DNA of 64,000 nt from Candidatus Gastranaerophilales bacterium (GTDB lineage: Bacteria > Cyanobacteriota > Vampirovibrionia > Gastranaerophilales > Gastranaerophilaceae). Positions 1 to 64,000 of this stretch are shown here, in pieces; the first letter of the stretch is position 1; each line of letters opens with the position of its first letter. The stretch lies in contig CALUSL010000009.1 in assembly GCA_944323425.1 (NCBI GenBank), forward strand, positions 1 to 64,000, given 5' to 3'. A program made the position numbers and the translations under genes. The notes below the pieces were generated by a model, which was not told the DNA's origin, searched no databases, and saw only the letters and a list, made by a program, of their open reading frames with translations.

Positions 1-10
1 TTAAAAATTT

Positions 11-610
11 TTATCTAACTGTCCCAAAATTCCGAAACTGGTTGTCAAATATTCCGGAACTGGTTGTTCTTTTACATACAGCTTGGAGCGGAGATTCGAA
101 TACCCGTTTTATATCCGGTTTTATCAACTCATTTGATATCAACCATTCATCTTTTCCGGTAAAATAAGCTGTGTTGGAGCTTTGTCCGTGCAAACAGCCT
201 TTAAATTGAGAAAACGGAATATTATTGCCTTCAAAAAATTGTACAAACTTTTCGAACAAAGCAGTACTATTTGGACTGCCCGGATTATTGTCAGTTGAGC
301 CGAGAAGAAAGCCCTGAAGATTTTCGTCTGTTATATCTATCACTCTTTTTATATAACTTTTAATCAGCTCAAAATTTGTATTGGCAGGCACAGTAGGACA
401 AATATGACATAAAAACACCTACTGTCCATCAGTTATGCCACAGGCAGTACAGTCATAGACATCAGTTGTTATAGCATTTTTCGCCTTTACACTTTCTTTC
501 ATGGTATAAGGATAGTCCACGAATTTGTCATACTTACTATTTCTAAAAATTTTCACAAATTCTGACGGTTCAACAAGCCTTATTCTTGATTTAAAAGAAA
601 TATTGTCCAT
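11..610 (-). pseudogene. Lineage-specific ORF interrupted by an in-frame TAG
   Basis: Two open segments (610-422 and 418-11) lie in one minus-strand frame, separated only by a TAG at 421-419. The first starts ATG and reads MDNISFKSRIRLV, a start resembling other orphan proteins here. It ends CTACGITDGQ, and the second continues directly with VFLCHICPTVP. Read through, the product would be about 198 residues with four cysteines spanning the stop (CTAC and CHIC). The GTG after the stop has no ribosome site of its own. The last 60 bases carry a near-exact 21-22 bp direct duplication (25-45 and 46-67) that shifts frame, so the current C-terminus may not be original. A single point mutation plus a slippage duplication is the simplest reading; stop-codon readthrough is possible. 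Function not recognised. Confidence 0.6.
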
Positions 611-777
611 ATCCCGGATAACACATGTAAAAATAATAGATTGCTCTTTTTGTACAAATTATTAAGTTTATAATTTGAGCAATGCCGCAGATTCAGTGAG
701 AACACAAAATTCCTACCAACAGTTGATATAGCTATTATATAAAGAGTCTATAATAAAATAAAAAAATGGAGAGACAT

Positions 778-2004
778 ATGGAACAACAGCAGGCAGAACA
801 AAAAATAAATTTTTCTGCTTACTTTACTTCAAAAGTAGCTCCGGCCGCAGAAAAAATAGAAAAGTATAGAAAAAAAATTATTACAGTAGCAGCAATATAT
901 GGCGGCATTATATGCACAATTTTTATTCTTATTGCCGTTTCAGTACTGGTTTTTCCGTCAAAATTGCTCTTTAACGAAAAACTATTATGTGCTGCACTTT
1001 TTATTTTTGTACCAATTTTATGTTTTATTTGCGGACCGCTATTTACAATAAAAAAAATATACAATATTTTCACAAAAGAAATTCTTATACCGCGTCTGCT
1101 GGGATTCTGGGGCAAATTCGCGTACTTTCCTCCGGCTAATATTTTCACAGCAATATACAAATCAATAAAGAATAAAACAGGTTTCAAAGGTATCATCTCT
1201 GAGCTTAGAGGTGCAAAGCAGACAAATATATCAGTAAATCCGGCGATTCTTGCCCGTCTTTTAAAATTTTCAACTATTTCTTATGATGACAAAATTGTAG
1301 GCAGACATGCTGATACAGATATTGAATTAACAGAACTCGAAACGTACTATATGACAAAAGAAAGAGACAGAGAAGGAAAAACGAGTTACCAAAAGCGCAC
1401 AACCTTTAAAGGTGTTGTATTCAGTGCAACAATGAATAAAAAATTTAAGGGACTAACGGTATTATCGTATAGCAATATAGACAAAAATAGAGCCCAATAT
1501 CCGCATGTAACAAAAAAAGAAATAGGTACAATGAATCTGACAGATGTGCTGAACTTCGGACGACAGGTTGCCGATGTTGTAGATCTGGTTAAAGAATACC
1601 AGCAGGGTAAAAGCAAAGAAGAACTTGAGCAACAAGCAAAAAACAGCTCACTGACTCAAAAAGCGGTAAAAACAGAACCTCTTCAGGATGTAATGCTAGA
1701 GGACCCGATGTTCAATAAAAAATTCAAAATGTGCTCAACCGATCAAGTTGAAGCAAGATATATTTTCACAACAGGCTTTATGGAACGATTTATAAAAATG
1801 GGAGAATGTTTTGATTACAAAATTAAAGCCATATTCTTAGACAATAATGTTTATATATTAATAGACCAGAGAAAAGACTGGTTTCAGATTCCATTTTTCA
1901 AATCCGGTCTGGACCCCGCAAACTACAAACAATTTTTGATTGAATTTTCGAGACTGCTAAGCATTGTAGAAGTATTGAAACTCAATCAAAATATAGGTAT
2001 GTAA
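778..2004 (+). CDS. DUF3137-like membrane protein
   Basis: About 408 residues. Two hydrophobic stretches near residues 40-65 and 75-100 form a membrane hairpin, followed by a long soluble domain rich in lysine and aspartate, the layout of DUF3137 proteins. No catalytic motif is visible and the family has no established role. An ATG at 766 is in frame, but GGAGAG at 768-773 lies just upstream of the ATG at 778, so I place the start at 778. A TATAAT at 749-754 could be its -10 box, but no good -35 is at the right distance. It stands alone and ends at a bidirectional terminator. Confidence 0.7.
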   Translation: MEQQQAEQKINFSAYFTSKVAPAAEKIEKYRKKIITVAAIYGGIICTIFILIAVSVLVFPSKLLFNEKLLCAALFIFVPILCFICGPLFTIKKIYNIFTKEILIPRLLGFWGKFAYFPPANIFTAIYKSIKNKTGFKGIISELRGAKQTNISVNPAILARLLKFSTISYDDKIVGRHADTDIELTELETYYMTKERDREGKTSYQKRTTFKGVVFSATMNKKFKGLTVLSYSNIDKNRAQYPHVTKKEIGTMNLTDVLNFGRQVADVVDLVKEYQQGKSKEELEQQAKNSSLTQKAVKTEPLQDVMLEDPMFNKKFKMCSTDQVEARYIFTTGFMERFIKMGECFDYKIKAIFLDNNVYILIDQRKDWFQIPFFKSGLDPANYKQFLIEFSRLLSIVEVLKLNQNIGM

Positions 2005-2007
2005 AAG

Positions 2008-2068
2008 AAAAAGGCTGCTTTTTAAGAATATCTGTCTTACACAAAACATAAAAAGCAGTCTTTTTTAT
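2008..2068. terminator. Bidirectional Rho-independent terminator
   Basis: A 14 bp stem (2010-2023 with 2050-2063, one G-T pair) is flanked by A-rich sequence on the left and a T run on the right. It can therefore end both the DUF3137 gene from the left and the cupin gene from the right. The loop is long, about 26 bases. Confidence 0.7.
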
Positions 2069-2083
2069 ATAAATAATCAGAGA

Positions 2084-2401
2084 TTATATCCTGACGACAA
2101 GCATTTTTGTATCTTTTTTTGCGAGCACAGTGTGTTTTTCGTCAGCGTTAAAGAAAAATATATCACCTTTTTTTACTTTATATTTTTCGTTTTCTTCATG
2201 ATTGATTTCGAACTCAATTTCACCTTCTATCAAATAGATAAAGGCATTTCTCGGGGATGTATGTTCGGGCATACACTGTTCTTTTTTCATAGCAAAAAGA
2301 ACAGCTTTGCTTTCTCCGTTTTCCGCAAGAACCTTTGAATTTATGCGCTCGTCGCAAAATTCTATCATATCTTTCAATTCTTCAACATTATGATGAGTCA
2401 T
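2084..2401 (-). CDS. Small single-domain cupin
   Basis: 105 residues forming one cupin_2 beta-barrel. Cupin motif 1 is seen around residues 40-60 (PEHTSPRNAFIYLIEGEIE) and motif 2 around residues 77-92 (KKGDIFFFNADEKHTVLA), with His residues that could bind a metal. Such stand-alone cupins include metal-dependent enzymes and small-molecule sensors; nothing here identifies the substrate. Single gene, convergent with the DUF3137 gene across a shared terminator. Confidence 0.8.
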   Translation of the reverse strand: MTHHNVEELKDMIEFCDERINSKVLAENGESKAVLFAMKKEQCMPEHTSPRNAFIYLIEGEIEFEINHEENEKYKVKKGDIFFFNADEKHTVLAKKDTKMLVVRI

Positions 2402-2576
2402 TTTCGCATCCTTTATTGTTCTCTAACTGATTTATATTAAACCTCTGCAAAACTTTATTAATCAGCCGTACAGCTAATATTTGAATTAAAAAACTACTAC
2501 TTTTTAGCAATATCCTGCTATCTAAAAGCACAGTTTGTAAATATTCTCAGAAAGTTTATTATACAGAAACAAAAAA

Positions 2577-3293
2577 CTAGTTGCTCTGACCGGCTCTGTA
2601 ACCACACCATGCATAAATAGCAGGAAGAACCTTTTCAGGATGTAGTTTGCCAATCAGCGGGAATTTAGCAAGAGCAAACACACCCAGCGCGTCATCAATA
2701 TTAACTACAGCATCCTTCATGGTAAGTTTTCTGTCAGGTACTTTGTCATGCGGATCAATCACAAGATTCGCAGTTTTTGCTGCAAGAAACATACCGCCCG
2801 TCAGTCCTACTATAGTGTTTGCGATGCTGACCGCCTTGTTTTTTGCATACTTGGTTTTTTCCTGTATTTTGGTCAAACCAGCAAAAACAAGAGGAGGCAC
2901 TGTTGCATTAAAGAATTGGAAAATGCCTTCATTGACTTTGTGCTTATGATTCTTTGACTTGTCAGAAGCGATACCTGCAACAACACCGCCGAATATAGAA
3001 CCGGCGCCAACGACTATCATTTCTTTCAAGCCGAAATGAAGATTGAATATCTTTGCATTTTGTTTTTTTGCAAAATACAGCATGGGCAGAATAGTTCCGG
3101 CAACAGAACCGATAATAACTCCGCTTTTTTCCCAGAAACCGAGTTTGTGCGTTGTTGATTTTACACGCAGCTCTCTGAGCCCGCCATGTGCAGGCTGATG
3201 CAGATTAGCAGAAGTCTGGAATTTTTTAAATACATTCCTCTTATTATTATATCTGGTGTTGGTATTATCCGTATTTTTAACTAAGCTTATCAT
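2577..3293 (-). CDS. Orphan multi-pass membrane protein
   Basis: 238 residues, not recognised. A basic, polar N-terminus of about 50 residues is followed by several Gly/Ala-rich hydrophobic segments (around residues 55-75, 88-110, 128-145, 155-175 and 195-215), so it is probably an integral membrane protein with about four or five helices. It resembles in style the orphan membrane proteins at 32667-34774, but I cannot show homology by eye. The upstream spacer (3294-3487) carries only divergent promoter sequence. Confidence 0.6.
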   Translation of the reverse strand: MISLVKNTDNTNTRYNNKRNVFKKFQTSANLHQPAHGGLRELRVKSTTHKLGFWEKSGVIIGSVAGTILPMLYFAKKQNAKIFNLHFGLKEMIVVGAGSIFGGVVAGIASDKSKNHKHKVNEGIFQFFNATVPPLVFAGLTKIQEKTKYAKNKAVSIANTIVGLTGGMFLAAKTANLVIDPHDKVPDRKLTMKDAVVNIDDALGVFALAKFPLIGKLHPEKVLPAIYAWCGYRAGQSN

Positions 3294-3449
3294 TGTCCTG
3301 TTTCTATTAAAGCGAAAAACCTTTTTTTTTGCCAGTTTTAAATAATTATTTACATTCTGTAACTATTGAGATACTACAGCTTTTAATTAAAATATACTAC
3401 AAGCATATTTTTTTATACAGGTATATAAATTTTTGTATCTAAAGTTTAA

Positions 3450-3478
3450 TTGTAAAAATAGATAAAAAGCCCTATAAT
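3450..3478 (+). promoter_or_regulatory. Sigma-70-type promoter placed for a near-leaderless mRNA
   Basis: TTGTAA at 3450-3455, a 17-base spacer, and a perfect TATAAT at 3473-3478. Only nine bases separate the -10 box from the ATG at 3488, so transcription would begin at or within a few bases of the start codon, leaving no room for a Shine-Dalgarno site. Confidence 0.7.
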
Positions 3479-3487
3479 CTTTTTAAG

Positions 3488-4204
3488 ATGAAAAAAATTA
3501 TTATCTCAATTCTTTTTATATTTTTGTTTTTTATAACAAATTCGGTTTTTGCCGACAGCAAAATAAAATTTAACGGATTTATTGCAGACAATGCTGATTT
3601 GTTATCTCCGGCAGCAGAAGAAAAAATCAATGCTTTTTTATGGGACTTACAGAAAAAAACAACTTCTGATGTAGCCGTCGTCACTGTAAAATCACTGGAT
3701 GGACGTTCTATAGAAGAAACTGCACTAAAAATAGGCAGAAATATGAAAGTCGGAGCCAAAGGAAAAAACAACGGTGCAGTAATTCTTGTTGCGCCCAATG
3801 AGCGAAAAATGAGAATAGAAATCGGATACGGACTCGAAGGTGCAATCACGGATGCACATGCAGGACGAATCAGAGACAATGATATGCTTCCGTATTTCAG
3901 CCGCGGCAAATACGAAAACGGAATTTTACGGGGCAGTTACACCCTTGCCTCTGATATTGCAAAATCATACGGAAAAACAATAGATTCAGATGAAAGTATA
4001 CCCCCTCCGGTCAATTCGGACGAGGGTATAGACCCGCTGTTTCTGCTTCTTATAATTGTATTCATATCGCTAAGCCTGAGAGGGGGATTCTTCCCTATTT
4101 TTCCTGGTGGAGGATATTCATCACGGGGCTTCTCCGGCGGTGGCTTCGGAGGATTTGGCGGTGGCGGCGGTTTCGGCGGCGGCGGAGCATCAGGAGGCTG
4201 GTAA
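3488..4204 (+). CDS. TPM-domain (YgcG-like) exported membrane-anchored protein
   Basis: 238 residues. Signal peptide at residues 1-22 ending VFA. The TPM domain follows (about 25-150) with ADLLSPAAEEKINAFL and a GYGLEGAITDAHAGRIRD stretch typical of the family. A membrane helix lies at about 178-198, then a Gly/Ser-rich tail of GGGFGG repeats. TPM proteins are linked to photosystem or membrane-protein quality control in plants and cyanobacteria; the bacterial role is open. The stop overlaps the next start (TAATG), so the next gene is probably translationally coupled, and a LemA gene follows, a frequent TPM neighbour. Confidence 0.85.
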   Translation: MKKIIISILFIFLFFITNSVFADSKIKFNGFIADNADLLSPAAEEKINAFLWDLQKKTTSDVAVVTVKSLDGRSIEETALKIGRNMKVGAKGKNNGAVILVAPNERKMRIEIGYGLEGAITDAHAGRIRDNDMLPYFSRGKYENGILRGSYTLASDIAKSYGKTIDSDESIPPPVNSDEGIDPLFLLLIIVFISLSLRGGFFPIFPGGGYSSRGFSGGGFGGFGGGGGFGGGGASGGW

Positions 4205-4896
4205 TGGAAAAATTTATAAACGAATTAAAAAATTTGCTAAAAGAACGACTCTCATCAGTTTTTATGTACGGTTCAAAAGTTAAATATGACCTGAACCTTA
4301 TAAAATCTGATGTAAATATAATGGTAATTGTTGAAAATCTCTCGGGCAGCGACATTTGCGCATGTTCTTCAGCTGTAAAAAGATGGATAAAACAGGGAAA
4401 TCCCCCACCTGTTTTTATGGACAGAGAAGAATGGTTTCACTCCTCTGATGTTTATGCAATGGAGTATGCGGATATAAAATCTGCTCATCGTATTTTGCAC
4501 GGAGAAGATTTAGTATCCGCAATCACTGTAGATACAGACAACATTCGTTTTCAATGCGAACAGGAAACAAAAAATCTTCTCATGCGATTCAGAGGATTTT
4601 ATCTTGAAAATGCAGACAATCCGCGCCGGCTAAAAGACAGCTTTATGCCCCTGACAAAGACTTGTAATGCAATATTTAAAGCCATATTACGTGTAAAGTT
4701 TACTGATGTTCCTGATGAAAAAACAGATATAATTAAAAAAGTAAACGAAATCACCGGATTGGATACAGGTGTATACGAAAAACTACTCTGCTACAAAAGA
4801 AAACAGTGCAAAATGAACAATAAAGAAACAATTAATTTTGCAAATGAAATAGTCGGTTCATTGACATTATTGCTAAACTACACAAACAACATGTAA
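4204..4896 (+). CDS. Nucleotidyltransferase-fold protein with altered active site
   Basis: 230 residues. Residues 21-40 read YGSKVKYDLN and then DVNIMVIV, matching the GS...DxD signature of minimal nucleotidyltransferases. Two departures are visible: the acidic pair is D-x-N and lies eleven rather than ten residues after GS. The C-terminal half is helical, like substrate-binding domains of this class. The changed acidic pair may mean lost or altered catalysis. It lies between the TPM and LemA genes in one operon, so a role with that membrane system is likely, but the substrate is unknown. Confidence 0.65.
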   Translation: MEKFINELKNLLKERLSSVFMYGSKVKYDLNLIKSDVNIMVIVENLSGSDICACSSAVKRWIKQGNPPPVFMDREEWFHSSDVYAMEYADIKSAHRILHGEDLVSAITVDTDNIRFQCEQETKNLLMRFRGFYLENADNPRRLKDSFMPLTKTCNAIFKAILRVKFTDVPDEKTDIIKKVNEITGLDTGVYEKLLCYKRKQCKMNNKETINFANEIVGSLTLLLNYTNNM

Positions 4897-4915
4897 TAAA
4901 TAAAAGGAGTCAAAC

Positions 4916-5491
4916 ATGAACAAAACAGTATGGATTATTTTAGGCGTAATACTGATTCTCGGAGTTATGATTGCCGGTTCATTCATAGGCGCATATAACA
5001 ATCTGCAGGTTATGGACGAACAGATAAACGGACAATGGGCACAGGTTGAAAACCAGCTCAAACGGAGAAATGATTTAATACCCAATCTGGTAGAAACAGT
5101 CAAGGGCTATGCAACTCATGAAAAAACAGTGTTTACAAACATTGCAGATGCACGCTCAAAACTCTCGGGCGCAATGAACAAAAATGATGTAAAAGCTATT
5201 CAAAACAGCAATAGCGAACTAACAGGAGCACTGTCAAGGCTGCTTCTCGTTGTCGAAAGATATCCCCAGCTTAAAGCAGATAAATCTTTCACGGCTCTGC
5301 AGGATGAACTGGCAGGAACAGAGAACAGGCTAGCTGTAGCAAGAATGGACTACAACGAAAGCGTGAAAATACTCAATGCCAAAATCAGAACATTTCCGAC
5401 ATCAATAGTCGCAGCTCTTTCCGGTATAAAAGCACGTGAATACTTTGAAGCAAGCGAAGCAGAAAAAGCCGTCCCACAGGTAAAATTCTAA
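4916..5491 (+). CDS. lemA: LemA family protein
   Basis: 191 residues, the usual size. A single N-terminal membrane helix (about residues 4-25) is followed by the LemA core: YNNLQVMDEQINGQWAQVEN, QLKRRNDLIPNLVETVKGYA, and a C-terminal FPTSIVAALSGIKAREYFEA. The protein is expected to sit in the membrane with a long helical bundle outside. AAAGGAG precedes the ATG. It is the last gene of the TPM operon; LemA and TPM proteins often occur together, but no biochemical activity is firmly assigned. Confidence 0.92.
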   Translation: MNKTVWIILGVILILGVMIAGSFIGAYNNLQVMDEQINGQWAQVENQLKRRNDLIPNLVETVKGYATHEKTVFTNIADARSKLSGAMNKNDVKAIQNSNSELTGALSRLLLVVERYPQLKADKSFTALQDELAGTENRLAVARMDYNESVKILNAKIRTFPTSIVAALSGIKAREYFEASEAEKAVPQVKF

Positions 5492-5513
5492 AAACAAATT
5501 ACCAAGATAACAT

Positions 5514-5548
5514 AAAAAACTCTCCACATATTGTGGAGAGTTTTTTTT
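5514..5548. terminator. Strong bidirectional terminator between lemA and rplR
   Basis: A perfect 10 bp GC-containing stem (5519-5528 with 5532-5541) extends through A5/T5 to 15 bp, with a 3-base loop. It has a T run on each strand, so it ends lemA transcripts from the left and the ribosomal operon from the right. Confidence 0.93.
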
Positions 5549-5560
5549 CTTAAAGAATTA

Positions 5561-5929
5561 TTAGAAATTCAAACCAGCTTCTCTGGCTGCATCAGCGAGA
5601 GCAGCAACTCTGCCGTGATAGAGGAATCCGCCTCTGTCAAAAACACAATCTTTTATGCCGGCAGCAAGTGCTTTCTTTGCGATAGCTTCACCAACTGCTT
5701 TTGCTGATTCAATATTTCCGCCGTGAGCAAGGTTTGCTTTCAGGTCTTTATCAATTGAAGAAGCTGAGCAGATAGTAACACCTTTAACGTCATCAATAAG
5801 TTGAGCGTAAATGTGTTTTGTGCTTCTGTATACTGCAAGTCTCGGAGCTTCAGCAGTTCCTGAGATTTTCAGTCTAACTCTCTGGTGTCTTTTTCTGGTT
5901 TGTTCTTTTCTGTTTTTTGTTCCAATCAT
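5561..5929 (-). CDS. rplR: 50S ribosomal protein L18
   Basis: 122 residues, full length. The basic N-terminus is followed by the L18 core [19 protein letters not shown] and the C-terminal [20 protein letters not shown]. It binds 5S rRNA in the large subunit. It is the last gene of this ribosomal operon: the usual followers rpsE, rpmD and rplO are absent and a bidirectional terminator comes next. Confidence 0.98.
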
Positions 5930-6015
5930 TTTTCTTTCCTTTCACCGAAGCCTTCTTACTTCGAAATTTGATTTTATTCAAAGTTTCTATAAGGGCCTAT
6001 GCCGGCTTTGTCTAT

Positions 6016-6336
6016 TTATACTGTAACTACTAGTTGTTTTGCTTCTTTAGCTGCATACTGGTCAGCAGCATCCTGGTCAATGGATTTCAATAATGTATAA
6101 TCTCTGTATGAATCTCCTGTAAATATTCTCAATCCTTCAGAAGAGAGCTTTCCGTAGAAATGAGTGGAATTGTTGATATGTTCAATTCTGTCAACAAAAA
6201 CAACGCTTCTATTCTGAAAAGCAATGCTCTGATCCTTCTCAATACGGTTTTCGACATCTTCTGCTTTTGTGCCGATTCCCTGCTTATAGCGGATATCAAA
6301 TATTTTTCCAAAAGATACAGGACTAATTTTCATCAT
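6016..6336 (-). CDS. Lineage-specific small protein inserted in the spc operon
   Basis: 106 residues, unrecognised. It begins MMKISPVSFGKIFDIRYKQG, sharing a short 'SFG' tag with other orphan proteins in this window. The rest is polar and acidic, with predicted helix around AADQYAAKEAKQ, no signal peptide and no membrane segment. It starts 8 bases after the rplF stop and ends 86 bases before rplR, so it must be co-transcribed with ribosomal genes. No ribosomal protein is normally encoded here. It may be a translation-linked accessory protein or a chance insertion that kept its frame. Confidence 0.7.
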   Translation of the reverse strand: MMKISPVSFGKIFDIRYKQGIGTKAEDVENRIEKDQSIAFQNRSVVFVDRIEHINNSTHFYGKLSSEGLRIFTGDSYRDYTLLKSIDQDAADQYAAKEAKQLVVTV

Positions 6337-6344
6337 CTCAACCC

Positions 6345-6884
6345 TTATTTCTTACCAGTTTTACCGGCTTTACGTCTGATGTATTCGCCTTCGTACTTGA
6401 TACCTTTACCTTTGTAAACTTCAGGAGGTCTCTTTCCTCTGATTTCAGCGGCAACATCACCAACAAGCTGTTTGTTTGCACCTTTTACAGTGATTTTTGT
6501 GTTATTTTCAACAGTGATAGTGATTCCCTGAGGAGGTTCAACTTTTACAGGGTGAGAATATCCGAGTGCAAGGTTCAAAATAGTACCTTCCATATTTGCA
6601 CGGTAGCCTACACCATTGATTTCTAATTTCTTTTCAAAGCCATGTTTTACGCCTTGAACAGCATTGTTCACAAGAGTTCTGGACAATCCCCAGAGTGAAC
6701 GGGATTTTCTATCGTCTTGAATTTTAGCAAGGACAACATGATTGTCCTCAATTTTTACGGAAATTTCGGGGCAAACAGTAACTGTCTCTGTACCGAGCGG
6801 TCCTTTAGCAGTAACTACCTGACCGTCAACTTTTACTTCGACGCCTTCCGGAATTTCAACAGGTTTTTTACCTATACGTGACAT
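6345..6884 (-). CDS. rplF: 50S ribosomal protein L6
   Basis: 179 residues. Begins MSRIGKKPVEIPEGVEV, with the two L6 repeats and the C-terminal signature ending PEVYKGKGIKYEGEYIRRK. L6 lies near the factor-binding region of the large subunit. The 117-base gap from rpsH holds a small perfect hairpin (6978-6994). Confidence 0.98.
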   Translation of the reverse strand: MSRIGKKPVEIPEGVEVKVDGQVVTAKGPLGTETVTVCPEISVKIEDNHVVLAKIQDDRKSRSLWGLSRTLVNNAVQGVKHGFEKKLEINGVGYRANMEGTILNLALGYSHPVKVEPPQGITITVENNTKITVKGANKQLVGDVAAEIRGKRPPEVYKGKGIKYEGEYIRRKAGKTGKK

Positions 6885-7001
6885 TTTTTTATCTCCAATT
6901 AATTATTATCTAATATAATTCAGTGTTATAGCCTGCAAAACAGATATTTCAGCCGGCTTCACACTTTTCTAAACACCGGCAATACAAAATTGCCAGTTAG
7001 T

Positions 7002-7397
7002 TTACCATACGTAGCAGAGTATTTCGCCGCCAATATTTTCTTTTCTGGCTTTTCTGTCAGTCATCAAGCCTTTGCTTGTTGAAATAATAGCTATTCCAAG
7101 ACCGCCAAATACCTGAGGAAGATTTTTAGCTTTGCAATATATTCTGAGACCTGTTTTTGAAACTCTTTTCAGGTTAGAGATTACAGGTTTGTTCTTTTCG
7201 TCATATTTTAAGGTGATAGAAAGGACTTTGAATTTTCCTGATTCTTTTTCTGTGTAATCAGAAATATATCCTTCTTCTTTCAAAACTTTAGCGAGTTCAA
7301 GTTTCAATTTTGAGCTCGGCATTTCTACTTCCGGATGAGAAACGATATTTGCGTTTCTGATTCTTGTGAGCATATCTGCTATCGGATCTGTGTACAT
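7002..7397 (-). CDS. rpsH: 30S ribosomal protein S8
   Basis: 132 residues from the ATG at 7397 ([17 protein letters not shown]), the canonical S8 start. An in-frame GTG at 7424 would add nine residues, but AAGGA lies eight to ten bases before the internal ATG, so the shorter start is better. The C-terminal [20 protein letters not shown] is the S8 signature. S8 is a primary binder of 16S rRNA and the classic autoregulator of spc operons. Confidence 0.97.
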
Positions 7398-7586
7398 TTT
7401 ATTTTCCTTTTTCTTGCGGGTCACCAGTTATTTGTCAAAGCTACTACTTTTATACAGCACCTTTTTTAAACTGATTCCCTTACTACTTACTAAAACTATA
7501 CGGAGCAAGTACTATGCCTGCCGCCGTAACGTCAGAGCCGCAAACGCAGCTCCTGCCTGTCTAGCAGTATAGTCAAGACAAAGTTA

Positions 7587-7793
7587 TTACCAACTTGCTT
7601 TAACTACACCGGGTAACAAGCCTTCATGCGCCATTTTTCTCAGGCAGATTCTGCAAAGACCGAAATCTCTGTGGAATCCGTGAGGACGTCCGCATACAGA
7701 ACATCTGTTATGAAGTCTTACTCTGGGATATTTTCCCTTTGATACGAGTAATTCTCTTCTTTGTTCTTTAGCTATCATTGCTTTTTTAGCCAC
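7587..7793 (-). CDS. rpsN: 30S ribosomal protein S14, zinc-ribbon type
   Basis: 68 residues, the short zinc-binding form. [20 protein letters not shown] provides four Cys ligands as two CxxC pairs. This form usually sits between rplE and rpsH in Gram-positive-type spc operons. Most photosynthetic cyanobacteria are thought to use the longer zinc-free form encoded elsewhere, so this is a point of difference. The spacer to rpsH is about 190 bases without a gene. Confidence 0.97.
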
Positions 7794-7820
7794 GATTAAT
7801 TTCTCCTTTTTGTATTTATT

Positions 7821-7836
7821 CCGCCGATTCCGGCGG
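7821..7836. repeat. GC-rich hairpin in the rplE-rpsN spacer
   Basis: A perfect 6 bp G/C-only stem (CCGCCG / CGGCGG) with a 4-base loop in an otherwise AT-rich spacer. It is one of several short spacer palindromes in this operon (also 6978-6994, 8921-8946 and 9379-9404). Confidence 0.7.
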
Positions 7837-7874
7837 CATTAAAATTGCTTTTTATTTTTTAAGCTGATTGCAGC

Positions 7875-8435
7875 CTAGTTGTGTGATTTTTTCTTGAAAG
7901 GCATTCCGAGTTCTGCAAGAAGAGCTCTTGCTTCTTCATCAGTTTTCGCAGTTGTGATGATAGAAATATTCATACCTTTAACAAGATCAACTTCATCATA
8001 TGTAATCTCAGGGAACAAAGACTGTTCTTTCAACCCTAATGTATAATTGCCTCTGCCGTCAAAACTTTTAGAAGAGACACCTCTAAAGTCACGGATTCTG
8101 GGGAGTACAACACAAATTAATTTCTGCAAGAAGTCATACATTCTTTCGCCGCGGAGTGTAACCATTGCGCCTACAGGCATTCCTTCTCTCAATTTAAATG
8201 ATGCGATTGATTTCTTTGCTCTTGTTATAACAGCTTTTTGACCGGCAATTTTTGTAAGCTGTGCAACAATGCTTTCAGCCAGTTTTGAGTTGTGGCAAGC
8301 TTCGCCGACACCCATGTTTATAACAATTTTATCAAGTTTCGGAATCTGGTGTACATTATCATAACCGAATTGAGACTTGAGTGCATCTTTAACCTGTTCA
8401 TTGTATTTAACTTTTAAATCTTTAGTTAATGTCAT
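7875..8435 (-). CDS. rplE: 50S ribosomal protein L5
   Basis: 186 residues. The N-terminus has [11 protein letters not shown], the centre [12 protein letters not shown] and [17 protein letters not shown], and the C-terminus [19 protein letters not shown]. All are L5 hallmarks. L5 binds 5S rRNA and contacts the P-site tRNA. Full length, in its normal place between rplX and rpsN. Confidence 0.98.
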
Positions 8436-8512
8436 TTTTCTTTTCCTTCCGTAGAATGCACCTTCATTTTCCGTATAAATTATACATCAAACAAGATGCC
8501 CATACTTATGTG

Positions 8513-8863
8513 TTACGCGTCAATATGTTCGCCGCATTTTTTGCATACGCGGACTTTTTTGCCGTCAACGATTTCGTGTTTTACGCGGGTAGCTTTTTCG
8601 CAGCTCTGGCAGTATATCATAACTTTAGATGAATCCATCGGAGCTTCGATATCAATTAAACCGCCCTGAATACCAGCCATCGGATTCGGCTTCTGTGCTT
8701 TTTTAATCATATTAGCACCTTCAACAACAACTTTGTTTTCTGATGCTATGATTTTTTTGATATTGCCGATTTTGCCTCTGTCTTTTCCGGCAGTGACGAT
8801 TACTCTGTCACCTGTTTTGACATGCAAATCGTGTTTTTCAATTTGTTTTTTAGTATTTCTCAT
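8513..8863 (-). CDS. rplX: 50S ribosomal protein L24
   Basis: 116 residues. The KOW motif is at the N-terminus (KTGDRVIVTAGKDRGKIGNI). The C-terminus keeps two CxxC pairs (YCQSC and VCKKC) and can form a zinc-ribbon-like end, seen in many bacterial L24 proteins. L24 starts large-subunit assembly by binding 23S rRNA. Confidence 0.97.
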   Translation of the reverse strand: MRNTKKQIEKHDLHVKTGDRVIVTAGKDRGKIGNIKKIIASENKVVVEGANMIKKAQKPNPMAGIQGGLIDIEAPMDSSKVMIYCQSCEKATRVKHEIVDGKKVRVCKKCGEHIDA

Positions 8864-8920
8864 TTTCTTTATCCTTAATTATTAATTTATCAGGAATTGT
8901 CTCTTTTTGTGAAATTCATC

Positions 8921-8946
8921 CGGACACCGGCGACAAAATCTGTCCG
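8921..8946. repeat. Hairpin in the rplN-rplX spacer
   Basis: CGGACA (8921-8926) pairs with TGTCCG (8941-8946) across a 14-base loop. The stem is short and GC-rich against an AT-rich background; see the related spacer hairpins. Confidence 0.5.
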
Positions 8947-8972
8947 CAAACTCTTCCGGCAAATCACATATC

Positions 8973-9341
8973 TTAGATAACTTCGGGAGCAAGTGAAATG
9001 ATTTTCATGAAATTCTTTTCACGAAGTTCTCTTGCAACCGGTCCAAATACACGGGTACCTCTGGGGTTTCCGTCTTTGTTGATAATAACAGCTGCATTTT
9101 CGTCAAATCTGATAACTGATCCGTCAGCACGTTTGATGTCAGCTTTAGTTCTGACAACAACAGCCTTCACAACTTCAGATTTTTTTACAGCCATATTCGG
9201 AGTAGCGTCTTTAACAGTCGCTACGATTACATCACCGACATGAGCATATTTTTTATTTGAACTGCCCATAACACGGATACACAAAAGTTCTTTTGCGCCT
9301 GTGTTGTCAGCTACGACTAATCTGGTTTCTGGTTGTATCAT
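8973..9341 (-). CDS. rplN: 50S ribosomal protein L14
   Basis: 122 residues, standard length. [19 protein letters not shown] opens it, and [16 protein letters not shown] near the C-terminus is the L14 signature. It sits at the subunit interface. The 122-base spacer upstream (to rpsQ) holds a strong hairpin. Confidence 0.98.
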
Positions 9342-9378
9342 TTTTACTTATCCTTATACTTAAATTATTGGAATCTAT

Positions 9379-9404
9379 GCCGTCCGGACTCTCCGGATAA
9401 CGGC
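9379..9404. repeat. Strong spacer hairpin between rpsQ and rplN
   Basis: GCCGT (9379-9383) pairs with ACGGC (9400-9404) and CCGGA (9384-9388) with TCCGG (9392-9396), giving a 10 bp GC-rich stem with one 3-base bulge and a 3-base loop. No T run follows on the coding strand, so it is not a normal terminator. It could be a processing or stability element. Confidence 0.7.
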
Positions 9405-9463
9405 TCTATGGCTTAACTACCGGTTCTGTTCTTACCGGCAATCTCTGCCTAACACACCTAAAA

Positions 9464-9709
9464 CTAGTTTGCTTTTTCAACAATCTGAGCCACATTCCAA
9501 CGTTTTCCGCCGGAAATAGGTTTGGATTCCACAATTCTTACTACGTCACCTACGCCGCAAGCATTTTCAGCATCATGAGCTTTGTAGTTTTTTGTAGTCT
9601 CGATAATTTTGTGGTATTTCGGGTGTTTATTGTATTCTGCCACTTTTACAACAGCAGTTTTATCCATTTTGTTGCTAACTACAACACCTTGTTTTTCTTT
9701 CTTCGGCAT
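9464..9709 (-). CDS. rpsQ: 30S ribosomal protein S17
   Basis: 81 residues. MPKKEKQGVVVSNKMDKTAVV and YKAHDAENACGVGDVVRIVE match the S17 OB fold, a primary binder of 16S rRNA. It starts one base after the rpmC stop, as usual for this pair. Confidence 0.98.
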   Translation of the reverse strand: MPKKEKQGVVVSNKMDKTAVVKVAEYNKHPKYHKIIETTKNYKAHDAENACGVGDVVRIVESKPISGGKRWNVAQIVEKAN

Positions 9710-9710
9710 C

Positions 9711-9905
9711 TTATTTTACCTCTGACTTTTCTTTAATAACTGTCTTAGCCTGAGCTATGACGGTTCTGATTTTTCCAATTTCAGCAGTGTTTTCGAGTTT
9801 CTGCAATGCTTTTTGCATTCTCAAATCCAAAAGCTGTTTTTTGGAATCTTTAATCAGTTCCACGAGCTCATCTATAGATTTTTCTCTGATTTCTTGTAAC
9901 TTCAT
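9711..9905 (-). CDS. rpmC: 50S ribosomal protein L29
   Basis: 64 residues from the ATG at 9905 (MKLQEIREKSIDELVEL). An upstream in-frame ATG at 9941 would add twelve residues, but AAGGA sits correctly before 9905 and L29 is normally 60-70 residues. Two long helices form the L29 hairpin near the exit tunnel, where trigger factor and SRP dock. Confidence 0.95.
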   Translation of the reverse strand: MKLQEIREKSIDELVELIKDSKKQLLDLRMQKALQKLENTAEIGKIRTVIAQAKTVIKEKSEVK

Positions 9906-9972
9906 TTTTTCGTCCTTTATTCCTTGTCTCCGCACTTTCATGCGGTTGGGGCGAGGTTAGTCCGCAAAGGGA

Positions 9973-10395
9973 TTAAGCCTCAGCCTGGGCTTCTTTTTCA
10001 ATAACTTTCACTTTAATCGGAAGTTTTTGTGCAGCAAGCTCAAGAGCTTCAATAGCTGTTTCCTTAACAGGGAAATCAATTTCAAACAGAACTCTGTTAG
10101 GTTTAACAACAGCTACCCAGTATTCCGGAGAGCCTTTTCCCTTACCCATACGAGTTTCAGCAGGTTTTGCCGTGATAGGTTTGTCAGGGAAAATTTTAAT
10201 CCAGACGTTACCGCCTCTTTTGATGTTACGTGTCATAGCACGTCTTGCTGCTTCTATTTGTCTTGAGGTAATCCAGGCAGGTTCGCAAGCAATCAAACCG
10301 TATGAACCAAACTCGAGTTTTGTTCCGCGAGTTTCGTGGCCTTTTCTGTTACCTTTCATTTTTTTACGATATTTAGTCTTTTTGGGCATTAACAT
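9973..10395 (-). CDS. rplP: 50S ribosomal protein L16
   Basis: 140 residues. [17 protein letters not shown] follows two extra residues (ML); the first ATG at 10395 is better spaced from AGGAG than the second at 10389. [20 protein letters not shown] is the L16 signature. L16 organises the peptidyl-transferase region. Confidence 0.97.
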
Positions 10396-10423
10396 TTTTG
10401 TTTTTCGCTCCTAATTATTTAAC

Positions 10424-11155
10424 TTATTCTTCAGTTTGAACGGCTTTTTTTCTTCTTCTGCCGCCAAGTGGTTTTTCTTCAGTGCCGGTAGCTTTTTTAG
10501 ATTTTACGTTCTGGTCTGCTTTTTCTCCGGGCATCAAGTTGCCTTTGAAAATCCAAACCTTAACACCGATTTTACCCATGATAGTATCAGCTTCAGCAAA
10601 ACCGTAATCTACGTCAGCTCTCAGAGTTTGAAGAGGAATTCTTCCTTCTTTAACCCATTCGCTTCTGGCGATTTCAGCACCGCCCAAACGTCCTGATACC
10701 ATAATTTTGATACCTTGAACGCCTGATCTCATTGTTCTTTGAACAGCCTGTTTCATTGCTCTTCTGAATGCAATACGTTTTTCGAGCTGCAATGCGATAG
10801 ATTCTGAAACGAGTTGTGCATCAGCGTCTATTCTAGCAACTTCAACAACATCGATAGAAACTGTTCTTTTGATTAATTTAGCAACATCAGCTCTCAAATC
10901 TTCGATGCCCTGTCCGCCTCTTCCGACAACAATACCGGGTTTTGCGGTAACAACTGTTATGTTGACATTTTGAGCTTTTCTGGCAATCAAGATTTTTGAT
11001 ACGCCTGCTGTGTATAATCTTTTCTTAATATATTTTCTGATTTTTTCGTCTTCAGCAACGAACTCCGGGTAATCTTTTTTCTTCGCAAACCATGTGCTTT
11101 CCCAAGGTTCGATTATTCCGACTCTAAATCCTTTTGGATGTGTTTTCTGTCCCAA
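10424..11155 (-). CDS. rpsC: 30S ribosomal protein S3
   Basis: 243 residues. MGQKTHPKGFRVGI starts it, the KH domain is at about 60-110 (PGIVVGRGGQGIEDL), and GRLGGAEIARSEWVKEGRIP is the S3 C-domain signature. The tail ends with a basic GGRRRKK extension. S3 forms part of the mRNA entry channel and helicase. Confidence 0.98.
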   Translation of the reverse strand: MGQKTHPKGFRVGIIEPWESTWFAKKKDYPEFVAEDEKIRKYIKKRLYTAGVSKILIARKAQNVNITVVTAKPGIVVGRGGQGIEDLRADVAKLIKRTVSIDVVEVARIDADAQLVSESIALQLEKRIAFRRAMKQAVQRTMRSGVQGIKIMVSGRLGGAEIARSEWVKEGRIPLQTLRADVDYGFAEADTIMGKIGVKVWIFKGNLMPGEKADQNVKSKKATGTEEKPLGGRRRKKAVQTEE

Positions 11156-11166
11156 GGTAAGCCTCC

Positions 11167-11505
11167 TTAATTATTACTACTTAATTTAACTGTCAAATGA
11201 GAAGTACGCTTTAGCCTTCTGTAGATTCTTCCCTGAGCTCTCGGCTTACCTCTTTTGTAAGTTTTGCTTTCGTCTGCAAAAATTTCTGAAACTTTCAAAT
11301 CGCTTGCACTTGCGCCAAATTTTTCATTGGCATTTGCAATAGCGGCGATTAAGTTCTGTTCGACCACTCTTGCTGCAAAGTACGGCATAAATTTCAGAAT
11401 TCTTGCTGCTTCCAAGACGGATTTGCCTCTTACCTCGTTAATTACACGGCGCAATTTACGGGCAGGCATTTGTATATTCGTTTGTTTTGCCATTGATTCT
11501 TGCAT
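11167..11505 (-). CDS. rplV: 50S ribosomal protein L22
   Basis: 112 residues. The central loop (about residues 80-102), which lines the exit tunnel, is present as KRGKPRAQGRIYRRLKRTSH. Full length and in normal order between rpsS and rpsC. A slightly earlier or later ATG is possible at the N-terminus (MQESMAKQTN). Confidence 0.97.
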   Translation of the reverse strand: MQESMAKQTNIQMPARKLRRVINEVRGKSVLEAARILKFMPYFAARVVEQNLIAAIANANEKFGASASDLKVSEIFADESKTYKRGKPRAQGRIYRRLKRTSHLTVKLSSNN

Positions 11506-11508
11506 AAT

Positions 11509-11790
11509 TTACTTCCTTTTTGCCGTTTTATCTTGGCCTGCGTGGCCTCTAAACATTCTTGTAGGTGCAAATTCACCTAATTTATGACCAACCATTTGTT
11601 CTGTAACGTAAACCGGTACGTGGCTTTTTCCGTTGTGTACGGCGATTGTGTGACCGAGCATGTCGGGTACAATCATTGATGCTCTTGACCAAGTTTTTAT
11701 TACTTTTTTCTCTCCAGCTTCGTTCATTTTAGCGATTTTTTTCTGAAGTGATTCTTGTACAAATGGACCTTTTTTTAGCGAACGAGCCAT
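11509..11790 (-). CDS. rpsS: 30S ribosomal protein S19
   Basis: 93 residues, [15 protein letters not shown] to the C-terminal signature [20 protein letters not shown]19 forms a complex with S13 at the 30S head near the A-site tRNA. Confidence 0.99.
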
Positions 11791-11808
11791 TCATTATCTC
11801 CTTACTTA

Positions 11809-12636
11809 TTAACGTTTTCTACCTCTGACGATGTATTTGTCAGAATGTTTGTTAGCTTTTCTTGTCTTGTAACCAAGAGCCGGTTTACCCCATGGAGTTT
11901 TCGGGTGTCCGCCGGGACCTGTTTTACCTTCACCACCACCGTGCGGGTGATCGCAGGGGTTCATTGTAACACCGCGGACAGTCGGTCTGATACCGAGGTA
12001 TCTTTTTCTACCGGCTTTACCGAGTGACAGGTTTTTGAACTCTGAGTTACCGAGAACGCCGATTGTAGCCAGGCATTCTTTTCTAATCATTCTCATTTCT
12101 GAGCTCGGCATTTTCAGGGTAACGTAGTTGCCTTCTTTAGCCATCAACTGCGCAGCACCGCCAGCTGTTCTGACAAGTTTGGCACCGCGTCCGGGAATCA
12201 TTTCAATGTTGTGTACCATTGTACCTAACGGAATGAGTTCCAGCGGAAGCGCATTACCTGTATTTATTTCAGCGTTCGGGCCAGAAACGATTGTATCGCC
12301 AACATTCAGGTTCTGAGGTGTCAGGATATATCTTTTTTCACCATCAGCGTAGAATACGAGTGAAATTCTTACGTTTCTGTTCGGATCGTATTCAATAGTT
12401 TTTACCACACCGGGTACGCCGAATTTTTCACGTTTGAAGTCAACAACACGGTATGATCTTTTTGCACCGCCGCCTTTGTGACGACAAGTGATTCTTCCTG
12501 TGTTATTTCTTCCTGCTGTTCTTTTGAGTGCTTTCACCAGCGGTTTATGGGGAGTTGATGAAGTGATTTCAGAGAAATCGCTTTTTGTCATTCCTCTTTG
12601 TCCTGGTGAAGTCGGATTAATTTTCTTTATAGCCAT
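11809..12636 (-). CDS. rplB: 50S ribosomal protein L2
   Basis: 275 residues, normal length. Contains [19 protein letters not shown] and the C-terminal [18 protein letters not shown], with the conserved His important for peptidyl transfer. Among the least variable genes here and secure. Confidence 0.99.
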
Positions 12637-12640
12637 TGCA

Positions 12641-12949
12641 CTATGCTCCTATCAATTCGTTCAGAGGTTCGCCTTCAATTGTGACAATAGCTTTTTTGCC
12701 TGATTGAGTGCGTCCCATTGAATATCCAACTCTTTTTGCATGAGATGGAACATACACTGTTCTAACTTTTGTTACTTTTCTTCCGGGGAATGCAAGTTCA
12801 ACTGCCTGAGCAATTTCAACTTTTGTTGCATCTTTTAAGACTTCAAAAGTATATTGCTGAAGAGTTGTTGCTTCCATGGATTTTTCTGTGATTATAGGTT
12901 TTTTAATGATGTCGTATAATCTTTCCGTGTTGTTTTTAATCTTGCTCAT
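12641..12949 (-). CDS. rplW: 50S ribosomal protein L23
   Basis: 102 residues. [15 protein letters not shown] near the N-terminus is typical, with the tunnel loop around [18 protein letters not shown]23 is the main docking site for trigger factor at the tunnel exit. The start overlaps the rplD stop by one base. Confidence 0.98.
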
Positions 12950-13584
12950 TATTTTGATAACCTCTCAGTTATTTCGTTAATAGCAGCTTCTGTAATAATT
13001 ACGTTGTCTGCTTCCAGTAAGTCTTTTACATTCAAGTTTGAAGGAAGAATGATTTTTACATTCGGTAAGTTTCTTGCAGAGAGTTCAAGGTAAGCATTTT
13101 CTGCTGCTTTAACGTCTGCGATGATAAGGATTTTTCCTTCAACTTTCAAGGCTTTCAGTGTTTCAGCCATTAATTTTGTTTTAGGTTCTTTGATTTCAGA
13201 GAAATCTTTTACGAGAACTGTCTGTTCGATTCTAGCTGAAAGGGCTGATTTAAGAGCGAGTCTTCTAGCCTTCTGGGGCATTGAGAAGCTGTAATCTCTC
13301 GGTTTTGGTCCAAAGATTACCCCGCCGCCTGCGAATAACGGTGATCTGATAGAACCGGCTCTGGCTCTGCCTGTACCTTTTTGTTTCCAGGGTTTTCTTC
13401 CGCCGCCTGAAACTTCGGCTCTTGTTTTTGTAGATGCATTTCCTGCTCTTCCGTTATTTAATTGTCTTCTGAGAGCGAGGTGCATAACATGCAGATTGGG
13501 TTCAACGCCGAATACGTTTTCATCCAGGGACATTTGTCCTACTGCATTTCCGTTTGTGCTTAATATTGAAACTTCTTTTGTCAT
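12949..13584 (-). CDS. rplD: 50S ribosomal protein L4
   Basis: 211 residues. The tunnel loop is present (AEVSGGGRKPWKQKGTGRAR and RSPLFAGGGVIFGP). In some bacteria L4 represses its own S10 operon; no L4-type leader is obvious upstream of rpsJ, although hairpins exist there. Confidence 0.98.
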   Translation of the reverse strand: MTKEVSILSTNGNAVGQMSLDENVFGVEPNLHVMHLALRRQLNNGRAGNASTKTRAEVSGGGRKPWKQKGTGRARAGSIRSPLFAGGGVIFGPKPRDYSFSMPQKARRLALKSALSARIEQTVLVKDFSEIKEPKTKLMAETLKALKVEGKILIIADVKAAENAYLELSARNLPNVKIILPSNLNVKDLLEADNVIITEAAINEITERLSK

Positions 13585-13621
13585 TTTTTATAACCTCAAT
13601 TATATTTATGGGAGTGTCCCG

Positions 13622-14278
13622 TTAATTCCATTTTGTTCTTGTAGGAACGATTGTTACCATTTTGCCTTCTGGTCCAGGTACTGAACCTTTAACGAGAAGC
13701 AGATTGTTTTCGCTGTCGACTTTAACAACTGAAAGTTTCGTGATAGTAACTTTTTCGTTGCCCATGTTGCCGGCCATGCGTTTTCCTTTGATAACTCTGC
13801 TCGGTGTAGTACCTGCGCCGATAGAACCTGGTTCTCTGTGGTTTTTAGAACCGTGACCCATCGGACCTCTGCCGAAGTTCCATCTTTTAACAGTACCCTG
13901 GAAACCTTTACCGATTGACTTTCCTGTAACATCTACTTTCTGGATGTTTTCAAGAACTGACAAATCGATAGTCTGTCCTACTTTATATTCATTGGAATTT
14001 TCAACTCTGAATTCCTGCAAATGTCTGAAGTTATCGAGTCCGTTTTTCGCAAAGTGACCGATTTGAGCTTTTGTAAGGTGTTTTTCCTTAGCAGGTTCAA
14101 AACCAACCTGAATTGCGTTATATCCGTCAGTTTCTTCAGTTTTAACCTGAGTAACTGTTAAAGGATCAACTTTGATAACTGTGACAGGAATAGCAAGCCC
14201 TTGTTCGTCAAAGACCTGTGTCATTCCAAGTTTTTTACCTATTACTCCCAATCTGGAAGATTTTCCTTTAGTGGTCAT
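13622..14278 (-). CDS. rplC: 50S ribosomal protein L3
   Basis: 218 residues. GVIGKKLGMTQVFDEQG at the N-terminus and FGRGPMGHGSKNHREPGSIG in the central loop that reaches the peptidyl-transferase centre. AAGGAGAAAGG precedes the ATG. The 167-base gap upstream (to rpsJ) is the longest between the S10-part genes and is structured. Confidence 0.98.
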   Translation of the reverse strand: MTTKGKSSRLGVIGKKLGMTQVFDEQGLAIPVTVIKVDPLTVTQVKTEETDGYNAIQVGFEPAKEKHLTKAQIGHFAKNGLDNFRHLQEFRVENSNEYKVGQTIDLSVLENIQKVDVTGKSIGKGFQGTVKRWNFGRGPMGHGSKNHREPGSIGAGTTPSRVIKGKRMAGNMGNEKVTITKLSVVKVDSENNLLLVKGSVPGPEGKMVTIVPTRTKWN

Positions 14279-14320
14279 TTCTTACCTTTCTCCTTGTGAG
14301 CGCTACCTAGTTACTTGTTT

Positions 14321-14437
14321 CGGAGGTTTTCCTCCGGGCTCTTGTTTCGGGCCCTGTAGATCACATTCAATCTCTATTCAATTGTATGTGTTATTAGTTT
14401 CGAAAAATCGAAGGAGGTGAAGGTCAATCGCCTTCAC
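14321..14437 (-). promoter_or_regulatory. Structured rpsJ-rplC spacer with three hairpins
   Basis: Three short perfect stem-loops lie in one spacer: CGGAGG/CCTCCG at 14321-14336 (4-base loop), a 5 bp stem at 14400-14413 (TTCGA/TCGAA), and GTGAAGG/CCTTCAC at 14417-14437 (7-base loop). No long T run follows, so simple termination is unlikely. A regulatory or RNA-processing role between S10 and L3 is possible. Confidence 0.5.
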
Positions 14438-14445
14438 ACACCATT

Positions 14446-14766
14446 TTAGAGTTTTACTTCGATATCTACACCAGCCGGCAAATCCATTCTGCTGAGTTCT
14501 TCAGTAGTTTGTTGAGTCGGATCGTAGATGTCGATTATTCTTTTGTGGATTCTCATTTCAAAGTGTTCTCTTGATTTTTTGTCCTTGTGAGGTGATCTTA
14601 AAACGCAATATAATCTTCTTTTTGTCGGCAAAGGAATAGGACCAGCCACCTTTGCGTCAGTTCTTTTTGCTGTTTCGACGATTTTTTCTGCTGAAACATC
14701 AATAAGTTTATGATCATATGCTTTTAAGCAAACTCTGATTCTTTGTCTTTTTTGAGATGTACTCAT
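14446..14766 (-). CDS. rpsJ: 30S ribosomal protein S10 (NusE)
   Basis: 106 residues. [21 protein letters not shown] and the C-terminal [14 protein letters not shown] are typical. S10 is part of the 30S head and also the NusE transcription antitermination factor. It is the first gene of the operon; in photosynthetic cyanobacteria it is more often joined to the str operon, so its place here resembles the general bacterial order. Confidence 0.98.
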
Positions 14767-14902
14767 TTGTTATACTTCCTTTGCTTTCAACTTATTGTTT
14801 CATCTTGCTGTTTTTGCAGAGTGTGAGGGCTGTGTTTTTACATTATATGTGGCATTCGCTTTTTCTTAAAAAAGATGGCTTGTTTGCCGTTTTTCCCTAC
14901 AT

Positions 14903-14992
14903 TTCGAACTTAAAGTCCGAATATTTTCACACTTATACGTGCCCCCACGCTAGTGCATATTCTAACTTATATTAAACATAAACGCTCGTCAA
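14903..14992 (-). promoter_or_regulatory. Putative ribosomal operon promoter and structured leader
   Basis: On the minus strand TTGACG (14992-14987) is a good -35 box; AT-rich -10 candidates lie 15-22 bases downstream (TATAAG, TAAGTT, TAGAAT), none ideal. The following leader contains a 5 bp stem with a GGGG loop (14937-14950) and a near-palindrome at 14903-14921. The whole gap 14767-15170 has no credible gene. Confidence 0.45.
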
Positions 14993-15100
14993 CAGTAATT
15001 TCTATAATTTGTATCAATTTTGTAATAATTCTAAAATTATTAATAAAAGTAACAAAATAAAATGAAAACATTCTCGAAAAACAACTTCATCAACAAAAAT

Positions 15101-15127
15101 AAATCATACAATCTCATTGTATGATTT
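15101..15127 (-). terminator. Terminator of the 15171 gene
   Basis: A perfect 12 bp stem (15101-15112 with 15116-15127) with a 3-base loop, followed on the minus strand by TATTTTTG. It lies just downstream of the minus-strand gene ending at 15171 and insulates it from the ribosomal promoter. Confidence 0.8.
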
Positions 15128-15170
15128 ATCCACTTTTAAAAGCTCACGGGCAATAATTTGAAGAAATAAA

Positions 15171-15683
15171 TTAGAGTTTTTTATTTTTTTCTTGTTCAAC
15201 TATCTGATTAACAATTGCCTGTTTGAGCACCTTTCCGCCAATATAAGCCCCGAAGCCGACAGCAATCACTGCACCGGCAGTACCGAGAAGAGTAGTGGCA
15301 ATTACACCGCCCATAGCAACGGCAAGAATACCGCCCATCAACGCCATTGTGGACGGAGGCTCATATTTTGTATTTTCAACCGGCTCTACTGTTTTTTCTT
15401 TTTGTGTTTTGATAAACTGATCAGCTTCAACAGATGCAGGAGCTGATGTTGCTGCGGTAGCATCTATATTATATTTTTCAGCTGTTTTTTGTGTATTTTT
15501 TTGAAACTCTGATATTGAATTTCGAACTTCGAAGATGTCTCTTGTCAAATTTGTATCCATAGAGATGCGCTCTTCTGAACGTCTATCCACTCCGGAGCGG
15601 CGCTCAAAGGGTACAGAGATATTTTGTTTTCTCCGTTCCGATGAAACTGAATACTGCGGATACAATCTGTTCACATCTAACAT
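15171..15683 (-). CDS. Orphan protein with glycine-rich hydrophobic hairpin
   Basis: About 170 residues from MLDVNRLYPQYS, preceded by AAGGG; an ATG at 15701 adds six residues. Not recognised. Residues 15-45 are very basic and include ERRSGVDRRSEER, similar to the RRxxxDRR patch seen near PilZ and related signalling domains. Residues about 115-155 are two Gly/Ala-rich hydrophobic segments, and the tail is charged. It could be a small membrane-inserting or membrane-associated protein. Confidence 0.6.
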   Translation of the reverse strand: MLDVNRLYPQYSVSSERRKQNISVPFERRSGVDRRSEERISMDTNLTRDIFEVRNSISEFQKNTQKTAEKYNIDATAATSAPASVEADQFIKTQKEKTVEPVENTKYEPPSTMALMGGILAVAMGGVIATTLLGTAGAVIAVGFGAYIGGKVLKQAIVNQIVEQEKNKKL

Positions 15684-15759
15684 TACACACACACCCTTCA
15701 TACTTCTATATTTATTTTAAATCATAAATGGCATTTTTTTTGCATATTTTTTACAAAAT

Positions 15760-17415
15760 TTAATGATTTTTAATAATTTCAGGTCTATCTGTATTTACCC
15801 GTTGTTCAGGAGAAACAGGAATAACAAAACCGAACATATTTGTATCATTTTCAGAACTTTTTGCCAGCATATATCCCTTATGAGCTGTAATAATTTGCTT
15901 AGATGCATAAAGCCCGAGTCCTGTTCCTATTTTTTTGAGCTTATTCGAAACAGAAACATATTTATCGAACAGAGTGTCCAATTTTTCTTTTGGTATGTAC
16001 CTGCTTTTATTTACGACCTCAAGAGAATATTCATGCCCGTTATTGTACATAGATACACGGACAGTTGTTCCCGTATCAGCATAAGCAATTGCATTAGACA
16101 AAAGATTTATTACGACTCTTCTGATTTCTTGTTCATCGGCAATTATTTCATCATTAACGGGTTTGTCCATAAACTCTATTTTTAAATTCCTGTCTTTTGC
16201 CAGCAAATATAGTTCTTGTCCCACATCCTGAGCGAGATGTACCATATGAAGATTCGAAAACTGCAGACGCACAATACCATCTTCATTTTTGTATGTATTT
16301 AAAAGATTGGTTACCATCTGGTGTAATTGTTTGTTAGAACTCCATATCTGTTCTATGATATCACGTTGTTCTCCTGACAGCTCTCCGAAAGTATTATTTA
16401 ATATTAAATCAAGAGCTCTTATCTGAGCTGCAAGAGGAGTTTTTAAATCATGTGATACTGTAGCAAGAAAGGTATCTCTTCTGATTTTCAGCTGAACTTC
16501 TTCGTCAATGTTTCTCATAACGCATGATGCGCCGATAACTCTCTCATTTCTATCAAAAACCGGAGACTTCACTACTCTAAGCCAGTTTTTAGAACCATTT
16601 AATTCAATCAAAACATTACTGGTTTTTATTTCTTTATTATAGACAACAGAATCCAATCCATTGGAAATAGCGTCTGTATATTTAGAAAGAACAGTGTCTT
16701 TCAAAGTTTTTCCGAGATATGTCTTATCATTTTCACCAATTAATTCGTTAAATTTGTCATTTCCAAGAAGAATTTTTCCATCAGGGTCCAGCATAAAAAT
16801 AAACAGAGAAGTATTATTCAAAAATGAACTAAGCTGTGCCTGTTTCAAAATCAAATATTCCTGAAGTTTATGCTGTTCGGTGACATCTCTGGCTATACCG
16901 GCAATTCCCACTATTTTCCCGGCAACCCGCACCGGCGTTTTTACAATTTCATGAATAAAAACGCCACCGGCATGCCCCATGCTTGATTTTAAAAATCTGA
17001 CTGCAGCTCCGGAGGACAAAACTCTGTCATCCATAAGTTTCAAATCTTCTGCAATGCCCCTGTCATATAAATCAAAATCTTCTTTCCCTATCAAATCAAC
17101 TCCGGAATAAAGCCCGTGCGCTCTTGCAAAACTGGTATTGCATGTAAGATATTTTCCGGCACAGTCTTTGTAATATATTAAATCAGGCGAATTATCAAAT
17201 GTCCTGCAAAAAAGTTTAAGACTGTTTTCTCTGTATATTTTTATTAAACGCAAAAAACGCCGGCGTTCTTTTAGGAGACAAACAAGAAAAATAACCGCGC
17301 TCAAAAACCAGAATACGCCGAGTGCATAGTAATAAATATTAATCTTGCCGAAAAATAGTAATACAGTTAATGCCAGCCCAAAGCCGGCCAGCATAAATAA
17401 AAATTTTTGTTTCAT
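15760..17415 (-). CDS. PAS-domain sensor histidine kinase
   Basis: 551 residues. Two membrane helices (about 5-22 and 28-48) lead into two PAS domains (about 65-185 with FDNSPDLIYYKD, and 190-310), then HisKA with the phospho-acceptor in FLATVSHDLKTPLAAQ (about 320), and an HATPase domain with N box INLLSNAIAYA and G2 box GTGLGLYASKQI. The G1 box, normally DxGxG, is replaced by NKSRYIPKEK. This resembles a divergent ATP lid rather than a frameshift. It lies 16 bases behind a response regulator, its likely partner. The signal is unknown. Confidence 0.9.
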   Translation of the reverse strand: MKQKFLFMLAGFGLALTVLLFFGKINIYYYALGVFWFLSAVIFLVCLLKERRRFLRLIKIYRENSLKLFCRTFDNSPDLIYYKDCAGKYLTCNTSFARAHGLYSGVDLIGKEDFDLYDRGIAEDLKLMDDRVLSSGAAVRFLKSSMGHAGGVFIHEIVKTPVRVAGKIVGIAGIARDVTEQHKLQEYLILKQAQLSSFLNNTSLFIFMLDPDGKILLGNDKFNELIGENDKTYLGKTLKDTVLSKYTDAISNGLDSVVYNKEIKTSNVLIELNGSKNWLRVVKSPVFDRNERVIGASCVMRNIDEEVQLKIRRDTFLATVSHDLKTPLAAQIRALDLILNNTFGELSGEQRDIIEQIWSSNKQLHQMVTNLLNTYKNEDGIVRLQFSNLHMVHLAQDVGQELYLLAKDRNLKIEFMDKPVNDEIIADEQEIRRVVINLLSNAIAYADTGTTVRVSMYNNGHEYSLEVVNKSRYIPKEKLDTLFDKYVSVSNKLKKIGTGLGLYASKQIITAHKGYMLAKSSENDTNMFGFVIPVSPEQRVNTDRPEIIKNH

Positions 17416-17431
17416 TAAAACTCTCTCTTTT

Positions 17432-18091
17432 TTAAACGAGATTGCATTTAGCGGCGATTACAGCGACCTGTATTCTATCTTGTGCGTTCAATTTTTCTGT
17501 TAATTTTGCGACTCTGCTCTTAACCGTATTCGGGCTAATCATGAACTTTTTCGCAATAACAGTATTGCTGTCACCGCTTGCAATACATCTCATTATTTCA
17601 ATTTCTTCTTCAGTTAATTGACTAATATCAATGCCAAAATTTTCGTTTTTATTTTTCATACGCGACGTGCACCTACCTATTACGCTATCTGAAACTGCCG
17701 TATCAACACAGACCATACTATTATACACAGATTTTAAAATCAAGGGCAAAAGTAAAGGATTATTTTCTTTTAAAAAATAACCGTGTGCTCCGTATCTAAA
17801 AGCCCGATGTATCTCCTTTCTGTTTTTATGTGATGTATAAATTATTACTTTGGTGTTTTTAAAATTTTTACAAATAAAACTTGTAGCCTTAAGCCCGTCT
17901 ATGCCATTAAGCCCTATATCCATAACGACAAGCTCAGAAGACCTCTTACGCATACATTCAAACATCTCCTCTGCCGATTCAAAATCACCGAAAATATCAA
18001 AAGAGCCATCTTCAATAAGTACCTGTCTTATACACATTCGGCTCAACTTATAGTCTTCTACTATATAAACTGATATCCGGTTTTCTTTCAT
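17432..18091 (-). CDS. NarL/LuxR-type response regulator
   Basis: About 219 residues from MKENRISVYIVEDYKLS, preceded by GGGG four bases before the ATG; the open frame extends to 18151. The receiver has acidic ED near the start, phospho-acceptor Asp in LVVMDIGLNGIDG and Lys in GYFLKENN. The C-terminal GerE-type HTH reads LTEEEIEIMRCIASGDSNTV and SPNTVKSRVAKLTEKL. It precedes the PAS kinase in one operon. Targets are not evident. Confidence 0.92.
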   Translation of the reverse strand: MKENRISVYIVEDYKLSRMCIRQVLIEDGSFDIFGDFESAEEMFECMRKRSSELVVMDIGLNGIDGLKATSFICKNFKNTKVIIYTSHKNRKEIHRAFRYGAHGYFLKENNPLLLPLILKSVYNSMVCVDTAVSDSVIGRCTSRMKNKNENFGIDISQLTEEEIEIMRCIASGDSNTVIAKKFMISPNTVKSRVAKLTEKLNAQDRIQVAVIAAKCNLV

Positions 18092-18316
18092 ATCACCCCT
18101 AATACTCAAACTTTTTTTATGATATACAGTTTTGTTTTTAAAAAATATCACCCGATCGGGTATATTTTTTTAAAAGTTTTCTAAATACTTTTTTAGCAAA
18201 AACAGACTTATTTCGGCTTATTTTTACATTTTAATAAGAACTTTCACTTTGCGTTAAATGAAAAATTTACATATTTTTAATTTTTTTTGAACAAAATCTA
18301 TAAACTATGCAGATGA

Positions 18317-18344
18317 TTGACAGTAAAACCCAAATAATTATACT
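18317..18344 (+). promoter_or_regulatory. Near-consensus sigma-70 promoter
   Basis: TTGACA at 18317-18322, a 16-base spacer and TATACT at 18339-18344, upstream of the Spy-like gene at 18372. This is one of the strongest promoter matches in the window. The leader carries AAAGGAG before the ATG. Confidence 0.85.
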
Positions 18345-18371
18345 CAATTAAGTAGACGAAAGGAGATTTGT

Positions 18372-19007
18372 ATGAAAAAGAAAACACTCTTAACTGCAGC
18401 ACTGGCAAGTCTTTTCACTCTGTCAATCTGCTCTTGTTCAGTACTTGCAAATACACCGGCAGGTGAAGCAGATACCGTAAAACCGGAAAAAACTTGCGGA
18501 CCTGACTGCCAGTGTAAAAAAGAGCACCCCGGAAAAGAATGTACTCCGGATTGCAAATGCGGCTGTCAGAGACCTGACCGTCCGGAAAGAATGACTCCTG
18601 AAGAAAGACGTGCGGAATTTGAAAAAAGAATGAATCTTACTGAAGAACAAAAAGCGAAACTCGAAGCAATTAAAGCAGACGAACATAAAAAATTAGAACC
18701 AATCAGAAATAAAATGAAAAAGAAACATGACGAAATGAGAGAGCTCATGAAGTCAGAAGCTGAAATAAGAAAATCTAGCATGGAAAAATTTGAAGCTGTT
18801 CTCACGCCCGAGCAAAAAGCTGAGCTTGAAAAAATGAAAGCAGAAATCCATGAACAAATGAAAAATAATTTTGACAGACCTGAAGGTCCAAAAGGACCGA
18901 GAGGTCATAGAGGTCCGGGCGGACCGGGAATGGGACCGGACGTGCCTCCGATGATGGGACCTGCTCCTATGGGTCCGGCACCAATGGAACCCGCTCCTGA
19001 AAAATAG
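18372..19007 (+). CDS. Exported Cys-rich Spy/CpxP-like protein
   Basis: 211 residues. Signal peptide at 1-28 (cleavage after VLA, or lipidation near ICSC). A Cys-rich block follows with CGPDCQCKK and CTPDCKCGC, suited to metal binding. The centre (about 70-165) is highly charged helix with two LTxxQ repeats, LTEEQKAKL and LTPEQKAEL, the hallmark of Spy/CpxP periplasmic chaperones. The tail is a Pro/Gly/Met run like collagen (GPKGPRGHRGPGGPG) ending with MGPAPM repeats. Periplasmic metal or envelope-stress protection is likely. The strong promoter suggests high expression. Confidence 0.75.
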   Translation: MKKKTLLTAALASLFTLSICSCSVLANTPAGEADTVKPEKTCGPDCQCKKEHPGKECTPDCKCGCQRPDRPERMTPEERRAEFEKRMNLTEEQKAKLEAIKADEHKKLEPIRNKMKKKHDEMRELMKSEAEIRKSSMEKFEAVLTPEQKAELEKMKAEIHEQMKNNFDRPEGPKGPRGHRGPGGPGMGPDVPPMMGPAPMGPAPMEPAPEK

Positions 19008-19014
19008 GTGAATC

Positions 19015-19050
19015 AAAAAAGTGGTAATTCAATAGAGTTACCACTTTTTA
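19015..19050. terminator. Bidirectional terminator
   Basis: A perfect 12 bp stem (19016-19027 with 19038-19049) and a 10-base loop, with A and T runs at its edges. It ends both the Spy-like gene and the convergent DUF486 gene; the stop codon of the latter is inside the stem. Confidence 0.9.
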
Positions 19051-19379
19051 AATATAAAAAATACAGCAAGTATTATAAACAAAAAACCTACTATATAATT
19101 CCACTTTAAATTTTCTTTGAGATAAAAAACAGAAAAAAAGCAAAAAACGACAAGCGTAATCACTTCCTGAATCGTTTTTAAATGAGCTGCATCATAATAG
19201 CCATGCCCTATCCTGTTTGCAGGCACCTGAAAACAATATTCAAAAAAAGCAATCCCCCAGCTTACAAGTATAACAAGCCATAAAGCGGCATTCTTATACT
19301 TCAAATGCCCGTACCATGCAAAGGTCATAAAAATATTAGAAATTGTTAACAATATTATTGGTGCAATTTGTCTTAACAT
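19038..19379 (-). CDS. DUF486 (DMT-superfamily) membrane protein
   Basis: 113 residues with four membrane helices, the full family length. The diagnostic PANRIGHGYYDAAHLKTIQE loop between helices 2 and 3 is present, and the last helix contains NYIVGFLFIILAVFF. DUF486 proteins resemble half-sized drug/metabolite transporters such as EmrE and probably work as dimers; no substrate is established. Confidence 0.88.
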   Translation of the reverse strand: MLRQIAPIILLTISNIFMTFAWYGHLKYKNAALWLVILVSWGIAFFEYCFQVPANRIGHGYYDAAHLKTIQEVITLVVFCFFSVFYLKENLKWNYIVGFLFIILAVFFIFKKW

Positions 19380-19414
19380 ACATACATATTAATACAAAAA
19401 TACTCAATATAGTA

Positions 19415-19443
19415 TTTACTTTAAATAAAGAAACAACTATACT
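19415..19443 (+). promoter_or_regulatory. Promoter of the SIMPL gene
   Basis: TTTACT at 19415-19420, exactly 17 bases, then TATACT at 19438-19443, 26 bases before the start at 19470. Confidence 0.75.
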
Positions 19444-19469
19444 ATTTGTCTATAAAGAAAGGGGTTAAA

Positions 19470-20219
19470 ATGAATAAGTTACAAGGACTGAAAGAATATC
19501 AGGTCGCACTGCTCGGTTTATTTATTGCACTTGGTGTTATCTTATCAACATTTATTTTCTCGCATGCTGTAATTGCATTTCAAAAGCTTAATACGCAGGC
19601 TCTTACAGTTACCGGCTCAGCAAGCAAAAACGTAACATCAGACAAAGGTATGTGGAGAGCATATTACGAAACAAGAAATGCAGATTTAAAATCAGCATAC
19701 GCAACAATGAATCAGAACTCCAAAACAATAAAAGAATTTCTGATAGCAAACGGTATCAACGAAAAAGACATAAAATTTTCTCCGGTAAATTCTTATGCTA
19801 TATACCAGAGAACACCTAACGGATATGAAACGAACAAGGTAGACGGATACAGACTTTCCCAAAATGTCGAAGTATCATCTGATGATATAAACCAGATTAC
19901 GGACATTTCAAAAAAAGTTTCAGAACTTGTTGAAAAGAATGTTGAAATTACATCAAATTCTGCTCAGTACTTTGTCTCTAACCTTGATGAGCTAAAAGTA
20001 GAAGTGCTGGCTGATGCAACAAAAAATGCAAAAGACAGAGCAGAAAGCATGGTCAAAAGCACAAACGGTCATATAGGTGTTATGAACTCCGCAAAAATGG
20101 GGGTATTCCAGATAGTTCCTGTTAACTCTACAGAAGTTTCTGATTATGGAATTAACGATACACAGTCCATTGAGAAAAAAGTTATTGCTGTAGTGAATGC
20201 AACCTTTACTATAAAATAA
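19470..20219 (+). CDS. SIMPL (DUF541) domain exported protein
   Basis: 249 residues from MNKLQGLKEYQ, with AAGGGG before the ATG; an upstream in-frame codon at 19446 lacks a good site. An N-terminal helix (about 12-35) anchors or exports it, followed by the SIMPL fold with ALTVTGSASKNVTSDKG and GYRLSQNVEVSSDDINQITD. Members such as BP26 of Brucella form channel-like oligomers in the periplasm, but a general function is not known. Confidence 0.88.
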   Translation: MNKLQGLKEYQVALLGLFIALGVILSTFIFSHAVIAFQKLNTQALTVTGSASKNVTSDKGMWRAYYETRNADLKSAYATMNQNSKTIKEFLIANGINEKDIKFSPVNSYAIYQRTPNGYETNKVDGYRLSQNVEVSSDDINQITDISKKVSELVEKNVEITSNSAQYFVSNLDELKVEVLADATKNAKDRAESMVKSTNGHIGVMNSAKMGVFQIVPVNSTEVSDYGINDTQSIEKKVIAVVNATFTIK

Positions 20220-20231
20220 CGAATTTCACAT

Positions 20232-20272
20232 AAAAAAACAGGATGCTTTTCTCTGGCATCCTGTTTTTTTAT
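20232..20272. terminator. Bidirectional terminator
   Basis: A perfect 13 bp stem (20234-20246 with 20256-20268), a 9-base loop, and T runs on both strands, between the SIMPL gene and the convergent DtxR-family gene. Confidence 0.92.
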
Positions 20273-20285
20273 TTTTTATTTTTTG

Positions 20286-20714
20286 TTATTTTCTCAAAGA
20301 TTCAAGAGAAATTTTAAACTCTTCGTTCCTTTCAGAAAAGTCACGTATTATCTCATAAAATTTTATTGCCTTTTCGAAAAGCTCTTCGGACATTGCATGT
20401 TCTATACGACACGCATTTTCTACAGATTCTTTTTCTGTCAGCCCGAGAACTTCTATAAAAAATTTCGTCATAGTATTGTGTCTTTGCAATATTTTCTGCG
20501 CCTGGTGCTCACCTGTCAGGGTCAGTGTTATCTGAGAATACGGTGCATAATTTATGAGTCCCCGCTTTTGCAGAGTATTCAGAGCATTACTTACTGATGC
20601 TTTTTTTACATTTAAGTTATTAGATATATCTGTAACCTTTGCAGAACCGTTTCTCAAGACCTGCAAATATATTTCTTCTAAATAATCTTCCTGGCTTTCT
20701 GTCAATTTTTCCAT
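20286..20714 (-). CDS. DtxR/MntR-family metal-dependent repressor
   Basis: 142 residues. The N-terminal winged helix (TESQEDYLEEIYLQ and VKKASVSNALNTLQKRGLI) and the dimerisation domain with metal ligands (RIEHAMSEELFEK) match MntR/IdeR without the SH3-like extension. It probably senses Mn(II) or Fe(II). Upstream on the minus strand an interrupted palindrome GTATA-7-TATAC (about 20736-20754) may be an autoregulatory site. No metal transporter is adjacent, so its targets are elsewhere. Confidence 0.85.
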   Translation of the reverse strand: MEKLTESQEDYLEEIYLQVLRNGSAKVTDISNNLNVKKASVSNALNTLQKRGLINYAPYSQITLTLTGEHQAQKILQRHNTMTKFFIEVLGLTEKESVENACRIEHAMSEELFEKAIKFYEIIRDFSERNEEFKISLESLRK

Positions 20715-20857
20715 TTTTATTCAGCGCCCCCTGTATAGTTATTGTATACGATTTTAAATTTTATATTCTTAACTTTTGTAAATTTTATCAAAAATTCAAT
20801 AAATTATTTTTCTTCACAATATTTAATAAGCACAAAACATATATAAAGGAGACAATT

Positions 20858-21274
20858 ATGCCGTTCAAAAGTATTCCCAGAAGAATTGTGTCAATCACAC
20901 CGCTTGAAACAAAAGTACAACTTAACAAAACAAGCAGACAATATATAAAATACGTAAAAATTAACAAACTGGTCGGCGGACAAAATATAGAAGAAGTGAA
21001 AAAGGCTTCTCAGCTAATTGTATATCCCGATAAAAAACAATTTTCATATACAAGATTTTTACCTGACGGCTCAAGAGAAAAAATTGTCTCAGAAGAAGGT
21101 ACTAGAACTTATTTTGAGAAAAAACCGCACACAAAAAACTATGTCAAAACCAAAGAACTTGTTAACGGAGTGCCTAATCTGTTCGAATGGTACATGAATT
21201 TGTATGATGAAGCAGGCAATTTCGTAAAACAAATTATAAAAGGCGCAAAGGGCAGCCCGTTTGAGGAAAAATAA
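20858..21274 (+). CDS. Orphan cytoplasmic protein
   Basis: 138 residues from MPFKSIPRRIVSITPLE, with AAAGGAGAC before the ATG; the frame is open upstream to 20639 but that part overlaps the DtxR gene and has no ribosome site. Not recognised. It is basic and mainly beta-like, and includes a segment like an RHS or wall-associated strand (FSYTRFLPDGSREKIVSEEG). Convergent with the XRE gene, seven bases away. Confidence 0.6.
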   Translation: MPFKSIPRRIVSITPLETKVQLNKTSRQYIKYVKINKLVGGQNIEEVKKASQLIVYPDKKQFSYTRFLPDGSREKIVSEEGTRTYFEKKPHTKNYVKTKELVNGVPNLFEWYMNLYDEAGNFVKQIIKGAKGSPFEEK

Positions 21275-21280
21275 GCAGAC

Positions 21281-21940
21281 CTATTTCATTTTATCAGCCA
21301 TATCCATTCCATCCAGAAGAACCCTCATATTCTTTCTTAAAGCTGGATTTTTGCAGGCTTTAACAGAGGTACAGATAAAATCAAACATCATTTCATTTTG
21401 TGAAAGTTTTATTATTTCTTCAAAAAGTTTCATTAATTTATCTTCCATCTGCGCAAACTGAATTCTGTCGCAGACTATAAAATCGCCATTCGTAAAATAT
21501 ATGACATCTGTTGTTATCTTGCCGTTTTCCATAAAAGCAATAATTACAGGCTGATTATACTTTTTTGCCAGTCTGCAAAGTTTTTCTTCTTTTTTACGAC
21601 AAGAAAATTTCTGAATGTAAAATATTTCACTACTGCCGGTTTTTGAGAATTGGACACCCTTTTCCGTCATCTGCGCGATATAATACAATATTTTATCAGG
21701 ACAGCTCAAAAGTATCCGTGCCGGAGAAATAGATATATTCATTAACTCGCCTAAATTAACATTCAATATGACACTCAACATTTTCAATGTATCCAAAGAT
21801 ACAAAACTTTCTCCGGACTCAATTCTACTTATTTGTCTGACGTTTAGCCCCAAACATTCCGCAAGCTGCTCTTGAGTCAAACAGCGGATTTTTCTTAATA
21901 ATTTTACCCTATCACCAAATAATCTTTTAATTTCGTCCAT
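21281..21940 (-). CDS. XRE-family regulator with unknown C-terminal domain
   Basis: 219 residues. The Cro/C1 HTH occupies residues 10-65 (RKIRCLTQEQLAECLGLNVR and QISRIESGESFVSLDTL). The remaining 150 residues are not recognised; they have Cys residues in FSCRKKEEKLC and FICTSVKACK and may sense a ligand. Upstream, CTAAT-GCAT-ATTAG at 21968-21981 is a small symmetric site that could be an autoregulatory operator. AAAGGAG precedes the ATG. Not next to phage genes, so a host regulator is likely. Confidence 0.8.
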   Translation of the reverse strand: MDEIKRLFGDRVKLLRKIRCLTQEQLAECLGLNVRQISRIESGESFVSLDTLKMLSVILNVNLGELMNISISPARILLSCPDKILYYIAQMTEKGVQFSKTGSSEIFYIQKFSCRKKEEKLCRLAKKYNQPVIIAFMENGKITTDVIYFTNGDFIVCDRIQFAQMEDKLMKLFEEIIKLSQNEMMFDFICTSVKACKNPALRKNMRVLLDGMDMADKMK

Positions 21941-22055
21941 TCGTAAACTCCTTTTACGTTAATATACCTAATGCATATTAGACGTATAAGGTGTTATTAT
22001 GTCTCATCTGATATTATAACCGATAATTATAGACGTGTAATGTCCATACAAAAAA

Positions 22056-22535
22056 TCAAGCGTAAAAATCTCTTTTCAAATCACTATACAGATGAACAGA
22101 GCTGCCTTCTTCCTCTTTGCCGGAATTTATATTATTTATTTTTTCATCTATCATGCCTTCTTGTTTCTTAAAAGCATACATAAGATTATCTATTTCAGAA
22201 GTGTCATACTTTTCCGTACAATTTCTGTAATAAGCAAACTGTTTTATCTGACTTTTAGCAGCAAGCAAATCAGGCAGACTTTGAAGATTGCCTCCATTAG
22301 GAGCAAACTTTTTGAGATACTTCGTATTTTCTTCTCTCTGTTTCGCTTCCTGTTTTTCCTGCGCTTCTCTGCGCTCTTTCAAATCCTGAGCAAGATCGCC
22401 TTTGGTATACTTATTGTCAAATGTAAACAAATACGGTAACTTCGAATCATTGTTCTTCTCTGAAAATGCATGACTTTCCCTTAAATTACGGGACATGTCA
22501 TTTGTCGCAAATGACGAAATATTCAAAAATCCCAT
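22056..22535 (-). CDS. Orphan charged coiled-coil protein
   Basis: 159 residues from MGFLNISSFATNDMSRNLRE, with GAGGA eight bases upstream; the frame is open five codons further. Not recognised. The N-terminus resembles the SFG-type start seen in other orphans here. The centre is a Lys/Glu/Gln-rich helix (residues about 50-80, including QDLKERREAQEKQEAKQREE) likely to form a coiled coil. No signal peptide or membrane segment. Confidence 0.6.
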   Translation of the reverse strand: MGFLNISSFATNDMSRNLRESHAFSEKNNDSKLPYLFTFDNKYTKGDLAQDLKERREAQEKQEAKQREENTKYLKKFAPNGGNLQSLPDLLAAKSQIKQFAYYRNCTEKYDTSEIDNLMYAFKKQEGMIDEKINNINSGKEEEGSSVHLYSDLKRDFYA

Positions 22536-22624
22536 TCTAAACTTCCTCAAAAATTCCCTTTATCCTATAAATCTATAAAGTGTTTTTTTGAAGAAAAATT
22601 TACTCAAAATAAAAAAACGTTACA

Positions 22625-22936
22625 TTACTTAAACATAAATTTTAAATATTTAATAATACGTTCATGCCAGGGAAGATAAAATGGAGAATCTTTGGGCCAT
22701 GAAACCGCATACGGATTTTTGGGATATTTGTGTGTACGTTTTTTAGGTGTGGTATTTTCCGCAGCTTGTGGAGCAAAAATATCTCTTATATAAGGATTTT
22801 TGCCGGACTCAATATCTGATGCCTTTGATGCTGCTGTATTTTTTAACTGTTCTGCGGCTTCGGCATGTTTTTTTACTGCAGAAACAATATTGTAAATCCC
22901 TGTCTTAACTTCGGGTGAAATGTTATTAGTCTTCAT
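22625..22936 (-). CDS. Orphan small protein
   Basis: 103 residues, unrecognised. The N-terminal half is helical (VKTGIYNIVSAVKKHAEAAE), the middle is polar, and the C-terminus is rich in Tyr, Trp and Pro (YPKNPYAVSWPKDSPFYLPW). No motif or membrane segment. It lies upstream of the coiled-coil orphan with a 90-base gap, so the two may be co-transcribed. Confidence 0.5.
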   Translation of the reverse strand: MKTNNISPEVKTGIYNIVSAVKKHAEAAEQLKNTAASKASDIESGKNPYIRDIFAPQAAENTTPKKRTHKYPKNPYAVSWPKDSPFYLPWHERIIKYLKFMFK

Positions 22937-23069
22937 TACAAACCTCTGTTTTTACTCAAACATTCTAAAATACAAAAATATTTTTTTTTGTCACTATATT
23001 TAAAATTTTACAAAAATTAGCATATAAAAGATTTATTCAATGCTAAACTATCTAAAGGGGGTCTTAGCA

Positions 23070-26018
23070 GTGGAAGAGAAAAAAACATTAATTCTTATAG
23101 ACGGACATGCTCTTGCATTTCGCAGCTATTTTGCTCTGGAAAGAACAGGCATGAAAACAACGGACAAAGTCCCTACCTGGGCGGTTTTTGGCTTTTTCAA
23201 GGCAGTTTTTGACCTTCTAAAAAATCAAAAAATAAAACCCGATGCAATAGCAGTGGCATTCGATGTTGGCAGACAGACCTTCCGTGTCGAGCACTATGAA
23301 CAGTACAAAGCAAACAGAGAAACCATGCCTGACACTCTTCGTTCACAAATGGGACTGATTTGCGAGGGACTTCAGGCTCTAAATATTCCTATCTACACAA
23401 AAGAAGGCTATGAAGCTGATGATGTTATAGGGACTATTACAAGAGAAGCATCTCAGCAGGGGCACAAAACCCTTATTCTGACAGGTGATCAGGACGCATT
23501 TCAACTTATAGACAGAGACGGGCTCGTGTCTGTTTTAATCCCCTCAAAAGGCGAATTAATTGAGTATGACTGGGAAAAGGTGCATGAGAAACTGGGCGTT
23601 TATCCGAATCAGGTTGTAGACTACAAAGCGCTGAGAGGCGACACCTCCGACAACATTCCCGGGATTCGCGGCATCGGTGAAAAAACGGCAGTGAAACTGT
23701 TAGCAAGATTTCACAATCTGGAAAATATTCTGAACAGCACTGACGAAATAAAAGAAAAAGCACTGAAACAAAAACTGATTGACGGTATAGAAATAGCAAA
23801 AATGAGCCAGTTTCTGGCAACCATAAAAAGAGATGTAGATATAAACTTTGACATAAACAAAACATCGCTGGAACTTCCGGATGTAAACAAGGTCGTTGAA
23901 TTTCTGAAAAAAGTACAGTTATTCAGCTTCTTAAAAAATCTTGACGCAATTCTGAGTCCTTTTGATTATCCGGAAGATGTAGCAAAAGAAATAAGCGAAA
24001 TAGCTGACAATCCGCAAAAACAGGAAAAACCGGCACATAAAGAAACACCTGAAGGTCAGATTCAGCTCGGTTTGTGTTTTGAAGCAGCCGGTGTTGAACA
24101 GGAACCGGCAAAACTCAGAAGAGAAAATTTAAAAAATTCTTGTCACACGATAGTATCAGAAACTCAGCTTAGCGAACTTGTCACTTCATTAAAAAAACAG
24201 TCACTGTTCGCTTTTGATACAGAGACAACATCTATAAATGCCCTTGAAGCAGATTTAGTCGGAATATCTATTGCATACAATCCTGATATTCAGGCGAAAA
24301 ACGGAAAAATAGAAATAAAAGAAAACGGTGCCGGAACAGAATCATTCTATATTCCTGTTTTCCACAAATACGGAGAGCAGCTGGATCTGGAATACGTAAT
24401 CAATACTTTAAAACCTGTATTTGAAGACACTGGAATATCAAAAACCCTGCAAAACGCAAAATATGACGTAAACGCATTAAAGAAATACGGTCTGGATATT
24501 AAAGGTGTAATTTTTGACACAATGCTTGCGAGCTATGTTAAAGACCCGTCAAGAAAACACGGTTTAAAAGTACAGGCTCTTGAACATCTTGATTATATGA
24601 TGAAAGACATAGATGAACTTATCGGCAAGGGCAAATCACAAATCACAATGGACAATGTCCCGATAGAAGATGCTTCTGATTACGCCTGTGATGATGCGTT
24701 TGCAACACTTGAACTAACCAGATACTGGGCACAGAATCTGGATGAAGAAGAGAAAAAACTTCTTTACGATATAGAAATGCCTACATGCGAAGTTCTTGAG
24801 AAAATGGAAGCAGCGGGAATCACAATAGATGTTGACTACCTGCACAAACTCTCGAACGAACTGGCAGCTGATTTAAGCAACGTCGAAGACAAAATATTCC
24901 AACTTGCAGGAACGTCATTTAACATAAATTCGCCGAGACAGGTTGGACAGATACTTTTTGAAAAACTGCAAATAAAGCCAAAGGGCAAAAAAAGAGGCGC
25001 AAAAAACTTTTCAACAGATGTTAAGGTACTTTCAGAGCTTGCAAAGGATTATGAAATTGCAAAGCACATACTGGATTACAGACACTTTGCAAAAATGAAA
25101 AACACATATGTGGATGCACTTCCCGAGCTGATAAGCCCGTATGACGGAAAAATTCATACAAGCTACAATCAAACCGCTACAGTAACAGGACGACTCTCTT
25201 CCTCAAACCCGAATCTGCAAAATATTCCGGTAAGAACAGAACTCGGCAACAGAATCAGAAAAGCATTTATCCCATCGCTTCAGGAAGAACAGGTTCTTTT
25301 GTCTGCAGACTATTCTCAAATAGAGCTGAGACTTCTGGCACACTGTTCCGGAGATAAAGCAATGATAAAAGCTTTTCAGACAGGCGAAGATATACACGCA
25401 GAAATTGCGGCAAAAATATTTAACGTTCCCCTTAACGAAGTTACAAAAGAAATGCGCAGCCGCGCAAAAGCTGTAAACTTCGGCATTGTATACGGACAAA
25501 CCCGCTACGGGCTGGCTGCCGCACTAAAAATCAGCGCAGATGAAGCGCAGGATTTTATAGATAAATACTTTGCTACATATCCAGGAATAAAAGACTATAT
25601 GGACAAATCAATACAATACGCTTACCAAAAAGGATATGCAAAAACAATGTTCGGAAGAAAAAGATATCTTCTGGATGAACTGGTAAGCTCAAACCACCAG
25701 ATTAAAGAATTTGCCCAGAGAGCCGCAATTAACAGTCCGCTGCAGGGGGCTGCCGCTGATTTAATAAAAATGGCAATGGTCGAACTGGACAAAAAGCTTA
25801 CGAATGCAAAATTAAAATCACAAATTTTGCTGCAGGTACATGACGAACTTATTCTCGAAGTATATAAAAATGAGCTGGAAACAGTCAAAAAGCTGGTAAA
25901 AGAATCTATGGAGCTTGGACAGCCCCTTGATGTACCGCTTGTTGTGGATTTTGAGATTGGCTCAACCTGGATGCAGAATGACGAAGAAGACGGAAGCATG
26001 GAAAATGAAGAAATTTAG
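23070..26018 (+). CDS. polA: DNA polymerase I
   Basis: 982 residues from a GTG at 23070, chosen because AAAGGGGG lies nine bases upstream; an ATG at 23040 adds ten residues without a site. 5'-nuclease domain (1-300) with DGHALAFRSYFAL and GDTSDNIPGIRGIGEKTA. The 3'-5' exonuclease domain (about 360-560) keeps its acidic residues in FAFDTETTSIN, NAKYDVNALK and YACDDAFA, so proofreading should be active. Polymerase motifs A (LLSADYSQIELRLLAH), B (RAKAVNFGIVYGQTRYGL) and C (QVHDELILEV) are intact. It fills gaps in repair and removes Okazaki primers. Confidence 0.98.
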   Translation: MEEKKTLILIDGHALAFRSYFALERTGMKTTDKVPTWAVFGFFKAVFDLLKNQKIKPDAIAVAFDVGRQTFRVEHYEQYKANRETMPDTLRSQMGLICEGLQALNIPIYTKEGYEADDVIGTITREASQQGHKTLILTGDQDAFQLIDRDGLVSVLIPSKGELIEYDWEKVHEKLGVYPNQVVDYKALRGDTSDNIPGIRGIGEKTAVKLLARFHNLENILNSTDEIKEKALKQKLIDGIEIAKMSQFLATIKRDVDINFDINKTSLELPDVNKVVEFLKKVQLFSFLKNLDAILSPFDYPEDVAKEISEIADNPQKQEKPAHKETPEGQIQLGLCFEAAGVEQEPAKLRRENLKNSCHTIVSETQLSELVTSLKKQSLFAFDTETTSINALEADLVGISIAYNPDIQAKNGKIEIKENGAGTESFYIPVFHKYGEQLDLEYVINTLKPVFEDTGISKTLQNAKYDVNALKKYGLDIKGVIFDTMLASYVKDPSRKHGLKVQALEHLDYMMKDIDELIGKGKSQITMDNVPIEDASDYACDDAFATLELTRYWAQNLDEEEKKLLYDIEMPTCEVLEKMEAAGITIDVDYLHKLSNELAADLSNVEDKIFQLAGTSFNINSPRQVGQILFEKLQIKPKGKKRGAKNFSTDVKVLSELAKDYEIAKHILDYRHFAKMKNTYVDALPELISPYDGKIHTSYNQTATVTGRLSSSNPNLQNIPVRTELGNRIRKAFIPSLQEEQVLLSADYSQIELRLLAHCSGDKAMIKAFQTGEDIHAEIAAKIFNVPLNEVTKEMRSRAKAVNFGIVYGQTRYGLAAALKISADEAQDFIDKYFATYPGIKDYMDKSIQYAYQKGYAKTMFGRKRYLLDELVSSNHQIKEFAQRAAINSPLQGAAADLIKMAMVELDKKLTNAKLKSQILLQVHDELILEVYKNELETVKKLVKESMELGQPLDVPLVVDFEIGSTWMQNDEEDGSMENEEI

Positions 26019-26421
26019 TATTTTTACGGCACTTGTTATATTACTGTTCACAGGAATGAACGCATTTTCAGAAACTCTGCCGCTGCAGAGCAAACCTGTT
26101 GCACCTGCTTATGCCGAGCCGGACGACTGTATAAAACTTTATGAAATTCCCTTTGAAAAGCTTTATTACCTGAGTCTTTCGGCGGTAAATGCAAACGGAT
26201 ACAAACCGCTGGAAATGCAGTCCCGCAGCGGTTACATACTCTTTGAAACAGCAAATCAGGAACTGTTGTTGAGCGTAATGAAAAAAGATGCAAAACACGC
26301 TTTTGTAAAAATAGCTCCTGCTAATAATATTTATAAATTTTCAAAAACAATACCCGAAAAGATTTATCAATACATAGATACAAACAAAGAAAAAGAAATC
26401 ACGGATATGAAATTTAACTAA
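26005..26421 (+). CDS. Small exported protein overlapping polA
   Basis: 138 residues from MKKFSIFTALVILLFTGMNA, a clear signal peptide ending near FSE. The start overlaps the end of polA by 14 bases and is preceded by GGAAG; longer in-frame starts inside polA lack a signal. The mature part has one Cys and a mixed alpha/beta look (LYYLSLSAVNANGYKPLEMQ), like small periplasmic domains. Not recognised. Confidence 0.65.
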   Translation: MKKFSIFTALVILLFTGMNAFSETLPLQSKPVAPAYAEPDDCIKLYEIPFEKLYYLSLSAVNANGYKPLEMQSRSGYILFETANQELLLSVMKKDAKHAFVKIAPANNIYKFSKTIPEKIYQYIDTNKEKEITDMKFN

Positions 26422-26470
26422 CGAATTGTTAAAAATTGGACATAAAACAACAAAAGAATATAATGAAAAA

Positions 26471-27757
26471 ATGGAAAAAGACAAATATAAAATAATACTA
26501 GAAAAAATACCGTCCATACTTACCACATATGAAGACGTTAAGATAAGTTTTGAAAAAGCTCTCACCGAATTAAAAGCAGTACTGGATTACGATAGTGCAT
26601 ATATATGCTATCTGAATTCGGACACTTCAAATATTCAATATAAAAAAACAACGGAAAATGCTGAACCGCTAAAAGACGGGGAGTTGTCTTTCGTCATCGA
26701 TAGCTGCATAAAAGATTCGTTTTATGAAAAAAAACCGCTATTGTTCGATGAAAACAGCGAATATTTTACGGGATGCGGTTTTCAAAAAACAAACAGCAAT
26801 TTTCTTATTGCAAAATTACATCTGAGAGACACAGTATTCGGATTTATAATGCTCGTCAGAAAAACACCTTTCTCGATGGAAGATGCGGACATAACCGATA
26901 AATTTTGTGCTGTCGTTTCATATGCAATAAAAGACAGCGAGCTTGCAAATGTTTTCAAATTACAGCTAAAAGCTCTACAAGAAAGCATTCTGGAGAAAAG
27001 CAGGGCTTATGCAACAATAAAAAAACAGAATGAAAAGATTCTTGAGGCTGACAAAATCAAAAACGATTTTCTTGCAAATATTTCGCATGAACTCAGAACA
27101 CCGCTCAATGCAATCATCGGTTTTTCAGAAGCTCTGGCTAAAAAATTCTTCGGCGATTTGAATGAAAAACAGTCCGAGTATGTCAATGACATTCATGTTT
27201 CAGGCATACATCTTCTCGGTATGATTAACGAAATACTTGAAATTTCAAAAATAGAATCAAAAGCGGTAAAACTTGCACTTTCTACATTCAGTCTGACTAT
27301 GTCCATTACCGAGGTAGTAAACATAGTTACGCCGTTAGCAAACAAAAAAAATATCGAGCTCAAAGTCGATATTCCGGAGGATGCAGAAATCAAAGCAGAT
27401 TACCAAAAAATTCAACAAATACTTTACAACCTGCTGAGCAATGCCATCAAATTTACTAAAGAAAACGGAAAAATAGAAACCGGATATACAAAAAAAGGCG
27501 ACAGTGTTGAAATATATGTAAAAGACAATGGTATAGGCATTGATAAAAAATACCACGGAAAAATCTTTGCAAAATTTGTTCAGCTAAACAATATTTATTC
27601 TAAAAAAGAAAGTTCAACCGGATTAGGTCTCACTATTACAAAAGAACTTGTTGAACTTCACGGAGGAAAAATTACATTCGAGAGCATGGTGGATGTCGGT
27701 TCAACATTCTATGTTACACTTCCTTTAGAAGCCAAATTACCTCAAGAGAATGAATAA
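26471..27757 (+). CDS. Soluble GAF-like sensor histidine kinase
   Basis: About 428 residues. The start is uncertain: ATG at 26471, or a TTG at 26426 just after the preceding gene. No membrane helix. Residues 1-165 look like a GAF sensor (LKAVLDYDSAYICYL and FGFIMLVRKTPFSMED). A short helix leads to HisKA (FLANISHELRTPLNAIIGFS) and a complete HATPase: N box ILYNLLSNAIKFT, G1 VKDNGIGI, F box IFAKFVQL, G2 STGLGLTI. Stop and next start overlap (TAATG), pairing it with the single-domain receiver. Confidence 0.9.
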   Translation: MEKDKYKIILEKIPSILTTYEDVKISFEKALTELKAVLDYDSAYICYLNSDTSNIQYKKTTENAEPLKDGELSFVIDSCIKDSFYEKKPLLFDENSEYFTGCGFQKTNSNFLIAKLHLRDTVFGFIMLVRKTPFSMEDADITDKFCAVVSYAIKDSELANVFKLQLKALQESILEKSRAYATIKKQNEKILEADKIKNDFLANISHELRTPLNAIIGFSEALAKKFFGDLNEKQSEYVNDIHVSGIHLLGMINEILEISKIESKAVKLALSTFSLTMSITEVVNIVTPLANKKNIELKVDIPEDAEIKADYQKIQQILYNLLSNAIKFTKENGKIETGYTKKGDSVEIYVKDNGIGIDKKYHGKIFAKFVQLNNIYSKKESSTGLGLTITKELVELHGGKITFESMVDVGSTFYVTLPLEAKLPQENE

Positions 27758-28110
27758 TGAAAAAAATACTAATCATTGAAGATAATGAACTGAACCTGAA
27801 GCTCATGAAAGATGTGCTGGAATTTTCCGGATACGAAACAGAAACAGCCGTAGACGGACTCACAGGAGTGGACATGGTTAAAGCGAAAAAGTTTGACCTT
27901 ATTCTGCTTGATATTCAGATGCCGGTTTATACGGGCTATGATTTTTTGGAAGCGACAAAAGATATCGAAAGACCGCCGGTCATCGTAGTTTCAGCCTGTG
28001 CAATGGATAAAGAAATAGAAAAAGCGAAGTCTCTCGGCTGTAAAGATTATATTCCCAAGCCAATCAAAATTGACGAATTTTTGAATACAATAAAATCCTA
28101 TATTTCCTGA
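27757..28110 (+). CDS. DivK-like single-domain response regulator
   Basis: 117 residues, a CheY-like receiver alone. Acidic EDN at the N-terminus, phospho-acceptor Asp in FDLILLDIQMPVYTGYDFL, Thr/Ser switch in VVSACAM and Lys in YIPKPIKI. The sequence style is closest to DivK and phosphorelay carriers. Translationally coupled to the kinase. Its 3' end overlaps the convergent transporter gene by 13 bases. Confidence 0.9.
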   Translation: MKKILIIEDNELNLKLMKDVLEFSGYETETAVDGLTGVDMVKAKKFDLILLDIQMPVYTGYDFLEATKDIERPPVIVVSACAMDKEIEKAKSLGCKDYIPKPIKIDEFLNTIKSYIS

Positions 28111-29672
28111 GTTTTTTGCGTTCTTTCAGCTGCCTTTCTGCGCCCGTAGCACAATAACAGAGGCAGACATAAAAAGCAAACAACCCCGAAAACTCTGAAA
28201 GAATGAATATACGCCCAGAGAGTTGATTGTTGAACCAGCTGCTGATAGAGCATGCCCTGTGCCTTCATCTGAGCAAACGTAAACTCTTCCATCTGTGCAA
28301 ATAACATTGTAAGCTCGTTAAGCCTATCCGAATATATCGGATTTAACGGATTCAAATATTCAACCATATTGTGCTGAAATACCTGAGAATACCGTGAAAT
28401 CATAGTAGCAACAAGAGATGTACCCACGGCAGCGCCTATATTTTTTACAAGATTTTGAACTCCGCTTGCATTGGTCATATCAGCATTGCTTATAGTTTCC
28501 ATTGAAACAGTGCTTAAAACAGTAACCGTCAAACCTACAGAAAAGCCGAAAAGCAGGTTTGGTAAAATAATATTAAACATAGATATTTCAAGATTCAAAA
28601 AGCCGAACATAAGACCAGATACACCGAGAAGAATGAGCCCGAGCGCGGTAAATATTCGAAAATCGATTTTGTCACTGGTTAAACTGTATAAAGAAATAGC
28701 AGCAATACTCCCGATACCGCGGGGCATTAAAGAATATCCGCTCAGAAAAGCGCTGTAACCCAGCAAATTTTGCAAGAACAACGGCATGATTGTAGTAGAC
28801 GCGTATAGAACCATGTTTACAAGCACCAGTATGATAGTTCCGAGCAAAAAGCTCCTGTCTTTGAAAACTCCGAGGTTTATAATTGACCGTTTCTGTTTTA
28901 TCTGCGAATAAATGAATAAAACCATTGCGATTACAGAAATAGTACTGACCACGCAAACCCACGTTGCATTAAACCAGTCCGCATTATTACCCTTATCAAG
29001 AACTACCTGCAATGTGACAAGCCATATTATCAGAAGCGTAAACCCGATATAGTCTATATACGGATTTTTTTGTTTTCGTGCGTAGGGAGGGTCCACAATC
29101 CACATTTTTGAGGCAATAGCAGCAAAAATCCCAAAAGGAATATTTATATAGAAAATCCAGCTCCAGGACCAGTTGTCAGTAAGCCAGCCCCCGAGAACAG
29201 GTCCTATAACCGGCGCAACAACAACTCCAAAGCCAAAAATCGACATCGCAAGCGCACGTTTTTCTTTAGGAAATGCTTCAAGAAGAATTGCCTGAGAAAC
29301 AGGAAGCAGAGCACCACCGCCCAGCCCCTGCAAAATACGGGACAAAATCATTACGTCAAGAGAACGTGAAAGCCCGCAGAACAAAGACGCCACAGTGAAT
29401 AGCAGAATACACCCTATAAAAAAATGTTTCCTCCCGAAAAGTTTGCTGAACCAGTCCACGGACGGAACAACGATACCGCTTGCAATAAGGTAACTTGTTA
29501 AAATCCATGTTGCCTCATCATTACTTGAAGAAAAACTTCCTGCCATCTGCGGCAGAGCAACGTTCGCAATAGTACCATCCAGTACGAATATAAACGTTGC
29601 CGTCATAACTGCCACAGTGGTCAACCAGGGGTTTACAGTCTTTTCGGGTTTGTCCTCTATAATATTTTCCAT
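28098..29672 (-). CDS. DHA2-family (EmrB-like) multidrug efflux MFS transporter
   Basis: 524 residues with 14 predicted helices. TM1 has FIFVLDGTIANVALPQMAG (motif D1), the loop after TM2 has DWFSKLFGRKHFF (motif A), TM4 RILQGLGGGALLPVSQA and TM5 APVIGPVLGGWLTD (motif C of antiporters). It should exchange drugs for protons at the inner membrane. No EmrA-type adaptor or TolC gene is adjacent. It lies 20 bases after the MarR gene on the same strand and is probably co-transcribed with and controlled by it. Confidence 0.93.
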   Translation of the reverse strand: MENIIEDKPEKTVNPWLTTVAVMTATFIFVLDGTIANVALPQMAGSFSSSNDEATWILTSYLIASGIVVPSVDWFSKLFGRKHFFIGCILLFTVASLFCGLSRSLDVMILSRILQGLGGGALLPVSQAILLEAFPKEKRALAMSIFGFGVVVAPVIGPVLGGWLTDNWSWSWIFYINIPFGIFAAIASKMWIVDPPYARKQKNPYIDYIGFTLLIIWLVTLQVVLDKGNNADWFNATWVCVVSTISVIAMVLFIYSQIKQKRSIINLGVFKDRSFLLGTIILVLVNMVLYASTTIMPLFLQNLLGYSAFLSGYSLMPRGIGSIAAISLYSLTSDKIDFRIFTALGLILLGVSGLMFGFLNLEISMFNIILPNLLFGFSVGLTVTVLSTVSMETISNADMTNASGVQNLVKNIGAAVGTSLVATMISRYSQVFQHNMVEYLNPLNPIYSDRLNELTMLFAQMEEFTFAQMKAQGMLYQQLVQQSTLWAYIHSFRVFGVVCFLCLPLLLCYGRRKAAERTQKTQEI

Positions 29673-29692
29673 TCTCTCAATTTCCGTTTTTT

Positions 29693-30181
29693 CTAAATCT
29701 GAATATTAGTATTTTTGCTGATTTTTTCTATTATCGAAGTAAGAACAGTTTTTATATTTTTAAGATTTTCCGCCCCAAACTCACTCAGCATATCTGTCAG
29801 GTCATTGGTCATAACTATAGAATATTTGTCCACCAGTTTTTTACCTTCCGGTGTAAGCTTTGCCATTTTCACCATTCTGTTGCCTTTGCTGGTATTTTCG
29901 CGGATAATAAAACCCTTTTCTTCGAGTATATTCAAAATACGCGTTATATTAGAGCGGTCCTTTAGCACTATTTTTGCCAAATCTCTCTGACATATACCCT
30001 TGTTAAAAGCAATACTGTCAAGTGTTATAAACTGATCAATGGTCAATGGACAGCCCATTTTTGCAAGCTGTTGTGAGCCTCTAAGCCTGAAATACACAGA
30101 TGTTTTTTCAATAATATATGGCAGCTTGTCAGCATAACAGTTGACGAAACCTGCGCTCTCCTCTTTATTTTTCTTTTTCAT
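29693..30181 (-). CDS. MarR-family repressor of the drug pump
   Basis: 162 residues from MKKKNKEESAGFVN at 30181; a longer open frame (to 30262) would start upstream of the promoter and is rejected. Winged helix: LTIDQFITLDSIAFNKGICQ, QRDLAKIVLKDRSNITRIL and the wing KGNRMVKMAKLTPEGKKLV. Directly upstream lie two overlapping operators and a near-perfect promoter, so autorepression and control of the downstream DHA2 pump are well supported. The inducer is unknown. Confidence 0.92.
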   Translation of the reverse strand: MKKKNKEESAGFVNCYADKLPYIIEKTSVYFRLRGSQQLAKMGCPLTIDQFITLDSIAFNKGICQRDLAKIVLKDRSNITRILNILEEKGFIIRENTSKGNRMVKMAKLTPEGKKLVDKYSIVMTNDLTDMLSEFGAENLKNIKTVLTSIIEKISKNTNIQI

Positions 30182-30182
30182 G

Positions 30183-30246
30183 ATGTTGTATTTCCAACAT
30201 GTTGTAATTCCAACATTATTGTATGTTATTGAAAAAATATTGTCAA
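30183..30246 (-). promoter_or_regulatory. marR promoter with two overlapping perfect operators
   Basis: Minus strand: TTGACA (30246-30241), 17 bases, TACAAT (30223-30218). Immediately downstream are two copies of ATGTTG-N6-CAACAT at 30199-30216 and 30183-30200; they share two bases. The expected transcription start is in the first operator, and the second ends one base before the codon following the start site region. A dimer on each would block initiation and early elongation. Confidence 0.9.
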
Positions 30247-30308
30247 TATAGAAAAAACGCACCTGTTACGTTATAATGTTTGTGCAAATAATAAAAACAG
30301 GAGAGGAA

Positions 30309-30668
30309 ATGATACAGGTAGGCGTAGACATAGAAGATATTTCCCGATTTGAGAACAAAACGCTGGAAAAAGATGCTCATTTTTTAAATAGAATTTTTAC
30401 AAAAAATGAACTTGAATACTGCTTTTCAAATTCTCTTCCTGCAAAACATCTTGCGGCAAGGTTCTGTGCAAAAGAAGCCGTAGTCAAAGCGCTGAGCTCT
30501 ATTCTTAAAACCAACATTTCATATTCAAATATAGAAATTCTGAAAAAAGAAAACGGAGCTCCTTATGTAAATCTCATCGGCTGTGAAGAAAATATTGAAA
30601 TTTCTATTTCACTCTCGCATGACAGAGAAAAAGCCATTGCTTTCGCAGCAGCAGAAAAGAAAAGCTAA
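30309..30668 (+). CDS. acpS: Holo-[acyl-carrier-protein] synthase
   Basis: 119 residues from MIQVGVDIEDISRFENK, with AGGAGAGGAA before the ATG at 30309; the frame is open back to 30276. GVDIEDISRF carries the Mg-binding Asp and LAARFCAKEAVVKAL the second signature. It transfers 4'-phosphopantetheine from CoA to the conserved Ser of ACPs. Full length. Two extra ACPs at 48051 and 55817 are plausible substrates besides the fatty-acid ACP. Divergent from the MarR gene. Confidence 0.95.
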   Translation: MIQVGVDIEDISRFENKTLEKDAHFLNRIFTKNELEYCFSNSLPAKHLAARFCAKEAVVKALSSILKTNISYSNIEILKKENGAPYVNLIGCEENIEISISLSHDREKAIAFAAAEKKS

Positions 30669-30723
30669 ACTCTTTGAATATTCCCTTATTATCTGCCTTA
30701 TTATTTTAGTTTTTCCTGTTTTA

Positions 30724-30732
30724 TGTTATAAT
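30724..30732 (+). promoter_or_regulatory. Extended -10 promoter, seven bases from the SulP start
   Basis: TGT followed by TATAAT (30727-30732) is an extended -10 element; the -35 region is weak (TTTTAG). Only seven bases separate it from the ATG at 30740, so the mRNA is probably leaderless. Confidence 0.65.
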
Positions 30733-30739
30733 CGACAAA

Positions 30740-32335
30740 ATGAAAACTTCTAAATTAAATATAAAAGGAAACATCTTCGGAGGACTTACAGCAGGCGTTA
30801 TAGCCCTGCCTTTAGCTCTTGCATTCGGTGCCGCAAGCGGACTCGGTGCAGCAGCAGGTCTTTACGGTGCAATTCTTGTTTGCCTGTTTGCTACAATTTT
30901 CGGAGGAACACCAACCCAGATTTCCGGACCCACCGGACCTATGACAGTGGTTATTGCATCCATAGCCGCAGCCTACTCAGGAAATCTGAAAATAGTTTTC
31001 TTTGCGATTATGCTTGCCGGTATTTTCCAGATTCTGCTGGGTATAAGCAAGGTCGGGAAATACATAAAATATGTACCATATCCTGTAATATCAGGTTTTA
31101 TGAGCGGAATCGGAGTAATAATTATACTGCTTCAAATAAACCCGCTTCTGGGATTTGATTCGCCGGGAAGCACGATAGATGCCATTTCCGGCTTGTTCAG
31201 CTCAATCAAAAACGTCTCTTTCCACAGCCTGATTACGGGAATTTTAACTCTGCTAATAGTTTTTTTAACCCCGAAATCCATAACAAAAAAAGTACCGTCT
31301 GCGCTCATTGCCCTAATAGGCGTAACAATTCTAAGCATAATCTTTAATCTTGATGTAAAAGTTATCGGAGATATCCCCTCATCACTGCCGGAAATCCAAT
31401 TTTCATTACCATCACTAAAGGACTTTATAGACATTGTGCCTGTTGCTTTAACGCTCGCAATTCTGGGTTCAATTGATTCTCTTTTAACCTCTCTTGTCGC
31501 TGATTCAATAACAAAAACAAAACATAATTCTAATAAAGAGCTGATAGGACAGGGTATAGGCAATTTTGCGGCAGGCATGTTCGGAGGCATTGCAGGAGCC
31601 GGAGCAACAATGCGAACGGTAGTAAATGTTAATTCCGGTGCAACAGGAAGACTTTCAGGAATAGTCCATTCCTTATTTCTAATCTGCGTTATTTTGTTTT
31701 TTGCCCCGTATGCTTCTGTAATTCCCCTGCCGGTTTTGTCAGGAATCCTTGTTAAGGTAGGATTTGATATAATAGATTACAAATTTATAAAAATTATAAA
31801 AGCTGCCCCGAAAAGTGATTTGCTGGTCATGCTTATTGTATTCTTAATTACGGTTTTTGATGACCTTATATTCGCAGTAGGAGCGGGAATTGTGCTTTCA
31901 TCACTTCTTTTTGCAATAAACGTGTCCAGACAGTTCGACATAAAAATCAAAGAGCCTCAAAGTAACGATGAAAATGAATGCAATATCGAAAGGAATGAAA
32001 ATATTCTTATTATACATATTAAAGGTATTTTCTTCTTCGGGTCTGCCTCCCAGCTGCTCTCGAGGCTTGAGGATGTCATGGACAGACAGTGCGTAATCAT
32101 TGACTGTAAAACAATTAAATCAATGGATATTTCCGCTGTTTTTGCTCTGGAAGAAATGATACTAAGGCTAAAAGACAAGGGCATTCAGGTTGTTCTTTTG
32201 CTGAACAACAGAAAGCTTGCAGGAAAAATGTTCAGACAGGGACTGTTCAATGTGATATCAAGAAAAAATATAGCCTACGACGAAGAACTGGCAATGCAAA
32301 AAGCTTCAGCACTGTGCAATCTGAAATCATGCTAA
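30740..32335 (+). CDS. SulP-family anion permease with STAS domain
   Basis: 531 residues. About 11-14 hydrophobic spans cover residues 10-400, with GLTAGVIALPLALAFGAASG in TM1, TPTQISGPTGPMTVV in TM3 and VALTLAILGSIDSLLTSLVAD in TM8. A C-terminal STAS domain follows (about 425-520, IDCKTIKSMDISAVFALEEM). Family members move sulfate, bicarbonate or dicarboxylates with Na+ or H+; BicA-type bicarbonate uptake is possible but not provable from sequence alone. Single gene with its own promoter. Confidence 0.92.
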   Translation: MKTSKLNIKGNIFGGLTAGVIALPLALAFGAASGLGAAAGLYGAILVCLFATIFGGTPTQISGPTGPMTVVIASIAAAYSGNLKIVFFAIMLAGIFQILLGISKVGKYIKYVPYPVISGFMSGIGVIIILLQINPLLGFDSPGSTIDAISGLFSSIKNVSFHSLITGILTLLIVFLTPKSITKKVPSALIALIGVTILSIIFNLDVKVIGDIPSSLPEIQFSLPSLKDFIDIVPVALTLAILGSIDSLLTSLVADSITKTKHNSNKELIGQGIGNFAAGMFGGIAGAGATMRTVVNVNSGATGRLSGIVHSLFLICVILFFAPYASVIPLPVLSGILVKVGFDIIDYKFIKIIKAAPKSDLLVMLIVFLITVFDDLIFAVGAGIVLSSLLFAINVSRQFDIKIKEPQSNDENECNIERNENILIIHIKGIFFFGSASQLLSRLEDVMDRQCVIIDCKTIKSMDISAVFALEEMILRLKDKGIQVVLLLNNRKLAGKMFRQGLFNVISRKNIAYDEELAMQKASALCNLKSC

Positions 32336-32375
32336 TATAAAAATTTATACGCCATTTATAAACAAGGCAAAAAAA

Positions 32376-32392
32376 AACCGGCTGAGCCGGTT
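32376..32392. terminator. Hairpin after the SulP gene
   Basis: AACCGGC (32376-32382) pairs with GCCGGTT (32386-32392), loop TGA. The 9-base homopolymer is on the left, so a T run follows only on the minus strand; on the plus strand the tail is TTAAAACTTT. It may still end SulP transcripts weakly. The rest of 32336-32666 holds no gene, only the next promoter. Confidence 0.55.
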
Positions 32393-32584
32393 AAAACTTT
32401 ACCACATATTAGAGAGGAATTAGAGAGAGAGAATTTGAAACTTTTTTTATTTCCTCTATTATTACTATTCCACTTTGTTAAGATTTCAAAACGCATGTGA
32501 AACAAAACTGTAATATTTCTTTACACTAATGTTTTAGAATATACCGCAGGTGCTAAAAGTGTAGTATTAACAATAAAAGTCAGG

Positions 32585-32613
32585 TTTACATAACTTAACA
32601 AACAGTATATACA
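32585..32613 (+). promoter_or_regulatory. Promoter of the 32667 operon
   Basis: TTTACA at 32585-32590, 17 bases, TATACA at 32608-32613. The mRNA would start near 32620 with AGGAAG in the leader before the ATG at 32667. Confidence 0.65.
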
Positions 32614-32666
32614 TGCCGCAAATTTCATTTTGTTTGTTTTTTTATATATATAGGAAGTGTGTAGAA

Positions 32667-34211
32667 ATGACAAAGATACAGACCCTTAATAGGAATTATT
32701 TTCAAATAAAAAAGGAAATGCTGGAAGCAGCGGCAAAGTGCAAAGGCGTTCAGGGGTTTTTAGTAAAATGTAAAACCGGTCAGGGAGAAAACCTCAACAA
32801 CCTTGTTACTGCAGTCGGTACAGCCGGTGTTGCCCCTATCTTTATCATAAACAACCCGCTTGCTAAAGAGGATAAACAGACAAAAGAATATACAGCCGCA
32901 AGGCAACCTATATCAGCTATTATCACTCTTGCTTTTCAGCTGCCTATAATGAACGCATACAATAAAATGCTCGACAGGATTGCGACAACCTATCATCTGG
33001 ACAGATGCGACCTCTCTGCAAAACCTCAAAAATCATATCTTGAAGATTTAGTAAATTTTGAATATAAAGTATACAAAGATTCATTTAATCCGAAAACTGA
33101 CGGAAAAATGATACCGAAACAAGAATTCAAAAAAACCCGTGTCGAAGACAAACAGGGCAAAGCGTTTCAGGCGCAATTGAGAGAAATACGTCTGGCAGCC
33201 CTTCATAACACACCATTTCCGGATTTCTTTGCCAGACAGTTAAACAACGGAAAAATTCCGGACAGATTGCTCATTGCACCTGCTGACGTTGAAAACGCAC
33301 AAAAAGAGCTTTTTGCGACTTACATGAAAGAAAAATATAATATCAATGTCGCAGATTATTCAATGAAATCAATTAAAGACCTTGATAAAAAGAAAAATGT
33401 CAAAAAGCTAAAAGAAGCCGGAATTGAAATAAACAAGGCTGTAAAAAAAGAAATAAAAGAATATATAGCCCAAAATACTGACAGAATTGCAATGAGAGAC
33501 ATAAATGCTCTTATGCATTCACACGCAAAAATAAAACTCTATACTTCTCTTGAAGCGAGAAAAGCGCAGGAAGAACTAAGAGAATATCAGAGACAACTTC
33601 TGATAAACAAAACACCCAAAGAAGAAATCTCAAGGCTTTTAGATATCAAAAATGACGAACTAATGGACGGCATAATGGAGCGTGCCAAGGCGCTCAGAGA
33701 TGCGGCTCCTGAAACCGTCGCTCCCGACAGCAAGGTTATGAACAAACTCGAAGCCGAAACGCTTGTAGAAAAACTGAGATTAAAATTAGATTCGCCAAAA
33801 CGTGAAGATCATCTGGTCAATCACCTGAAAACAGAGCACGGAACGACTTATGAAACTGCTCTTAGAAGTGTGAGAATCAAAAAATGGCTTACATCGAGAA
33901 TAAACCACTCTGAAAAATTTCTCTCTGATTTTAAACAGAAATCAGGTCTGGTCGTAGGTCTTGCGATTCTGCCCTTCTCCTGCGGACTGTTAAACTGGGC
34001 ATACCCCAGAATTATGGAAGAATGGTTCCCAGAACTGGCACATTCTAAAGCAAACAGCGACAAAAAGCCGGTACCGGAATTTGTACCGCCGCAAATAAAA
34101 ATGCCTAACATTTTTACCAGAAGCAATGTATTCAAAGGTTTTGAATCTATGCTCGGTCAAAATAATACTCCGGTAAAGACTCCTGAAAAGGAAAAGGAGG
34201 TTAGAGCATGA
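32667..34211 (+). CDS. Large orphan protein, membrane segments at both ends
   Basis: 514 residues from MTKIQTLNRNYFQIKKE; earlier in-frame starts lie within the promoter. Not recognised. Residues about 40-100 hold Gly/Ala-rich hydrophobic segments (NNLVTAVGTAGVAPIFIINN and ISAIITLAFQLP), the centre (110-430) is Lys/Glu-rich helix, and about 440-465 is another hydrophobic span (GLVVGLAILPFSCGLLNWAY). A tail with Pro and basic residues follows. ATGA overlap couples it to the next membrane protein. The architecture suggests an inner-membrane scaffold with a large helical loop. Confidence 0.7.
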   Translation: MTKIQTLNRNYFQIKKEMLEAAAKCKGVQGFLVKCKTGQGENLNNLVTAVGTAGVAPIFIINNPLAKEDKQTKEYTAARQPISAIITLAFQLPIMNAYNKMLDRIATTYHLDRCDLSAKPQKSYLEDLVNFEYKVYKDSFNPKTDGKMIPKQEFKKTRVEDKQGKAFQAQLREIRLAALHNTPFPDFFARQLNNGKIPDRLLIAPADVENAQKELFATYMKEKYNINVADYSMKSIKDLDKKKNVKKLKEAGIEINKAVKKEIKEYIAQNTDRIAMRDINALMHSHAKIKLYTSLEARKAQEELREYQRQLLINKTPKEEISRLLDIKNDELMDGIMERAKALRDAAPETVAPDSKVMNKLEAETLVEKLRLKLDSPKREDHLVNHLKTEHGTTYETALRSVRIKKWLTSRINHSEKFLSDFKQKSGLVVGLAILPFSCGLLNWAYPRIMEEWFPELAHSKANSDKKPVPEFVPPQIKMPNIFTRSNVFKGFESMLGQNNTPVKTPEKEKEVRA

Positions 34212-34774
34212 ACATCCGTCCTATAATAAACTCCACTCTCAACAAAGTATCTAACTCAAAATTCATCGAAAAACTGATTCCGGAAAGAGCCGGAGATGCA
34301 GCAGCAACAATTGCTATCATATCAACGACAACTAAAGACCTTGTAAACTGTATTTATTACACAAAACAGAGTCTTGAAAACCAAAAAATTCCTGAAGAAA
34401 AACGTAAGTTCGTAGCCGGTATTGACCTCTCTAACGGCATTATGAACGTCACAACACAGCTTTTACTCGGAAACTATGTAAAAGACAATGCAGAAAAAGT
34501 TTACAAATTCCTTTTCGGAAAATACATACCTGCAGATCCGACAATGCGAAAACTGGCAAGCGGCGGATTCAGCCTGCTTCTCGTTCTTGCATTCACACAG
34601 GTATTCCTGAAACGTGTAGTCACTCCGTTCTGCGCAACGCCAATGGCTCACTATTTCAAAGAATTCGCAGAAAAACGCGAAGCAAAACAGAAAGAACAAG
34701 AAACGCCCAATACACAAGCCCAACCACTTGAGCCGGCAGAAAGTCTGAAAGCAACAGTTGACGTACAAGCTTAG
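34208..34774 (+). CDS. Orphan membrane protein coupled to the 32667 gene
   Basis: 188 residues, unrecognised. A hydrophobic stretch near 30-50 (DAAATIAIISTTTKDLV), a possible second at 75-95, and a clear one at 118-140 (SGGFSLLLVLAFTQVFL). The tail from 150 is highly charged and then Pro/Gln-rich. The phrase LENQKIPEEKRKFVAGIDL is strikingly polar between helices. The start overlaps the stop of the previous gene by four bases, so the two probably act together. Confidence 0.65.
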   Translation: MNIRPIINSTLNKVSNSKFIEKLIPERAGDAAATIAIISTTTKDLVNCIYYTKQSLENQKIPEEKRKFVAGIDLSNGIMNVTTQLLLGNYVKDNAEKVYKFLFGKYIPADPTMRKLASGGFSLLLVLAFTQVFLKRVVTPFCATPMAHYFKEFAEKREAKQKEQETPNTQAQPLEPAESLKATVDVQA

Positions 34775-34776
34775 TA

Positions 34777-34805
34777 TTGCAAATTAATTAAAAAAAAAGT
34801 ATAAT
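34777..34805 (+). promoter_or_regulatory. Promoter of the 34875 gene
   Basis: TTGCAA at 34777-34782, 17 bases that include a 9-A run, and a perfect TATAAT at 34800-34805. It begins three bases after the preceding stop codon. Confidence 0.75.
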
Positions 34806-34874
34806 CAGAAGAAAAATTTTATTTCAGTCTGAACTTAGTCATTTCACCTAACCCCATTCAAAGGAGCATCAACG

Positions 34875-35621
34875 ATGAGAATCCAGAAAATTTTTTCATA
34901 CCCTGTTTACAACAGTAATAATAAAAAACAGACACAACCTTCACAACCGAAAAAACCGTCTTTCGGAAAACTTATTGACGGCGTAAAAGACAAAGAAATG
35001 ATGTGGTTTGATGAAGGCATTCCTAACGCTGATTTCAATATTTATCTGGATCGTAAAAGAAAAGACGGAGAAATTACCCGCCGTCAAAGAGATATTATTA
35101 TGAAAGCGCTTGCTCTGGCTAAACCGGAAATCGATGAAATCACAAAAGCGGAGAATAATAACGGCATAGAATATAATGCAGAAGTTCATGTAAATACAGA
35201 AAACGTACTTGAAACGACTGTTTTCAATTCATTTCCGGACCCCATCCCCCTCTGGTGGCACAGTGTAGTACAGTTCCATGTTTGTCCGAATTATTGTGCT
35301 GAAAAGCCCATCGTGTTCGAATATTTAAACTTGAGAAGAGACGTCAGACGCTGGGGAGATGATGACAAGGTTGCAGCTGACATAGCAAAAAAAATGATAG
35401 AATACACAAAAAACCGTGTAGAAACCGTTCCGAAACGAATAGAAGAAATACAACGAAGAGACCGCGACAAAACATACGCATTTGATGACATGGATGAATA
35501 TTACGAAACAATGGCAGAAATATCTCCGGAAATCGGATATATGACCAGAGATGAGCTCAATAAGGCTATTGACGAATACTTCAAAAACCACCCGAACACT
35601 CCAAGACCTGACTATCTGTAA
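34875..35621 (+). CDS. Orphan protein with N-terminal SFG tag
   Basis: 248 residues, unrecognised. It starts MRIQKIFSYPVYNS, then a Lys/Gln/Pro linker and KKPSFGKLIDG, matching the SPVSFGK start of the gene inside the ribosomal operon. The remaining 210 residues are soluble and polar, with Trp-rich FPDPIPLWWHSVVQFHVCPN at the centre and an acidic helical C-terminus. AAAGGAG precedes the ATG. Probably lineage-specific; no function proposed. Confidence 0.7.
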   Translation: MRIQKIFSYPVYNSNNKKQTQPSQPKKPSFGKLIDGVKDKEMMWFDEGIPNADFNIYLDRKRKDGEITRRQRDIIMKALALAKPEIDEITKAENNNGIEYNAEVHVNTENVLETTVFNSFPDPIPLWWHSVVQFHVCPNYCAEKPIVFEYLNLRRDVRRWGDDDKVAADIAKKMIEYTKNRVETVPKRIEEIQRRDRDKTYAFDDMDEYYETMAEISPEIGYMTRDELNKAIDEYFKNHPNTPRPDYL

Positions 35622-35660
35622 TCAATAGTTGCGTCAGAGCTCTACAGTCCCATTCTATAC

Positions 35661-35700
35661 TTTAACCGGAGGGTTACAATTTCAGGTATTTCTGGTTAAA
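35661..35700. other. Inverted repeat before the patatin gene
   Basis: A 10 bp stem with one wobble pair (35661-35670 with 35691-35700) and a 20-base loop in the gap between the SFG-tag gene and the patatin gene. No T run follows. It may be a weak terminator or a 5' leader structure ahead of the TTG start at 35732. Confidence 0.45.
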
Positions 35701-35731
35701 TAAATTTGAACATAAATTGTAAGGACTGATT

Positions 35732-36949
35732 TTGGATAATACAGCTCTGCAAAATTCAAAAAAATATCTCTGTATCTTTGGCGGCGGTGCAATAAGAGGA
35801 TTTGCTTACCTTGGTGCAATGATGGCGCTGCAAGAATTCAATGTAGAGATAAAAGGATTCGCCGGCTCATCCGTAGGCGCAGTTTTTGCGGCATTTGCCG
35901 GAGTCGGCTACACGATGGACGAACTACATAAAGTTTTTGATGATGTAAATTTCGATTTGTTCAGAGATGTGCAACTGAATCTTGCCAAAAATTTTGCAAT
36001 CAGCAAAGGCGAATTTTTTCTTGATTGGATAAGAGAGTGCATTGAAAAAAAATATTACGGTGCGGATTATAAAAAAGACAAAAATGATCCGGTAACGTTT
36101 AAAGACATAAAAGAAGATGTAATGGTCATAACCAGCAATATGAACGGATGTACTCCGTTTGTATTTTCAAAATACTCCACGCCTGATTTTGAAATAGCTC
36201 AGGCAGTCAGAATTTCAACAGCTCTTCCGGGACTGTTTGAGCCGTTTGAATATGACGGAAAACTTCTAATAGACGGAGATATGATGAAAAGCTGGCCAAT
36301 GTGGAGAGTTGACTCGCCATTGTGTCCTGATGACTACAGGGTTTTGGAATTCAGGTTGGAAGGAAGCAAAAATTGGAGCAATGTCAAAAACTCAATCGAG
36401 TATTTGAATGCGGTTTTCGCAACCCTTTCTAACTTTGCAACAGACTACATCGAATCAACCTACCAGCCCAAAGATAAATTTGACTATATAAAAATAGATA
36501 CGGACAAAGTTCTGCCTGTCCAATTTACGCTGCCGTATGACGAACGAATAAAACTGATTGAACTCGGTTACAATGCGACAGTGGACTACTTCAGAAACAC
36601 TCTTGTTGAAAAAAGGAAACAACTGCTGCCGCACTATGAAGTGCTGCTGGACAAACTCATACGCGCGAAAAACAATATTACACTAAACCATATAGACAAA
36701 GCAAAATCCAGAATCTGTGAGATGTTTGTTTATCTTTGCGAGGCAAAACGCTACATTGATATAGCAATTTACGATGACATTGTTAAGTTCAAAAATTACT
36801 TTTTTAACAATATAAAAACCTCACCTGTTCTAAAAAGAACAAGCCTGAAGGATAAAAGACAGGTTGAATACTATGCCAATCAGCTGAATATAAGACTTTT
36901 AGACAGATGTATGGAACTAAAGGCATATATTGATTCTATGGAGAACTAG
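35732..36949 (+). CDS. Patatin-like phospholipase
   Basis: 405 residues from a TTG start, supported by AAGGA six bases upstream. The oxyanion motif GGGAIRGFAYLGAM (residues 14-27), the nucleophile elbow GSSVGA (GxSxG) and the catalytic Asp in LLIDGDMMKSWP (DG motif) are all intact, so it should hydrolyse phospholipid or other acyl esters. The C-terminal 150 residues are helical and not recognised. No signal peptide. It is followed at once by a dehydrogenase gene. Confidence 0.9.
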   Translation: MDNTALQNSKKYLCIFGGGAIRGFAYLGAMMALQEFNVEIKGFAGSSVGAVFAAFAGVGYTMDELHKVFDDVNFDLFRDVQLNLAKNFAISKGEFFLDWIRECIEKKYYGADYKKDKNDPVTFKDIKEDVMVITSNMNGCTPFVFSKYSTPDFEIAQAVRISTALPGLFEPFEYDGKLLIDGDMMKSWPMWRVDSPLCPDDYRVLEFRLEGSKNWSNVKNSIEYLNAVFATLSNFATDYIESTYQPKDKFDYIKIDTDKVLPVQFTLPYDERIKLIELGYNATVDYFRNTLVEKRKQLLPHYEVLLDKLIRAKNNITLNHIDKAKSRICEMFVYLCEAKRYIDIAIYDDIVKFKNYFFNNIKTSPVLKRTSLKDKRQVEYYANQLNIRLLDRCMELKAYIDSMEN

Positions 36950-36950
36950 G

Positions 36951-37985
36951 ATGAAAGCTCTTGTCTGGCATAAAAACGGAGAAATTGAACTCGTAGAAAA
37001 ACCCGTGCCTGAAATCAAAGACCCGCGTGATGCAATAGTTAAAGTCACCATGTCCTCAATTTGTACAAGCGACCTGCATATTATACACGGTTTTGTGCCG
37101 AAGGCATTGCCGGAAACCGTTCTGGGGCATGAATTTGTGGGAGAGATTATCGAAACAGGTGCAGCTGTAAAGAATCTAAAAACAGGCGACCGGGTCAGCG
37201 CAAACTGCGAAACATTCTGCGGAGAATGTTTTTTCTGCAAACGCGGTTATATAAACAACTGTCTGAACGGCGGCTGGAAGCTCGGATGCAGCATTGACGG
37301 ATGTCAGGCAGAATATGTCAGAGTACCGTTTGCAGATACAGGACTTACAAAACTCCCCGAAAACTTATCATACAAAAATGCACTTTTTGTCGGCGACATA
37401 CTTGCAAGCGGCTATTTCGGAGCAGAAATGTGTGAAATAAAAGCAGGTGATACAATTGCTGTTATCGGGTGCGGTCCCGTTGGATTATGCGCAATGCAAT
37501 GTGCACGACTTTCAGGTGCAGAAAAAATAATAGCAATAGACATAGACCCTGACAGGCTTAACATAGCAAAGGATAACGGTCTCGGGGACATATTCATAAA
37601 TCCTGCAGTTGATAATACGCAGGATATTGTGCTTTCTGCAACAGAAAACCGTGGTGCAGATGGAGTTATAGAGGCGGCCGGAGCAAAAGAAACATTCCGG
37701 CTGGCGTGGGAAATTGCCCGTCCAAATGCAGTCGTCGGTGTTGTGGCAATGTATGAAGAGGCCCAGATTTTGCCGCTTCCTGATATGTATGGAAAGAACT
37801 TAACTTTTAAAACAGGCGGAGTTGATGCAATCCACAGTCAAAAACTTTTAAAATACATCTCAGAAGGTAAGCTAAATACAGATTTTCTTGTCACAAAAGA
37901 AATGAGGCTAGAGGACATAACAGAAGCATACAAACTGTTTGAGGCAAAAAGCAGCGGAATGCTGAAAATAGCTATAACAGCTTAA
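36951..37985 (+). CDS. Zinc-dependent medium-chain alcohol dehydrogenase
   Basis: 344 residues from the ATG one base after the patatin stop. Catalytic zinc site: Cys in SICTSDLH and GHEFVGEI. The structural zinc site has CGECFFCKRGYINNC. The Rossmann motif is GCGPVGL with acidic AIDID, so NAD is likelier than NADP. It resembles the secondary-alcohol or formaldehyde-type branch; the substrate cannot be fixed. Co-transcribed with the patatin gene. Its end overlaps the convergent MNT antitoxin gene by 14 bases. Confidence 0.92.
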   Translation: MKALVWHKNGEIELVEKPVPEIKDPRDAIVKVTMSSICTSDLHIIHGFVPKALPETVLGHEFVGEIIETGAAVKNLKTGDRVSANCETFCGECFFCKRGYINNCLNGGWKLGCSIDGCQAEYVRVPFADTGLTKLPENLSYKNALFVGDILASGYFGAEMCEIKAGDTIAVIGCGPVGLCAMQCARLSGAEKIIAIDIDPDRLNIAKDNGLGDIFINPAVDNTQDIVLSATENRGADGVIEAAGAKETFRLAWEIARPNAVVGVVAMYEEAQILPLPDMYGKNLTFKTGGVDAIHSQKLLKYISEGKLNTDFLVTKEMRLEDITEAYKLFEAKSSGMLKIAITA

Positions 37986-38271
37986 TCAAATCAGGTTCAA
38001 TAATTTTGTAAAAAGATTCCGACATTGTTTCTCTGTCCGACAGATTCACAATATAGGGCAAATCACTTTCATCAAAATTTTGTTTTATTATCTCTATATC
38101 TCTAAAATCAATTTCTGAATTACTTTTTATAAGAATATCAAGATCAGAAAGTTTACGAAAATTTCCTTTTACTCTTGAGCCGTAAGCAAAAAATTCATAA
38201 CGAGAACAGAAAGGTTGTATTATTGATTTTATAACAGCCATTTCATCATCAGAAATTCCTTTAATTTTCAT
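37972..38271 (-). CDS. MNT nucleotidyltransferase antitoxin (MntA-like)
   Basis: 99 residues from MKIKGISDDEMAV, starting inside the end of the HEPN gene (11-base overlap); seven extra codons are open upstream. The sequence FAYGSRVKGNFRKLSDLDIL is a perfect GS-x10-DxD nucleotidyltransferase signature. In type VII systems MntA attaches AMP to a Tyr of the HEPN toxin and so inactivates it. The pair orientation, HEPN first then MNT, is as expected. Confidence 0.88.
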   Translation of the reverse strand: MKIKGISDDEMAVIKSIIQPFCSRYEFFAYGSRVKGNFRKLSDLDILIKSNSEIDFRDIEIIKQNFDESDLPYIVNLSDRETMSESFYKIIEPDLIKLL

Positions 38272-38674
38272 AAGTCTGTCCTTTATAGGCACGCAACAAG
38301 AATTCTGTATCCTCTAGAAAATCAGGAATTATTTCAATTAATCCACGTGATTTTTCAATATTATACTCATGAGCTGTATCATTTCTTCTCTGATAGTAAT
38401 TTTTCCATCTCATCCAGTCCTGTGCAAAGCCATACCCTTCCATAAATCTGAATATATTGTTTACAGTCAATTCTTTATCTGTTTTTCCGTATTTCTGGAT
38501 AAAGAGTTTTTTCATAAACTTCCATGCGGTCTCCAGCGTATATTCGAAACGTTTTACACAAGAATCGGCAATATATTCCAGCAGGGGGGATTTCTGATTA
38601 TCTAAAAAAGCGGAATAACTTTCTTTTAATGTTATATATGCATTTTCAAGATTTTCAATACTTAGTTCGCTCAT
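38261..38674 (-). CDS. HEPN toxin (HepT/HI0074-like)
   Basis: 137 residues, all-helical. The sequence RNDTAHEY at residues about 92-99 is an exact R-x4-H-x-Y motif: R and H form the HEPN RNase site and Tyr is the residue modified in type VII toxin-antitoxin systems. The N-terminal CVKRFEYTLETAWKFMKKL matches the nucleotidyltransferase substrate-binding family. Probable ribonuclease toxin neutralised by the MNT protein encoded next. Alternatively a housekeeping nucleotidyltransferase pair. Confidence 0.85.
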   Translation of the reverse strand: MSELSIENLENAYITLKESYSAFLDNQKSPLLEYIADSCVKRFEYTLETAWKFMKKLFIQKYGKTDKELTVNNIFRFMEGYGFAQDWMRWKNYYQRRNDTAHEYNIEKSRGLIEIIPDFLEDTEFLLRAYKGQTYEN

Positions 38675-38715
38675 TGCTACTCCGTATAAATATAGTTGTA
38701 TAATACTACATTCTT

Positions 38716-39174
38716 TTATAATTTGTCACTCTTAGTTTTTGTAGACTCTGATTCAGGTTGTCCATAATATTGGCAATATTTCATACTTTCTTCTGTCCAG
38801 TTCTTCAGATATACCCTTTTCGTAGAAGTATCGGAGAGCTTTTTCAGAATATTTTTCGGAAATCTGCATTCTGTATCGAGTTTTCCATTTACAAACATTT
38901 TATAAATGCAAACATTATTTTCATACCCCAGAATCAGTTTTTTCGTCGACAATGTACCGTATTTGCTGGTTTCTCCGTTATTTACCTGCACAAAAGGAGT
39001 ACAATCTTTTATATGTGAGCTTATTTCCAGTTCCTTTTCATCCGATACAGGCTGCTGCATTATACTTTCAATAATCGCATCATTTTTTGATACTTTTTTA
39101 TTTATTCGTTTCTTACCAGCAGTACATCCGCAGCAGAAAACACAAATCAAAAAAATAAGAAAAAATTTTTTCAT
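38716..39174 (-). CDS. Exported lipoprotein-like orphan, paralogue of its neighbour
   Basis: 152 residues from MKKFFLIFLICVFCCGCTAG, a signal peptide probably ending at a lipidated Cys (FCCGC). The mature domain shares with the upstream gene the pattern CTPF / VCIYKMF / ECRFPKNILKKLS, so these are paralogues with three matched Cys. Not recognised. The start overlaps the stop of the upstream gene (TTAATG), so the pair is translated together. It is 41 bases from the HEPN gene but separately organised. Confidence 0.65.
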   Translation of the reverse strand: MKKFFLIFLICVFCCGCTAGKKRINKKVSKNDAIIESIMQQPVSDEKELEISSHIKDCTPFVQVNNGETSKYGTLSTKKLILGYENNVCIYKMFVNGKLDTECRFPKNILKKLSDTSTKRVYLKNWTEESMKYCQYYGQPESESTKTKSDKL

Positions 39175-39542
39175 TAATTTTCCTTTCTCGTACAAGAATA
39201 AGGATCATTTAAATACTGAATAAATATTGTCGCATGATTTTTGCTGTTCAGCGTCGAAAGAATTTTCAAATCATCTTTTGAGAAAAAACAGTCACTTGTA
39301 ATCTTCTTTCTCTCCGGTCCGTAAAAACCATATTCTTGATAGTGACATTTATCTCCTGCCATTCCTAGGATTTGCTGCAATGCAATACCATTCTTTCCGT
39401 TTGGAAATTCAGGGCTTCTGTAGGGTGTACAGTTTTTGAAATTTTTACCGAGATTATTTATATTTGTATAATCAAAATCCGCCAAAGCAGGGCAGGTGCA
39501 AGAAAGTACAAATAATATAAAAATAACAAAAATTTTTTTCAT
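39174..39542 (-). CDS. Exported orphan, paralogue of its neighbour
   Basis: 122 residues. Signal peptide at 1-22, cleavage after PALA. The mature part has CTPYRSPEFP, KCHYQEYGFYG and DCFFSKDDLKILS, matching Cys positions of the 38716 protein. It lacks a lipobox, so one partner may be free in the periplasm and the other anchored. Function not recognised. Confidence 0.65.
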   Translation of the reverse strand: MKKIFVIFILFVLSCTCPALADFDYTNINNLGKNFKNCTPYRSPEFPNGKNGIALQQILGMAGDKCHYQEYGFYGPERKKITSDCFFSKDDLKILSTLNSKNHATIFIQYLNDPYSCTRKEN

Positions 39543-39609
39543 GCAAACTCCGCTTATTTCTTAAAACACAATTCTATAGTACAGTATAGAAAGGACAAAG
39601 GCAAGATTT

Positions 39610-41361
39610 ATGGACAGAATTAGAAAGTTTACAAAAAAATACTGCATAAAAGAACTGGCTGTCATATTTTTTATTTCAACAGTGTTATTCTTTATCTTCT
39701 ATGCAAAATATGATGAATACTTAATCGATATAGGAAGAGAAGCATACATACCCTGGCAGATGCTGAAAGGGAAAATTCTATACAAGGATATATTCAATGT
39801 TTACGGACCTCTCGGATATCAGATTAATGCAATTTTATTTTCAATTTTCGGCACAAGTTTGAATACACTGTATCTTGCCGGTTTTTTCAATTCATTAATA
39901 ATTCTTTTCTCCACTTTTTTCATCTCAAAATTATTTGTAAGCAAAAAGACATCTCTTTGCATAACCGGACTCACTATATTTATTTGTGTCTATGCAAAAA
40001 ACTTTTTTGATTTTATATTTGCATACTCTTATAACGCGATATACGCTCTTTCCGGATTTCTTCTATCTGTATTATCAATCCTTTTGTATATAAAAAACAG
40101 AAGCAAAACAGCATTACTAGCAGGTTTTATGTTTGCAGGTTTTGCATTTGCAAACAAAATTGAATATTTTCCATATTTTTGTTTTCTGTTTTTATGCTTG
40201 CCAATTTTTGCAAAGAGAGATTGGAAAAAGTATGTTTTTTCAGTTTTAGCCTTTTTGTGCTTTCCGGTTTTATCCTTCTGTGCGCTATTTTTACAGGGGT
40301 TGGATACCACTGACCTTTATAATGCATATGAACTAATCAAAAAACTTATACATGCTCCATCAACAACATATTTTTACACAACAAACGGGCTGTATTTCAA
40401 CATACAACGCACAAAAGAAGCTTTGTTAATCTTTTGGGAAGTTATGAAGGTAATCATACCATACTCGATATTTTTGTATGTAATAGAATATCTGCGTGAA
40501 AAATACAAAATCAATAACGCCCTGACCGAAATTTTGCTGATTGCCTGCACAATTATACTTATCTCAAAAAACATTAAATCTCTGGTTCTATACAGAGACG
40601 GGCTTTTTTCCTGGTTGGGACTCATAGTTCTGATAATTTTATTGGTTTCTGCAGTGATTTTTGTAAAAAAGCTTGTTTCCGGCAGTATTCTACGCAGGGA
40701 TAAAATGTTTTTGTTCCTTGTAATAAGTACAATATTAGCCTCCTTCAAGGGACTTTTTTCTATTTATACAAATACATACGGAACATTCAATCTTGCCATA
40801 CTATTTGCACCTGCTGTTATATTTTTTATAAAATATCTGCCTGTAAATTATACAAACAAAATTCTTCTGAACAAAACAATAAACCAGCTATGTATAGCCG
40901 CAATGCTGGGATGCTTTGCAGTAACTCTGTACAGAACAGTAAAAACAGAGTTATATGTAATAAAACAGCCGCGTGGAATTATTGCGACAAGAACAATATA
41001 CGGGGAGCAAAATGCACTAATATCATATATAAAAAACAATACACCGAAAAATGCAAAGATTTTGACTGTTCCAGAAGGCGTAACCGTAAATTTTCTTGCA
41101 GAGCGGGACTCTGACAATTTTTATTACTATCTCATGCCGGTAAATGTCGATATTTTCGGGGCTGAAACAATCATAGAAAACTTGAAGAAATCACCGCCTG
41201 ACTATATTTTGCAAAACAATCTGGGATACTCAGCATATAACAAAGGCGGCATTTTTTCATATCTCACAGGATTTTATGAATTTCTGGAGCAAGAATATAC
41301 GCCGGTCCTTCAGCTCAATGCGCCGGTAAGCTTTACCTTATACAAAAAGATATCAGGATAA
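39610..41361 (+). CDS. GT-C fold membrane glycosyltransferase (PMT/ArnT-like)
   Basis: 583 residues with about 11-12 membrane helices over residues 15-440 and a soluble C-terminal domain (about 450-583). The first periplasmic loop has DEYLIDIGREAYIPWQMLKG and DIFNVYGPLGY, the acidic loop typical of dolichyl- or polyprenyl-phosphate-sugar-dependent enzymes. It should transfer a sugar from a lipid carrier at the outer face of the inner membrane. The position beside an acyltransferase and glycan genes fits surface polysaccharide or lipid decoration. Confidence 0.8.
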   Translation: MDRIRKFTKKYCIKELAVIFFISTVLFFIFYAKYDEYLIDIGREAYIPWQMLKGKILYKDIFNVYGPLGYQINAILFSIFGTSLNTLYLAGFFNSLIILFSTFFISKLFVSKKTSLCITGLTIFICVYAKNFFDFIFAYSYNAIYALSGFLLSVLSILLYIKNRSKTALLAGFMFAGFAFANKIEYFPYFCFLFLCLPIFAKRDWKKYVFSVLAFLCFPVLSFCALFLQGLDTTDLYNAYELIKKLIHAPSTTYFYTTNGLYFNIQRTKEALLIFWEVMKVIIPYSIFLYVIEYLREKYKINNALTEILLIACTIILISKNIKSLVLYRDGLFSWLGLIVLIILLVSAVIFVKKLVSGSILRRDKMFLFLVISTILASFKGLFSIYTNTYGTFNLAILFAPAVIFFIKYLPVNYTNKILLNKTINQLCIAAMLGCFAVTLYRTVKTELYVIKQPRGIIATRTIYGEQNALISYIKNNTPKNAKILTVPEGVTVNFLAERDSDNFYYYLMPVNVDIFGAETIIENLKKSPPDYILQNNLGYSAYNKGGIFSYLTGFYEFLEQEYTPVLQLNAPVSFTLYKKISG

Positions 41362-42548
41362 TAAAGCCGGCGGCATGGGCATCCAGGGATTACCCCCCCC
41401 CCCGAAAGCTCGCTCGCAGAGCGGATTTTAGCCTTAAGGGCGTTAAAAGCTTTAACAGCTTTTTGTTCTACAAAGATGTGAGAAAGAACTCCTATTACAA
41501 CACAAATCAATATACTTGCCCATATGTTCCAATACGGATGAGCATATACAAAAGCCTTGTTTGTCCACATAAAATGTTTTTCTATAGCAAAACCGACCTC
41601 TTGCATTATGTATATTGCAAAAGAAAATTTCCCGAGAAAAATAGAAAATTTATTTTCAAGAAGCTTAGACAGCAATCCTTTTTTTGCAAGGAATAACAGA
41701 AATAAACTACTGAAAATAACTATATATATAAAATTATTATGAAAGCTAATTTTATGAAAAATAGTGTTATTAATTAGGAACATAAAAAGATAAATCTCAA
41801 ACGCAGAAATTGCTATAAAAAACAAAGCTGATTTCAACTTATTTTTTATTTGAAAATTCTTCACATATTCTGATATGTTCTCCCACAGCATACCTAAGAA
41901 GTAGCCTAAGCCAAGTCCTGCAAAAGCACGAAAAAATGCACCGGAAAATAAACCAAAAATTTTTCCTTGCGCACCTGTGATTGTTCCATTATTCCACGTT
42001 AAAATTGCTGTATAAGACATAAATAAAAGAATGAACATAATTATATTAAAAACTCTGTGGCTAAATGTTTTATAACTATAATGTAAAAATATAGAAGTCC
42101 AGAATAAAGCGCAAACAAACCACGAAACTCCATTATTCGTCATTTTCCATATTAAAACATTGTGCAAAAACAATAAAGTTAAGACATTTGCATACGAATA
42201 AAAGTCACAAATATGAAATAGCGAAAGCAGACCAGAAAGAATTATAGAAAAAGCGATCAACGGCCAGAATCTGATGATTTTGTTAATTGAAAACTCCAAA
42301 GTGCTGTCTTGTTTATTTTTAAAATGAAAAAATAAAAAGAATCCTGCCATAATGAAAAAATATTCCACACATAAAGATGTGCCAGCGCGTTGCATCCATA
42401 ATTTTACGTACAAAGGAAAGTCTTCGTACAAATGATATATCGGTACACAGTAATAAAGTATATGCGAATATACAATTATTATTGCAAATATAAACCGCAA
42501 AAATTCTATGTTTTTTATCTTTTCCATTTTATTACTTTTTTCCTGCAT
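41310..42548 (-). CDS. Acyltransferase-3 (OafA/OatA-like) with G-tract tail
   Basis: 412 residues from MQEKSNKMEK, with GGGGAGAG before the ATG. Ten helices, starting with NIEFLRFIFAIIIVYSHILY (the acyltransferase-3 His) and including RAGTSLCVEYFFIMAGFFLF. It should O-acetylate a surface sugar. All helices end by about residue 360. The last 40 codons include an 11-G tract followed by VIPGCPCRRLYYPD and overlap the convergent glycosyltransferase gene by 52 bases. With ten G the frame would stop directly after the tract. So the tail here is unlikely to be ancestral. Confidence 0.85.
   Translation of the reverse strand: MQEKSNKMEKIKNIEFLRFIFAIIIVYSHILYYCVPIYHLYEDFPLYVKLWMQRAGTSLCVEYFFIMAGFFLFFHFKNKQDSTLEFSINKIIRFWPLIAFSIILSGLLSLFHICDFYSYANVLTLLFLHNVLIWKMTNNGVSWFVCALFWTSIFLHYSYKTFSHRVFNIIMFILLFMSYTAILTWNNGTITGAQGKIFGLFSGAFFRAFAGLGLGYFLGMLWENISEYVKNFQIKNKLKSALFFIAISAFEIYLFMFLINNTIFHKISFHNNFIYIVIFSSLFLLFLAKKGLLSKLLENKFSIFLGKFSFAIYIMQEVGFAIEKHFMWTNKAFVYAHPYWNIWASILICVVIGVLSHIFVEQKAVKAFNALKAKIRSASELSGGGVIPGCPCRRLYYPDIFLYKVKLTGALS
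41393..41403. repeat. Homopolymer of 11 C (G on the coding strand)
   Basis: Eleven consecutive C in an AT-rich genome, inside the 3' part of the acyltransferase gene. Such tracts are known to slip in replication. In this frame the gene reads on to 41310; minus one base gives a TAA at 41392-41390; plus one base gives a different tail of about 14 codons. Sequencing error is also possible in such tracts. Confidence 0.9.
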
Positions 42549-42676
42549 AACACTCTCCCCAATTTTTCAAAAATTATATTAATCATAACATGACCAATTA
42601 CATCTGTATTAACTTAAAAAATTTAAGTTACAGTTTTTTACATAAAGGATTTACAGCGAAAAAAAGAAGTAAAGAA

Positions 42677-43585
42677 TCAAAATATATTGTTATTAATTTC
42701 TGCAATTTTTAAATTTCTTGCGGTTTCCTTTAAAAATGCAAGTTCTTTTTCTGAAAAATTTATATCAGCCAAGACTCTTGCTCCATCCGCATCAACAGTG
42801 CATGGCACGCTTAAAGCGGCATCTTTTATACCATATTCACCATTAAGCAGCGTGGAAACACTCAGTTTCGCAGGTCTGTTTCCAATAATTGCCTCAGCAA
42901 TACAACACACACATGTAGCAATGCCATAAAATGTTTTACCCTTACCGGCAATAATTTCAGCTCCCATCGCACGCACATCAGCTTCCATTGCTGTTTTTTG
43001 CGATTCGTTTAATCCGCAATCCCCGATTGCGCTCCAAAAAGCGGTCTGAGAATTTCCATGCTCCCCGATTACCGGAATTTCAACCTCGTGTCCGAGATAG
43101 TCCGAAACAATGGAAGAAAGCCTAGAAGTATCAAGTATACAACCAGTTCCAAACACCTTTCCGCGTGGTAGATTAAGCCGTTTCGTTAAATAATAAGTCA
43201 AAACATCGACAGGATTTGAAACCACAAGAACTACGCCGCCATTATAGTATTTTTCAATATTTGATGCTATATCAGACATAATCTTTAAATTGTCGCCTGC
43301 CAGATCAAGTCTGCTCTCACCTTGTTTTCTGCTTCTGCCTGCCGTCACAATAATAAGCGAACTGTCTTTTATATCGGAATATTCTCCGCATGTGATATTC
43401 GAAAACGGCATACAGTGCAGACCGTGTCTTATATCCAGCATTTCAGCATTTGCAAGTTTTTCATTTATATCAATTAAAACAATCTCCTGCGTCAGCCCCC
43501 TAAGCATTAAGGCATAAGCAATGCCGGAGCCGACAGCCCCCGCTCCTATTATTGATACTTTTCTTTTTTGTTTATCCGCGAACAT
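42677..43585 (-). CDS. LDH/MDH-family 2-hydroxyacid dehydrogenase
   Basis: 302 residues. NAD site GAGAVGSGIAYAL with LIDINE, catalytic His in GEHGNSQTAFWSA, Asp in LDTSRLSSIV and substrate Arg in GESRLDL. The specificity loop reads AGRSRKQGESR: by alignment to AGANQKPGETR of lactate dehydrogenases, the Gln at classical position 102 is Arg, the change that turns LDH toward malate. Other loop residues are LDH-like, so the substrate may be malate or another 2-ketoacid. Last gene of the acyl-glycan operon, overlapping luxC by 14 bases. Confidence 0.85.
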   Translation of the reverse strand: MFADKQKRKVSIIGAGAVGSGIAYALMLRGLTQEIVLIDINEKLANAEMLDIRHGLHCMPFSNITCGEYSDIKDSSLIIVTAGRSRKQGESRLDLAGDNLKIMSDIASNIEKYYNGGVVLVVSNPVDVLTYYLTKRLNLPRGKVFGTGCILDTSRLSSIVSDYLGHEVEIPVIGEHGNSQTAFWSAIGDCGLNESQKTAMEADVRAMGAEIIAGKGKTFYGIATCVCCIAEAIIGNRPAKLSVSTLLNGEYGIKDAALSVPCTVDADGARVLADINFSEKELAFLKETARNLKIAEINNNIF

Positions 43586-44750
43586 CTATTATCCTCGATA
43601 ATTGAGACAAAAGGTCGTATCCGTCCCATATTATATCTATATCCATAGCCTGACCGACGGGCACAATTCTGTCAATCCCCCGCAATTCATGTGAAGAAAT
43701 ATTCAGAGCAAGCGTTTCAGGGTTAATACCAAAATACGTTACTGTCTGATATTTTTCATCAACCACCTGGAAAAATTCACCTAAATCATTTAGAGAATAT
43801 TCATAAAAATACCCGCCTTTGCCTCTAAGATTTTCAATATTTTCAGAAAGAACAGATATCTCGCTTCGATAAAGCAAATTTCCGCGATTTTTTACACCCT
43901 TTATCGTCTCATGATAATCGATTGCATCCTCGCAAAATTTTGTATATTTGTCGACACACACTGCGTCCTGCAATACATATTTCCGTTCTGCTGTTTCATA
44001 AACTGTATTCCAGAATTTTTCTCTGGCATCTGAGCTGTCATTCAGCCAGTAAATAATCTGCGGAGACGAGCAGGCATTCTGGTCCATAAGATAAGTGTCA
44101 TTGTAAAAATTTTCTGATAACCGCTGCATTATTTTTTCATCTGCCTCAAGGATTTTTTCTCCGTCAAGTATACATACAGAATATCTGTCAGCAAAAGCTA
44201 TATCTATACAACGCGGTTTTGTTGTACAAGACTTTACCGTCTTTATTGTATTGTCGCCGCCCCATATCATCCTTGCATCAGCTATTTTGGAAAATTCTTC
44301 TGTTGCATTTGAATTTCTATCGTATTTGACAAAGGCGGTACGCGACTGAATTTTAGGATATTTTTCAATAACTTTTTTAAGAATTCCAATCAATGCATTT
44401 ACCTGCGGAAAATCTTTACTCGGAAGCCTTACGATATTTGCGTTTCCGGAAAGCAGCGAAAATACATACGAAAATGCAAAATTCACAGGTATATTTGACG
44501 GTGCAATATGAAAACACAGCCCTCTGCCCAGCCTGTATTTTCCTACACGCTCCTGCGATTTAAGCTTTTGAATATTTGCTTTTCTGCACCAGAACGCCAA
44601 TGCCGACAAATCCGGATAAAGGCGTCCCTCGGACGAGCTCAAAATTTCTTTTGACAGGTCATTTAAAAAATCACAAACCTCATCAGCAAATGGAGCCATC
44701 GGTATATTTAAAATATTTTCATTTCCTATTAAAAAATTAACGTCGTTCAT
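43572..44750 (-). CDS. luxC: LuxC-like acyl-CoA/acyl-enzyme reductase
   Basis: 392 residues, slightly shorter than LuxC of luminous bacteria. Aldehyde-dehydrogenase fold with CFHIAPSNIPVNFAFSYVFS, SGNANIVRLPSKDF and the catalytic Cys in MDQNACSSPQIIYW. It reduces an activated acyl group (thioester) to the aldehyde with NADPH. It overlaps the luxE-like gene by 14 bases. No luxA or luxB lies in the window, so bioluminescence is not implied; an aldehyde or alcohol intermediate is expected. Confidence 0.88.
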   Translation of the reverse strand: MNDVNFLIGNENILNIPMAPFADEVCDFLNDLSKEILSSSEGRLYPDLSALAFWCRKANIQKLKSQERVGKYRLGRGLCFHIAPSNIPVNFAFSYVFSLLSGNANIVRLPSKDFPQVNALIGILKKVIEKYPKIQSRTAFVKYDRNSNATEEFSKIADARMIWGGDNTIKTVKSCTTKPRCIDIAFADRYSVCILDGEKILEADEKIMQRLSENFYNDTYLMDQNACSSPQIIYWLNDSSDAREKFWNTVYETAERKYVLQDAVCVDKYTKFCEDAIDYHETIKGVKNRGNLLYRSEISVLSENIENLRGKGGYFYEYSLNDLGEFFQVVDEKYQTVTYFGINPETLALNISSHELRGIDRIVPVGQAMDIDIIWDGYDLLSQLSRIIDVRG

Positions 44751-45810
44751 ATGTATCCGAGCAACCTCTTATTTCTGCATTTTTAATTCTGCCTTTTATC
44801 TCAAAATATTTACCTTTTCGTCCGCACGGGCAGTCATCCTCTCCGAGAATAACCCCCTCATCCTCCGTCAAAAGGGAATGACCGGGATAGGATTCGGGAA
44901 GTACCGACAATAATTGGATAATTCCCTTTTCGCCAAACTCACACGGCGTAAAATCTGACGGATGTCTTGTTATGATATCAGAATAATTGGAACAGTGCAT
45001 GTGTCCGTGTTCGCATTGCACAAAAACAGATCCGAGCTGTTCTGCCATTCCGTAGTAGTTATAGACTCTTATATTTCCCATAACATCGTTTATTGTTTTG
45101 TTATAGGTAAATACATCAACGGCTTCATCCTTCAATTTTTTCCATCCGCCGATATGGAACAGTATTCCATTTTTTATATTAAAATTTTTGCCAAGTTTTT
45201 TCAGTTCTTTTACAACAAATTGCCATATCATATAGGTGTATCCGAACATCAAAATTGGTTCATCCTGATGTTTTTCAAGAAATTCAGCAACTTTTTCAAT
45301 ATCCAGTTTCATATCCGCATCAAGAGCATATGTAGTATCTCGCCCGAACATTGAAAATCCGATTATGCCTGCACCTCTGGCTGAAAACATTGAACGATCT
45401 TTTTTTACCATCTCAGTATCAAGAAGAAGCAGAGGCAATCTCTGTTTGCCGATAAAAGATGTTATAATCTCCGTCAAAGTTTTTGACTGGTTTTTTGTGT
45501 TCTGAGCACTCAAATAAATCTTTGATACGGCCTGTCCGGAAGTTCCTGAAGAGGTCATTGTTTTAACGATTTCTTCTTTCGGACAGCTCAACAGGTCATA
45601 AAATTTGAACAATCTAACAGGTATAAAAGGAAGCTCTGCATATGAATGAGACTTTGTGACATCAAAATTCAAACTATCCAGAATCTTTTTATATTCAGGA
45701 CAGTGATTATAGTGAAATTCGGTCAATTTGCCCAATTCTTCATCGAGCATTTTGGACTTTTCCTGCTTATTGAGGCAGTATGGGTCAAGTTCAAATAATT
45801 GATTATTCAT
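44737..45810 (-). CDS. luxE: LuxE-like acyl-protein synthetase
   Basis: 357 residues. Adenylate-forming features: TMTSSGTSGQAVSKIYLS, YNYYGMAEQLGSVFVQCEHG and the C-terminal CPCGRKGKYFEIKGRIKNAE. LuxE activates a carboxylic acid with ATP and holds the acyl group on a Cys for LuxC. Full length. The overlap with its neighbours on both sides (8 and 14 bases) shows tight coupling: ligase, GNAT, LuxE, LuxC, dehydrogenase. Confidence 0.88.
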   Translation of the reverse strand: MNNQLFELDPYCLNKQEKSKMLDEELGKLTEFHYNHCPEYKKILDSLNFDVTKSHSYAELPFIPVRLFKFYDLLSCPKEEIVKTMTSSGTSGQAVSKIYLSAQNTKNQSKTLTEIITSFIGKQRLPLLLLDTEMVKKDRSMFSARGAGIIGFSMFGRDTTYALDADMKLDIEKVAEFLEKHQDEPILMFGYTYMIWQFVVKELKKLGKNFNIKNGILFHIGGWKKLKDEAVDVFTYNKTINDVMGNIRVYNYYGMAEQLGSVFVQCEHGHMHCSNYSDIITRHPSDFTPCEFGEKGIIQLLSVLPESYPGHSLLTEDEGVILGEDDCPCGRKGKYFEIKGRIKNAEIRGCSDTYERR

Positions 45811-46399
45811 TAGTATTCCCTTTTATAAATATATCCTCAGGATCAGAAAAAGAAGCCCCGAGATATGCATAAAGATTCATTACGGCCGTGTTTTGAGAAC
45901 TGATGCGACCGTCAAGCTTCTTGTATCCTTTTTCCTTTGCAATTTCTATCGCGCGTGCATACAAAGACATTGCCGCACCGGTAAGCCTGTACTTTTCATC
46001 AACAGCAGCAAGATGCACAAATAAAGTTTCTTCATCTATTTCCTTCAACGCAAGAAAGCCTATAAGAATGTCTTTATAAAAACAAACCAGAACCTCATCA
46101 AGTTCATCAACCCATTTCTTTATTTCAATCTCAGCCGTAGCGTTATCTATTTCAGGCGTCAGATGAAAGCGTCTGTCATAAGGAAAAGACTTTCTTGCGA
46201 CTTCAAAAATCTCCTCTTTATACTCTCTTGTACAGATAATATTCAGTCTAATCAGTTTTTTTGTATCAATTGAACATCTCGAAAGGTTAATTGATGCAAG
46301 CAAAGTTCTATCAGCAAAGAAATATCCGTCCTTTTGCATGTTTATTTCGTTTTCAGCATCCGTTGGCATCCGGCAAATCTTTGTAGTCAATTCAAGCAT
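45803..46399 (-). CDS. GNAT-family acyltransferase
   Basis: 198 residues from MLELTTKICRMPTDAEN; the ATG lies inside the end of the ligase gene (8-base overlap), and the longer open frame is inside that gene. The acetyl-CoA motif is partly visible: VHLAAVDEKYRLTGAAMSLY and then AIEIAKEKGYKKLDGRIS, NTAVMNLYAYLGA. The shape resembles enzymes that acylate amino sugars such as dTDP-fucosamine (WecD-like). An acyl-ACP donor is possible, given neighbouring ACPs. Confidence 0.8.
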   Translation of the reverse strand: MLELTTKICRMPTDAENEINMQKDGYFFADRTLLASINLSRCSIDTKKLIRLNIICTREYKEEIFEVARKSFPYDRRFHLTPEIDNATAEIEIKKWVDELDEVLVCFYKDILIGFLALKEIDEETLFVHLAAVDEKYRLTGAAMSLYARAIEIAKEKGYKKLDGRISSQNTAVMNLYAYLGASFSDPEDIFIKGNTNE

Positions 46400-47801
46400 A
46401 ATACTGTTCCAATTCCTTGTACAAAGTTTTCCCCGCCTCATTTTTGGGTATCTCATCAATGTCATGAATTTTGAAAGCGGCTCTATTCAATCCGGTTTTG
46501 AGAGTCATAAAATTCAACACTCTTTCATTATAAACACTATCTGTTAAAAATATGCTCATCATATCGTCCTTACCGCAGCATGCACAATCAATATTGCTAA
46601 AATTGCTTTTTATCATTCGTTCTGTTTCATCAAGGTTTACGCGGTTACCGAAAATTTTGAGGAAACGTTTCTTGCGTCCGACAATATAGAAAAATCCATC
46701 TTTGTCAAACTTTGCCATATCTCCTGTCACCAGTTTTCCGCCGCGCTCATCACCCTTTTTCAAATCAGTGCCGTTCTCTGCATAGCCAAGAGTCACATTG
46801 TCCCCTTCATAGACAAGTTCCCCTACCGTTTCAGGTTCTGTAATGTCGATACCATTTACGTCAATCAGTGAAAACTTTCCGCCTGGAATAGCTATACCCA
46901 TGCTGCCATATTTTTCAACAGCTTTTTCCGGAGGAAGATAAGACATTCTGGCCGTTGCCTCTGTCTGCCCGTACATAACTACGAACTTCTTGTTATTTTC
47001 CTGTGCCCATTTTGCAAATTTTTCATGCAATACAGGTGCAAGTTTGCCACCGGCCTGAGTCAATGTAGTAAGAAACGGAAGCTGCATTCTGAAAAATCTA
47101 AGTCTATCCAGCATTTCATAAGTATAAGGAACTCCGCCAAAAGAAGTTGCTTCAGACTCTTTAAGTTGCTGCCAGAATTCTTTCTGCATCAGACCTTTTT
47201 CTGTGAGAACAAGCGATGCGCCTGCCATAAGGTGAGTATTAATTATAGAAATACCATAAGTGTAATTCATCGGGAGCGTAGTAATTGCTCTTTCTTTTTC
47301 ATCAATTTCAAGATATTTAATAATAGATGCCGTATTAGCACGAATATTTTTATAGCTCTGTCTAACGAGCTTCGGACTGCCTGTAGAACCTGATGTTGTC
47401 AACAAAAGAGCAAGTTCATCATTCAGTTCAAAAACATTATTATAAGGTGTCTTTAACAATGCGTAATCCAGATGAGTGTAAACTTTTTCGCAGTCTTTGA
47501 ATTTTTGTGCAATATCTAAAGGCACATGCAAAAAGTCGGGTTTGTATGTATTAATGCATTCTGAAAGAAGTTCATCATCAAGATCCGCCTTCAGCATCAC
47601 CGGAACAATACCGGCATTTAAAAAGCCGATATAGCCTACGAGAGAGCCTATTTCATTTTTGCAAAGATTGAAAACCAAACATCTTTTGCCGATTTGATCA
47701 GTCAGCTCACGGCAATATTTATTTAGCTGTTCATAAGTGATTTTTTCACCATTTTCTGTGATTACGGCTATATTATTTTTGAATTGATTTAAATTCCACA
47801 T
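46392..47801 (-). CDS. AMP-forming acyl-CoA/ACP ligase
   Basis: 469 residues, ANL family. P-loop LLTTSGSTGSPKLVRQSY, A5 motif YGQTEATARMSYLPPE, Asp in KLVTGDMAKFDKDGFFYIVG with RKKRFLKIFGNRVNLDE, and the C-terminal catalytic Lys in NEAGKTLYKELEQYY. All steps for adenylation and thioester formation should work. The second ACP gene lies 249 bases upstream, so loading an acid onto that ACP is a natural hypothesis. Starts a sub-operon after a gap. Confidence 0.88.
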   Translation of the reverse strand: MWNLNQFKNNIAVITENGEKITYEQLNKYCRELTDQIGKRCLVFNLCKNEIGSLVGYIGFLNAGIVPVMLKADLDDELLSECINTYKPDFLHVPLDIAQKFKDCEKVYTHLDYALLKTPYNNVFELNDELALLLTTSGSTGSPKLVRQSYKNIRANTASIIKYLEIDEKERAITTLPMNYTYGISIINTHLMAGASLVLTEKGLMQKEFWQQLKESEATSFGGVPYTYEMLDRLRFFRMQLPFLTTLTQAGGKLAPVLHEKFAKWAQENNKKFVVMYGQTEATARMSYLPPEKAVEKYGSMGIAIPGGKFSLIDVNGIDITEPETVGELVYEGDNVTLGYAENGTDLKKGDERGGKLVTGDMAKFDKDGFFYIVGRKKRFLKIFGNRVNLDETERMIKSNFSNIDCACCGKDDMMSIFLTDSVYNERVLNFMTLKTGLNRAAFKIHDIDEIPKNEAGKTLYKELEQYYA

Positions 47802-48050
47802 AGTTATTTGTCCATTATTTGCTTTATTTTACGAAGTATATCTAATTTCATATCAGATACAGACAGATCTTTCTACCTTTTTGCAACTTATTACACTTTC
47901 TACAGTAATGATAACATTTACAGGTAAAAGAACAATAAAACATAGAAAGTTTATTGATTTAAATCTGGAATGTATCAAAACGTGTATCTGTATCTTCTGT
48001 AAACACAGCCAGAAAGACCTGCTATCGTCCGGACAATCTCTTAAAATAAC
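47802..48050 (-). promoter_or_regulatory. Gene-free gap with a possible internal promoter
   Basis: This is the only sizeable gap in the 17-gene array. On the minus strand TTGTTC (47935-47930), 16 bases, TATCAT (47913-47908) is a modest promoter match. A word AGATACAG near 47863 has its complement near 47988. No terminator with a T run is obvious. Transcription may re-initiate here for the ligase-to-dehydrogenase part. Confidence 0.35.
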
Positions 48051-48290
48051 TTAATCTATTTCAACATCATATTTTTTTAAGATTTCTTTACCTTTATCAA
48101 AAGAGCTTAAATCAACAATATCATCTGTTTCCATCATAATATCAAAAGCTTCTTCAATAGCGGCAATAAGTCCCATATGCCCAACAGAATCCCATGCCTT
48201 TATATCCTGAAATTTCAGATTTTTTGCCTCTTCATCAGTAATACCGAATGTATCAGTGAATGCCTTTGTATACGCTTCTAATGTTGTCAT
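48051..48290 (-). CDS. Acyl carrier protein B
   Basis: 79 residues, acidic four-helix ACP. The phosphopantetheine attachment Ser is in AWDSVGHMGLIAAIEEAFDI. It differs strongly from typical fatty-acid ACPs (no DSLDTVE), matching specialised carriers of glycan or polyketide clusters. It follows the split transketolase by 14 bases and is the last gene before the gap. Confidence 0.9.
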   Translation of the reverse strand: MTTLEAYTKAFTDTFGITDEEAKNLKFQDIKAWDSVGHMGLIAAIEEAFDIMMETDDIVDLSSFDKGKEILKKYDVEID

Positions 48291-48304
48291 TTTATTTTTC
48301 TCCT

Positions 48305-49273
48305 TTATTTTTTGTAATTTTGTTCAATTTTTTCAGCTATTTGTTCAGGCAATAGCCCGTACTGTTCAAGAAGGTATTTATACTCTCCTGCCGGTTTGTA
48401 AGAATCAGAAACCCCAATAATCAAGTGTTCAGGTTTCTTTTCAATACCAGCCAGTACTTCTGCAACAGCACCTCCAAGTCCGCCAATTACCGAATGTTCT
48501 TCGACTGTAATTATCATTTTACTCGAACATGCTGATTTTACAGCATCTACATCGAGTGGTTTTAGAGTATGCATATTAACGACCTTTGCTGATATGCCTT
48601 TTTCCTCCAACAATTTTGCTGCCCTCAATGAGTTATGAACCATTGTGCCGGTTGCAATAATTGTTATATCCTCTCCATCTTTTAGAGTGATTGCTTTACC
48701 TGCAACAAAATCATAATCAGCTTTGTATACAGGGGGATTATTCATAGAACCTGAAAGACGAAGATATACCGGTCCGGCTATTTGAACAGCAGCCTCAACA
48801 CATTTCACTGTTTCTAGAGAATCCGCCGGTGAAAGTATACATATATTCGGGATTGAACGAATAGCAGCTATATCTTCGATACTTATATGTGTTGCTCCTA
48901 AAATGCCAACAGACAGCCCAGCAGTCATTCCGACAAGTTTTACAGGCAATTTCATATACCCCATATTTACCTTAATCTGATCCAATGCTCTCATTGAGGC
49001 AAATGTAGCATAAGTTGTAACAAAAGGTATCAATCCTTCCTTAGCCATTCCACCGGCAACACCAACCATATTTTGTTCTGCAATACCAACATTGAAAAAA
49101 TTATCAGGATACATTTTTGAAAATCTGCTTAACCCAGCAAATGAGCATAAATCAGCTGTAAGCATAACTATATTAGAGTTTTCTTGCACCACTGACTCGG
49201 CAGCAGCACCAAATGCGCCGCAAGAACCAAGCAAAGACCACATTCTTATATTCTGAGGTGTTATCTGTATCAT
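48305..49273 (-). CDS. Transketolase-like protein, pyrimidine-binding and C-terminal half
   Basis: 322 residues. MLTADLCSFAGLSRFSKMYP, FNVGIAEQNMVGVAGGMAKE (with the Glu that activates thiamine diphosphate), GATHISIEDIAAIRSIPN, and a C-terminal transketolase domain with VEEHSVIGGLGGAVAEVL. It pairs with the N-terminal half encoded just upstream (4-base overlap). Together they form a two-subunit ThDP enzyme as found in many secondary pathways. The usual substrate is a ketose phosphate; here a two-carbon ketol transfer to a cluster-made aldehyde is possible. Confidence 0.9.
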   Translation of the reverse strand: MIQITPQNIRMWSLLGSCGAFGAAAESVVQENSNIVMLTADLCSFAGLSRFSKMYPDNFFNVGIAEQNMVGVAGGMAKEGLIPFVTTYATFASMRALDQIKVNMGYMKLPVKLVGMTAGLSVGILGATHISIEDIAAIRSIPNICILSPADSLETVKCVEAAVQIAGPVYLRLSGSMNNPPVYKADYDFVAGKAITLKDGEDITIIATGTMVHNSLRAAKLLEEKGISAKVVNMHTLKPLDVDAVKSACSSKMIITVEEHSVIGGLGGAVAEVLAGIEKKPEHLIIGVSDSYKPAGEYKYLLEQYGLLPEQIAEKIEQNYKK

Positions 49274-50082
49274 AAAACACCTCCTATTTCATTGATTGCT
49301 GTATCAAACAGCTCTTTTGACAATATACCGTTATGCCACTGAGGATTATTTTCCATAAAAGAAACACCCTTACCCTTTACAGTTTCTGCGACAATTGCTG
49401 TGGGCTTTTCAGATTTTTTATTTAATACTTGTAATAATTGTTCTATATTGTGACCGTTTACTATTTCTGTATCAAACCCAAAACTTTCCCATTTTTTATC
49501 TAAAGGATTCATAGACAGTACATTTTCTGTAAAATCATCATATTGAATATTATTTTTATCTATAATAACAGTCAGATTGTTTAATTTTTGGAAAGAAGCT
49601 AGCATAGCCGCCTCCCAAACTGATCCCTCATTGCACTCACCATCACCAAGAATTACGTAGACACGTGAATTATTTTTTTTGAGTTTTAAAGCGAGAGCAC
49701 AACCAACACCGAGAGACAAACCCTGCCCGAGACTACCCGAGGAAAATTCAATACCCATCTCTGAGTTCATTGACGGATGTGCATACAATTTTGTATTGTT
49801 ATGTTTAAAAGATAAAAGTTCATCATCACTAATCATTCCCAACTGTTTCATTGCTGCATATTGAGCCATAACGCCATGACCTTTACTCAATATAAGTCTG
49901 TCTCTACAATCGTCTCCGGGATTTTGTGGATTAAAATTCATAACAGAAAAATATAAAGCAGTCATAATTTCAGTTAGAGATAAAGCCGGTCCAATATGCG
50001 CACCTGATTTTCCGGCACTATATGCCATATTTAGCATATCAACTCGCATTTTTGCGGCTATTTTGTTTAAATCGTCAATCAA
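49270..50082 (-). CDS. Transketolase-like protein, ThDP/Mg-binding half
   Basis: 270 residues. YSAGKSGAHIGPALSLTEIM, LILSKGHGVMAQYAAM, and the ThDP motif GDGECNEGSVWEAAMLA followed by LTVIIDKNNIQYDD. Complete and standard for split transketolases. The ATG lies within the end of the SDR-B gene (4-base overlap) and its stop within the start of the other half, so equal expression is expected. Confidence 0.92.
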   Translation of the reverse strand: MIDDLNKIAAKMRVDMLNMAYSAGKSGAHIGPALSLTEIMTALYFSVMNFNPQNPGDDCRDRLILSKGHGVMAQYAAMKQLGMISDDELLSFKHNNTKLYAHPSMNSEMGIEFSSGSLGQGLSLGVGCALALKLKKNNSRVYVILGDGECNEGSVWEAAMLASFQKLNNLTVIIDKNNIQYDDFTENVLSMNPLDKKWESFGFDTEIVNGHNIEQLLQVLNKKSEKPTAIVAETVKGKGVSFMENNPQWHNGILSKELFDTAINEIGGVL

Positions 50083-50828
50083 AACATACCTCCGTCGACT
50101 CTGATAACTTGACCGTTTATAAAAGATGCATCGTCTGAAGCAAGGAAAAGAGCTGTTTTTGCAATTTCAGCAGGACAGCCAAGTCTGTTCATTGCCGAAG
50201 ATGATATCATTTCCTGTTCCGCTTTTTCTTCCATAAGCTTTGCCATATCTGTATCAATAAGTCCAGGAGCAATTGCATTTGCTCTAATACCATACGGCGC
50301 ACATTCAGCAGCAAGCGTTTTTGTCCACGCAGCAATCGCAGCCTTTGAAACACCATAAGCACAGCTGCCTTCTTTTATATCAAGCCCCAATACCGAACTC
50401 ATATTTATAATGACGCCAGATTTATTACGAATCATAGACTTTAATACAAGCTGGGTAATTTCCATCTGGGCAAATAGATTTATATTAAAAACATCTCTTA
50501 TTGCTGAAACCGGTGTCATTTGAAAATATCCGCCATGAGCAATGCCGGCATTATTGACAAGTACGTCTATTCTTGTTTTCTGTTTTATTATCAAATCCTT
50601 AACAGTTTCTTTCATCATCTCTGTATCTGTTAAATCAAAATACAAAGCGCTTACGTTAACTCCATAATTTTCAGATAGTTCTCGTAATCTTTCAGAGAAT
50701 TCTTCTGTCTGTGTTCTGGCATGAGCAATAATGTTTGCCCCATTTTTCGCAAATTCTTCTGCCATTGCCCACCCGAGTCCACGTCTTGAACCGGTTATAA
50801 ATACTGTTTTAGAGTTAAAGCTCATCAA
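50079..50828 (-). CDS. Short-chain dehydrogenase B (FabG-like)
   Basis: 249 residues, classical SDR. NADP site TGSRRGLGWAMAEEF (the Arg pair favours NADPH), NNAGIAHGG, catalytic Ser in INMSSVLG and YGVSK, and the C-terminal ASFINGQVIRVDGGMF. It is likely a 3-ketoacyl-ACP reductase for the KAS III-B product, or a sugar ketoreductase. Overlaps KAS III-B by 14 bases. Confidence 0.9.
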   Translation of the reverse strand: MMSFNSKTVFITGSRRGLGWAMAEEFAKNGANIIAHARTQTEEFSERLRELSENYGVNVSALYFDLTDTEMMKETVKDLIIKQKTRIDVLVNNAGIAHGGYFQMTPVSAIRDVFNINLFAQMEITQLVLKSMIRNKSGVIINMSSVLGLDIKEGSCAYGVSKAAIAAWTKTLAAECAPYGIRANAIAPGLIDTDMAKLMEEKAEQEMISSSAMNRLGCPAEIAKTALFLASDDASFINGQVIRVDGGMF

Positions 50829-51960
50829 TCTCTCCTTTAAAATAACTTATCCAGTTTTCCACAAGCTCCTCACGCGTCAAAAGCTTATCAGGCGTTTTGT
50901 AAATGCCAATGCCCAGATTTTTAGTATCTTTCATATTCAAAAGTGCAAACCCCCATGAAAGCCCGACTCCAAATGATGAAAGCAAAACATTTTCCGGATT
51001 TTTGCCACAAAGCTGATCGCAGATGTTTGTTGCAATAGATGCCGCTGCACAGTTTGCATATTTTGTAAAGGTTTCAGCCGAATACTGATCTTTAGGTAAA
51101 CGGACGTATTTTGCAATATTGTCGACGATTTGTTTATTAGCCTGATGAAAAGCAAAAAAGTCTATTTCTTCTTTGTTTTTTCCTGAAAATTTTAGAATAT
51201 CATCTATGCCCTTCGGTGCGACTTCCATTGTAAATTTAAAAATATCCATCCCCTTCATAATTTCATCCCAAAGGTGCCATACATTGTCTCTATTATCAGT
51301 AATCTCAATATCAACAATATCTTTCCGGATAGGCAATTTTGAACCTCCTGCCGGCGCAACGATTTTGTTCCATCCGCTGCCTCTTGTGCCAAGGATAAAA
51401 TACGATGGAATCGAGTGCTCTGTATACTCAATCAGTGTTGCAACGCCAGCATCGCCAAAAAGCATATTGGAATTTCTGTTTCTTTTGTCAGAGTGCCTGC
51501 TCACTGTATCGCCAACTAACAAGAGGCATTTTTTTGCTGCCCCGCTTTGTATAAGCGAATGAGCATTCCACAAGCCGTACACATAAGCAGAACAAGCCAG
51601 TCCTGACATATCATAACAAGCGCAATCCTCGCTGAGTCCGAGTCTGTCTTGCAAAATACAGGCAGACGCAGGATAGATGTAATCGTGGCTTGAGGACACA
51701 ACAATCAAAGCATCGATTTCGTTTTTGTCAATGCAAAGTTCGTTTATCAGTCTATTTGCGGCAGCTTCGCACAAATCGGCGTTCGTCACACCATCGGGTA
51801 CAATGTGACGCTTACCGAGCCCGAGAATTTTTTTGTTTCTCTGGAGCAGCTTTTCATCATTTTTGTAAAATTCGATTTCATCATCGATATTTATTACATT
51901 TTCCGGTACAACCGCTGCAATACCCGTAATTTTTGCGTGTAGAAAATTTGATTTTGACAT
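50815..51960 (-). CDS. 3-Ketoacyl-ACP synthase III B (FabH-like)
   Basis: 381 residues, longer than housekeeping FabH (about 320). The Cys nucleophile is in YDMSGLACSAYVYGLWNA, His in FFAFHQANKQIVDNIA and Asn in KYANCAAASIATNI, so the Cys-His-Asn triad is complete. Longer FabH-like proteins of this kind are found in glycosylation islands and secondary metabolism. It should condense an acyl-CoA starter with malonyl-ACP, possibly on ACP-B. SDR-B follows and could reduce the keto group. Confidence 0.9.
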   Translation of the reverse strand: MSKSNFLHAKITGIAAVVPENVINIDDEIEFYKNDEKLLQRNKKILGLGKRHIVPDGVTNADLCEAAANRLINELCIDKNEIDALIVVSSSHDYIYPASACILQDRLGLSEDCACYDMSGLACSAYVYGLWNAHSLIQSGAAKKCLLLVGDTVSRHSDKRNRNSNMLFGDAGVATLIEYTEHSIPSYFILGTRGSGWNKIVAPAGGSKLPIRKDIVDIEITDNRDNVWHLWDEIMKGMDIFKFTMEVAPKGIDDILKFSGKNKEEIDFFAFHQANKQIVDNIAKYVRLPKDQYSAETFTKYANCAAASIATNICDQLCGKNPENVLLSSFGVGLSWGFALLNMKDTKNLGIGIYKTPDKLLTREELVENWISYFKGEIDEL

Positions 51961-51961
51961 G

Positions 51962-54433
51962 TTATCCTCTTACTGCCTTTTTTAACACTCTGATAAACCC
52001 GAAAAGTTTGTAGTAAGTATTGTGTTCTTTTTTTACTTCTTTAACAAGAGGCACGCCAAACAGGTAAAACCATTTTTCGCCTTTTCGCATTGCTATTTTG
52101 AAAACCTGTATGCCTAAAAAGTACCACTTCTGCTTGGTTGGGAAGAAAGAGGGAGTATTAACAACTACAGGGCTATTCAATTCTTCTTCAATAGATTCTA
52201 TTATTTTTACTAAATATTTATTTTCTTTTTCATATAGAAGCATATCTTTTAAAAATTGCTCAGATTTTAACTTCTCTACATTTAATTTTTTGTCAACTTG
52301 TTCATAATCAATCTGCTCTTTTATCAATCTATCAATATCTTCTTCATTTTCCGCAAACCTATCTTCGATACCAAGTTGATTACACAAAGAAATTAGTCTT
52401 TCTTGTGCTTGTTCTTTTTTATTCAACAAAATAAATTGTTTTTTAAAGATAATTGCAAAACACAAACCATGATACGAGTCAGTAATTACCAAATCAGAAT
52501 GACAAATACCACTTAGCCAGTCATATATAGAGACGTCAGTATTAACTTTAAAATCTTCAGTTTTATGAAATCTTTTCCAGTATGGTTCACCATTATATAG
52601 TGATACTAAGTTTTTCATTGTATTAATTTTTGTCATCAAATTTTTCGGATATTGATCCTCATTGAATATAAACTTTACCGGATAATTAGTGTCATAAGTT
52701 TTTTTTGATTCATTAGCCAGTTTAATCCACTCAGATATATCTACCAGAAACACTGCATCAAGAACGTGTGTAGCGTCAACATCAAACAAAGAGCGGCAAA
52801 CATCAACCCCGCTTTCTTCTCTCACCCCAACAAAATCAAAACGTCGTGTTAATATTTTTCTTTTTTTGTAATCGCTACTGTTTTTTATTATTAAATTTGG
52901 TTTTTTATAGCAAAAACTTGTCGCATAGGAACCAATAACTTTAGATAACTTAACAAAGTTAAAATATGTATTATAAAAATCTTTAATTGTGTACATCTGG
53001 TGCCACATACAATCCGGTCCGACAATAAAAGTTTTAAAGAAATTATTAGTTTCTTTAAGTTCTTCTGTACTTCTATACAATTTTGTATGTGAAATATGTG
53101 CTAAAGAAAAGTTGTACAAATCACCAATGTCTGATGTAGGTTTAGTAAATTCCAACCATATATTAACGGGAGTATACCCTAAGTCTTTAATCTTTTTTTG
53201 CAGTGCATACGCCGTTAATACAGAGCCATAGTTATCCAGACTAAAAGAATAATTCAATACACCGACTCCGTCATTTTTATTCAAACATTCTTTTATTAAT
53301 TCGCATATAGAAACATAATCTCTATTGCGGTATCTCTCTAAGAAATAATCTCTGTAAGGATGGTTATAAGCTTTTTTATTAACCATATTGACTTTGGTAA
53401 TAAATTTGTCATCAACAGATTTAAACTTCGAAAAAGCATCACACACATTGCTTATAATCCTCTTTGCTTTTTCTGAATTTATAAGAAGCGCCGAAGTACC
53501 ATTGTTGTCATCAAGTGTTTTATCACAATTTTCAATACCCCAAAAGTCACCGATTGTAATATCAGCCTCCCTGGGCAATCCGTTAAACTGACAATCACAG
53601 CATGATTTGCGTATTAACATATTTTTCAAAAATCCGATAATATAGCTATTGTTCAAATCACCATTATAAAATACATTAGGCACAATAATGGATAAATCTT
53701 TTCCGTCAATCGTTAATGATGGATTGCGCCATCCAGTAGTTTTTTCCCTAAAATTGACATTCAAGACATCATCTGCATGACCATCCGTAATTTCATTCAA
53801 ATATTCTCTGAATACCTTCTGAGAAGGCGTACCATGACAGAGCAAATCGACTGTAATCAATTTTTCATAGTCTTTACCCAACACTGCATAGAGTCCAGCG
53901 ACCTGGCAGGGAGTTCCGGTAAAAAGTACATATTTATCCTGTTCCAGCAGCGTTTTAATTTCTTTATAACAATTATTTATATTACTCTGGACATATTTTG
54001 AACCACGAAGAGGAGCAAGGTCTTCCCAATTATCGACTATAACATGTTCACAAAAACCGCCCTGAACAATGCGTGCTCCGCAGACATACCCGCCTTTGTC
54101 CAAGATATATTTTGCCAGAGCAGAAAATGCTCCGCCTGACGAGCTATTCTTTCTCAATGTTTCATCTTTTATATAACCGCCATAAGCAATAGGAGCATCC
54201 AATCTTTCTGAGATTTCTTTTGTTTGCCCTAGATTTAACGCAGGACATTTTTTAGTGCATAAACCGCAATGAGTGCACTTTTCTTCATTAATTACAGGAT
54301 AAGCGAATCCATCTTTGTCCTCTTTAATCTCTATAGCACTTACAGGACAAACATTATAGCACGCCATACAATTTGTGCATTTATGTCGTAATACAACAGT
54401 ATTTAGTTCTTTTTCTGCTAAACAATTAGTCAT
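51962..54433 (-). CDS. FrhB/FdhB-type Fe-S flavoprotein fused to polysaccharide pyruvyl transferase
   Basis: 823 residues. Residues 15-75 hold two [4Fe-4S] sites (CTNCMACYNVCP and CTHCGLCTKKCP). An F420-hydrogenase-beta-type domain spans about 85-385, with SSGGAFSALAKYILDKGGYV and LFTGTPCQVAGLYAVLG. From about 390 a pyruvyl-transferase domain begins (GVGVLNYSFSLDNYGSVLTAY) and ends near 735. The C-terminal 70 residues have FYLFGVPLVKEV and YYKLFGFIRVLKK, echoing motifs on neighbouring glycan proteins. It may reduce and pyruvylate a sugar. Overlaps the PglD-like gene by 8 bases. Confidence 0.85.
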   Translation of the reverse strand: MTNCLAEKELNTVVLRHKCTNCMACYNVCPVSAIEIKEDKDGFAYPVINEEKCTHCGLCTKKCPALNLGQTKEISERLDAPIAYGGYIKDETLRKNSSSGGAFSALAKYILDKGGYVCGARIVQGGFCEHVIVDNWEDLAPLRGSKYVQSNINNCYKEIKTLLEQDKYVLFTGTPCQVAGLYAVLGKDYEKLITVDLLCHGTPSQKVFREYLNEITDGHADDVLNVNFREKTTGWRNPSLTIDGKDLSIIVPNVFYNGDLNNSYIIGFLKNMLIRKSCCDCQFNGLPREADITIGDFWGIENCDKTLDDNNGTSALLINSEKAKRIISNVCDAFSKFKSVDDKFITKVNMVNKKAYNHPYRDYFLERYRNRDYVSICELIKECLNKNDGVGVLNYSFSLDNYGSVLTAYALQKKIKDLGYTPVNIWLEFTKPTSDIGDLYNFSLAHISHTKLYRSTEELKETNNFFKTFIVGPDCMWHQMYTIKDFYNTYFNFVKLSKVIGSYATSFCYKKPNLIIKNSSDYKKRKILTRRFDFVGVREESGVDVCRSLFDVDATHVLDAVFLVDISEWIKLANESKKTYDTNYPVKFIFNEDQYPKNLMTKINTMKNLVSLYNGEPYWKRFHKTEDFKVNTDVSIYDWLSGICHSDLVITDSYHGLCFAIIFKKQFILLNKKEQAQERLISLCNQLGIEDRFAENEEDIDRLIKEQIDYEQVDKKLNVEKLKSEQFLKDMLLYEKENKYLVKIIESIEEELNSPVVVNTPSFFPTKQKWYFLGIQVFKIAMRKGEKWFYLFGVPLVKEVKKEHNTYYKLFGFIRVLKKAVRG

Positions 54434-55079
54434 TATTTTCCGTACTCCCTATTTTTAATGCAGGATTGCCTGCCATATAACAGTTGTTTCTACATCCTTT
54501 ATAAACTGCACTGAGTGGTGCAATTTTGTTGTTGTCTCCAATTTTTGCTTTCGGAAGAAGAATGGCATTAGCTCCGATTGTGTTCATATTACCGATTTTT
54601 ACGTTGCCGAGAGCTAGTGAACGCGGTCCGAAAAAATTGAAATCTCCTATTTCAGAATCATGTCCAATTATTATATTTCCGTTAAATACATTTCCGTCTC
54701 CAATTTTTATATCAACAGTACATATAAAAGGGTAACTAATAAAATTAGCTTCTCCTATTTGCAATGAATCAGGTAGCTCAACACCTTTTGCCAACAAAGT
54801 ATAGAATTTTAATCCCAATTTTTTTAAATCATTATAAATTTTTTTTCTTAAATCGGGATAAGCTGCACCTATAATGACAGAATCTTCTTGCGTAAACGCA
54901 AACTCATTGACTTCTCCTTTATACAAATGTTGATAAGACTTATAATCAACAGTATGTCCGTATCCGCCATGCCCGAGAAAACCGCCAAATTCAACACCTG
55001 ACGATGGTTGTAAATCCATCAAATGCATATAACATTCACGGGCAAAGCCGTTTCCGCCGACTATAAATACCCGTTTCAT
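54426..55079 (-). CDS. PglD/NeuD-family left-handed beta-helix acyltransferase
   Basis: 217 residues. N-terminal Rossmann-like domain KRVFIVGGNGFARECY, then hexapeptide repeats (about 105-200) such as IGDGNVFNGNIIIGHDSEIG and the catalytic-type His within IIIGHDSEIGDFN. PglD and NeuD acetylate amino sugars on nucleotide carriers. With ACPs in the same operon, a longer acyl donor is possible. It begins directly after the SDR-A stop. Confidence 0.88.
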   Translation of the reverse strand: MKRVFIVGGNGFARECYMHLMDLQPSSGVEFGGFLGHGGYGHTVDYKSYQHLYKGEVNEFAFTQEDSVIIGAAYPDLRKKIYNDLKKLGLKFYTLLAKGVELPDSLQIGEANFISYPFICTVDIKIGDGNVFNGNIIIGHDSEIGDFNFFGPRSLALGNVKIGNMNTIGANAILLPKAKIGDNNKIAPLSAVYKGCRNNCYMAGNPALKIGSTENND

Positions 55080-55817
55080 TTACATCTCGCTTCCACAATC
55101 AATTATGTAATTCTGCGCATTTATCCACTTGCTTTTGTCTGAAAGCAAAAATACAATAACATTCGCAACGTCAGATACATCTCCTAGACCCAAGGGATAC
55201 TTACCTTCTGCATATTGTCTTGACGTTTCATCAGCCATATCTGTTTGAATTAATGTCGGTGAAACTGTATTTGCCCTCATCCCCTGGGTTGCTATCTCTT
55301 TGGCAATAACTTTAAATGAAGCTATCAATGCTGCTTTTGAACCAGAGTATGAGGTCATACTAGGTGCACAACCTATTGCGCCCATGGATGCAATAGCAAC
55401 CATAGAAAAACCTTTACCTATATTATTCCGTTTGTCAACAATACCTTTGGCAAACATTACTGCTGCAAAATAATTTATATCAAAAATTCTTTTAATATCA
55501 TTGTACTCTACTGCGCGAAGCGGTTTTAAATCGCCAACACCAGCGCAATAAGCCATACCTGAAAATTTGCCGTACTTTGCTTTTAATGATTTTACGTATT
55601 CCGGTAGCTCTTCTATATTTTCAGCCAAATCCTTAACTTCTATATGAATATTCTCAGGAAACTTTGCATTTTCTTTTAATTCAATTAACTTGTCTTCACG
55701 TCTGGCTATAGCGACGACTGTGGCGCCAAGAGAATTTAAAGTCTCTGCCGTGCATCTGCCAATTCCGGAACTTGCACCTGTGACTATAAATATTTGTTCT
55801 TTGTTGAAGCTAATCAT
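55080..55817 (-). CDS. Short-chain dehydrogenase A
   Basis: 245 residues. TGASSGIGRCTAETL, AYCAGVGDL (the NNAG motif is changed to CAGV), active-site Ser in IASMGAIG region and YSGSKAALIASF, C-terminal WINAQNYIIDCGSEM. Intact, so active reductase is expected. It overlaps ACP-A by one base; with KAS III-A and ACP-A it completes one acyl-building module. Confidence 0.88.
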   Translation of the reverse strand: MISFNKEQIFIVTGASSGIGRCTAETLNSLGATVVAIARREDKLIELKENAKFPENIHIEVKDLAENIEELPEYVKSLKAKYGKFSGMAYCAGVGDLKPLRAVEYNDIKRIFDINYFAAVMFAKGIVDKRNNIGKGFSMVAIASMGAIGCAPSMTSYSGSKAALIASFKVIAKEIATQGMRANTVSPTLIQTDMADETSRQYAEGKYPLGLGDVSDVANVIVFLLSDKSKWINAQNYIIDCGSEM

Positions 55818-56044
55818 TATTGAACTCCATTTCCAGCCAATTTAATCAAGTCAGAGACCGTTGATACATTTTTCAAATCATTCAGTGAAAGTTTTACACC
55901 GAAATTTTTGTCATAATACGCCATAATAGCCATTTTTGATAAAGAATCCCATTCTTCATAATCTTCGAGATTATCGTTCTCTGCGCAAGGTTCTTCTCTC
56001 TGCAATATATCTTCTAATTCAACTAAAAAAACTGCTTTATCCAT
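55817..56044 (-). CDS. Acyl carrier protein A
   Basis: 75 residues. Attachment Ser in YEEWDSLSKMAIMAYYDKNF. Acidic and helical. Like ACP-B it is unlike housekeeping ACP and fits specialised acyl transfer. It overlaps KAS III-A by 8 bases and SDR-A by one base, so the three should be made together. Confidence 0.9.
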   Translation of the reverse strand: MDKAVFLVELEDILQREEPCAENDNLEDYEEWDSLSKMAIMAYYDKNFGVKLSLNDLKNVSTVSDLIKLAGNGVQ

Positions 56045-57224
56045 TTGTTTCTCCTTTTATTTTGCTTCTCCAATAATTTATATATTCTTCATTTGTTTTT
56101 ATATAGGATCCTTTTTTAAAGATTTGTAAATCAAAAATTTTGGTATCCTCCAAGTTTAAAAGTGAACTTACTGAAACTAAACCGTTTCCAAAAGCACAAC
56201 ATAAAATATTATCTTTCTTAATATCTTTGTCCAAAAGTGCAAGAGTTGTAGGAATAGAACACATTGTATTGTTTCCATAGTTTTCAAATGCACTATAAGG
56301 AACTTTTTTCTCATCCGTAGTATCAAAACCTGCAGCAGACGCAACAGCTTGTACAATCTGCTTGTTTGCCTGATGCAAACATACTGCGTTGATATTTTCC
56401 TTCTTTATATCTGTATATGCAAGAAGTTTCTTGATATTTTCAGGAACAAATTTAACCGTAAAATCGAAAACAGCTAAACCGTCTAAATAACCTGCCGTCA
56501 ACAAAACATCATTACCTGTCGGCATGGTTATTTTTTCTTTTCTGATTTTAGACAATAATTCCCAGTTTTCATCTTTGTGTAAGTTACATGCCAAAGAAAA
56601 TCTTGCACGCTGTCCTGTAAATGGTGAAACAATCGCTTCAAATCCTGAACTTTTGGTTTCTATACAATAATATGATTTAATTTCATTTTCAGAATATTCT
56701 AAAAGAGTAGCAGTACCTGCATCGCCAAATATCGGAGCAGAATTTCTATCAGCTATATCGATACCGACAGACGGAGTGTCGCCATTGAGCAGTAATATTC
56801 TTTTATGTATCCCGCATTCAATGAGATTACTTGCCATATAAAGACCATAAACCCAGCCAACGCAGCCTTGATTTATATCTGTAGCAATACATTCTTGTGC
56901 TAATCCTAATTTGTCATGAATAAAATAGGCGGTAGATGGTTCCATAACATCTGGCTGTTGAACGACAAAAATCAAAGCGTCTATGGTACTTCTGTCAAGA
57001 CCAGTGTTCTCAAATAATTTTTCAGCCGCATCTATTGCCAAATCAGCTGCAGTCGTAGTATCATCAACAACTCTCCGTTTCCAGAAGCCTACCATCTTTC
57101 GCATTCTGTCTATTTTTTTTACAGAATTTCCATAATATTCAGCTTCATCATATATGTTTATTTCTTTTTCCGGTACGACCGTAGTTATTGCTTTAACTTT
57201 TACATGTTTAAACTGTGACTTCAT
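56037..57224 (-). CDS. 3-Ketoacyl-ACP synthase III A (FabH-like)
   Basis: 395 residues. Cys nucleophile in ATDINQGCVGWVYGLYMA, His in VCLHQANKQIVQAVAS and Asn in ENYGNNTMCSIPTTLAL; triad complete. It is a divergent paralogue of KAS III B with the same overall length and the same opening style (VKAITTVVPEKEINIYDE against ITGIAAVVPENVINIDDE). The start overlaps the glycosyltransferase stop by 17 bases. Confidence 0.9.
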   Translation of the reverse strand: MKSQFKHVKVKAITTVVPEKEINIYDEAEYYGNSVKKIDRMRKMVGFWKRRVVDDTTTAADLAIDAAEKLFENTGLDRSTIDALIFVVQQPDVMEPSTAYFIHDKLGLAQECIATDINQGCVGWVYGLYMASNLIECGIHKRILLLNGDTPSVGIDIADRNSAPIFGDAGTATLLEYSENEIKSYYCIETKSSGFEAIVSPFTGQRARFSLACNLHKDENWELLSKIRKEKITMPTGNDVLLTAGYLDGLAVFDFTVKFVPENIKKLLAYTDIKKENINAVCLHQANKQIVQAVASAAGFDTTDEKKVPYSAFENYGNNTMCSIPTTLALLDKDIKKDNILCCAFGNGLVSVSSLLNLEDTKIFDLQIFKKGSYIKTNEEYINYWRSKIKGETNG

Positions 57225-58437
57225 TTAACGCTCCACTACTTTTTTCTGTGTCAGGATAATAATCGTATTGTCTCAGATAGAATCTCTTTATATTATCTTT
57301 ATATTCTTCTATATTATATATTTTCATAATCTGTTCTTTTTGTTTTTGGATTAAACTGTAGTATTCATCCGGATTTTCCTCGAAATACCTTATATCATCG
57401 ACTATTTTTTCACATAAATCTTCATAACTTTCATATATATTTCTGTATTTTAACCAGCTTTTATCCGGGAAAAATTTTTCATTATATACCGCGCCCCCTA
57501 AACTATTGACAAAAAGAGGATGTATAAGATATCCATCCATTCCCTCGCCAAAAGAAATTGTCATAAAACTTTTTGCGGTCAGTTCCATACATTGTGTAAA
57601 TGACATTCTATAAAAATAAATAATTTGATAATCGGGAAGCCTTTTTCTCAATATATTATTTACAAATTTTTCGACATTAAAATATAATGGTCTATCCGGA
57701 GAAATTATTATCTTTTTCTCCTTTGATTCAGATGATAAATAATCATAACGTAATAAATCTAAATTCACAGAAAATTTGTGCAAAGGGATTCCGAATTTAT
57801 TACAAATTTCCTGAGTTGAATAGCGATCATGGGCAGTCGTCTGAGTAATATTAGACGTAAGATTGCGCAAATTGTTTATTATTTTTACATCAGGCATTCG
57901 TTCAATTTGTTGGTTTACTATATTTATTTGTAAATTAGGAATACTTCTTAAAACATCCTTATCTTGTTCTGTTAATCTATTATAAAATGTTTCAGAACCA
58001 TCAAAAGGACTCATTATATTGACTTCCGGTATATGAAGTATTACCTGTTCTTTGTTTTTAATAACATCAATAATCTGTTCCCATCTGCATATATTCAAAT
58101 CATTCTCAAAATAATCATTATGTGCATAAGTATACTTTCCGGGCATTGTTGTTATTAAAACAGGAATTTCCGGCTCAAGTATTTTTTTTGAGTGTTCACA
58201 CAATGAAAACAAACTCATCTGACCACCGCACATTTTACAAATATCAACAACCACAAAAACTACAATTTTATTCGCATTTTTATAATTTGTTAAATCATAC
58301 AAATTCTGCTTTTTTATTGCCATTTCTGTTTCATGTTTGATAAAAGAATATTTCGTTTTTATTTTTATTCCAAAAATGGATAAAACTCTATGTTCGTTTT
58401 CATATTTAATAGAAAATAGATTTTTAAAAAGTTTCAT
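57208..58437 (-). CDS. Glycosyltransferase-like protein of the glycan locus
   Basis: 409 residues. It opens with LFKNLFSIKYENEHRVLSIF and GIKIKTK, a short motif also on the next protein. The body looks like a GT-B glycosyltransferase: IVVFVVVDICKMCGGQMSLF, a second domain with KKIIISPDRPLYFNVEKFV and FMTISFGEGMDGYLIHPLFV. No DxD motif stands out. No membrane segment. It begins one base after the radical-SAM gene and is the first intact gene of the array. Confidence 0.7.
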   Translation of the reverse strand: MKLFKNLFSIKYENEHRVLSIFGIKIKTKYSFIKHETEMAIKKQNLYDLTNYKNANKIVVFVVVDICKMCGGQMSLFSLCEHSKKILEPEIPVLITTMPGKYTYAHNDYFENDLNICRWEQIIDVIKNKEQVILHIPEVNIMSPFDGSETFYNRLTEQDKDVLRSIPNLQINIVNQQIERMPDVKIINNLRNLTSNITQTTAHDRYSTQEICNKFGIPLHKFSVNLDLLRYDYLSSESKEKKIIISPDRPLYFNVEKFVNNILRKRLPDYQIIYFYRMSFTQCMELTAKSFMTISFGEGMDGYLIHPLFVNSLGGAVYNEKFFPDKSWLKYRNIYESYEDLCEKIVDDIRYFEENPDEYYSLIQKQKEQIMKIYNIEEYKDNIKRFYLRQYDYYPDTEKSSGALNEVTV

Positions 58438-58989
58438 TTATTCCCACTCCGCTATTTCTTTTTTTGATTGATCCCATTTATAATATTTAAGTTCTTTGGT
58501 GTTGCAAAAACGGCAAAAATCTATAGGTTTATTTAATTTTTCAGCCAGTTCTTTGCCGGACAATTTGTAAAAATCAAAAGCTATAGGCATCGTTCCATTC
58601 TTTCCAAAGTATTGGTTATAATAGTATGAATAGCAAGCCGGGCAGGTGTATAGCTTTGAACGCCATAAATTTACACAATATTTACTCAAACAGTTATTAA
58701 AAGTCTCAACGATAGGAGAATCTCCTTTGATATTCGCCTGATTAAAAAACTGCGATGCTTTTATATCTGCAAATGTTTCTTTAGTGACAAGAGGAGAACA
58801 ATACCCGCAACCTTTACAATTCAAATTACAATGATCACAAAGATGCGTCTCAAGATATGGAATATAACCTTTATTTTTACTTAAATTAGACTTAATTTTT
58901 AATCCACAAATACGTATAACTTTATATTTTTTATTATTCTTATATTCATTCTTAATTGAAAAAACTTTTTCCAACAACTTCTCACCCAT
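58438..58989 (-). CDS. Shortened radical-SAM protein
   Basis: 183 residues. It opens with KVFSIKNEYKNNKKYKVIRI and CGLKIKS, then ETHLCDHCNLNCKGCGYCSP with the CxxxCxxC site for a [4Fe-4S] radical-SAM cluster. The C-terminal part LYTCPACYSYYYNQYFGKNG and CRFCNTKELKYYKWD looks like the end of a longer (about 320 residue) radical-SAM family. The central GGEP-type SAM-binding portion is missing between TFADIK and ASQFFNQ, about 130-150 residues. It is in frame, so an internal deletion or a natural short form. GAGG precedes the ATG. Confidence 0.7.
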   Translation of the reverse strand: MGEKLLEKVFSIKNEYKNNKKYKVIRICGLKIKSNLSKNKGYIPYLETHLCDHCNLNCKGCGYCSPLVTKETFADIKASQFFNQANIKGDSPIVETFNNCLSKYCVNLWRSKLYTCPACYSYYYNQYFGKNGTMPIAFDFYKLSGKELAEKLNKPIDFCRFCNTKELKYYKWDQSKKEIAEWE

Positions 58990-59374
58990 TTTTTCCTCTT
59001 TCTTAATTCAAAACAATTATTTAAATTTATAAAAATAATCTAGTCCATAATCTAATTAAAGCAACATCATCTTAAAAAACCTCACAAAATAAGACTATGC
59101 TACTTGTACAGTAACCTGCAGAAACTCCAAATGTCCATTACCCGATTGTCTATAAAGAAATTTTGCATTTCCAACATCTAATAAAAATCCTCTTTTGTAA
59201 CTAAATAACACTTATGGTGTTAATAATACAACAAAGAATTTAAAATCGCACACGGTTTATACCAATCTTTACAATTAGTAAAAATGCCAGCAAAAAGTCC
59301 AAAATTAACATCGACAAACAGACCTCAAAAGTCTAGATAACAGCAATAAATGAGAAAAGATTATAACAAACAAA
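58990..59374 (-). promoter_or_regulatory. Upstream region of the 17-gene array
   Basis: About 385 bases without a gene. On the minus strand TTGCTT followed after 16 bases by TAGATT (about 59072-59045) is a weak promoter candidate for the array. I see no operator, riboswitch or RNA gene here. Confidence 0.3.
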
Positions 59375-59405
59375 AACGCCGATATATACATTTAATATCG
59401 GCGTT
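59375..59405 (-). terminator. Terminator of the iron alcohol dehydrogenase gene
   Basis: An 11 bp perfect stem (59375-59385 with 59395-59405), a 9-base loop, and TTTTTG on the minus strand. It isolates the dehydrogenase from the acyl-glycan array downstream. Confidence 0.92.
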
Positions 59406-59423
59406 CGTCGCTATAACAAAAAT

Positions 59424-60638
59424 TTATTTGTTGTAAGGAGTCATTGACTCTTCATAAATAGTTTTAACAACATCTTTCGTAGCTTCATTCGGAGCAAGGC
59501 TCAACAACAAATCGAGAGACGGAGTTGTGAAGCAGAGGTCAACGAGCTTGTCAACATCACCATCACAGAATCCGTCATCCGCAAGTTTCTGAGTTACGCC
59601 GACCTCGAAAAGCCATTTTTCAACGAGTTTTGCAGCTTTTTCAGCTTCATCCGGAGTACCCTGTAAACCAGGCGCAATCGGTTCAAGAATATCTGCAAGC
59701 GTTGCAGCTTTATCAGCGTATATAGCCTTAATCACAGCAGGTAAGAGCATAGCCAGACCTAAACCATGAGACAATTCGGGTTTTACAGCACTCAAAGGAT
59801 GTTCAAGAGCATGAGTATAATGCAGCATACCATTGTCAAAACCTACACCGCCAAGCAACGATGCATAAAGAAGATAATATCTCGGTTCAGGATCTTCGAG
59901 ATTTTCGAGAGCCTTTGGTAGATATTTTGCAACAAGCCTGATTGTTTCTTTTGCGAGAGTAACAGCATAAGGAGAAGCGACTTTTGAAGTTGCACCTTCT
60001 ATTACATGGTTTACAGCATCTATAGATGTATACATAGTCTGATTTTTAGACAATTTTGTCATTAATTGAGGATCATCAATTGAATATGAAGGATAAATGC
60101 AATCATAAGCAATTGCCGGTTTGAAATTCTTTTCGAGCAATGTTGCAACAGCAAATCTGTTTACTTCTGTACCCGTACCGTGGGTTAAATTGATTGCAAC
60201 GATAGGTGCTGCTTTTTCTGCAGGAAATTTCCATTCATAGAGTTCAGCAGCCGTTTTTTCCGGATATTCCATAAGAATTGCAACACTTTTTCCAGTATCA
60301 ATAGGAGATCCGCCACCAATAGCAATAACTGCCTTTGCGCCGAATTCCTTAGCCATTGAAGTAGCTTCATCGATAGCAGCCGTGGTCGGATTCGGAGTAA
60401 CTTTTGCGTAATTGATATAACCAATACCATTGTTATTCAAAGCTTTTTCAACATAATCCCAAGCACCTGTTACCTTATATGCATTTTTACCGCTTATTAC
60501 TATAACCTTATCAATACCTTTTTTCTTTAAATCTGCTGCAATATCTTCAATTTTAGCTATTGCACCGACGCCGAAAAATACATTAGTTTTAACTCTGATT
60601 TCCTGAATCTGGTTAATGTTCACATCTTTTTCCCACAT
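59424..60638 (-). CDS. Iron-dependent (type III) alcohol dehydrogenase
   Basis: 404 residues. NAD site IGGGSPIDTGKS, HGTGTEVNRFAV, and metal ligands in SIDAVNHVIEG and MLHYTHALEHPLSAVKPELSH plus GLGLAMLLPAV. Full length. Family members interconvert short alcohols and aldehydes in fermentation. AAAGGA precedes the ATG, and AT-rich promoter sequence lies at about 60660-60700. Separated from the acyl array by a terminator, so any link to LuxC aldehydes is speculative. Confidence 0.95.
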   Translation of the reverse strand: MWEKDVNINQIQEIRVKTNVFFGVGAIAKIEDIAADLKKKGIDKVIVISGKNAYKVTGAWDYVEKALNNNGIGYINYAKVTPNPTTAAIDEATSMAKEFGAKAVIAIGGGSPIDTGKSVAILMEYPEKTAAELYEWKFPAEKAAPIVAINLTHGTGTEVNRFAVATLLEKNFKPAIAYDCIYPSYSIDDPQLMTKLSKNQTMYTSIDAVNHVIEGATSKVASPYAVTLAKETIRLVAKYLPKALENLEDPEPRYYLLYASLLGGVGFDNGMLHYTHALEHPLSAVKPELSHGLGLAMLLPAVIKAIYADKAATLADILEPIAPGLQGTPDEAEKAAKLVEKWLFEVGVTQKLADDGFCDGDVDKLVDLCFTTPSLDLLLSLAPNEATKDVVKTIYEESMTPYNK

Positions 60639-60730
60639 AATCAGTTCCTTTCTTTTTCTACCCGATAATATAATACAACATTTTTTGTATTTTAGTTAAA
60701 AAAATTATGCTTTAAACCCGTATATTTTTA

Positions 60731-60901
60731 TGGATTGCCGCGGTCGTCCTGCGCTCTTGGATTATTGGCAGCTCGAAGTTCTACCACTCGTTCTTTTTTG
60801 CATTCGCAAAAACTCACTCGTATCGAACTTCTACGCAGGACGTGCTGGGTACCTTTCAGGCACACGGCGCACTTGCCAAAATCCGCTCCCTCGCAATGAC
60901 G
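60731..60901. repeat. Long palindromic repeat element
   Basis: An imperfect nested hairpin. Inner pairs are TTTTTGC/GCAAAAA (60795-60801 with 60806-60812), GAAGTTC/GAACTTC (60775-60781 with 60825-60831) and CGTCCTGCG/CGCAGGACG (60745-60753 with 60834-60842). Its ends read GGATTGCCGCGG on the left and CGCAATGACG on the right. These match the widespread 'GTCATTGCGAG...CGGCAATCC' class of dispersed bacterial palindromes. It is GC-richer than its surroundings. Any ORF here is incidental. Confidence 0.75.
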
Positions 60902-61078
60902 TTCCAGGTTTTGCTTTTTCTTCAAAACAGGGAACTCTTGCGCAATTTTTTCATGTTCCCTGTTTCTCTTTTAGTTTATACTCTTTTCAGCACTTTTTCT
61001 ATTCTTATTTAGTTGGATTATTTCCATACTTTAGTTTGATTTGGGATTAAAGTGTTATACAAAATTATAGCCGATTGG

Positions 61079-61106
61079 CTGACATTAAAATTTGTTTTTA
61101 TATTAT
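61079..61106 (+). promoter_or_regulatory. Promoter placed for a near-leaderless rsmH mRNA
   Basis: CTGACA (61079-61084), 16 bases, TATTAT (61101-61106), nine bases before the ATG at 61116. No ribosome site precedes that ATG. Confidence 0.55.
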
Positions 61107-61115
61107 GATTAAAAT

Positions 61116-62072
61116 ATGTTGAAGGATTTTAAACACTATACAGTAATGGCTCATGAAGCTGTAGACGCACTGGAGTGCGAAAGCGGCAAGATTTATGTCG
61201 ATGCAACCCTGGGCGGCGGCGGACATTCAGAGCTTATACTTCAAAAAATCCAGCCTGACGGGCGTCTCATCTCATTTGATGTAGACAGCGATGCAATAGA
61301 ATATTCCCGCGAAAGACTAAAAGGTTACAACAACTTAACAATTGTTAAGGATTCATATACAAATATTAAGAATGTTTTACATGATTTGGGAATAGAAAAA
61401 ATCACAGGAGGAATTATCTTCGACCTCGGTGCATCCTACCACCAGCTGACAAAGCAGGAGCGAGGATTTTCTTTTTCAAAAGAAGCTCCGCTGGATATGC
61501 GTTTTGACAGAGATTCAGACTTCAGCGCATATGACGTAGTCAACAAATACAGCGAAGACGAGCTTATACGGATAATCAGCGAATACGGAGAAGAAAGATT
61601 TACCAAAAGAATTGTAAAAAATATTATAAATTACAGAAAAAATAAAACAATAGACACGACAACGGAATTGGCTGATTTGATAAAAAAATCAGTTCCATTT
61701 ACGGGACAAAAAATTCACCCCGCAACCCGTGTGTTCCAAGCAATTCGAATAGAAGTTAACCACGAGCTGCAAAATGTAAAAAATACATTGAATGATGTGC
61801 TTACATTATTATCAGTTGGTGCTATAATAAGTATAATAAGTTTTCACTCACTTGAAGACAGACTGGTAAAGCAAATTTTCAAGTACTATTCGGCAAAATG
61901 TCACTGCAAACCAAATGACCCGATTTGTCACTGCAAGCCGCCGATGCTGGAGTTGATAAACAAAAAACCGCTATTAGCAACAGAATTAGAAGTGAAGGAT
62001 AATCCGCCTTCTCGAAGTGCAAAACTGAGAGTGGCAAAAAAAATATCGTCATGGGAGAACGAAATTGACTAG
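61116..62072 (+). CDS. rsmH: 16S rRNA (cytosine-N4) methyltransferase RsmH
   Basis: 318 residues. SAM site YVDATLGGGGHSELIL and SFDVDSDAI; IIFDLGASYHQL (the usual DLGVSSxQ changed to DLGASYHQ), GFSFSKEAPLDMRFD, and IISFHSLEDRLVKQIF with DNPPSRSAKLRV at the C-terminus. An extra Cys/His-rich segment CHCKPNDPICHCKP occurs, as in some others. It methylates C1402 of 16S rRNA. It starts a small fragment of the division/cell-wall cluster. Confidence 0.96.
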   Translation: MLKDFKHYTVMAHEAVDALECESGKIYVDATLGGGGHSELILQKIQPDGRLISFDVDSDAIEYSRERLKGYNNLTIVKDSYTNIKNVLHDLGIEKITGGIIFDLGASYHQLTKQERGFSFSKEAPLDMRFDRDSDFSAYDVVNKYSEDELIRIISEYGEERFTKRIVKNIINYRKNKTIDTTTELADLIKKSVPFTGQKIHPATRVFQAIRIEVNHELQNVKNTLNDVLTLLSVGAIISIISFHSLEDRLVKQIFKYYSAKCHCKPNDPICHCKPPMLELINKKPLLATELEVKDNPPSRSAKLRVAKKISSWENEID

Positions 62073-62523
62073 ACCGGCAATTGGAAATTCGCAGTACACA
62101 GTATACAGACCAAATAACCAGAAAAATTATAATCAAAATCCGATTATTGACGGATACTTCCCCAAATGCAAAACTTATAAGGAAATGGCTGTGGCTAGAG
62201 TCAACAGAACGTTATGCTCAATTTTGATACTTTTTATTATGCTGTCTGCGGTTAGTTATTACTTCGTTACAGCCAGTGAAGTAACTCTGAACAAGTACAG
62301 AAAACAGACTCTAACACTGAATGACGAAAATGTTGAACTTCAAAATAAACTGGACTACTTGAAATCCTACTACAATGTTGATAAAGCTATGCAGAAGAAA
62401 AATCTCTTGCACAAAGCACAGAATGTAATAGAGGTTAAAGAATCAGCTGTCGCTTCTGCTCCTGCTCAAAAGCAGCTTCAAAAGCCGACAAAAAAACCAT
62501 TCCAATGGTCAATCGGTTATTAG
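62065..62523 (+). CDS. FtsL-like division protein
   Basis: 152 residues from a TTG that overlaps the rsmH stop by 8 bases. One membrane helix at about 47-70 (TLCSILILFIMLSAVSYYFV), then a short coiled coil (ASEVTLNKYRKQTLTLNDEN and VELQNKLDYLKSYYNVDKAM). Size, topology and the position after rsmH fit FtsL, which has little sequence conservation. ftsI and mur genes do not follow; the next genes are on the other strand. Confidence 0.75.
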   Translation: MTRPAIGNSQYTVYRPNNQKNYNQNPIIDGYFPKCKTYKEMAVARVNRTLCSILILFIMLSAVSYYFVTASEVTLNKYRKQTLTLNDENVELQNKLDYLKSYYNVDKAMQKKNLLHKAQNVIEVKESAVASAPAQKQLQKPTKKPFQWSIGY

Positions 62524-62650
62524 ATAATTTTCAAGTTCGGCAGGATTAACATGTGCACATCCTAAAAAAATAACAGAGCAGGATGAGCATAGAACGGTTT
62601 TTAAATTTATTGTCGAAAACAGCAACTGTTTCGTGTCATTACAAAAATAT

Positions 62651-63181
62651 CTATCTGATACTGAATTCACAACCGCAATACTGCTGGCGGTAAAAATCAT
62701 TCTCTCTTGCAAGTTTCATAGTTTTTAAGAAGCCATCATGTTTTTTAAAGTCCTCTCGGACAAAGTTTATCCCGTAATCAGACAGAGAATCTGCGGCATT
62801 AAAAATCTCGCGGGACACCTTGTGCGGACTTACGGTAAGTGTAGTTGTGTAATTTTTTATCCCTAACTCAATCGCCTTTTTCACTGTACATTCTAATCTG
62901 AATTTAAAACAGAGGTTACATCTTTTTCCCTTCTCCGGCTCGTTTTCGAATCCTTTTATAAACTCAAGCCAGTCAGACTGGTTGAACTCGCCTATTATAT
63001 ATTTATATCCCATTTTTTCACAGTATTTTATAAGTTCATCACGCCGTCTTTCGTATTCCAGGACAGGTGAAATATTAGGATTGTAGAAGAAAACGGTTAC
63101 ATCGTAACCGTCCTCTTTTAGTTTTTGAATAGGATATGCCATACATACGGCGCAGCAGGCATGAAGCAAGAGAGTTTTCAA
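62651..63181 (-). CDS. queH: Epoxyqueuosine reductase QueH
   Basis: 176 residues. HACCAVCMAYPIQKLKEDG at the N-terminus, RCNLCFKFRLECTVKKA in the middle and QQYCGCEFSIR at the end give the paired Cys of the DUF208/QueH family, which bind an Fe-S cluster. It reduces epoxyqueuosine in tRNA to queuosine and replaces QueG. Starts two bases after the VKOR-DsbA stop. Confidence 0.93.
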   Translation of the reverse strand: MKTLLLHACCAVCMAYPIQKLKEDGYDVTVFFYNPNISPVLEYERRRDELIKYCEKMGYKYIIGEFNQSDWLEFIKGFENEPEKGKRCNLCFKFRLECTVKKAIELGIKNYTTTLTVSPHKVSREIFNAADSLSDYGINFVREDFKKHDGFLKTMKLARENDFYRQQYCGCEFSIR

Positions 63182-63183
63182 AA

Positions 63184-64000
63184 TTACTTCCTTTCAACAG
63201 CACCGGCTTTTATTAGCTTTTCTTTAAGCTCTTCATAGTTTATAATACCGATTCTTGTTTCCATATTTATACGCAAAGCAGGTGTTCCATCAATACCGAG
63301 CTGATTTGCTTTGTCAATATCTTTTAAAAGCTCTGCTTCAACCTCTTTGCTATGAGCATCTGCCTGAAGCTTTTCCATATCGAGATTGAGCTTTCTGGCA
63401 AGAGTCAGAATATCTTCTTCTGTTTTAATCTCTGCTTCTTTATCAAACATAACAGTGTTTAACTCCAGGAATTTACCCTGTTTGCCGGCAGCTATAGCGT
63501 ATTTCGCCATCAAACAAGAACCTTCATGCATAGGTCCCGGCATATATTTGTTACAAGAATTGTCAAGAGGCAGATTGTGGTGAACAATTTTTACATTATC
63601 AAGCTCTGAAGCTGCTCTGTAGAGCATTGTATTCAATACAAAACAGAACGGGCAATGATAATCAGTGTATGAATCAACAACAAGCGTTGCATCAGGATCA
63701 CCGAGTATATTTCCTGAAACGTTATATGCATCTTTTGTCGCTTTAGTTAGTTGTTTGTACTGTTTGACCTGAGGAGTGAAGATGTTCGTCACAGATGTAT
63801 ATGTCAAAAAGCCGATTGCGACAAGAACAAGCGCAAAAAAGGCAATAGCATATCTTTTTACCTTCAATGCATCTATAAAATCCACAAAACTTGTTTTTAT
63901 TACGTCAACAAAACTTTCATCATCAGGTTTTGCTACAAGCGCCACAATGAGGTTTATAAAATAAGTACAAAAACAGAGTACACAGATTTTATTTATCTCA
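63184..64000 (-). CDS. VKOR-DsbA fusion, 5' end beyond the window
   Basis: The visible part runs from the window edge to a stop at 63184. In the same frame, codons upstream of a GTG at 63945 read INKICVLCFCTYFINL, the CxxC-bearing last helices of a vitamin K epoxide reductase domain. One membrane helix follows (about residues 50-70 of the GTG frame), then a DsbA-like thioredoxin domain with CPFC in SYTDYHCPFCFVLN and cis-Pro in GIDGTPALRI. The fusion oxidises exported proteins, and VKOR passes electrons to quinone. The N-terminus is missing, so the length is unknown. The GTG is probably not the start. Confidence 0.85.
   Translation of the reverse strand, partial: EINKICVLCFCTYFINLIVALVAKPDDESFVDVIKTSFVDFIDALKVKRYAIAFFALVLVAIGFLTYTSVTNIFTPQVKQYKQLTKATKDAYNVSGNILGDPDATLVVDSYTDYHCPFCFVLNTMLYRAASELDNVKIVHHNLPLDNSCNKYMPGPMHEGSCLMAKYAIAAGKQGKFLELNTVMFDKEAEIKTEEDILTLARKLNLDMEKLQADAHSKEVEAELLKDIDKANQLGIDGTPALRINMETRIGIINYEELKEKLIKAGAVERK

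Follow-up and report, generated by a model that had tools for sequence, protein, structure and literature searches.

A 3' poly-G tract in an acyltransferase gene of Gastranaerophilales as a probable element of C-terminal phase variation

The acyltransferase gene, its G11 tract and three reading frames

Gastranaerophilales are non-photosynthetic relatives of Cyanobacteria. The window analyzed here, a stretch of 64,000 nucleotides, lies on contig 9 of a Candidatus Gastranaerophilales genome (2.03 Mb, 47 contigs) and includes an acyltransferase gene that runs into a homopolymer of 11 G close to its 3' end. The features at this locus are as follows.

39610..41361, plus strand: convergent membrane-protein gene of 583 aa, with its final 52 bases under the G11 tail
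41310..41312, minus strand: TGA reached at 8, 11 or 14 G, giving a 27-residue tail
41310..42548, minus strand: acyltransferase ORF in its assembled G11 form, 412 aa, of which the final 27 codons make up the variable tail
41353..41355, minus strand: TGA reached at 9 or 12 G, giving a 12-residue tail
41390..41392, minus strand: TAA directly behind the tract, in frame at 10 or 13 G; the congener G003 has TAG there
41393..41403, minus strand: G11 homopolymer (C11 on the plus strand), preceded by TTTC on the minus strand
41404..42548, minus strand: conserved stretch of the AT3 acyltransferase gene (PF01757), lying upstream of the tract

The encoded protein matched PF01757 with E=4e-21 and 75.8 bits against a curated cut-off of 31. 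The domain spans residues 12-353, and the tract thus lies about 30 residues past it, beginning at codon 382 in the short, 385-aa form. An earlier sequence-only reading had called the enzyme a surface acyltransferase, a term that is loose in that AT3 enzymes sit in the inner membrane. The gene stands at the end of a series of minus-strand genes containing LuxC-like, LuxE-like, AMP-binding, KAS III-like, pyruvyl transferase and hexapeptide protein genes, which is compatible with a putative role of the series in making or acylating a surface glycan or lipid. For the convergent gene, DUF6798 was the sole match and was sub-threshold.

Simulation of other tract lengths gave products of 385 aa (G10), 412 aa (G11), 398 aa (G12) and 386 aa (G13), and the three frames (385, 398 and 412 aa) all keep the acyltransferase domain whole, differing in the last residues alone. 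The sequence-only reading had placed an eleven-G tract at this position with 27 further codons, a 52-base overlap with the convergent gene and an immediate TAA at 10 G. Each of these points was reproduced: exactly 11 C stand on the plus strand, the frame and stop coordinates agree, and the overlap follows from the G11 stop at 41310-41312 and the end of the convergent gene at 41361. At 12 G another frame is indeed taken, but it closes 12 residues after the Gly run rather than after about 14 codons.

The C-run might also belong to a transcription terminator or another RNA signal between the convergent genes, and a short CGCTC/GAGCG stem does adjoin it, with the stem of G003 in a different register. 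However, G003 has no convergent gene there and still keeps the tract. This explanation, which we consider very improbable, was rejected because no terminator-like site was found in the tract region and folding was no better than that of shuffled sequences on either strand (z -0.5 and +0.3).

The length of the tract is not a matter of chance. Pattern searches of the genome gave 5, 3 and 2 runs of at least 9, 10 and 11 G, where an order-1 model with parameters from the window, extrapolated to genome size, expects 0.82, 0.16 and about 0.03. The distribution has no smooth tail, with 13 runs of exactly 7, none of exactly 8, and then runs of 9, 9, 10, 11 and 11, so that long tracts are in excess. 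Of these five runs of 9 or more, four fall in surface or surface-modifying genes, namely the acyltransferase, a flagellin-like, an autotransporter-like and an AlgX-like gene (the last assigned through its G003 orthologue), whereas no clear gene surrounds the remaining one, located on contig 3.

Conservation of the tract and 3' G-runs in related acyltransferases

The G003 orthologue shares 64% protein identity over 377 residues and carries TTTC-G11-TAG at the same codon as TTTC-G11-TAA of the window. Over 60 nt on either side, the nucleotide sequences agree at 83% ahead of the tract and at 35% behind it, and homology breaks off precisely at the tract. In the comparison with homologues suggested by the sequence-only reading, the stop codon behind the tract is kept in G003 and the 27-residue tail is not conserved, the 11-G tails of the two species showing no similarity and being unrelated. 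A tail acting as a conserved peptide was therefore rejected, and at the level of sequence the conserved feature is the stop directly behind the tract, which would be in use at 10 or 13 G. No length variation was seen at this tract, with 11 G in both orthologues (one assembly for each of two species). G103, at 55% the next closest homologue, lacks a tract and comes to a natural end. Between the window gene and its G003 orthologue, 46% of the fourfold-degenerate positions match, and among the Gly codons GGG is used least (12%); the uninterrupted G-run has thus been retained against background drift.

Of 64 related acyltransferase loci, eight have a G-run of at least 8 at the 3' end (counted from 30 nt ahead of the match end to 150 nt past it), six near the start codon and four in the middle. 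The runs were always G on the coding strand, and no run of at least 8 C was found near these 64 loci. Including the window gene, 9 of 19 runs lay within the final 14% of the span scanned (P=0.0006; 0.006 with related pairs merged), and acyltransferases with 3' poly-G occur in several other Gastranaerophilales genera. The eight single-tract cases analyzed gave short tails in all three frames, with ends within about 65 nt. At two loci (L163 and L164) from two genera, a polysaccharide-deacetylase-like gene (MLLTFDDGYY motif, recognized by eye) beside the acyltransferases bears an N-terminal run of G9 or G12.

These data bear on the view that the tract slips but that its position is neutral, a G-run in the last codons costing nothing at any length and being retained or restored through biased slippage or exchange between paralogues instead of selection for tail variants. 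We hold this to be quite possible, if tentatively. The enzyme domain is whole in all frames, no downstream gene is affected in the window, and the tail is antisense to the neighboring gene and unconserved. Furthermore, according to the Oac data cited in PMC9833829, the C-terminus of a stand-alone 10-helix AT3 protein is cytoplasmic. By analogy the tail is probably cytoplasmic as well; it would then not be displayed outside and should not be antigenic, and an unconserved tail in that compartment may be functionally neutral. Against neutrality stand the recurrence of 3' tracts in several genera with over-representation at the gene end, and the consideration that neutral runs should decay, while the two orthologues differ at about half of the fourfold sites yet keep 11 G.

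The 3' G-runs of L222 (3567-3577), L223 and L290 lie directly upstream of another gene. A 3' tract might set translational coupling, one frame stopping on the start codon of the neighbor and permitting re-initiation, the others stopping 30-50 nt short. In L222 (G11) and L290 (G12) the stop of the assembled frame overlaps the start of the next gene (ATG at +50/+51, stops ending at +57/+64), and L223 has the same ...KND* frame available, so that by its sequence context tract length could control such coupling in loci of this type. As a general account, coupling is unlikely: the window has a convergent gene at this point, the nearest co-directional gene of G003 starts 125 nt downstream behind its own promoter-like sequence, and the neighbors in L239, L259 and L162 are convergent or not close.

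Poly-G tracts elsewhere in Gastranaerophilales

Runs of at least 9 numbered from 1 to 82 pattern matches per genome in 22 genomes chosen mostly for already known tracts. TTTC followed by at least 8 G was present in 57 of 146 family genomes drawn evenly, with backward controls near zero. A universal TTTC-Gn DNA motif was nevertheless rejected, as a prefix-free search showed TTGC, TATC, TGTC and AGGT in other genomes. Together with k-mer enrichment that resembled paralogous gene families, this suggests that the TTTC prefix is mostly family inheritance.

In the genus of the window, flagellin genes carry poly-G or poly-C where the conserved N-domain gives way to the variable middle region. Thirteen G003 flagellins have a tract of 8-13 bases at about codon 141-158; six are in frame, including one truncated at a contig end, and seven are out of frame, and one G000 flagellin is out of frame too. 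A full-length tract flagellin matched Flagellin_N, Flagellin_C and GLUG repeats. From its sequence, the family looks like a phase-variable flagellin repertoire. Tract flagellins with long variable middles and the run at about codon 141-180 were recorded at L113, L199-L211 (G003), L214-L216 (G001 and G002) and L218 (the window's own genome).

An AlgX-like gene (SGNH acetyltransferase) carries the tract after about 95 codons in three species (L217:6824-6833, L201:2537-2548 and L212), being out of frame in G000, G003 and G001 with 10, 12 and 13 bases, respectively; the coding strand carries a C-run in the window's genome and a G-run in the other two. In other genera (g7, g8, g11 and g23), dozens of pilin-like genes (N_methyl, DUF6613; L078-L137 and L048-L077) have TTTC-Gn in a short RBS-ATG leader ORF located on either strand relative to the gene. 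The pilin leaders range from G9 to G12 in G060, nearly all in G009 and G010 are exactly one G short of the length fusing leader to pilin, and all 19 tracts in G013 are G11. This uniformity in G009, G010 and G013 could reflect a default OFF state, programmed slippage, homogenized paralogues or calling bias. On contig 11 of G009 (423873-1030378), TTTC-Gn sites are all on the plus strand up to 758 kb and all on the minus strand from 823 kb, as if their orientation followed the two replichores or gene direction.

Homopolymer lengths in assemblies may be off by one base, a margin that also applies to the out-of-frame calls of sister genes, and the true acyltransferase tract might accordingly be 10 or another length, in which case the tail ORF would be absent. 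Such an artefact could account for the pilin leaders of two genera, nearly all of which lack a single base for the fused frame, homopolymers are error-prone, and an N gap lies inside a tract of G076. We nonetheless consider it decidedly unlikely. Eleven G occur at the same place in two separately assembled species; the flagellins of G003 show mixed phases within one assembly, not a uniform undercall, and such a mixture is hard to obtain from a uniform bias; and a length error would leave the tract itself standing. The G076 gap concerns the acyltransferase of Candidatus Gastranaerophilus phascolarctosicola (L140/L223), whose 3' tract is split by NN at about 2569-2589 in L140, suggesting an unresolved length at the G-run.

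With an excess of long runs, a location in surface genes, and copies both in and out of frame, the Gastranaerophilales tracts match, in sequence, the features of a poly-G phasome.

Probable C-terminal phase variation and comparison with known systems

We favor, at a probability of roughly 0.7, the reading of the tract as a slipped-strand contingency element that produces C-terminal phase variation and belongs to a family-wide poly-G phasome. The G-run would gain or lose a base during replication by slipped-strand mispairing. With 10 or 13 G the enzyme would end in ...LSGGG(G)*; other counts would add a tail of 12 or 27 residues whose sequence derives from non-coding or antisense DNA, and the membrane acyltransferase domain would be complete in every phase. 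Similar tracts of the family would switch flagellins, pilin-like proteins and other surface genes. Slippage of this tract in living cells is likely, given its length and the states of the sister genes; a functional effect of the tail on activity, stability or partner binding is much less certain, although the tail might influence stability or a partner in the cytoplasm. The confidence placed in C-terminal phase variation overlaps with that in a neutral tract, because the slippage step is common to both and the role of the tail is what differs.

The proposal of the sequence-only reading that slippage alters the tail and does not switch the whole enzyme remains the best account in view of the congener, the 3' recurrence and the in-frame and out-of-frame sister genes, tempered by the 11 G of both genomes. 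That interpretation is thus partly supported: it was largely right, and the system is broader than the tail of a single gene. A point against it is that MutS1- and MutS2-type proteins are present in all four genus genomes, so slippage is not favored by loss of mismatch repair, which was rejected as its driver.

A literature search found no report of poly-G phase variation in Gastranaerophilales or Melainabacteria, and this set of tracts in surface genes is apparently undescribed so far. If the tracts slip, flagellin, pilin and surface sugars vary at random in these uncultured cyanobacterial relatives from the gut, which matters for recognition by TLR5, escape from phages and the tracking of strains in metagenomes; the interest comes from the family-wide phasome more than from one acyltransferase tail. 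At even odds, this may be one of the largest bacterial poly-G contingency systems, in which a dozen-plus flagellins and dozens of pilin-like genes would be individually switched and acyltransferase ends toggled, the host-facing surface being reshuffled stochastically and the 3' tracts tuning an enzyme tail or a neighboring gene.

Among known enzymes, the protein resembles the AT3 acyltransferases (PF01757) OafB and Oac, a 10-helix membrane family acylating surface sugars, in its domain match over the length, and differs from them in standing alone and in an oligoglycine end encoded by a homopolymer. It is predicted to be a sugar-acylating AT3 acyltransferase, with sugars as the putative substrate class.

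The closest precedent is Helicobacter canadensis, for which the term C-terminal phase variation was coined; reads there showed variable G10-G14 tracts close to the ends of genes (Snyder et al. 2010, PMC2823697), a G11 tract, for example, covering lengths of G8-14 (PMC2823697). Both systems have poly-G of at least 10 near the 3' end with frames that alter a short tail, there in surface-polysaccharide and flagellar genes (PMC2823697). In contrast, the phylum differs, the Gastranaerophilales tract is known here from assemblies and those of H. canadensis from reads, and an AT3 acyltransferase is absent from the H. canadensis genes listed (PMC2823697). The C-terminal class of Neisseria gonorrhoeae, described later, likewise has 3' repeats that switch the C-terminus, some fusing with downstream coding sequence, but its genes are unrelated and the class comprises four loci only (PMC5320596). 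Campylobacter poly-G/C phasomes, as surveyed with PhasomeIt, have long poly-G tracts peaking at 9-10 and 5-81 phase-variable genes per genome (PMC6321876). Both groups share a concentration of such tracts in flagellar and surface-glycan genes. However, flagellin-modifying genes vary in Campylobacter, whereas the flagellin genes themselves carry the tract in Gastranaerophilales; and C stands on the coding strand in only 5% of Campylobacter tracts (PMC6321876), whereas C-strand tracts occur at the same sites in Gastranaerophilales.
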